The notes under the pieces: generated by a model | Seen by the model: only the letters and a program-made list of their open reading frames with translations | What the model was told of the DNA's origin: nothing | Database searches by the model: none | Position numbers and translations under genes: made by a program | Shown: positions 1 to 33,294 of the stretch, one piece after another | Layout: each line of letters opens with the position of its first letter | Position numbering within the stretch: the stretch's first letter is position 1 | Source: a virus | Length of the DNA stretch: 33,294 nucleotides | Strand: one strand, 5' to 3' | Virus record (IMG/VR): IMGVR_UViG_3300034374_007877 | Coordinates: 1 to 33,294 of that record

Positions 1-71
1 TTTTATAAAATCATCATTCTTAATCCAATCATCCGTATTAAAAATTGTTGTATTATTATTGCAATTATGTA
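1..71. repeat. Terminal direct repeat, left copy (71 bp)
   Basis: These 71 bases are identical to 33224-33294. They lie inside a coding gene that reads continuously across the join, so the repeat marks a circular or circularly permuted molecule rather than a gene duplication. A short overlap of this size is typical of an assembler closing a circle. A true short terminal repeat is less likely because it falls in mid-gene. Confidence 0.97.
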
Positions 72-93
72 TTTTTATTTCTTCTATACTCAT
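1..93 (-). CDS. Hypothetical protein, N-terminal part (gene spans circle junction)
   Basis: This is the start of a 110-residue minus-strand gene. The ATG is at 91-93, the first 31 codons run to base 1, and the reading continues in the same frame from 33223 to a TAG at 32984-32986. The N-terminus is short and asparagine/threonine rich; the rest is charged and helical. I do not recognise a family. It is the first gene downstream of the late promoter at 180-187 and precedes two further small genes and the terminase genes, so it is probably late-expressed. Its leader of about 80 nt is longer than that of the other late promoters. Confidence 0.85.
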   Translation of the reverse strand, partial: MSIEEIKIHNCNNNTTIFNTDDWIKNDDFIK

Positions 94-168
94 AACTAAT
101 CTATTTTATATACAGCTACAACCATACTAATTATTATATTTTTTGCTTATGATGTTTTAATTAATTGT

Positions 169-187
169 TTTGCTCTCTACAAATATA
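169..187 (-). promoter_or_regulatory. Late promoter P1 (TATATTTG)
   Basis: On the minus strand 187-180 reads TATATTTG, an exact match to the Bacteroidota -7 element TAnnTTTG. The 19 bases TATATTTGTAGAGAGCAAA differ at one position from the promoter at 26797-26815. It lies in the 115-bp gap after the metallophosphoesterase gene and points toward the junction-spanning gene and the terminase operon. No clear -33 TTTG is visible. Confidence 0.7.
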
Positions 188-192
188 AATCA

Positions 193-207
193 ATATATCT
201 GATATAT
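193..207. promoter_or_regulatory. Perfect 7-bp-arm dyad just upstream of P1 (candidate operator)
   Basis: The sequence ATATATC-T-GATATAT is a perfect inverted repeat with a one-base centre. It sits between the expected -7 and -33 positions of the leftward promoter at 180-187, centred 13 bp upstream of the -7 element. A dimeric regulator bound here would block or recruit polymerase. AT-rich DNA makes chance palindromes common, so the placement is the main evidence. Confidence 0.4.
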
Positions 208-208
208 C

Positions 209-1396
209 CTATTTTTTTAATGCTTTTTTATAGTTTAAAAAGTAATCTGTATGGCTAATTTCGTTTGTATCTTTAGGTATAACCTGTATAGAGTACCCTG
301 AGTAGCTATCTCCGAAATTATGTTGTATCCATGATGATGGAGGAGCAAAACTCATAAAATTCCTATAATCAAACTGCTTAACTTTTTGGTATCCTATTTG
401 GTGCAAATCCCCTTTCTCTACATGGATAAAATCAGAGTTTATATCATAATGATCTATATAATCTGATATTAACCTTACAGCCTTATCGTTTAATATAATA
501 GGTAGCCCTCTATTCATTTGCTTTTTATCCTTTCCATGAGTTAATATAAAGCAATGTTTACCATATACCCTATGCTCTAAAAACCTCGTTAATATATCTA
601 CCTCTACTATATTATTATCATATAATAAATTAATAATCTTTTGTATAGTTTTATTAATGATTAACCCAAAATCTCCACTATGATTATCATTACAGATACA
701 TCTCAAAATAATTTTATTAGCTGCTTTAGATTTAACTATTTTTTGTATTAGTTTAACCCTTGCATCTACACAAACATCAAATACCTCAGCATTATTTAGG
801 TTTTGAGGTAGCTCATGCCCTCCCCTTGTAGTATATCCATTCCATCCATCAGCTAAATCCCCTAAATCATCTAAATATAAAACATCAAAAGTACCATGAG
901 TATTATACTCCTTTATAATAGATGTAAATACTTTATCCATACTATCCTGATAGATATTAGCATTATACTCATATTGAAATAAAGCATCTTTATTAGGATT
1001 AACATTCATACCTACATGACTATCAGTTATAGTAACTTTTATAGCTTTATTCTCTTTAACTTTTTTAGGCTTAAAAGTAGTTGGGGTTATATTGGTATAA
1101 GCATCTAAGATAGTTTGTATAGTACTCTCTATATTTTCTAAAGATAAAGCATTTTCATCTGTATCCTGTTTAGCATGGATAGAGTAGCTTTTACCTTTAT
1201 ACCAATAATGATTTACATTCTCAGGGTTAATACCATTTTTTATAGCCTCCTCTACTAAACCTGCATCATGCCCCCTATAAATGTATAGGGCTGTTTTTTG
1301 ATTATCTGTTAATCTATATTGTTTAGTTTCGTTTCTTTTAGGTATTTTTAGGTATGCTACCTCATCATCATTTAATCTTATTCTTTTATTTGCCAT
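209..1396 (-). CDS. Calcineurin-like metallophosphoesterase
   Basis: A 395-residue protein with the metal-binding signature of calcineurin-like phosphoesterases: D125-x-H127 (TDSHVG), G179-D180 with D183, N238-H239 (NDNHSGD), H287 (LTHGK) and H332 in GDLHQ. The first ~115 residues are a separate region that may bind DNA or a partner. Related phage proteins are annotated as phosphatases or SbcD-like nucleases, but the substrate is unknown. It is the last gene of the leftward replication block, following the methyltransferases by 27 nt. A role in DNA processing or nucleotide metabolism is inferred from context only. All metal ligands appear intact, so I expect an active enzyme. Confidence 0.85.
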   Translation of the reverse strand: MANKRIRLNDDEVAYLKIPKRNETKQYRLTDNQKTALYIYRGHDAGLVEEAIKNGINPENVNHYWYKGKSYSIHAKQDTDENALSLENIESTIQTILDAYTNITPTTFKPKKVKENKAIKVTITDSHVGMNVNPNKDALFQYEYNANIYQDSMDKVFTSIIKEYNTHGTFDVLYLDDLGDLADGWNGYTTRGGHELPQNLNNAEVFDVCVDARVKLIQKIVKSKAANKIILRCICNDNHSGDFGLIINKTIQKIINLLYDNNIVEVDILTRFLEHRVYGKHCFILTHGKDKKQMNRGLPIILNDKAVRLISDYIDHYDINSDFIHVEKGDLHQIGYQKVKQFDYRNFMSFAPPSSWIQHNFGDSYSGYSIQVIPKDTNEISHTDYFLNYKKALKK

Positions 1397-1423
1397 AACT
1401 GTAAAATTAGTTGTTATTTTGTT

Positions 1424-2089
1424 TTAAGCTCCACAATCAAATATAGTTACTTGTGAAACGTGGTTTTTAATTCTTTTAATACTTGCCTCGTAATAGTCTT
1501 TGTCTAATTCACAAGCAGTTAATTCAAAGCCTCTATCGTGACAAGCTAAGGCAATGCTCCCACTACCTAAATGAGTGTCTAATATTTTATCATTCTCTTT
1601 AGCGTAGTTATCTAATAGCCAATTATAAAGTTGTCGAGGCTTTTGTGTTGGATGTATTCTTACCTCTTTATTTTTCATATCTTGTTGTATCATACCGTTC
1701 CAAGTAAACTCATATACATTAACAGACTTAGAACCACTATAAAAAGCTAATTCAGCTCTACCAAAAGCCGTCCCCTTTTTATCCCAACAAATACGTCCTC
1801 CTGATAAATCAAAATTATTATAAAAATTTACTCCCCAAATAATCTGATTTTTACTAACTCTTATTAGCTCCTTAAAATACTCTTTGGTTGGTGCAATATT
1901 CTCAAACACATTATAATTTGTTCTTTTAGTCGCTTGTTTACCTTTGGATGTATTATCTTTTAAACCTATTGCATCATTACCACCATAAGGAGGGTCAACA
2001 ATAGCTAAATCAAAATAGTTGTCTGGATAACGTGCCATTAAAAGCATATTATCTTCGTTTGTTACTGTTATTTTATCTGTTACTTTCAT
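1424..2089 (-). CDS. DNA adenine methyltransferase, beta-class (copy A)
   Basis: A 221-residue SAM-dependent DNA methyltransferase. Motif IV DPPY is at residues 32-35 and precedes the SAM-binding motif I (DTHLGSGSIALAC, about 171-183), the order of the beta class; the target-recognition region lies between them. D/N-PPY enzymes methylate adenine N6 or cytosine N4; adenine is likelier with DPPY. It is a tandem paralogue of the gene at 2099-2755, with nearly identical ends and a divergent middle. No restriction endonuclease is adjacent, so it is probably an orphan enzyme that protects phage DNA from host restriction. CpG is commoner here than in neighbouring genes, suggesting later acquisition. 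Confidence 0.93.
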   Translation of the reverse strand: MKVTDKITVTNEDNMLLMARYPDNYFDLAIVDPPYGGNDAIGLKDNTSKGKQATKRTNYNVFENIAPTKEYFKELIRVSKNQIIWGVNFYNNFDLSGGRICWDKKGTAFGRAELAFYSGSKSVNVYEFTWNGMIQQDMKNKEVRIHPTQKPRQLYNWLLDNYAKENDKILDTHLGSGSIALACHDRGFELTACELDKDYYEASIKRIKNHVSQVTIFDCGA

Positions 2090-2098
2090 AATTTAGTT

Positions 2099-2755
2099 TT
2101 AAGCCCCAAAATCAAATATAGATGTTTGAGCTGTATGGTTTTTAATTCTTTTTATTGCTGCATTATAATAATCTTTGTCTAATTCACAGGCTGTTAATTC
2201 AAAGCCTCTATTGTGACAAGCTAAAGCAATAGAGCCACTACCTAAGTGAGTATCTAATATTTTATCTCCATCATTTGCGTATTTATCTAAAAGCCAGTTA
2301 TAAAGTTGTCGAGGCTTTTGTGTTGGATGTATTCTTGTTTCTTTGTTTTTCATATCTTGCTGAAGCATACCGTTCCACCTCCATTTAAACTTTCTTGTTA
2401 CATCAGAAAAAGAATGGTACGCTAATTCACAATCTGAATAAACACCCGTATTATCTTTATCCCAAACTATCCTTCCAGCACCTAAATAAATTTCATAATA
2501 ATTAACACCCCATATTATTTGATTTTTGCTTACTCTTTTAAGTTCAGTAAAATATTCATTTGTAGGTACGTTATTATTTAGTGTTTTTAGGTTTCCATTT
2601 CTTTTTACTTTACTTGCATTATCACTTGCCGCAATTACAAATTCATTTTTATAAGGTGGGTCAACAATAGCTAAATCAAAATAGTTATCTGGATAACGTG
2701 CCATTAATAGCATATTATCTTCGTTTGTAATTGTTATTTTATCAGTTACTTTCAT
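2099..2755 (-). CDS. DNA adenine methyltransferase, beta-class (copy B)
   Basis: A 218-residue paralogue of the gene 10 nt downstream. Residues 1-35, through DPPY, differ at a single position from copy A, and the C-terminal third, with the same DTHLGSGS SAM-binding motif, is also nearly identical. Residues ~36-115 differ strongly, including around the WGVN and WDK landmarks, as expected if the two enzymes recognise different sites. The pair shares an exact 39-nt DNA match (2298-2336 with 1623-1661). The start overlaps the end of the upstream HTH gene by 14 nt, so the genes are co-transcribed. Function is inferred as anti-restriction methylation of phage DNA. Confidence 0.93.
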   Translation of the reverse strand: MKVTDKITITNEDNMLLMARYPDNYFDLAIVDPPYKNEFVIAASDNASKVKRNGNLKTLNNNVPTNEYFTELKRVSKNQIIWGVNYYEIYLGAGRIVWDKDNTGVYSDCELAYHSFSDVTRKFKWRWNGMLQQDMKNKETRIHPTQKPRQLYNWLLDKYANDGDKILDTHLGSGSIALACHNRGFELTACELDKDYYNAAIKRIKNHTAQTSIFDFGA

Positions 2756-2975
2756 GCTCTTTTTTTTTATGGTTAAATGTAGTTAAATGCCCTATATCAT
2801 GCCTATCTATTTTAAAATATAAATTCCTTTCAGATATACCTAATACTTTAGCTGTTAAATCTCTTTTATGCCTCATTAACTTAGATACTCTAATTATTAA
2901 TTTTTTCTCCATAGTTAATAGGTTTAATTCTCCTGTATTATATTGCTCAGGAGTATATTTTTTTATTTTACTCAT
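2742..2975 (-). CDS. Small Fis-type helix-turn-helix protein
   Basis: A 77-residue basic protein. Residues ~28-60 (LMRHKRDLTAKVLGISERNL and following) match the Fis/NtrC C-terminal helix-turn-helix pattern of a helix, an LGIS turn and RNLYFKI recognition helix. No other domain is present, so it would act as a small DNA-binding or architectural protein, or as a regulator. It overlaps the NinB-like gene upstream by 4 nt (ATGA) and the methyltransferase downstream by 14 nt, so it is translated from the replication operon. It may be the switch to late expression, but that is inference from position. Confidence 0.65.
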   Translation of the reverse strand: MSKIKKYTPEQYNTGELNLLTMEKKLIIRVSKLMRHKRDLTAKVLGISERNLYFKIDRHDIGHLTTFNHKKKEHESN

Positions 2976-3403
2976 AATTCTAAATTTATTTGTTCGTTTG
3001 GCTCAGGTATATCTATATTAAACCATTCTTTGCCAAAGTTTCTGCAGCTTTCTAAATACTCCATAAACTCTGCAGTACTATCCTCAGTAGTAGTTAATGG
3101 TAAATTAGCTATCTCTCCTGTATTCTCATTTATAAACTCCTTAAAATGTAATTTACTTTTTAAAAAAGCATGAGTATCATCTATAGATACTACCTGCCCC
3201 CATTCAGTTTTAATAGCATCTTTTATTAATTTACATACCACTCCAAAATAATACCTATTTTGAGGGCTACTCCTTAGCTTTTTATATGGCTGTATAGTAA
3301 TTAGTACCTCTTTACCATTAAAGTGGCTCAGAACGTCTAAAAATAGCCTTAAATTAGATGTTATCTTATTGTTTTCTATTGTACACCTTACTTTTAATTT
3401 CAT
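2972..3403 (-). CDS. NinB/Orf-like recombination protein
   Basis: A 143-residue protein. The order of landmarks resembles the lambda NinB (Orf) family: a beta-strand VLITIQ, then RSSPQNRYYFG, a helical stretch, a loop with TTTEDSTAEFMEYLE and an aromatic/charged C-terminus. NinB binds single-stranded DNA and helps load recombinases in the lambda Red pathway. Here it accompanies a Rad52-like annealing protein, an SSB-like protein and a RusA resolvase, which supports a recombination-mediator role. It overlaps the next upstream gene by 38 nt. The family call rests on pattern memory rather than an alignment. Confidence 0.6.
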   Translation of the reverse strand: MKLKVRCTIENNKITSNLRLFLDVLSHFNGKEVLITIQPYKKLRSSPQNRYYFGVVCKLIKDAIKTEWGQVVSIDDTHAFLKSKLHFKEFINENTGEIANLPLTTTEDSTAEFMEYLESCRNFGKEWFNIDIPEPNEQINLEL

Positions 3404-3716
3404 TTTTTGCTCTTTTTTCTACTCTGTTTATAAATGATAATAGGTTAATTAATTTATCTACAGGGCTATCCTCTAACTGTTTTAATGCTATCTGCCCCAT
3501 TAAAAAAGCCTTTGCATTTAATACCTTTAAACTAAAAAAACTATCATCATTCCCCTTATCAAAAATTATATTAACTAACCCATCTATGCAGGTTTTAACA
3601 TTTCTAAACTCCTTTACTACCTGATAATGCTCTATATTACTACTTTTACTAAATGCCTTAGTATAATCCTGTATTATCTTATTAATTAAATTATATTGAT
3701 CTTTAATTTTGCTCAT
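3366..3716 (-). CDS. Hypothetical protein in replication operon
   Basis: A 116-residue protein, rich in lysine, asparagine and hydrophobic residues and predicted to be mostly helical. I see no catalytic motif, signal peptide or membrane segment. Its start codon overlaps the stop of the helicase gene by one base (TAATG), and its 3' end overlaps the NinB-like gene by 38 nt. Such tight translational coupling suggests it works with the helicase, perhaps as an accessory or loading factor. That is inference from gene order. Confidence 0.6.
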   Translation of the reverse strand: MSKIKDQYNLINKIIQDYTKAFSKSSNIEHYQVVKEFRNVKTCIDGLVNIIFDKGNDDSFFSLKVLNAKAFLMGQIALKQLEDSPVDKLINLLSFINRVEKRAKNEIKSKVYNRKQ

Positions 3717-4624
3717 TAAAAATCAATATTAGGTAAAATATTTTTATTATCTAAATCTAAATGATTAGTATTTACTGTATTTAATGGATTATTACCGTTT
3801 ACTGTAAATCCTAAACCATTATTATAATAACATTCAATAGGGTTAGCTATATCTGTTACCTGTCCTCCTGTTCTAATGTTTTTTACTTTCCTAATATAAA
3901 TCTGAGTATTATACTGCTCTGTAGGATGCCCTACTAACCTATGGATAGTAATAAAATCTGAGCATCTGTTAGCGAACCCCTGCCCTCCCTCACATTGAGC
4001 CTTGTTGGGAGGCATCTGATACCCTGCCCATTCATGCCCTGCAGCATACTCCCTACGTGCTGCCTCAGATACAGGATGGGTATTTAAGTAAATAGCTATA
4101 CCTGTACTATTACAAAATTGCCTTGTTTCGTTTAAAAAATCATAATTAGCTGCATGGGTATAACTTCTATTTAATCCTGTAAATGGATCAATTAAAGCTC
4201 CATTACATTCAGTATCCTTAAATAATTTAAAAAGTTCTTGGGCTGTATATTGCTTACTATTATCAATAAAAGTAAACCATCTTAATACCTTTAACTCTAA
4301 CTCTACTACATCACTAAAGTTAGGTATATCCTGTACTTTATGCCCTGATAAAAATTCTATTAGCTGAGATACTAACTCCCCTGCCTCATTCTCTCCACTC
4401 CATATAGCCCACTTAAGGTCATGTTTAACACTTAGGCAAAGCATATACCATAGTATCCATGCTGTCTTACCTACATTATCTAAACCTAATATTACATTAA
4501 ATTGCCCCTGTTTATATCTTATAGCATCATCTAACTCAGGTACTCCTATCTCTAACCCTTTAGCTATTTTACCTGCATGATAATCCTCTAAATACTCTGT
4601 AATTTTATCGTTTTGCTCTATCAT
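3716..4624 (-). CDS. DnaB/RecA-like replicative helicase ATPase
   Basis: A 302-residue protein with a RecA-fold ATPase core. The Walker A motif is GLDNVGKT (residues 47-54), a Walker B-like strand is GALIDPF, and a later segment (IAIYLNTHPVSEA, then an acidic/glycine-rich loop and RCSDFITIHR) matches the motif 3/4 region of DnaB-type helicase C-terminal domains. It lacks the DnaB N-terminal primase-binding domain and is shorter than the usual ~450 residues. It lies 2 nt downstream of the DUF6291 gene, a pairing that suggests loader plus helicase. The likely role is unwinding at the phage fork; a RadA/Sak4-like recombination ATPase is the alternative. Confidence 0.8.
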   Translation of the reverse strand: MIEQNDKITEYLEDYHAGKIAKGLEIGVPELDDAIRYKQGQFNVILGLDNVGKTAWILWYMLCLSVKHDLKWAIWSGENEAGELVSQLIEFLSGHKVQDIPNFSDVVELELKVLRWFTFIDNSKQYTAQELFKLFKDTECNGALIDPFTGLNRSYTHAANYDFLNETRQFCNSTGIAIYLNTHPVSEAARREYAAGHEWAGYQMPPNKAQCEGGQGFANRCSDFITIHRLVGHPTEQYNTQIYIRKVKNIRTGGQVTDIANPIECYYNNGLGFTVNGNNPLNTVNTNHLDLDNKNILPNIDF

Positions 4625-4626
4625 TT

Positions 4627-5271
4627 CTACATCCTCCCTAATAATTTTTCTCCTTTAGTTAGCTCTTTATTGCTAACTGTAGCATATTTATCCATCTTAT
4701 CTGCCCTGCTGATAAATTCTAAAGTAAGGTATTTATGGTTTGTTTCTTTGTGGTAGCTGTCATTATAGCAGCTAAGTATAGCATTTTTAATATCCTCTTT
4801 TGTATAACCCTCTTTTAACCTTGCTTTAAATTGTACTTTAGCCTTTTGAGGTATTACCCTACATTTTTTAGATGTTACCTGATTAAAATAAGTTAACAAA
4901 GAATCCCACTTAATAATATTTATATTATTATATATATCTTTATCTTTATCTTTATCCTTATCGGTACTTTTGGTACTATTTGGTATGCGTTCGTATGCGT
5001 TCGCATCTTTTGGTACTTTTTTACTCCATCTCTCCTCTGCTATTTGCTTATTTTTTAAGCACTTAGCCTCATACTTTTTTAAATCTCTTTTTAATTGTAG
5101 TTTAATAGGCTCAAATGCTATCTTTAATACTAAATCATCAGTAGTAGGGTTATCATCATTAACATAACTAAATATATGTTTAATTAGTTTACCTGCATAA
5201 TCATCAGGTAAATTATCAAATAATGATTTTTGGTCAGCATAGAGCTGAAAAGCTGCTTTATCTTTTGCCAT
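4627..5271 (-). CDS. DUF6291-like replisome organiser / helicase loader candidate
   Basis: A 214-residue protein. Residues ~8-45 (FQLYADQKSLFDNLPDDYAG onward) match the N-terminal pattern of DUF6291 phage proteins: a YADQKSLFD helix, then AGKLIKHIF. A charged linker with a DKDKDKDKD tract (about residues 104-112) leads to a second helical domain, where WDSLLTYFN and IKNAILSCYNDSYHKE recall DnaD-like or replication-initiator C-terminal domains. The gene lies directly upstream of the helicase, the usual position for an initiator or loader. The initiator role is inferred; the family resemblance is fairly strong. Confidence 0.7.
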   Translation of the reverse strand: MAKDKAAFQLYADQKSLFDNLPDDYAGKLIKHIFSYVNDDNPTTDDLVLKIAFEPIKLQLKRDLKKYEAKCLKNKQIAEERWSKKVPKDANAYERIPNSTKSTDKDKDKDKDIYNNINIIKWDSLLTYFNQVTSKKCRVIPQKAKVQFKARLKEGYTKEDIKNAILSCYNDSYHKETNHKYLTLEFISRADKMDKYATVSNKELTKGEKLLGRM

Positions 5272-5377
5272 TTTGTAACTTTTTAATAGTAACTTTTAAT
5301 GATTAAATGAGGATAGGTAGTTACTAAAAACCTAATTACAGGGATGCCTCCACAAACCTCATAGCTAAACTAATAAA
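5272..5377. other. 106-bp intergenic leader of the DUF6291 gene
   Basis: This gap contains a direct repeat GTAACTTTT at 5275-5283 and 5289-5297 (14-nt period), close to the downstream start codon. It also holds a weak inverted pair, TAGGT and ACCTA on the minus strand, about 11 nt apart. No exact TAnnTTTG element is present. It may be a leader or translation-control region; nothing decisive is visible. Confidence 0.3.
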
Positions 5378-5551
5378 TTAATTTAACTTACTTACTTTTT
5401 TATCAATAATATTTTGGTTATTACTAATAATATCACATTTAGCATTAGTAGTTTTTACATCCTGCTGTATTTTATCTATCCTTTTAGGGATAACAAATAA
5501 AATATAAATTAGTTGAATTAGGCTAATTATACCTACTATTAAAATCTCCAT
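5378..5551 (-). CDS. Small single-pass membrane protein with coiled-coil tail
   Basis: A 57-residue ORF, ATG at 5549-5551 and TAA at 5378-5380. Residues 3-21 (ILIVGIISLIQLIYILFVI) form one hydrophobic helix, followed by a charged, heptad-like helix from PKRIDKIQQD to the end. The topology suggests an inner-membrane anchor with a cytoplasmic or periplasmic coiled coil. It fits the gap between the SSB-like and DUF6291 genes with no conflicting ORF and matches operon spacing. Its function is unknown; membrane tethering of the replication complex or an exclusion function are possible. Confidence 0.65.
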   Translation of the reverse strand: MEILIVGIISLIQLIYILFVIPKRIDKIQQDVKTTNAKCDIISNNQNIIDKKVSKLN

Positions 5552-5573
5552 TATATATTAATTTAATTGGTTA

Positions 5574-5894
5574 CTAAAAAGGTAAACCATCCTCTGCAGG
5601 AGTATTATTAGTATCATTTGCCTGAGCATTTTCTACAGCCCACCCATCTATATTATGATACCATTTACTGTTAAATTCTCTACTACTAATATTAATAGCT
5701 ACATCTACTTTATCCCCTTTTTTAAGGTCTTTAATCAGCTTAATTTTTTCATCTCCAAAAAAGCTAATACATACCAAAGGATTAAATTGAGCCTCTGTAT
5801 CTATTACAATACTTTGTTTAATCCATTCTTTACCTGCTTTAGTAGTTCCTTTTTCTGCAGGTAATTTACTTTGTACTTTTCCTGTTACTTTCAT
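5574..5894 (-). CDS. OB-fold ssDNA-binding-like protein (DUF3127 type)
   Basis: A 106-residue protein with the pattern of DUF3127 proteins of Bacteroidota and their phages: an N-terminal KVTGKVQSKLP strand, GKEWIKQSIVIDTE, then FGDEKIKLIKDLKKGDKVDV, a typical OB-fold core. The C-terminus is an acidic, flexible tail ending in DGLPF, like the interaction tip of bacterial SSB (usually DDIPF), which recruits replication and repair partners. It is very probably the phage single-stranded-DNA-binding protein, acting at forks and with the Rad52-like annealing protein. It lies in the middle of the replication operon. Confidence 0.8.
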   Translation of the reverse strand: MKVTGKVQSKLPAEKGTTKAGKEWIKQSIVIDTEAQFNPLVCISFFGDEKIKLIKDLKKGDKVDVAINISSREFNSKWYHNIDGWAVENAQANDTNNTPAEDGLPF

Positions 5895-5905
5895 TTTTAT
5901 TTAAT

Positions 5906-6400
5906 TTAATTGTTAATAATTTTGTATCCTAAAAACTCATCTAATCCCCTATTCTTATAATAGTCTATTAATGAGCTATGGCATTTTAAAAATTTAGCAG
6001 TTTCTGATTTACTCCTAAAAAAATGCTCTTTACCTGTTTTTATATTTTTTATTCTCATAGGTTTTAGGTTATGGCTGTTTTTAGCTAAATCCATACTAAT
6101 CCCCATATTATCCCACAACTTTACTAACTCCATCCATCTCATCCTATAGGCTTTATCATACTGTAAATCCCATTCATGCTGAGGAAACTGTAGCCTAAAT
6201 GTAGATGAGTTTCTATCTAATATTAAAGCTATTTTAATGCTGCTCCATTCATTAATAAAATGTAATAAGTAGGCTAATGTTTTGCGTCTGCTACTATAAA
6301 ACCTTGTATTATTTTTGCTCTTTAATAACTCCAAAGGTAGTAAATGCCTATCACAAAACAAGGATATTTTATCTAAATCTGTTTGCTTTATTTTATTCAT
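5906..6400 (-). CDS. DnaA-domain-IV-like DNA-binding protein with NUMOD1-like C-terminus
   Basis: A 164-residue two-part protein. Residues ~10-70 (ISLFCDRHLLPLELLKSKNN, then RRKTLAYLLHFI, SIKIALILDRNSSTFR) follow the DnaA domain IV layout: a helix, a basic loop, R..A.YLL, and the D-R-x-S-T/H-S-T signature helix that reads DnaA boxes. Residues ~118-162 (IKNIKTGKEHFFRSKSETAK and following) resemble a NUMOD1/IENR1-type DNA-binding repeat of homing endonucleases. No nuclease domain is present. The gene overlaps the exonuclease gene by 4 nt. Origin recognition is an attractive inference. Both halves are pattern matches only. Confidence 0.55.
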   Translation of the reverse strand: MNKIKQTDLDKISLFCDRHLLPLELLKSKNNTRFYSSRRKTLAYLLHFINEWSSIKIALILDRNSSTFRLQFPQHEWDLQYDKAYRMRWMELVKLWDNMGISMDLAKNSHNLKPMRIKNIKTGKEHFFRSKSETAKFLKCHSSLIDYYKNRGLDEFLGYKIINN

Positions 6401-7032
6401 CTTTTTATAAGTTTTAAATGTAAATCCCTAACAGCTTTAACATCATTACTACAGTATAAACCTATCTCATTAAATCTACCTGCATCATAATAACCCTGAA
6501 CTTTACTACCATCAATACCATCTTTAGGGCTTTTAATACCCATATAAGTACAGGCATCAGATAACTTATGCATAGCCTTATAATCTGTAGGGCTTAACTG
6601 CTTCATAGTATCATATATATTATGCCTATTACTCTCAGGCAATAATGACTTTAATCTACCTGCATCATACTTTACTGATCTATGAAATATAAATGGCAAA
6701 TCAAAGGATAATATATTATGCCCTATCCACTCAAAAAAACAGCCCTCTTTATCAATAGCATTTTCAAACTTATATATTAACTCATCCTCATTAATGGAGG
6801 TTATGTTTTGTACCTCCCCATTATCTACAGCCCATGATATACTACATATTTTAGCTGTAAATGAGTTTAGCCCTGCTTTATCTTTTATCTCCTGCATTTT
6901 TTTATCTTTATATGCAGCTATTTTCATTACATCAGTATAATTAGATGGGGCTTTTAAATCATCAGGATTTACATTTATAACTCCTCTTACTGTTTCTATA
7001 TCAAAATATAGTCTTTTAATATCTTTTTTCAT
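6397..7032 (-). CDS. DEDDy 3'-5' exonuclease (DnaQ/PolB-exo2-like)
   Basis: A 211-residue protein with all DEDDy exonuclease motifs: ExoI F10-D11-I-E13, ExoII N105 to D111 in IGHNILSFDLP, and ExoIII Y193-x3-D197 (YCSND). The layout matches stand-alone predicted 3'-5' exonucleases related to the proofreading domain of family B polymerases. No polymerase gene is recognisable in this genome, so it probably trims DNA ends for recombination with the Rad52-like protein rather than proofreading its own polymerase. It overlaps the next gene by ATGA, so translation is coupled. Confidence 0.88.
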   Translation of the reverse strand: MKKDIKRLYFDIETVRGVINVNPDDLKAPSNYTDVMKIAAYKDKKMQEIKDKAGLNSFTAKICSISWAVDNGEVQNITSINEDELIYKFENAIDKEGCFFEWIGHNILSFDLPFIFHRSVKYDAGRLKSLLPESNRHNIYDTMKQLSPTDYKAMHKLSDACTYMGIKSPKDGIDGSKVQGYYDAGRFNEIGLYCSNDVKAVRDLHLKLIKR

Positions 7033-7039
7033 CTTTTTT

Positions 7040-13737: not shown

Positions 13738-16017
13738 TTATGGATAATTTGTTATGTTAGTTTGATTAGTATTTACTGTAGTAGATGGCTGTACTATTAA
13801 ATTAGATGAGCTACTACTATTATTATTTGGATTATAAGGGGCTGAGCCTCCTATAGTACCCTCATTAGCATTATGAGTTAATACATTATATGATGTACTT
13901 ATTGTAGGTGTTATAGTTGTAAAATCATCTAACTCTAATAACTCTACATCATATACCATATTAGATACATCCCATTTAATGTTATTTTGTTGGTATCTTG
14001 TAGTAACAGATGCTACCTCATAAGTTAAAGCATTATAAAACGCTATATCTCCTACTAATTTACAGCTAACTCCATCAATAAAATCCCCTCTCAAATCCTT
14101 AAAAGTTTCAATAGCTATTCTCATTATACTATAAGCCTCTGTTTTACCTCTCCTTTGCCAACTATCGGTTAAACTTGTATCAGATAACCTAAATGAGTTT
14201 TGAGATAATATACTATTACCATCAGCATGAAAAAAAGTTTCTTTATATACCTCCTCATCCTCATCTATCTCACTATATATTATCTCATCATCTACTATAA
14301 CATTATTAGCAGGTATATAAAAACCACCAAATAAAGAGGATTTTAAAAAGCCTAAATCTATATCTATAGATGAGGTACTATCATAAGCTACTATATCATG
14401 GTATGGTCTGTAATACCTAAAAGTAAAACTATATACTCCATTTTGAGGTAGGTTAGGAGTTTCTATTTTAATTAGTTTTTTACTCCATGATACAGCACTA
14501 AAATTAGTATTATTAGCAGATGTATTAATACTGTTAAACCCTCCATTAGATATATATTTACATCTACCTGCTGTAGTACTCCATGTATATCCTGCTATAT
14601 TATCCCCTACTAAATAATAAGTACCTAACTGTATATATAGCTCATAGGTTATAGTAAGCCCACTCATTAAATAGTTATTAGGCATATTATTCCATGATAA
14701 ACTATCCATGTCAACTCTCGCATAAGTATAAAACTCAAATCTAACTTTATCTGTAGTAGATGTAGGTACTGATGGGTACTCATATTGTATATATAAGTCT
14801 GTATCTATTGCTGATGCTGTAGCCTGTTCTATAGGCTCAAATGTAAAAAGGTTTTTATTACTTTGAGATTGATAATCGTATGTACTCTGAGCTGCAAAAT
14901 TCTGATCACTACTAAGAGCCTGATAATTATAAGTATCAGCCCCTCCACTTTCACTCCATAAAGTAGGGAAGCCTGAATAAGTAGCTGCAGGAGTAGGTAC
15001 AGGATTAAATGTTATTCTTTCAAATGTACCATTTCTAATAAAGTTATACCCCTCAAAATCCATAGTATTAGATTTAAAAGTTAACTCCACTCTATTTAAT
15101 GGTACAACTATCTCCTTTTCCATATCAGCCCCTATAAATGCTAACTCATTAACATTATCTTTATCTACTCCTGTTATAGTATAACCTGATGTATAGCTAC
15201 CTGTAGCATCTACAGTTATAGTACTCTCAGTACCTACATTAGCATTAAAATCCCTATATAATAAAGTAGTACCCTCATACTCCTGTACCCTTACTATATG
15301 CCACATATCGTTATATAAATATATATGAGCTTTAAAAGGTCTTAATATTTCTTTTATAACCTTATTACAAAACCATCCAACATCCTCATTTTGGCTACCT
15401 TTCTTTTTAATTTCTTTATATAAAGCACTATCTACAAATGTTTGATTTAATGGGCTATCTGTAGTAGCACTATTATGATTATCCTCATATACATTAACAG
15501 ACTCTCTAATGCCTAATGGGTTATCTAATTGGTTAAGACATAACCTTAATACCTCTATTACAGATTTTTGCCCTGTATATAAAGTACCCACACCTGTATC
15601 CTCAAATCTAACATATTTTAAATGGCTTAATCCATCTGTAAACTGTATAGAGCTATTATATGGAGGAGTAGTAAAAGGCTCTGTAGCTATCTCTGATTGA
15701 TTGTAACCCCTCCATACTATTTGATTATCTGTAGCAGGGTTTCTAACCAAAGTCATCATATAATCCCCATAAGATGCTGTTAAAAACTCTGAGTATTGCC
15801 CCTCTGTTTCATTCCATATATTAACTGTAGCTGTACTATTCCTAATAGGCTCAAATTGGTCTGCATTTTTCCATTTAATCTCTACAGGTTTACCACCTAA
15901 CTCCATCTCTGAGGTACTACCTACATAACCCTCTAAATATATATTTAACCTCCAAGTTATATCAATATCCTTTTGAGTAGTTTTAAAATCTGTTTGATAT
16001 TTTAAACCGTATGCCAT
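13738..16017 (-). CDS. Tail tip/baseplate hub protein (Tal-like)
   Basis: A 759-residue protein directly after the tape measure gene. The first ~130 residues (ITWRLNIYLEGYVGSTSEME, IVWRGYNQSE) resemble the distal-tail/hub proteins of siphoviruses of Bacteroidota, with WR-x-N-I-Y and I-V-W-R-G-Y signatures. The middle includes a carbohydrate-binding-like beta region; the last ~50 residues are Asn/Ser/Thr-rich. It likely forms the tail-tip hub that attaches the receptor-binding proteins. Specific domain limits are not certain. Its position and length fit this role well. Confidence 0.75.
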   Translation of the reverse strand: MAYGLKYQTDFKTTQKDIDITWRLNIYLEGYVGSTSEMELGGKPVEIKWKNADQFEPIRNSTATVNIWNETEGQYSEFLTASYGDYMMTLVRNPATDNQIVWRGYNQSEIATEPFTTPPYNSSIQFTDGLSHLKYVRFEDTGVGTLYTGQKSVIEVLRLCLNQLDNPLGIRESVNVYEDNHNSATTDSPLNQTFVDSALYKEIKKKGSQNEDVGWFCNKVIKEILRPFKAHIYLYNDMWHIVRVQEYEGTTLLYRDFNANVGTESTITVDATGSYTSGYTITGVDKDNVNELAFIGADMEKEIVVPLNRVELTFKSNTMDFEGYNFIRNGTFERITFNPVPTPAATYSGFPTLWSESGGADTYNYQALSSDQNFAAQSTYDYQSQSNKNLFTFEPIEQATASAIDTDLYIQYEYPSVPTSTTDKVRFEFYTYARVDMDSLSWNNMPNNYLMSGLTITYELYIQLGTYYLVGDNIAGYTWSTTAGRCKYISNGGFNSINTSANNTNFSAVSWSKKLIKIETPNLPQNGVYSFTFRYYRPYHDIVAYDSTSSIDIDLGFLKSSLFGGFYIPANNVIVDDEIIYSEIDEDEEVYKETFFHADGNSILSQNSFRLSDTSLTDSWQRRGKTEAYSIMRIAIETFKDLRGDFIDGVSCKLVGDIAFYNALTYEVASVTTRYQQNNIKWDVSNMVYDVELLELDDFTTITPTISTSYNVLTHNANEGTIGGSAPYNPNNNSSSSSNLIVQPSTTVNTNQTNITNYP

Positions 16018-16020
16018 CTA

Positions 16021-17832
16021 TTAATAATTTTGTTGTTTATTATATCTCCCCATAACTCCTACTAATCTATCTGCCTCTATCTCAAAAGTAACCATACCTG
16101 CCCCCATTCCCTGAGGTTGCATAAATTGTTTTAACTTATCTAATGGAGCAATAACCTCAGGATTAGTTAAGGATGTACCTCTACCCTCTCCTACATTTAC
16201 TAAACTTTCTCCAAATGCTAAACCTCCATTAGCCATCTGAGGAGCCTCCTGAGATGTTAATACGCTTTTCATTGCTGCTCCAATAGCTACAAGGGCTACC
16301 CCACCACCTATTAATGCTGCAGGATTTGTAAATATTCCTGATTTTAGAGCAATTTTAACAGCTAATAAAGATGTACCTAATGCTATTAATTGCCCTCCTA
16401 TACCTTTTACAATACTGCTAAGTTGGTCAACAAAAGCAGAGCCTATATTAATTACATCTCCTCCTGCCATCATCTCCCCTAAAGCCTCCCCCATCATAAC
16501 GAATGATGAGCTAATAACCTCATTTAAAGCACCTGTTAACATTTCTCCTCCTACCTCTGCTGCCTGTATTTGCCTATCTATCCATTCACTTACAGGATCT
16601 TTTTCAGTTTCTAAAGTAGCCCCTAACTGCTCTATCCCTTTTAATTCTAAATTAATAGGAGTAGTAGCAATACTATCAATAGCATCCTTTAGCCCATTTG
16701 TTTTACTTTCTACTTTATCTATATTTGCTATCCTACTACTATATGCTGAATTACTTTTTACTACCTCCTTAGTTTCTTCTTTTAATGAGGCTGTAGTACT
16801 CTTAATTGTAGTAGTTAATCTTTTACCTGCTGCTAAATATTCATCATAAGTTATTACCCCCTCCTTTAACTGAGCCTTTAATACTTTTAATGCTGTTATA
16901 CTATTTTTTTGTAAAGTTTTAAAATCCTTTGAGCTATTTACTAATCTATTAGCTGCATTTTGTACATCTATAATACCTTTTACTGTAGGTTGTGAAAATG
17001 CTGCGATTTGTTTCCACCATGATAAATCAGAGTTATTAATATCTGTAATAGTTCCTAATAGCTCATTAATCCCATCTACTACTGCTGATACTGATTTAGT
17101 TACTATACCATTATTACTATCTAATGATAAAGCAAATTGATCATAGGCATCCTCCATATTAGAAAATTTACCTGTCAAAGTTTCTGATATAGCTGCCATA
17201 GAGCCTGATACTCCCTCAGCATTACCTAAATCTGTTATATATCCCCTTATGCTCTCTGATGTATTTTTAACCTCTGTAGTAACCCCTTTAAAGGTAAATG
17301 CTACTTTATCTCCTTGCTTAGATGCCCTAATACCAAATTCTTTTAACCTTTCAAACTCTCCTGTTTGAGCATCTATAATCCCCTCTGCTAATTGGTCGAA
17401 TGATTTACCTGTAGAGGCTGCTAAATCCCCTAACTTACCCATCTCATCCCTTGTAGGTTTAAAGCCCTGATTAGCTAACTTTACAAAACTATCAGTTAGC
17501 TCCTTTACTTGAAAAGGTGTTTTAGATGCAAAATCTGTTAACATCCTCATAGATGATTGTGCTGCAGATGAACTACCTAATGTAGTAGTTAATACAGCCT
17601 CCATCTTTTGAAATTCTGCTATAGTGTTTACTATACTTTTACCAAAAGCAATAACAGGAGCTACTGCCATAGCTACCCCTATACCTTTCTGTAGTGTACC
17701 CCAACTATCAGCATTTTTCTTTACAGATTTATCTACTGAGCCTATCTCTGAATTAATCTGTTTTACCTTTCTTTTAAGGTCTTTAATCTCTGCCCCTACC
17801 TCTACTATTAATTTTTCTATTGTTTGAGCCAT
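16021..17832 (-). CDS. Tape measure protein
   Basis: A 603-residue protein with an N-terminal coiled coil (EKLIVEVGAEIKDLKRKVKQ), then a helical TMP core with FASKTPFQVKELTDSFVKLA and FKPTRDEMGKLGDLAASTGK, both typical of tape measure proteins. Residues ~455-520 hold hydrophobic, glycine-rich membrane-like segments (LIALGTSLLAVKIAL, AALIGGGVALVAIGAAM). The family sets tail length and is ejected with the DNA; at ~0.15 nm per residue a tail of about 90 nm is expected. It follows the chaperone pair, as in the canonical tail gene order. Confidence 0.92.
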   Translation of the reverse strand: MAQTIEKLIVEVGAEIKDLKRKVKQINSEIGSVDKSVKKNADSWGTLQKGIGVAMAVAPVIAFGKSIVNTIAEFQKMEAVLTTTLGSSSAAQSSMRMLTDFASKTPFQVKELTDSFVKLANQGFKPTRDEMGKLGDLAASTGKSFDQLAEGIIDAQTGEFERLKEFGIRASKQGDKVAFTFKGVTTEVKNTSESIRGYITDLGNAEGVSGSMAAISETLTGKFSNMEDAYDQFALSLDSNNGIVTKSVSAVVDGINELLGTITDINNSDLSWWKQIAAFSQPTVKGIIDVQNAANRLVNSSKDFKTLQKNSITALKVLKAQLKEGVITYDEYLAAGKRLTTTIKSTTASLKEETKEVVKSNSAYSSRIANIDKVESKTNGLKDAIDSIATTPINLELKGIEQLGATLETEKDPVSEWIDRQIQAAEVGGEMLTGALNEVISSSFVMMGEALGEMMAGGDVINIGSAFVDQLSSIVKGIGGQLIALGTSLLAVKIALKSGIFTNPAALIGGGVALVAIGAAMKSVLTSQEAPQMANGGLAFGESLVNVGEGRGTSLTNPEVIAPLDKLKQFMQPQGMGAGMVTFEIEADRLVGVMGRYNKQQNY

Positions 17833-17840
17833 GTTTTTAC

Positions 17841-18125
17841 TTAATTACTCCATTTATTATTATACTCTCCTTTCTCTCTCATTAATTCCCTAAACTCTGT
17901 AAATGTCATGCCCTTTCCTGTTTTCTTTATTTCATCCATTGGTAACCTTATTACATCCTGAGGCTTTATAGTTTGGCTTTGTTTATGAGCAGCTAAATTA
18001 TTTCTTTGAGTAAAATCTAACCTCCATAAATGTAACCTCTCCTGCTCTGTTTCATTATATACCTCCTGATATATAAAAAAATCTGCCCAAGTCATATTGT
18101 AAAACTCAGGCAGACTAAATCCCAT
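17841..18125 (-). CDS. Tail assembly chaperone, T-like C-terminal part (probably made by frameshift)
   Basis: A 94-residue ORF starting MGFSLPEFYNMTWADFFIYQ, typical of gpGT extensions in siphoviruses. Its reading frame is open upstream without stops through ATG back to the A10 run at 18174-18183, in the -1 frame of the preceding chaperone gene. It is therefore probably expressed mainly as a -1 frameshift fusion of about 230 residues, though the ATG at 18123-18125 could also be used. The extension binds the tape measure protein while the G part binds tail tube subunits, in the well-known family model. Confidence 0.85.
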   Translation of the reverse strand: MGFSLPEFYNMTWADFFIYQEVYNETEQERLHLWRLDFTQRNNLAAHKQSQTIKPQDVIRLPMDEIKKTGKGMTFTEFRELMREKGEYNNKWSN

Positions 18126-18163
18126 TTTAATGGATAGCTTTTTTAATTGCTTAAATGTTACCT

Positions 18164-18532
18164 CTACTGAGCCTTTTTTTTTTCATCTCCCTCCTCATCA
18201 GTTTTATCATCTGATTTAGGTAAGGATTGATATACCTCTAATAAAAACTTTTTTAACTGCCCTGCATCCATCTCATCCATCATATCTCCTACCCATATAT
18301 TATCCTCTGTAAACTCCTGCTTTTCTACCCTGCAGCCATCTTTAATAGAACAGTATAAAATATCTCTCAATACTATCATATTACCTACCTGAATTAGTTG
18401 TAATATATCTTTATAGTACTGAGGCATATCTACCCCCTTTAGTTCTAAATATAGAGCAGTAGTATTTATACCCATTTTAATAGGTAGTTTTTTACCTCCT
18501 AACTCTATAAATGTTGTTTCTTTAATTGCCAT
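18164..18532 (-). CDS. Tail assembly chaperone, G-like
   Basis: A 122-residue protein between the tail tube and tape measure genes. Its start (IKETTFIELGGKKLPIKMGI) and acidic, lysine-rich tail (DDKTDEEGDEKKKAQ) match G-type tail assembly chaperones. The ORF ends just after an A10 run that can shift ribosomes into the downstream T-like frame. The protein coats the tape measure before tube polymerisation and is absent from virions. The start lies 25 nt after the tail-tube stop, and the gene is read from the promoter near 19002. Confidence 0.85.
   Translation of the reverse strand: MAIKETTFIELGGKKLPIKMGINTTALYLELKGVDMPQYYKDILQLIQVGNMIVLRDILYCSIKDGCRVEKQEFTEDNIWVGDMMDEMDAGQLKKFLLEVYQSLPKSDDKTDEEGDEKKKAQ
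18174..18183 (-). other. A10 slippery site for -1 programmed frameshift
   Basis: The minus strand carries ten consecutive A inside codons GAA-AAA-AAA-AAG. A -1 slip continues GGC TCA GTA GAG GTA ACA and stays open into the T-like ORF. This is the standard G/GT arrangement of lambda-like tail chaperones. The run length also allows simple slippage by polymerase or ribosome. Confidence 0.8.
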
Positions 18533-18557
18533 AATGTCAAGAAATTTAATTAATAAT

Positions 18558-18968
18558 TTATGATACTGCTGATTGAGTTAAAGCACCTTTACCATTAATA
18601 GTACCTGAGTACTCTGATACTGCTCCATTAGATGCAGTAATAGATATATTAGATATATCTGCTGTACCTGTCCACTCTGTATCCCCTGATACTCCTGTAG
18701 TAAATAATACAGTAACATTAGTACCATTAATTAAAGCTGTACCTAAATCAGATACCCCTATAGTAGCACTAAAATCAGTTAGAGCAGATACATCTAAACT
18801 CCATGATTTTTGCCCATTAATATGGTTATTCCATCCTGCATCATCTTTACAAGTTGCATCAGGTAAATCCTGATCTATGTTTAATGTACATTCTTTTGCA
18901 CATGCTACAGTATTACCATCAATTTTAATTCTTAGTAACCTGCCATCAAATACTCCTGCTGTTGCCAT
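18558..18968 (-). CDS. Major tail (tube) protein
   Basis: A 136-residue protein. The beginning MATAGVFDGRLLRIKIDGNT, the CTLNIDQDLPDATCKDD block and the GQKSWSLDVSAL strand are typical of TP901-1-like tail tube proteins. It lies upstream of the chaperones and has its own strong-looking promoter at 19002-19009, as expected for a protein made in hundreds of copies per virion. The two cysteines in the ACAKECTLN region are a noticeable feature. Tube hexamers form the tail shaft. Confidence 0.88.
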   Translation of the reverse strand: MATAGVFDGRLLRIKIDGNTVACAKECTLNIDQDLPDATCKDDAGWNNHINGQKSWSLDVSALTDFSATIGVSDLGTALINGTNVTVLFTTGVSGDTEWTGTADISNISITASNGAVSEYSGTINGKGALTQSAVS

Positions 18969-19001
18969 AATTTTATTATTTTAGTTTTTTAATTTAGATA
19001 A

Positions 19002-19009
19002 CAAAGATA
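19002..19009 (-). promoter_or_regulatory. Promoter P2 (TATCTTTG) for tail tube gene
   Basis: The minus strand reads TATCTTTG at 19009-19002, matching TAnnTTTG, in the 102-bp gap upstream of the tail tube gene; its leader would be about 28 nt. A perfect 12-bp palindrome, ATAGTTAACTAT (19017-19028), lies just upstream, centred about 13 bp from the -7 element as in P1. No clear -33 box. Confidence 0.6.
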
Positions 19010-19070
19010 CTTAATAATAGTTAACTATAAAATTAACTAAAATGTGTTATTAATATAATTGCTTTCATTT

Positions 19071-20873
19071 TTAATAGTTTGTTGTTACACTCATAAATGT
19101 GTCTATTGCTGACAATTCAGAAGCACTCAAACTTGATGAACTTGATACTAATATTTTATTGTAGCTTTGTGAATTGTAAACAGCACTTAATCTCTGTAAA
19201 CTTCCTAATGTTAAATTATCCCTGCCTGTTATGTGTCCAAAACCTTTTCCATCATCAGTCCCTGTAAACACAACATTTGTTTCTGTATTGCCGTTTAAGT
19301 TTATAACGTAAGGACTACCACTATTATTCCATTTAAACCAACATCTAAAATTAGATCCACTTACAACTGCGTTTGTACTTTGTATTTTTCTATTATTCGC
19401 TGCAATATTTACTTGAATATAAATAGTACCATTTGAATTAATACCAAAAATTATATAAGTGGTATCTATTGAACTGTCGGCACTTGTAATAAAACTTTGA
19501 GCTGTACCATCAAAATAACCATTATAAAAAAAATATCCACTTGTATGATTTAATAAATCACTTCCAACTGCATTTTGAAATCCATTTGTACCATTAAAAT
19601 TAACATAACTTGTAGCTATTATTGGCTTAAATGCTTGTGTTGATTGTGCAAATTCAAAAGCATTTGGGCTTTTATCTAAAGACAAAGAACGCAAAGCCGT
19701 ATTTTTAGGAATATATAACTTTAAATCTGTTATTGATAAAGGATTAAATTCTACCGAAATACCATTGGATGTTGAAGATGTAGCTCCTACTGTATTAGTA
19801 GCTGTTACTTCACAAGTTATTGATGTTCCTATATCTGTTAATGTTGTTAAATAAGTGCTATTAGTTTCGCCACCAATAGAAACCCCATCCCTTTTCCATT
19901 GATAAGTATAAGTTGTTGTTGCGTGTGTTATCCAAGTTCCGTTTGTTGTTGTTAATGTTTGATTTTGATAAGCATTACCACTCACTAAAGGAGCAACCGT
20001 ATTAGTTGGAGAAACTCTTAAATCTATATCTATAACAGATGGATATGAGGTTGTTGTACCTAAAATATTAGTAATATCTATATCGGGTAATACTAATGTA
20101 TCCCCACTACCTACAGTATTAGTATAGGATAAATTTGAGTTTTCTACTGTAGCATCAGAGCAGATACCTGTGATTTGTGTTCTCTCTGCTACTATATTAC
20201 TCCATCCTGAGCCTCCCGAACTATCAAAAGCCCTTACCCTATAATAATATATTAAATCTGTAGTTACTCCTGTATGGCTATAACTCTCTGTATCTGTAGC
20301 ATTAGTTACTAATAAACTCCATCCATTATCTATATTATTAGTATATTCTACCCTATAACCTGCATTACCTGTTACCCTACTCCATGTTAAATCTATCTGA
20401 GTAGTACCATTATCTGATGCAGCTAAATCTGTTATCCTTGTTAAATCTCCTGATATTTGAGCTAAATAATGCTCTAATACTATAGTTTTAACTATTCTCG
20501 TACCTGTTTTAGTAGGTACTTTATCTGTACTATTATCTAAAAGCCTATTAGTTACTACCCTAAAGTTATCTGATGTAAAATAGGTATCATTATGTAACAA
20601 TTTTAATATTTGGCTACCTATATTATCACTATCTGCAGAGCCTCCTACAGCATTAGTATATTTAGTAATAACCATTAATGTAATAGTAGCTACCCCATTA
20701 AAATTATCTTTACAGCTATCCTCTTTAAAATCAAAATCAGCAAAGTATATAAATGGAGTATCCTCATCAGCCTTTACTACATCATATACATTAACAGTAG
20801 TAGCATTTAATGTTATACTACCCTGTAAAGCTGTATAATACTCCTCCCTTAATTCATTATAGCTATCTATCAT
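19071..20873 (-). CDS. Tail terminator fused to FN3, Ig-like and lectin-like domains
   Basis: A 600-residue chimera. Residues ~1-138 look like a tail terminator (DUF3168/gpU type: LREEYYTALQGSI, DTPFIYFADFDF, ISGDL) and sit exactly where that gene belongs. Residues ~140-235 form an FN3 domain (QIDLTWSRV..AGYRVEYTN..YYYRVRAFDSSG). About 290-380 is an Ig-like repeat (TYTYQWKRDGVSIGG..). The last ~215 residues resemble a LamG/ConA-type fold (LTLGSLQRLSA, EL SAIDTFM). CpG counts jump inside the gene near 20200, so the Ig and lectin part appears to have been acquired. The fusion would put adhesin domains at the head-tail junction. Confidence 0.75.
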   Translation of the reverse strand: MIDSYNELREEYYTALQGSITLNATTVNVYDVVKADEDTPFIYFADFDFKEDSCKDNFNGVATITLMVITKYTNAVGGSADSDNIGSQILKLLHNDTYFTSDNFRVVTNRLLDNSTDKVPTKTGTRIVKTIVLEHYLAQISGDLTRITDLAASDNGTTQIDLTWSRVTGNAGYRVEYTNNIDNGWSLLVTNATDTESYSHTGVTTDLIYYYRVRAFDSSGGSGWSNIVAERTQITGICSDATVENSNLSYTNTVGSGDTLVLPDIDITNILGTTTSYPSVIDIDLRVSPTNTVAPLVSGNAYQNQTLTTTNGTWITHATTTYTYQWKRDGVSIGGETNSTYLTTLTDIGTSITCEVTATNTVGATSSTSNGISVEFNPLSITDLKLYIPKNTALRSLSLDKSPNAFEFAQSTQAFKPIIATSYVNFNGTNGFQNAVGSDLLNHTSGYFFYNGYFDGTAQSFITSADSSIDTTYIIFGINSNGTIYIQVNIAANNRKIQSTNAVVSGSNFRCWFKWNNSGSPYVINLNGNTETNVVFTGTDDGKGFGHITGRDNLTLGSLQRLSAVYNSQSYNKILVSSSSSLSASELSAIDTFMSVTTNY

Positions 20874-21373
20874 TTTTTAAAAAATTTCTTTAATTCTCTT
20901 TTAATATTTCTTATATGCTTATCCTCATTTAGAGCTATAGCATTAAACCAAAATGGCTGAGCATCTGTACCCTCCTCTGCTATCTTTTTACTAACATAGT
21001 ATGTAGCTCTACCTACCTCATTACCTGATACTCCTAACTTTTTTCTAACCCAATCTGATAAATCCCCATACTCTCCTGATGCTATTTTATGAGGAGGAGT
21101 ACCCTCCTCTATATCTAATGCATAATGTACTGTAGGAGCTATCTCATGTATTAACCCATTATCCTGAGTACCTACCTTTTTCATGCTATTCCTTAACCCT
21201 CCTGTATTATCAGTACCATTTACTTTTAGGTTTCTCCTTGCATCTCTTATTATACTCCTTGTAGTTATCTCATTGGCATCTGCAATAGGTTTTAATACCT
21301 CATCCTTATAACCCTGTATTTTTTGGGCTAACTTTTTTTGAGATGCTTTATTAATACCTATTTTAACTTTCAT
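20870..21373 (-). CDS. HK97 gp10-like neck/head-tail protein
   Basis: A 167-residue protein (ATG at 21371-21373; an upstream TTG at 21382 is less likely). The pattern GGLRNSMKKV..IAPTVHYALDIEEGTPPHKI..QPFWFNAIAL matches HK97 gp10-like neck proteins, which link connector and tail terminator. Its 3' end overlaps the tail-terminator gene by ATGA, and it follows the head-closure gene. The C-terminus is basic (ELKKFFKK). Confidence 0.8.
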   Translation of the reverse strand: MKVKIGINKASQKKLAQKIQGYKDEVLKPIADANEITTRSIIRDARRNLKVNGTDNTGGLRNSMKKVGTQDNGLIHEIAPTVHYALDIEEGTPPHKIASGEYGDLSDWVRKKLGVSGNEVGRATYYVSKKIAEEGTDAQPFWFNAIALNEDKHIRNIKRELKKFFKK

Positions 21374-21686
21374 TAGTAGCAATAATTATTAAATACTGAT
21401 CCCTCTCCTGCCAATTTTCAACTGAGTTAATTTTATATACTTTACTATCCCATGTTAAAGTAAAATCATCTATATCTGTTATAGTAAACTCCTTAAATCT
21501 AAATTTAAAACTTACTGCATCCTGTAGATATTCTCTACCCTCCTCAGTAACCCCATTAGCTGATAGGTTTTTAACCTCAGCCCTAAAAGTGCCTATAGTA
21601 GTATCTGAGGATGTAAAACCTCCTTTACCATCAGATGTAGTAGATAACTGTTTTAAAGTAATAAATTCTCTATGCTTTCTACCCAT
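21363..21686 (-). CDS. Head-tail adaptor / head closure protein (SPP1 gp16-like)
   Basis: A 107-residue protein. It has the short beta-barrel pattern of head-closure proteins: ITLKQLSTTSDGKGGFT, FRAEVKNLSANG, then FTLTWDSKVYKINSVENW, YLIIIATNES. In the family it closes the connector after packaging and provides a dock for the neck and tail. Its ATG shares a base with the stop of the connector gene at 21686. Gene order strengthens the call. Confidence 0.8.
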   Translation of the reverse strand: MGRKHREFITLKQLSTTSDGKGGFTSSDTTIGTFRAEVKNLSANGVTEEGREYLQDAVSFKFRFKEFTITDIDDFTLTWDSKVYKINSVENWQERDQYLIIIATNES

Positions 21687-22297
21687 TATAATTTAATGTT
21701 TTTATAAGGCTCTAACAATATTTTAGCATCATTAGGTATTAAGTTATCTGTAATACTCATACCTGTATCTCTATAATCATATAACCTTAAAACTACCCTT
21801 TTAACTGCATCTATAATAGGCTCAGGTATATCAGTACTATCATCCCCATAACCTGCTACATAAGTTACCTGTAATTGATAATCATTTAATATATCTCTTA
21901 CTGTATGCCCTGCAGGTAAATATGTATTCCCTGCAAACTCTATATATTTATCATTAATACCCTTAACATAATAATCATTATTAACTGTTAAAGTAGTAGA
22001 GTTATTATCATAACTAATCTGCTCTACAGTAGTAACTGACTGTATAGGAGCATGAGGTAAATCTACTAAACCTGAGTAGCTTTTATAAAATACTTTTAAA
22101 GTTTGACTAATTAAAGCCCTATTTAGATACTCCTCTATTAATTTAGTAGCAGTAGTTACAAAAGCAGCTATTAATGTATCATCTGTAGCATAGCCTACCT
22201 CCAAAAAAGTTTTCATATCTGCAGTACTTACTACAGGATTAACAGGAGCAGAGGTAACAGATATTTCATGGAAAGTATTTACATTAAAATTAGGCAT
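21686..22297 (-). CDS. Head-tail connector protein (gp6/gp15-like)
   Basis: A 203-residue protein. The early VSTADMKTFLEVGYATDDTL, the LIEEYLNRALISQTLKVFY helices, PHAPIQSVTTVEQI and a C-terminal helix VKRVVLRLYDYRDTG match the phage gp6-like connector family, which forms a ring under the portal. It overlaps the small upstream gene by 8 nt and continues the usual portal-capsid-connector-closure-neck order, interrupted here by the sugar-enzyme island. Confidence 0.85.
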   Translation of the reverse strand: MPNFNVNTFHEISVTSAPVNPVVSTADMKTFLEVGYATDDTLIAAFVTTATKLIEEYLNRALISQTLKVFYKSYSGLVDLPHAPIQSVTTVEQISYDNNSTTLTVNNDYYVKGINDKYIEFAGNTYLPAGHTVRDILNDYQLQVTYVAGYGDDSTDIPEPIIDAVKRVVLRLYDYRDTGMSITDNLIPNDAKILLEPYKNIKL

Positions 22298-22490
22298 CTT
22301 TAGTATCCTTATTAGTTTTTAATTGTTTTGTTTTTTTCTCAGTTTTCTCCTCTTTAACCTTAACAGTAATAGCCTCAGCCCTCCCTATTGAGATTAAATA
22401 TTTAGCCTGAGCCTCAGATATATCTACTTTATCCCCTGCTTTAGCTACACTATTTTTTTGTACTAAGTCCGTTTTTAGTTTTACTAACAT
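22290..22490 (-). CDS. Small Lys-rich head-region protein (paralogue B)
   Basis: A 66-residue protein. The core KAGDKVDISEAQAKYLISIG, flanked by a strand VKLKTDLVQKN, resembles the core of its upstream neighbour (KAGDTAFIPENAAKVYEG). Similar mini-proteins with a K-x-G-D...A motif occur next to connector genes in many phages. The C-terminus is very basic (KEEKTEKKTKQLK). It overlaps the upstream gene by 41 nt and the connector by 8 nt. The function is unknown; capsid decoration or assembly are possible. Confidence 0.6.
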   Translation of the reverse strand: MLVKLKTDLVQKNSVAKAGDKVDISEAQAKYLISIGRAEAITVKVKEEKTEKKTKQLKTNKDTKDA

Positions 22491-22698
22491 TTGTTTTAGT
22501 TTTAGGTTTTATAGGCTCAGCTTTAGGCTCTGCCTTTTTAGTTACTTTTTTAGGTACTACTTTACCTATAGATAGCCTTTTACCCTCATATACTTTTGCA
22601 GCATTTTCAGGTATAAATGCAGTATCTCCTGCTTTATAAAATTTACTATCTACTGATGTAGGTTTAAAAAAAGTTACTTCTATTTTATTATTTGCCAT
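22450..22698 (-). CDS. Small Lys-rich head-region protein (paralogue A)
   Basis: An 82-residue protein. The N-terminal half (IEVTFFKPTSV, YKAGDTAFIPENAAKVYEGK) is a small beta/helix domain related in pattern to the next gene; the C-terminal half is an extended Lys/Pro tail (KKVTKKAEPKAEPIKPKTKT) that looks disordered and could bind DNA or acidic surfaces. It lies directly downstream of the sugar-enzyme island. No characterised family is recognised. Confidence 0.6.
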   Translation of the reverse strand: MANNKIEVTFFKPTSVDSKFYKAGDTAFIPENAAKVYEGKRLSIGKVVPKKVTKKAEPKAEPIKPKTKTNVSKTKNGLSTKK

Positions 22699-22704
22699 CT
22701 TATA

Positions 22705-23667
22705 TTATTTTTTATCAAAGATAAGGTTTTTAATAAAGGCTTTAAAATTGTCTTTATCTCTCTCTATTTGTTGTAATAAAAATAGCCTTTGATTAATTGC
22801 CCTACCTCTATAATGATCAATATTATTATCTATCCATCTAATACCTTTAACCCATGAGTTAATATTATTCCTATCTTTTACAGGCTCTCCTGCATTACCT
22901 ACTACCTCCTCTAATGCTGTATTAGTATCTGAGTATAGTACAGGTATCCCATAACCTATACTCTCTGCTGCAGTACGTCCATAGCTCTCATAATTAGATG
23001 GCATAATAAGTAATTTAGTATCCTTATACACTTTACTCATATCCTCCTGCTGAGGTAGTACCTTTACATTTTTAGGCTGATGGGTAAACTGTTTAGCATA
23101 ACCCCCTGTAATAGCTAAAAAATCATACTCAGGTAGGCTCTCTGCTATCTGTTTTAATAATAACCCTCCTTTATTCTCATTTAGATTAATCATAGTAATA
23201 TATTTACCATTAGAGTTAAATGATGTATCTAATTTTAGTATAGGTCTTATTAATGCTGATTTGTTACCTGTAAAATCTGCAGCTATCCTATGCTCTGTAA
23301 AATAACTGTTATAAATTACTCCTATCTCCTTACGTGCCTTAGCTAATACTGATCCATTAGTATTATGCATATAGATACAGATAGGTACTTTATTCATTTT
23401 AGAGTAGTTAACTGCTTTACCTTGTTTACCTAAATGAGTAAAAACTACATTAGCCCATTTATAATGATGCTGTAAAGGTACATCAGTATTATCCTCACTA
23501 TATAAATCTATATTATTAAAACTATTTTTATTAGTTCTATCTGCTATAATCCTAACATTATAATCCCCTGTACTTTTAAGATACTCAGCAAAATCCTGAG
23601 CCGTTTTCTCTCCCCCTGATAGTTGTACATCTACATATAAAGGTATATGAAATAATATATTAATCAT
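22705..23667 (-). CDS. GT4-type glycosyltransferase
   Basis: A 320-residue GT-B glycosyltransferase. The C-terminal half contains KDTKLLIMPSNYESYGRTAA and ESIGYGIPVLYSD, the E-x7-E nucleotide-sugar motif of family GT4, preceded by YITMINLNENKGG. The N-terminal half has a GGEKTAQ loop. Such enzymes transfer sugars from NDP- donors. It overlaps the GT2 gene by 4 nt. In context it would add a sugar to a glycan built by the island; acceptor could be capsid, tail, DNA or a host glycan. No membrane segment is evident. Confidence 0.85.
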   Translation of the reverse strand: MINILFHIPLYVDVQLSGGEKTAQDFAEYLKSTGDYNVRIIADRTNKNSFNNIDLYSEDNTDVPLQHHYKWANVVFTHLGKQGKAVNYSKMNKVPICIYMHNTNGSVLAKARKEIGVIYNSYFTEHRIAADFTGNKSALIRPILKLDTSFNSNGKYITMINLNENKGGLLLKQIAESLPEYDFLAITGGYAKQFTHQPKNVKVLPQQEDMSKVYKDTKLLIMPSNYESYGRTAAESIGYGIPVLYSDTNTALEEVVGNAGEPVKDRNNINSWVKGIRWIDNNIDHYRGRAINQRLFLLQQIERDKDNFKAFIKNLIFDKK

Positions 23668-24362
23668 TCTATTTGCCCCTTTTCAAATTTATAAATACTT
23701 TTTTCATTACTTACTAACCCTTTTCGAGCATAACCTAAACTCTCATACTCATCCTGCCTACTCCATGAGCTACCATCTAAATTAGTATTACCTATCCCCT
23801 TAATCCTATAAGCAGCAAAGCCATGATTTTTAATAGCCTTTCTTTGATAATCTTGAAAGCCGAAAAACCTTTTATTTGCTACCATCTTTTGAGGATATGC
23901 CTCTACTCTATGGATACCTAAAGAGGATGTAAATAAATGCTCCTCTACTGTTATAGCAGGATGTATATAAGGCATATTAAAACACTCCTCTACCATCATA
24001 CTACAGGCATCAGGATATTGCTCCATTAACTTAACCATTTTATCTATTATACCATCAGGCATTAATATATCATTAGCCATAGCATAAACATACTCAGCAT
24101 TAACTGAACGTGCTAAATCAAAAGCATTATTTAGCTGCCATATACTATTACCTACCTTTTGCTGTTCTATTACAGTAGCCCCCATAGTACTATTAATATA
24201 CTCCCATGTACCATCTGTAGAGTTATCATCCCCTATATATAATATGCTTTTATTCTTAGCATTTTTAACCTCATTAATAACCTGAGGTAAAGTTATTTTA
24301 CAATAATCTAACCTATTATGAGATGGATATGATACTACTACCTTTATATTATCTTTTTTCAT
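23664..24362 (-). CDS. GT2-type glycosyltransferase A
   Basis: A 232-residue GT-A glycosyltransferase. The start KVVVSYPSHNRLDYCKITLP and IGDDNSTDGTWEYIN fit the GT2 nucleotide-binding half; YVYAMANDILMPDG holds an ND in place of the usual DXD metal motif. The enzyme lacks membrane helices, so it is probably cytoplasmic. It is flanked by overlaps of 4 nt with GT4 and 14 nt with the acyltransferase gene, so the enzymes are co-expressed. Confidence 0.8.
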   Translation of the reverse strand: MKKDNIKVVVSYPSHNRLDYCKITLPQVINEVKNAKNKSILYIGDDNSTDGTWEYINSTMGATVIEQQKVGNSIWQLNNAFDLARSVNAEYVYAMANDILMPDGIIDKMVKLMEQYPDACSMMVEECFNMPYIHPAITVEEHLFTSSLGIHRVEAYPQKMVANKRFFGFQDYQRKAIKNHGFAAYRIKGIGNTNLDGSSWSRQDEYESLGYARKGLVSNEKSIYKFEKGQIE

Positions 24363-24987
24363 TTTCTTTTATTTCTACATATCTATTATACCCTATATTA
24401 TTTGGCTTTGTTTTTTCTGTAGGAGTACCTACCCATATCCAAAAATCATCCTCAGGTAATATCTCATCAGTATAGTTATCTTTCCAAAAGCTATTTGCTC
24501 CTATCATACTACCCATAGGTATCCAACTCCTCTGATGTACTGATGCATTTAACCCTAATGTTACAAAAGCCTCCATAAATGTATTACCTCCTATAGCTAC
24601 ATTACAGCCTATAGTACAGTTATCCATAATTTTACAGTCATGCCCTATATGAGCATTTTTTAACATTAGTATATTATCTTTTAACAATGTTTTAACTACA
24701 TTACCCCTATCTATAGTAACCTGCTTAGATAATCTATTATTATTACCTATAACTACCCCTGATACTACATCAAAACAGCCTACTTTTTCAGGATCATCCC
24801 CTATTATACAGCCTATCCCTATATAATTATTATCTCCTATAGTTGTACCTGATTTAATAACAGTATAAGCCCCTATATAATTATCTGAGCCTATTATTAC
24901 CTCATCCTCTATTATAGCAGTACTATGTATTTTATTACCTTTCTTATCAAATAAATATATATTATTTGTGTCATATAAATTGCTCAT
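24349..24987 (-). CDS. LpxA-like left-handed beta-helix acyltransferase
   Basis: A 212-residue protein with hexapeptide repeats throughout (IIGSDNYIGAYTVIKSGTTI). VTIDRGN and NAHIGHDC match LpxA, including the catalytic-position histidine (H116 within residues 111-118; LpxA has NAHIAHDC). It is shorter than LpxA (about 260) and lacks its full C-terminal helical domain. It may acylate an amino-sugar nucleotide used by the flanking glycosyltransferases. It could be a sugar N- or O-acyltransferase rather than a lipid A enzyme. It overlaps the next gene by 14 nt. Confidence 0.8.
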   Translation of the reverse strand: MSNLYDTNNIYLFDKKGNKIHSTAIIEDEVIIGSDNYIGAYTVIKSGTTIGDNNYIGIGCIIGDDPEKVGCFDVVSGVVIGNNNRLSKQVTIDRGNVVKTLLKDNILMLKNAHIGHDCKIMDNCTIGCNVAIGGNTFMEAFVTLGLNASVHQRSWIPMGSMIGANSFWKDNYTDEILPEDDFWIWVGTPTEKTKPNNIGYNRYVEIKENEKR

Positions 24988-24988
24988 C

Positions 24989-25282
24989 TTATAAAGGTTT
25001 AAAGAAATAATTAATAATAACTTTTAGCCTATCTACTAAAGTATATTTTTGTTTAGGTACAGATGCTACATTTTTAGATAGCCATTTAGTAAACCTTTTA
25101 CGCTGCCCTGTTTGTTTTATAAATAGCTCATACATGGTTAATAGCTCTGTATGGGTTTGTAATTTAGCCTCCTTACTTATGTTTTCTGTATGAGGTTTAT
25201 GTTTACCCTTTAACTGTTTTAACCTCCTATTATAAGCCCTTTTACTTATAGGGTTATTCTTTTTTTTATCTTTATTTGCCAT
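24989..25282 (-). CDS. Small basic hypothetical protein in glycan island
   Basis: A 97-residue protein. The first ~45 residues are very basic (MANKDKKKNNPISKRAYNRR onward) and the C-terminal half is helical with a hydrophobic end (VDRLKVIINYFFKPL) that might attach to membranes. It lies one base from the acyltransferase and the GT2 gene, so it is part of the island. No family is recognised. It may be a targeting or scaffold factor for the glycan enzymes. Confidence 0.5.
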   Translation of the reverse strand: MANKDKKKNNPISKRAYNRRLKQLKGKHKPHTENISKEAKLQTHTELLTMYELFIKQTGQRKRFTKWLSKNVASVPKQKYTLVDRLKVIINYFFKPL

Positions 25283-25283
25283 A

Positions 25284-25979
25284 CTATTTATTATTTAAGT
25301 TAAATATATTTTGATCATACAATTTGTTAAATTTCTTAACACTATCTACACAATATGCAAAATAGGTTTTACTATCTAAATTCTTTTGAGTTTGTTGTCC
25401 TAAATGCTCTATCTCAGCACTCTTTACTAATCCATGCCTCAACCCTGCAGCTTTTAACTGCTCTACAGTTTCATTATCAGCACAATAAAAAGGGCAATTA
25501 GTTTTTAATTTACCTATTCTATTATAGGCATACCTTGTTAACATAAATCCCCATCCTGTAAAATGAGTACCTACATTATATGATAACATTACCCCTCTTT
25601 TATTTTTTGTATAGCTATGGGCTACAGGGCATATAGCAGATGAACTATGCAAAGTATGTTTTTTACTCATTAGTATTAGCTCATCTAATGCACCCTCTTT
25701 AAATATCAAATCAGAGTTAGCAAAATATAAGTAATTACCTGTAGATACATCTGCCCCTGCATTTAATGAGGCATTATAATTAAAAGGCTTAGGCTGTTTT
25801 ACTTTCTTATCTATTAAAGTAGTAGCTAAATTAGGTACAGTATGAGCAGCATCATATACTACTATTACCTCTAAATCTGCTTTAGTTGTATATATTGCAC
25901 TCTCATAGCACTCTGTTAACATATCTATATTAGCCTGAGTATCCCCCTTATGTACTATTATTAAACTGATTTTATCCAT
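25284..25979 (-). CDS. GT2-type glycosyltransferase B
   Basis: A 231-residue GT-A enzyme (ATG at 25977-25979). MDKISLIIVHKGDTQANIDM and the later YLYFANSDLIFKEGALDELI show the GT2 nucleotide- and metal-binding pattern (NSD for DXD). GWGFMLTRYAYNRIG and CADNETVEQLKAAG fit the acceptor region of rhamnosyl-/hexosyltransferases. A longer start at 26003 overlaps the newly found zinc-ribbon gene; the chosen start follows that gene's stop by one base and begins at the conserved strand. Confidence 0.8.
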   Translation of the reverse strand: MDKISLIIVHKGDTQANIDMLTECYESAIYTTKADLEVIVVYDAAHTVPNLATTLIDKKVKQPKPFNYNASLNAGADVSTGNYLYFANSDLIFKEGALDELILMSKKHTLHSSSAICPVAHSYTKNKRGVMLSYNVGTHFTGWGFMLTRYAYNRIGKLKTNCPFYCADNETVEQLKAAGLRHGLVKSAEIEHLGQQTQKNLDSKTYFAYCVDSVKKFNKLYDQNIFNLNNK

Positions 25980-25980
25980 T

Positions 25981-26160
25981 TTATCTGCTTTCCTGAGTAC
26001 CATGATGTAATATATTACTATGTAGCCCCACTAATTTTAATTTACCCTTACATTTAGGGCATTTAGTTTTATCCTTGTTTTTTTCTGTAGTACTTATATG
26101 TAGTAAAGTATTTTCATTACATTCTACATTTAGGCACCAATAGTTATATGTATTAATCAT
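25981..26160 (-). CDS. Small zinc-ribbon protein
   Basis: A 59-residue ORF, ATG at 26158-26160, TAA at 25981-25983. It contains two cysteine pairs, C9-x4-C14 (WCLNVEC) and C34-x2-C37 (CPKC), separated by 19 residues, the layout of a zinc ribbon. It overlaps the upstream GT2 stop by 8 nt and ends one base before the ATG of the next enzyme, so it fills an otherwise empty 150-bp gap with perfect operon spacing. It may bind nucleic acid or protein partners of the glycan genes. Function is not known. Confidence 0.75.
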   Translation of the reverse strand: MINTYNYWCLNVECNENTLLHISTTEKNKDKTKCPKCKGKLKLVGLHSNILHHGTQESR

Positions 26161-26782
26161 TATCCTCTGATTTTAATAAACTTTCTTTTATTTCTTTTGG
26201 TAGAGTTTCACTATTAGCATGATTACAGTTATACCTATATAAAGTATAAGGTATTTTGTACTCTGTTTTAATTTGATTTAATACCTTTTTAGCCCATTTC
26301 TCATCCTCTCTAAATGATATATCCTCATATCTATTTAAGGTTACTAAATGGCTTTTAAATAACATTAAATGGTTAGGTATTCTAAGGTATCTATCCTTTA
26401 AATTTTGGTCTTTTAAATAGTCTTTACTATAATATACATCCTTAGGCATACCTCCATTAATACTAATCTCTACTTTAAAAGTATATACATCCATATTAGG
26501 AGCTGTATCAATAGCATTTAATAAATGACATAAATAAGTATCAGATACACTATCATCATCATCTATAAAAGATATATAATCTCCTGTACTGCAGTTAGCT
26601 AATCTATTCCTTTTAGCTCCTACTGTTAAGGTTTTAAAATCTCCTAAATATAATATCTCTACTCTATCCTGATACTCTTTAGTAAGTTTATTGTATTGAT
26701 TTTCTAAATCCCATAGTACATCTGCTAAACTATCCATTCTTTGAGGTAGTGTACATATACAAATACTTATTTTATTGCTCAT
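26153..26782 (-). CDS. GT2-type glycosyltransferase C
   Basis: A 209-residue GT-A enzyme. It starts KISICICTLPQRMDSLADVL, has VGAKRNRLANCSTGDYISF and then the acidic DDDD metal-binding motif of GT2, and ends with an acceptor-side region (FREDEKWAKKVLNQ). It is the first gene of the island, about 20 nt after promoter P3. The leader lacks a Shine-Dalgarno sequence, as elsewhere. With two more GT2 enzymes and one GT4 it suggests a short oligosaccharide. Confidence 0.85.
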   Translation of the reverse strand: MSNKISICICTLPQRMDSLADVLWDLENQYNKLTKEYQDRVEILYLGDFKTLTVGAKRNRLANCSTGDYISFIDDDDSVSDTYLCHLLNAIDTAPNMDVYTFKVEISINGGMPKDVYYSKDYLKDQNLKDRYLRIPNHLMLFKSHLVTLNRYEDISFREDEKWAKKVLNQIKTEYKIPYTLYRYNCNHANSETLPKEIKESLLKSEDND

Positions 26783-26796
26783 AATGTTTTATTTGA

Positions 26797-26815
26797 TTTG
26801 CTCCCTACAAATATA
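26797..26815 (-). promoter_or_regulatory. Late promoter P3 (TATATTTG) upstream of glycan island
   Basis: The minus strand reads TATATTTGTAGGGAGCAAA, identical to P1 at 18 of 19 positions, including the likely transcription start and early leader. A TTTTTTG stretch lies about 15 nt upstream and could act as a -33 element. It lies right after the terminator at 26832-26865 and in front of the glycosyltransferase genes. Confidence 0.7.
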
Positions 26816-26831
26816 GTAAAATATCTTATAC

Positions 26832-26865
26832 AAAAAACCCCCTACAAATAGTAGAGGGCTTTTTT
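26832..26865 (-). terminator. Leftward terminator after major capsid gene
   Basis: As minus-strand RNA, CCCUCUAC pairs with GUAGGGGG around a 5-nt loop, with one U-G pair; a one-base bulge is followed by A6/U6 pairing and the U tract. It lies between the capsid stop (26906) and P3 (26815), so it would separate high-level capsid transcription from the glycan island and downstream genes. Confidence 0.8.
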
Positions 26866-26905
26866 ATTATTAAATATAATATACTTAACAATATGGCATC
26901 TTTAA

Positions 26906-28144
26906 TTATGCTGATCCTAATGCTAATGCATTTGAAAAATCTCCATAAACAAAAGCCTGAGTATTATGGATAGGCAGAGCTACTCTCTCCTCAGCCATAA
27001 CTGTTACATTACCATCAATAAAGTTAGTAGAATGTTCAGAGCTAAATGATACGTTTACATCCTGTCTAACAGCTAATGTAGCCCCTAATCTAAAATCTCC
27101 TACAAAAAACTCATCAGATGTTACTGCAGTACTCTTAATAACAGGTACTCCATTTACAGTTAACATACCTCCCGATAAAATTTGAGCAGGATAGATAGGC
27201 ATACCATTATCATCTTTCTCTGTAGCTAACAACATATAGTCGGTAGGGTTTACAAAGATAGCATTAGGTACATACTCATTATTATAAGCATTAGTTAAAG
27301 CGTTAAATAATACATCAAATCTATTTACTTTACTATCAGCTAATAAATCACTATAAGCAGATGCATTTACAGATAAACCTGAGATATTAGCTCCTGCTCC
27401 TGTACCATGTAGAATTTGATCATCCTCCTCTTTTAACAATTTAGAGAATAAACGTGCATTAATATAACCTGCTAAAAATGGAGTATCCTCTAACATTTCT
27501 TTACTCATAGTCATATAAGTAGCTATAGATTTTACATTAGCAGTTTGCTCTGTTAAATCAAAATCAGATTGACCTGCAGCACTTCCCTCTGCTTTAGCAG
27601 CAGTACCATCATCAAAAGCAGTCTCCTGAATATATCTAATACTACCTGCAGTAGTAGGTATTACATTCATAAAGTTTCTGATGTTTACTGCTCTATCAGG
27701 GTTAAAATAAGTACCGTTTAACAACTGAGTAGCAGCTACATCATTTGTATAGGTATTAGCCTGAGTCATATCTCCTGCCTTAACAGATAAAGATACTTTA
27801 CCTTGCCCATCTACAGATAATTGCTTTAACTCTGCAGCTTTTTCATTTGCTGCCTCTAAGATTAAACCTTTACGGCTAACTACTTTGTTAGAGCCTTTCT
27901 TTTTTAACTGTACATCTAACTCATCAGCATGAGCCTGAGCCTTTTTTACTAAATCCATTAACTCTGAGCTACTTTTTTTATGCTCCTCATTAATTGCATT
28001 TAATTCTTTTTTAATTTCATCAGTAGATCCTGCATATTTTTCTACAGCCTCTATCTTATCTGATAAACTTTTCATGTTAGCCTCATGAGTATCTAACTTA
28101 CCGTTGATACCATCTGCTAAACTTTTTACATCAATTTCTGACAT
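26906..28144 (-). CDS. Major capsid protein, HK97 fold
   Basis: A 412-residue protein. Residues ~1-95 are charged and heptad-rich (DKIEAVEKYAG..EIKKELNAINEE), a scaffolding delta domain usually removed by the prohead protease. The rest has HK97-like landmarks: RNFMNVIPTTAGSIRYIQET, ANVKSIATYMTMSKEMLEDT, LLKEEDDQILHGTGAG, and IFVNPTDYMLLATEKDDNGM. It follows the protease by 25 nt. Its coding sequence uses GAA for Glu more often than many neighbours, perhaps a sign of high expression. A strong terminator follows it. Confidence 0.93.
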   Translation of the reverse strand: MSEIDVKSLADGINGKLDTHEANMKSLSDKIEAVEKYAGSTDEIKKELNAINEEHKKSSSELMDLVKKAQAHADELDVQLKKKGSNKVVSRKGLILEAANEKAAELKQLSVDGQGKVSLSVKAGDMTQANTYTNDVAATQLLNGTYFNPDRAVNIRNFMNVIPTTAGSIRYIQETAFDDGTAAKAEGSAAGQSDFDLTEQTANVKSIATYMTMSKEMLEDTPFLAGYINARLFSKLLKEEDDQILHGTGAGANISGLSVNASAYSDLLADSKVNRFDVLFNALTNAYNNEYVPNAIFVNPTDYMLLATEKDDNGMPIYPAQILSGGMLTVNGVPVIKSTAVTSDEFFVGDFRLGATLAVRQDVNVSFSSEHSTNFIDGNVTVMAEERVALPIHNTQAFVYGDFSNALALGSA

Positions 28145-28169
28145 TTTTTTTAAGTTTAAATTGTTATTA

Positions 28170-28874
28170 TTAAATTTTTAATTGTTTTAGAAAGTTTACT
28201 ACATCTGCATTTGCTTTCTCAGTAATTATATCTGCAGTATCCTCAGATGGCTGCTTTAATTGGCTGATAAAAGTTTTAATACTTTGTAGCTCTATTTCTA
28301 ACTTTATAAATAAGTCATCTGATAGCTCTCCTATTTTTAGAGCCTTACAGACTTTATCTATTCTATCATTTATATTATCTTTTGTTAACGATTTTAATCC
28401 CATGTATGGAGTATTCTCATTAGCCCCCCATGTAACAGTACTCCCCTCCATTAACTTAGCCTCAGAGATAAAGTTAACTGAGTTACCTCCTTTATTACCC
28501 TTATGCTCCTGCATAGTAATAAATCCTACACTATGCTCATTAAATACTCCTGCCTCATATAGTTTTAAAGTATCTTTTATATATGATACCTCTAACTGTT
28601 TACTGTTTAACTTAGTTTCAAAGTATAAACCTTTAGTATCCTCTCTTAATACCTCAGGTCTACCTATAGGCTTTAATACATCATGCTGTAATAAATGCAT
28701 TATCCTATTACTATTTTCATTAATAGACTTTTTAAAAGCCCCTTTAGTAAATACATCCCCATCACTATCCAATGTATCAAATGAGGCAAAGTATCCTGTA
28801 ATTACTCCATTCTTTACATCTACATCCTTTAATGTAGCTCCTGAACTATTTTTTTGTATTAAATATTTACTCAT
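28170..28874 (-). CDS. Prohead maturation protease (S78-like)
   Basis: A 234-residue serine protease. VITGYFASFDTLDSDGDVFT, H64 in LLQHDV and S115 in NEHSVGFIT match caudovirus prohead protease catalytic positions, with a typical WGANENTPYMGLKS end of the catalytic domain. The C-terminal ~60 residues are a linker that is likely self-removed. It cleaves the capsid delta domain during expansion. It has its own promoter at 28891-28898 and is followed by the capsid gene. Confidence 0.9.
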   Translation of the reverse strand: MSKYLIQKNSSGATLKDVDVKNGVITGYFASFDTLDSDGDVFTKGAFKKSINENSNRIMHLLQHDVLKPIGRPEVLREDTKGLYFETKLNSKQLEVSYIKDTLKLYEAGVFNEHSVGFITMQEHKGNKGGNSVNFISEAKLMEGSTVTWGANENTPYMGLKSLTKDNINDRIDKVCKALKIGELSDDLFIKLEIELQSIKTFISQLKQPSEDTADIITEKANADVVNFLKQLKI

Positions 28875-28890
28875 AGTTATTAATTTACTT

Positions 28891-28898
28891 CAAAGTTA
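28891..28898 (-). promoter_or_regulatory. Promoter P4 (TAACTTTG) upstream of prohead protease
   Basis: The minus strand reads TAACTTTG at 28898-28891, an exact TAnnTTTG match, in the 42-bp gap between the MuF-like gene and the protease gene. The leader would be only about 10 nt. It could boost transcription of protease and capsid relative to portal and terminase. No clear -33 box. Confidence 0.55.
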
Positions 28899-28916
28899 AT
28901 ATTAAGATTCTAATTA

Positions 28917-29774
28917 TTAAAACGGAGTATCCATGTTATCAAAATCAGGTAGCTCAGGAGGTAGCTCTACAGGGTTAATAGCTGTATCCTTACTGCTATC
29001 ATACTCATCCAATGGTATAAAGTCAATAACACATCTACAATTAATTACATTCTTTGCTGATGCCCCTAAACTTGTATCAGCAGGATGTAACATTTTATCT
29101 CCTCCTATCCTAAATGCATCATCCTGTTTAGCCTGTTTACCATCTGCTGCCCCATGTAGCCCCCTAACTCTACTATCTAATACTGCATTCCACTCCTTAA
29201 TAAATGGTACACCTGATTGTATTGCCCCCTCTAATGCTCCAAAATTAGAGGCTTTAACAGTTTCAGTACGTGCTATTCTAATACCCCTAACTCTATTTAT
29301 ATCTTTAAACTTACTTTTTAATATTACCCCCATCTCTCCATAAGATAACCCCTCTTTAATTAATACATCTATCTCAGCAGCTATTAGCTTTTTAGTATAT
29401 GTATTCATTTGTACTATTAACATACCTAAGCCCCCTTTAGTATTATCTTTTAATATCTGCTGTACCTTTTGATTAAAGCTAAAATCTGAAAACTCTTTTT
29501 TACCCATCTTAGTTAGGCTTTTCTCTGATGCCCTTGCAAATGATATGCCTGTAGTAAGATAAATGTTTTTAATAGCCTCAGTTAATGCATCCTCTCTAAC
29601 TAATGATAACATACCCTCATTAAACTGCTCTACTCTGCCTATTCTATCAATTAAAGGAGTAATAGATACCATTAATGCATTAGCTATACTATACTGATGC
29701 CTCCTAATATCTCTATTCCTAATACGATTAGCAGCCTTATATACTATTACCCTCTGCTGATAGGTTTTAGCCAT
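28917..29774 (-). CDS. MuF-like minor head protein
   Basis: A 285-residue protein. The C-terminal half has the MuF signature: ARTETVKASNFGALEGA, IKEWNAVLDSRVRGLHGAAD, then PADTSLGASAKNVINCRCVI. This family joins the portal and is often ejected or required for head assembly. The N-terminus is basic (QQRVIVYKAANRIRNRDIRR). It overlaps the portal gene by 8 nt. The spacing of cysteines and histidine in the C-terminus suggests a metal site. The call is firm. Confidence 0.9.
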   Translation of the reverse strand: MAKTYQQRVIVYKAANRIRNRDIRRHQYSIANALMVSITPLIDRIGRVEQFNEGMLSLVREDALTEAIKNIYLTTGISFARASEKSLTKMGKKEFSDFSFNQKVQQILKDNTKGGLGMLIVQMNTYTKKLIAAEIDVLIKEGLSYGEMGVILKSKFKDINRVRGIRIARTETVKASNFGALEGAIQSGVPFIKEWNAVLDSRVRGLHGAADGKQAKQDDAFRIGGDKMLHPADTSLGASAKNVINCRCVIDFIPLDEYDSSKDTAINPVELPPELPDFDNMDTPF

Positions 29775-31110
29775 TATTATTATTGTTTGTTGTTTGGTTA
29801 AAAGCTGCCCCTAATAACTGCTCATCAGTCATATTTAAAGGAGTTAAAGAGTTAGGTATTAATACCTCTGATGCCTCAGGAGTACCTATCTCCTCTAATC
29901 CTGCCCTACTTCTTTTTTCATCTGTAGTTAAAAAGTTAGATGTAGATAGCATAGTGTATAAACTTACCTCATCCTCTTTTAATTCAGGATATACAGATTT
30001 ATCTACTGCTAATAAGTATTTTTTGTTATCCCTTGCCTCATACTTAGGTACTAAAACCCTATTAATCTCAGATACATAATCATTTAACTCTGCTAATACT
30101 ATATTAGATATTAACTCCTTTCGTGCCTCTTTAACATTATTATATGTACTATTCTCAGTATCATTTAATAGTTGACTACTAACCCCATATACATTACATA
30201 TATCTCTCATGGTCATTTTTTGAGCCTCTATTAATTCTAAATCAGTAGCAGGTAACCCTATCTGCTCCCATTTCATCTGAGCATTAGTTACCATGATTTT
30301 ACCATAGTTATTAACCCCACCATATCTGTTATAGTATTTATCCTCTAACTGCTGCTGTTTTTTAGTATCAAAACTATTAGCAGGATTAGTAGATAAGTAA
30401 GTTAATATCCCTGATGCCCCTCCATTTTGTAGCATTTTAGCATTAGCCTTATACCCATCATTACTCTGAGTAACTGAGGTACGTGCTGCCATTAATGGGC
30501 TTTGCCCTGTATTATCTGTAGTTAAAGGATTAAAGTAGTTAAATGCTACTACCTCCTCAGCAGGTATATCTGTGGTATCTGTACCTACCTTTACAATATA
30601 CTTAACAGGCTCTCCATATTGGTTATGCTTTACTGATACTAATGGAGATGCTAAACTAAATAGCTCAATAGGTATTCCTGCATTAACCCCCATATCAGGA
30701 TATAACTGATGGATAAATGATTTACCTGTAATAAGTTTATAGCCTATTACATTTTCTAAAAATTGGCTTTTACCTTGAAAACTATTAGGGTTATAAAGTA
30801 GATTTAATAAATCATGCTCCCCTACCTCCATTTTATCCTTAGCCTTAACCTTATGAGGAGTATTTTTTAACTTTCTTTTAGTATTAGTATCCTCTAACTC
30901 ATATAACACAAAATCAGCCTTTACTACCTCCCTAAGTATTAACCTTATTACAGCATATACATGAGGGTTAAACTGATAACCATCTTTAACATAGGCATTA
31001 CCATCAGCCCCCATAAAGGTATATGTATTAGATGTTATTCTACTGTTATAAGTTGTTACCTGCTCATTTTTCTGTACCCATGTAGATGGGCTAAATAGTT
31101 TAAATTCCAT
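29767..31110 (-). CDS. Portal protein (HK97-type)
   Basis: A 447-residue protein with the order of HK97-type portals: MEFKLFSPSTWVQKNEQ start, FNPHVYAVIRLILREVVKAD, EEVVAFNYFNPLTTDNTGQS, GGASGILTYLS and the stem/wing helices with SQLLNDTENSTYNNVKEARK and LLSTSNFLTTDEKRSRAGLE. It forms the dodecameric ring for DNA entry and exit. It ends in an Asn-rich tail. It is 3 nt after terL and overlaps the MuF-like gene. A standard packaging/head module. Confidence 0.93.
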   Translation of the reverse strand: MEFKLFSPSTWVQKNEQVTTYNSRITSNTYTFMGADGNAYVKDGYQFNPHVYAVIRLILREVVKADFVLYELEDTNTKRKLKNTPHKVKAKDKMEVGEHDLLNLLYNPNSFQGKSQFLENVIGYKLITGKSFIHQLYPDMGVNAGIPIELFSLASPLVSVKHNQYGEPVKYIVKVGTDTTDIPAEEVVAFNYFNPLTTDNTGQSPLMAARTSVTQSNDGYKANAKMLQNGGASGILTYLSTNPANSFDTKKQQQLEDKYYNRYGGVNNYGKIMVTNAQMKWEQIGLPATDLELIEAQKMTMRDICNVYGVSSQLLNDTENSTYNNVKEARKELISNIVLAELNDYVSEINRVLVPKYEARDNKKYLLAVDKSVYPELKEDEVSLYTMLSTSNFLTTDEKRSRAGLEEIGTPEASEVLIPNSLTPLNMTDEQLLGAAFNQTTNNNNNG

Positions 31111-31113
31111 ACT

Positions 31114-32304
31114 TTAAATTATAATCTCCTCATGCTTTTTAAGGAGGTACATTATTGCATATCTACAGGCATCTATGCCATGATTAAAATTATCAATAGG
31201 CTTATTTGTAACAACCCCATTTTTTTTAACAAAGATATAATTTTTAAATTCCTTAATCAAATTAGTACTATTTGCAGTTATATGTATTTTTTTACTCCTC
31301 ATTAAGTCTATACCATACATTATACTATCTCTACCTTTCTCTGCAGGTATTATCTTTAACCCCTCATATAGTAAATAATCATTAGATTTAGGCTCAGCAC
31401 TATCAGGGATAACTATTTTATCCTGTACTACAGGAGCTATAGCATTATATATATCTGAGTTTAATAATCCTGTACTATATAATATCTCATTTAAGTAAAT
31501 GTTATTACCATCTAATATAACCTCTATACAGGCTGTTGGATCATTAGTATAACCATAATCTAACCCATATACTATCCTGTCATAACTATCAGGCACACTA
31601 TCTACTACATCATACTTTCTAAATATTACTGCCTCCCCATCTGCTCTCTCTCCTAATCCGTAAACTTTCCACATAAACTCATCAGCAGTACCTAATTCTT
31701 TATTCTTATCAGTAGGCTCATAACTTAATATCTGCTTTCTAACTTCATCAGGTATAAAAGGATTATCTAATAAGGTAGTTTTAAGTATTTTACTATCATC
31801 CCTTAACTCTAAATCATATACCCAATGCTGAGAGGTAGATGGGTTATAATCAAATATAATAAAGTCGCTACATCTTTGCTGTAGCTGTAGTACTATATCT
31901 TTATCTGAGGATATAGCCTCATTAATCCATAGTATATTAGATTTAGCCCCATGTACTTTATCAGCATTATCTAACCCCATAAACCTGATAGTATTGCCAT
32001 AAAGGTTGTATATCATCTCTGATTTATTAAAGTTAGCATCTCTAAATATACCATACTCTAATAGTATCTCTTTAAAATCAGGTAGTATAGTAGCCTTTAA
32101 TGAGGTTAAAAAATCCCTTGCTATAATAATAGTTAATCCCTGCCCTCTATTAGCATAACAGTAAATTAAAAGAAATTGTATTATACTCCATGTTTTACCT
32201 GAACGGCTACCCCCCTCTAATATTGATACCCTTGTATTATTGTTTACATGGTTATCATACAGGAATTTAAAGTTTTTAGTAGTTTTTAACTCTATACTAC
32301 TCAT
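31114..32304 (-). CDS. terL: Terminase large subunit
   Basis: A 396-residue packaging motor. ATPase: Walker A GGSRSGKT (residues 31-38, K37) and Walker B ILWINEA (124-130, E129). Nuclease: D249 in VYGLDYGYTNDP, D301 in VIPDSAEP and D378 in HGIDACRY fit the RNase H-like acidic triad of terminase large subunits of the PBSX/terminase_3 type. It translocates DNA into the prohead and cuts at packaging boundaries. It starts one base after the small-subunit stop. The length is typical. Confidence 0.95.
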   Translation of the reverse strand: MSSIELKTTKNFKFLYDNHVNNNTRVSILEGGSRSGKTWSIIQFLLIYCYANRGQGLTIIIARDFLTSLKATILPDFKEILLEYGIFRDANFNKSEMIYNLYGNTIRFMGLDNADKVHGAKSNILWINEAISSDKDIVLQLQQRCSDFIIFDYNPSTSQHWVYDLELRDDSKILKTTLLDNPFIPDEVRKQILSYEPTDKNKELGTADEFMWKVYGLGERADGEAVIFRKYDVVDSVPDSYDRIVYGLDYGYTNDPTACIEVILDGNNIYLNEILYSTGLLNSDIYNAIAPVVQDKIVIPDSAEPKSNDYLLYEGLKIIPAEKGRDSIMYGIDLMRSKKIHITANSTNLIKEFKNYIFVKKNGVVTNKPIDNFNHGIDACRYAIMYLLKKHEEIII

Positions 32305-32589
32305 TTACTTAACCTCTATATTAATACTATCAAAAGTAGGCTCTGAGTTAAAATCATGAGTTAGATGCTTAGTTTCTTTAGGCTTACCATAGCCATACTC
32401 AATAAGCAGCTTTAGATATGGAAAACTTTCTTTAGCCTGTTTAGTAATATGCTCCCATGCTTTCTCCTCTGATCCAAATACTTTTGTTAATCCTCCTATT
32501 GCTAAATTCTTTACTCTATCCTCCTCTGCTTTAGGCTTTCTACCTGCCCCCTTTCTTGCTCCTCCTCTATTCGTTTTTTTATCTGCCAT
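32305..32589 (-). CDS. Small terminase subunit (probable)
   Basis: A 94-residue protein directly upstream of terL. The N-terminus is basic and glycine-rich (GGARKGAGRKPKAEEDR), a frequent start of phage small terminases and DNA-binding proteins, followed by helices (KVFGSEEKAWEHITKQAKES, YLKLLIEYGYGKPKE). The size is smaller than usual (120-180), but the YGYGKPKE pattern is common in this family. It would recognise phage DNA and activate terL. Promoter P5 lies just upstream. Confidence 0.8.
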   Translation of the reverse strand: MADKKTNRGGARKGAGRKPKAEEDRVKNLAIGGLTKVFGSEEKAWEHITKQAKESFPYLKLLIEYGYGKPKETKHLTHDFNSEPTFDSINIEVK

Positions 32590-32615
32590 AATGTTTTGGT
32601 TATTGGTTGAATATT

Positions 32616-32623
32616 CAAAGGTA
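32616..32623 (-). promoter_or_regulatory. Promoter P5 (TACCTTTG) upstream of terminase genes
   Basis: The minus strand reads TACCTTTG at 32623-32616, an exact TAnnTTTG match, about 27 nt from the small terminase start. It lies in a 119-bp gap that otherwise holds no gene; no convincing -33 element is seen. It probably drives terminase, portal and MuF-like genes. Confidence 0.55.
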
Positions 32624-32708
32624 CTAAATATAGATTAAATGGTAGTTATCAGGTATTATACAGTATCATATTTCTTTAATTGTTTGTTTATCTTGTTTGA
32701 TTAACTCA

Positions 32709-32861
32709 TCATTTATTAGTTAGTATTTCTTTTACTTGGCTTTTTAATTCTTGCCATATTTTAGGCTCATTTTTCTTTAAGCAATTCATTATTTTTATTG
32801 CAGTATCTCCGTTCAACTCTAAATTAATTTTTATAATAACTTCTTTTTCTGCTTCACTCAT
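32709..32861 (-). CDS. Small acidic/helical hypothetical protein
   Basis: A 50-residue ORF, ATG at 32859-32861, TGA at 32709-32711. It is helical and charged (MSEAEKEVIIKINLELNGDT), with a KIMNCLKKNE segment and a lysine-rich end. No domain is recognised. It lies 5 nt after the 37-residue gene and is spaced like the rest of the array of small late genes between P1 and P5. Coding potential is supported by absence of overlap and by gene-like spacing only. Confidence 0.5.
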   Translation of the reverse strand: MSEAEKEVIIKINLELNGDTAIKIMNCLKKNEPKIWQELKSQVKEILTNK

Positions 32862-32866
32862 TGTTT

Positions 32867-32980
32867 TTATATTAGGTTATTAGCAATTTTAACAATATCT
32901 ATTATAATTTTACCTATAACATAACCATAAATGTATGGTCTTATTATTTTGTAAAACTTTATTTCTCTTTTATTGCTCAT
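32867..32980 (-). CDS. Tiny, possibly membrane-associated protein
   Basis: A 37-residue ORF, ATG at 32978-32980, TAA at 32867-32869. A basic start (MSNKREIKFYKII) is followed by an amphipathic/hydrophobic stretch PYIYGYVIGKIIIDIVKI. It may associate with membrane. It begins 3 nt after the stop of the junction-spanning gene. It is short enough to be doubtful, but it fits tightly in a small-gene operon. Confidence 0.4.
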   Translation of the reverse strand: MSNKREIKFYKIIRPYIYGYVIGKIIIDIVKIANNLI

Positions 32981-32983
32981 AAT

Positions 32984-33294
32984 CTATTTAGTTTTTAGTA
33001 GTTTAATAACTTCTGCAACAGTTGAGTTAGTATTTAACCCATTATCATATTCAGTGTAAAAATTCATAAATTCATTCACACTAACTTCTTCAAACTCCTT
33101 ATTCCTTTCCTTTAACTGTTGGTTTTCTCTTATTATTTTAAACTCAGTTGTTGAATAATAAAGTTTAAACCCCTCAACCTCTCTTTCTAATTGGTCTATC
33201 TTTTGTTGTTTAGACTTAGCAAATTTTATAAAATCATCATTCTTAATCCAATCATCCGTATTAAAAATTGTTGTATTATTATTGCAATTATGTA
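32984..33294 (-). CDS. Hypothetical protein, C-terminal part (gene spans circle junction)
   Basis: This is the remainder of the gene whose ATG is at 91-93. Bases 33224-33294 repeat 1-71, so unique coding here is 32984-33223 (79 codons plus TAG). The C-terminal part is strongly helical and charged (KQQKIDQLEREVEGF, FKIIRENQQLKERNKE), a likely coiled coil, and ends in STVAEVIKLLKTK. The full protein has 110 residues. No family is recognised. A scaffolding or regulatory role is possible. Confidence 0.85.
   Translation of the reverse strand, partial: HNCNNNTTIFNTDDWIKNDDFIKFAKSKQQKIDQLEREVEGFKLYYSTTEFKIIRENQQLKERNKEFEEVSVNEFMNFYTEYDNGLNTNSTVAEVIKLLKTK
33224..33294. repeat. Terminal direct repeat, right copy (71 bp)
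   Basis: Exact copy of 1-71; see left copy. Removing one copy leaves 33,223 bp of unique sequence and an uninterrupted reading frame across the join. Confidence 0.97.

Follow-up and report, generated by a model that had tools for sequence, protein, structure and literature searches.

We propose that a set of glycan enzymes encoded between the capsid and connector genes of this phage would glycosylate the capsid and/or tail-tube protein in the cytosol late in infection, building a short glycan that is acylated here and perhaps methylated in a relative (L002), a reading to which we assign a probability of roughly 0.75. Virion glycosylation, the function favored in the earlier note, thus stays in the leading position, and it rests on homology with the glycosyltransferase (GT) cluster of mycobacteriophage Che8 and on the recurrent placement of related enzymes behind the capsid gene in relatives (designated below by L numbers). 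The window, i.e., the whole stretch of DNA analyzed, is a virus record of 33,294 bases from a small AT-rich tailed phage, for which public phages gave no close match at the DNA level. Its leftward late operon comprises TerS, TerL, portal, MuF-like protein, prohead protease, HK97-type capsid, the island, connector, and tail genes (Table 1).

Table 1. Features of the capsid–connector junction and its borders, in window coordinates.
Feature	Position	Strand	Remarks
HK97-type major capsid protein, candidate acceptor	26906..28144	-	PF05065 E 4.9e-39, phrog_10
Intrinsic terminator of capsid gene	26832..26865	-	Conserved with and without GTs
Possible -7 promoter box TATATTTG	26808..26815	-	Similar element at same place in L002
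GT-a, GT2/GT-A-fold, Che8 gp108 homologue	26153..26782	-	PF00535 E 1.9e-7
Zinc-ribbon protein, 59 aa, overlapping annotated GT-b start	25981..26160	-	Counterpart in L002
GT-b, GT2	25284..26003	-	PF00535 E 6.2e-9
Basic protein, 97 aa, net charge +19	24989..25282	-	Conserved in L002
LpxA-like left-handed beta-helix acyltransferase without LpxA C-terminal domain	24349..24987	-	PF00132 E 3.2e-18
GT-c, GT2	23664..24362	-	PF00535 E 1.6e-9
GT4 with E-x7-E motif	22705..23667	-	PF00534 E 1.5e-11
Two small ORFs between island and connector	22450..22698, 22290..22490		
Head-tail connector, far junction border	21686..22297	-	PF05135 E 6.7e-10, phrog_442

The ORFs and family profiles bore out the gene list that had been proposed for the capsid–connector interval, namely three GT2 enzymes, one GT4, an LpxA-like acyltransferase, a basic protein, and a zinc ribbon. 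The island ORFs are contiguous and leftward over 22705-26782, and the zinc ribbon is an additional small ORF. All three GT2 proteins exceeded the Pfam gathering score of PF00535 (23.3 bits), and the GT4 scored 44.6 bits against a gathering score of 26.4 bits for PF00534, with both Glu residues of the E-x7-E motif invariant in three members. Neither the zinc ribbon nor the basic protein reached a family cut-off in the profile search, and both have counterparts in L002, whose GT-b homologue also indicates that the real start of GT-b is probably the Met at about 25979. Transmembrane segments were absent from every island protein (maximum 19-residue hydropathy of 1.24), and no gene for nucleotide-sugar synthesis was seen; the enzymes therefore most probably work in the cytosol on nucleotide sugars of the host. 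The composition of the island resembles that of the rest (GC3 of 0.200 vs. 0.199; CpG observed/expected of 0.08 vs. 0.13 in the other late genes), which upholds the previous statement that there is no sign of recent acquisition and agrees with a long residence of the island.

The closest functional parallel is found in mycobacteriophages. The virion proteins of Che8, Corndog, and Myrna are glycosylated, and Che8 gp110 and Corndog gp38 are needed for it, according to a passage of PMC12363180 citing Freeman et al. 2023; the glycans lie at the C-termini of the capsid and tail-tube proteins, according to a passage of PMC12619734 citing the same work, and these virion glycosylation clusters (Freeman et al. 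2023) also appear in a passage of PMC11600133. GT-a shares 33% identity over 186 aa (E 5e-26) with Che8 gp108, which opens a run of three neighboring GT genes at the far end of the Che8 genome. The tblastn matches of GT-a in public phage genomes, 57 records, all belonged to Mycobacterium and Gordonia phages. The AlphaFold2 model of GT-a, built from 34 sequences, reached a mean pLDDT of 96.6, and the residues invariant across these sequences include K57, R58, D74-D77, H138, E159, and D160. Within a viral library, Foldseek matched the model to an enzyme of Gordonia phage Sixama (TM 0.88) and, third-best, to the Che8 enzyme (TM 0.87).

The mycobacteriophage clusters (Che8 gp108-110, Corndog gp38, Myrna) resemble the island in having GTs in a row, one GT-a homologue, and a tailoring enzyme, there a methyltransferase, and the Corndogvirus Dylan carries methyltransferase and GT genes within its head operon. 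The window differs from them by its LpxA-like acyltransferase, its GT4, its AT-rich and different lineage, and its capsid–connector placement. As in those systems, a GT cluster is present, with four GTs above the Pfam cut-offs and the motifs kept in GT-a and GT4, and GT-a itself provides a homologue of a Che8 cluster member. No island protein had a phmmer match (E <= 0.01) to Che8 gp110 or Dylan gp35, in a search for a homologue of the needed GT; because nothing in the island matches gp110, the window does not duplicate the Che8 set. By analogy its enzymes probably work like those of Che8, as a candidate member of that system.

Other phages present parts of the same arrangement. The Omegavirus island of Lucky2013/LittleE (gp15-gp21) occupies the same place between capsid and head-tail adaptor; the GT-a homologue gp15 (40% identical) is the first gene behind the Lucky2013 capsid, the island with its four GTs extends to the adaptor, and gp17 contains a GT-b homologue. 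It differs in that gp17 has a fused methyltransferase, in its kinase-like gene, and in having no annotated acyltransferase. The Gordonia phage proteins JonJames gp27, Yvonnetastic gp25, and Mareelih gp91 unite GT-a and GT-b homologues in one polypeptide; unlike the window enzymes these are fused, and their genes precede those of the terminase or follow the adaptor, not the capsid. GT and methyltransferase gene pairs also occur in the head or head-tail operons of Cellulophaga phage phi18:2 (L110 1614-3286) and Pseudomonas phage PP9W2 (L111 7076-8471), neither pair matching the window enzymes at the threshold used.

The tree of 38 GT-a sequences paired the window with L002 (100/99) and grouped the window, L002, L003, L088, L007, and L012 at 89/84, under the strict threshold, while Lucky2013 and Che8 fell in a separate actinophage group (95/95). 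This grouping suggests that GT-a is likely old in the window's lineage and that the junction placement in Lucky2013 was probably arrived at separately, both tentatively in view of the long branches. We also considered the Lucky2013 island as an inherited copy of the window island; this is not favored, its GT-a homologue falling with the actinophage enzymes.

The relatives present the junction in several states. In L002, whose capsid is 70% identical to that of the window, the capsid gene is followed by GT-a (50%), the zinc ribbon, GT-b (65%), the basic protein (48%), GT-c (58%), a methyltransferase-like protein (without a family match, and with a Rossmann-type motif recognized by eye), and the beginning of GT4. 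In L003 (capsid 47%), GT-a comes immediately after the capsid gene and is truncated by the contig end. An LpxA-like fragment, GT-c (58%), GT4 (39%), and a small ORF precede the connector in L086, the capsid gene of which lies beyond the contig end. Single enzymes stand between capsid and connector in L087 (GT4; capsid 43%) and L088 (GT-a; capsid 34%), and in L089-L092 (capsid 33-36%) the interval is taken up by a PD-(D/E)XK_5 gene and small ORFs instead of GTs. The question of whether the island is always at this site in relatives is thereby answered in part: related enzymes are there in L002, L003, L087, and L088, and L086 has them beside the connector, but L089-L093 have no GT there. These comparisons of gene order identify the junction as an accessory-gene site at which glycan enzymes occur in sets of one to five, and the enzyme set looks old, modular, and swappable. 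L012 and L007, seemingly placed in the head region, were left out of these counts because their neighbors match no family, and PF05065 was found in only six of 50 contigs with GT-a relatives, so that adjacency to the capsid is not countable widely. The endonuclease-like genes at the GT-free junctions lie at 9937-10311 in L089 and 10681-11070 in L092.

This variation bears on a reading in which the enzymes serve some other cytosolic target, be it a host protein, a small molecule, or only a minor tail fiber, and lie behind the capsid gene just because insertion of accessory genes is tolerated there. The unrelated cargo taken up by the junction, such as the endonuclease-like gene of L089-L092, would suit it, yet GT families recur at the site across deep divergence (capsids 34-70% identical) and GTs occupy the same place in a separate phage group, that of Lucky2013, and we regard this reading as improbable. 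Two further points weigh against glycosylation of the virion: GT-a relatives are also found far from capsid genes, and soluble GTs could serve a lipid-linked or other cytosolic acceptor. The distant GT-a relatives are often part of larger clusters of GTs and methyltransferases in phages whose capsids are of another kind; such large clusters were seen in metagenomic phages including L013, L014, L055, L059, and L070, among others, some with two GT-a-like copies. Finding the island elsewhere in relatives, which had been put forward as a refutation, would not refute virion glycosylation, because the homologous Che8 enzymes themselves sit at the far end of the genome.

The best NCBIfam model of the acyltransferase was LpxA (E 9e-30), with 103.6 bits against a curated cut-off of 226, and its best PDB sequence matches were LpxA-type enzymes. 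With the left-handed beta-helix common to both, it differs from the LpxA UDP-GlcNAc acyltransferase in scoring far under the cut-off and in the absent C-terminal domain, the match stopping at position 175 of the 264 in the model; on both counts it does not qualify as the LpxA of the lipid A pathway. It carries the motif NAHIGHD, which resembles the LpxA motif NAHIAHD. Because its fold is that of the LpxA family and the histidines of the motif are retained, acylation of a sugar by this protein is plausible. The best LpxA-like match in "phage" records, MT835680, was discarded as a bacterial-looking stretch with, by eye, an LpxB-like neighbor.

Taken together with the GT2 and GT4 enzymes, this protein resembles a surface-polysaccharide gene set, and the GT-A glycosyltransferases that the GT-a model matched in the PDB include besides a Leptospira GT the wall and O-antigen glycan enzymes TarP, TarS, and the fucosyltransferase WrtF. 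The island might then alter a host surface glycan (LPS, capsule, or other envelope polysaccharide), for example blocking superinfection or releasing progeny from the receptor, with the LpxA-like protein acting on a lipid-linked or nucleotide sugar. Against this stand the location in the head operon, the closest phage relatives, which belong to virion glycosylation clusters, and the single-enzyme versions at the same site, which could hardly convert a surface polysaccharide. The island has no flippase, polymerase, or membrane-anchored GtrB-type enzyme; with no transmembrane segment in its proteins, it lacks the membrane flippase and membrane-anchored transferase of an O-antigen conversion module (gtrABC). 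We consider an action on the host surface unlikely.

A still smaller chance falls to glycosylation of the phage DNA as a protection against restriction. Phage GTs acting on DNA are known (Pyle et al. 2024 is cited in a passage of PMC12619734), and the two N6/N4 DNA methyltransferases of the window imply that the phage faces restriction. This reading is nonetheless very improbable, given that the placement in the head operon speaks against it, that the acyltransferase would be without a clear role, and that a scan of window proteins, in a record that may be incomplete, turned up no enzyme for making a hydroxylated or otherwise primed base.

Under virion glycosylation, the soluble island GTs would work while heads and tails are being assembled, transferring sugars from host nucleotide sugars to a structural protein of the virion and building a short glycan on it. 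The most likely acceptor is a virion protein synthesized over the same period, above all the major capsid protein, with that of the tail tube as a further possibility; candidate benefits would be masking, adsorption, or stability. Because Gordonia phages fuse both homologues in one protein, GT-a and GT-b probably cooperate, and they would form one acting pair, with GT-c and GT4 as a second linked pair. The LpxA-like enzyme may add an acyl group to one sugar; in its part of the cluster, L002 has the methyltransferase-like protein instead. The occurrence of GT-a alone in L088 and of GT4 alone in L087 suggests that either could start on the protein in its own phage. Gene content, homology, retention of the catalytic motifs, conservation of the position, and modular gain and loss are observed; enzyme activity, late expression, acceptor, glycan structure, and order of steps are what we infer.

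In alignment, the last 13 residues of the capsid, YGDFSNALALGSA, were identical in the window, L002, and L003, which makes the capsid C-terminus a suggested candidate for the glycan site. Capsid sequences terminating in GS occur in Che8, Dylan, Mareelih, Fryberger, phiGD23-1, and L088, and the final residue of several tail tubes is S. A C-terminal Gly-Ser acceptor motif specific to GT-bearing phages is undercut by HK75 and Redi, in which SGS closes the capsid sequence and the region read contains no GT; defined after looking, the idea is suggestive only.

The control elements credited to the island in the earlier note were confirmed in part. The proposed terminator is a strong hairpin with a T-run (about 26832-26865; -21.1 kcal/mol, z -4.8, none of 200 shuffles equally stable), missed by the pattern scanner probably owing to an A/T tract that lengthens the stem. 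A hairpin 3' of the capsid gene was present in nine of the ten members compared (the window, L002, L003, L088, and L089-L093; absent only in L087), with two such hairpins in L002, against a background of 0-4% of 180-nt segments of the same contigs. Five of the hairpin-bearing members (L089-L093) have no GT at the junction, and the HK97-like phage HK75 has an annotated terminator at the same place behind its capsid gene. Because these GT-free phages carry a terminator there, it is part of the control of the capsid gene, and a terminator specific to the island is ruled out.

The late promoter fared less well. The motif TATATTTG is present at 26815-26808, but a promoter is not confirmed: the distance to the upstream TTG is only 15 nt, below the usual range for such promoters, and TANNTTTG occurred in the window at chance level (54 found vs. 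48 expected). The box could be of the Bacteroidota -7 type. Alignments of the capsid and GT-b against genome_contigs, run to trace the host, found no relative. The promoter before the island is thus a weak motif, unproven as a promoter.

As far as we found in the literature, virion glycosylation in tailed phages has been demonstrated in a few mycobacteriophages. The kind of modification is therefore already known, and what is new is its acylating, modular, and swappable version at the capsid–connector junction. More tentatively, and at rather less than even odds, the junction of this lineage may be a hot spot for glycan kits in which sets of one to five soluble GTs and tailoring enzymes (for acylation in the window, for methylation in L002) are swapped. 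Each phage would then bear a capsid glycan decorated in its own way, one of these being an acylated virion glycan undescribed in the literature found. If glycosylation holds in this lineage, the one-enzyme sites (L087, L088) compared with the multi-enzyme sites (window, L002) would make the acceptor and the order of assembly tractable, capsid glycan coats would be suggested as widespread and exchangeable, and phage GT genes currently labeled moron or auxiliary genes would gain a candidate function.

Elsewhere in the window, the two DNA methyltransferases belong to the same family (PF01555) and are adjacent, apparently as a tandem pair (1424-2089 and 2099-2755, minus strand). CpG observed/expected is 0.15 across the whole window, a strong depletion that is mildest at the left end near these genes. 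A tail-region protein (12526-13737, minus strand) contains a concanavalin/laminin-G type lectin domain (PF13385). The 600-aa protein at 19071-20873 (minus strand) joins a tail-terminator domain (PHROG 176, residues 4-128) to fibronectin type III (PF00041) and further C-terminal domains, and its probable counterpart in L087 is a stand-alone protein of 143 aa.
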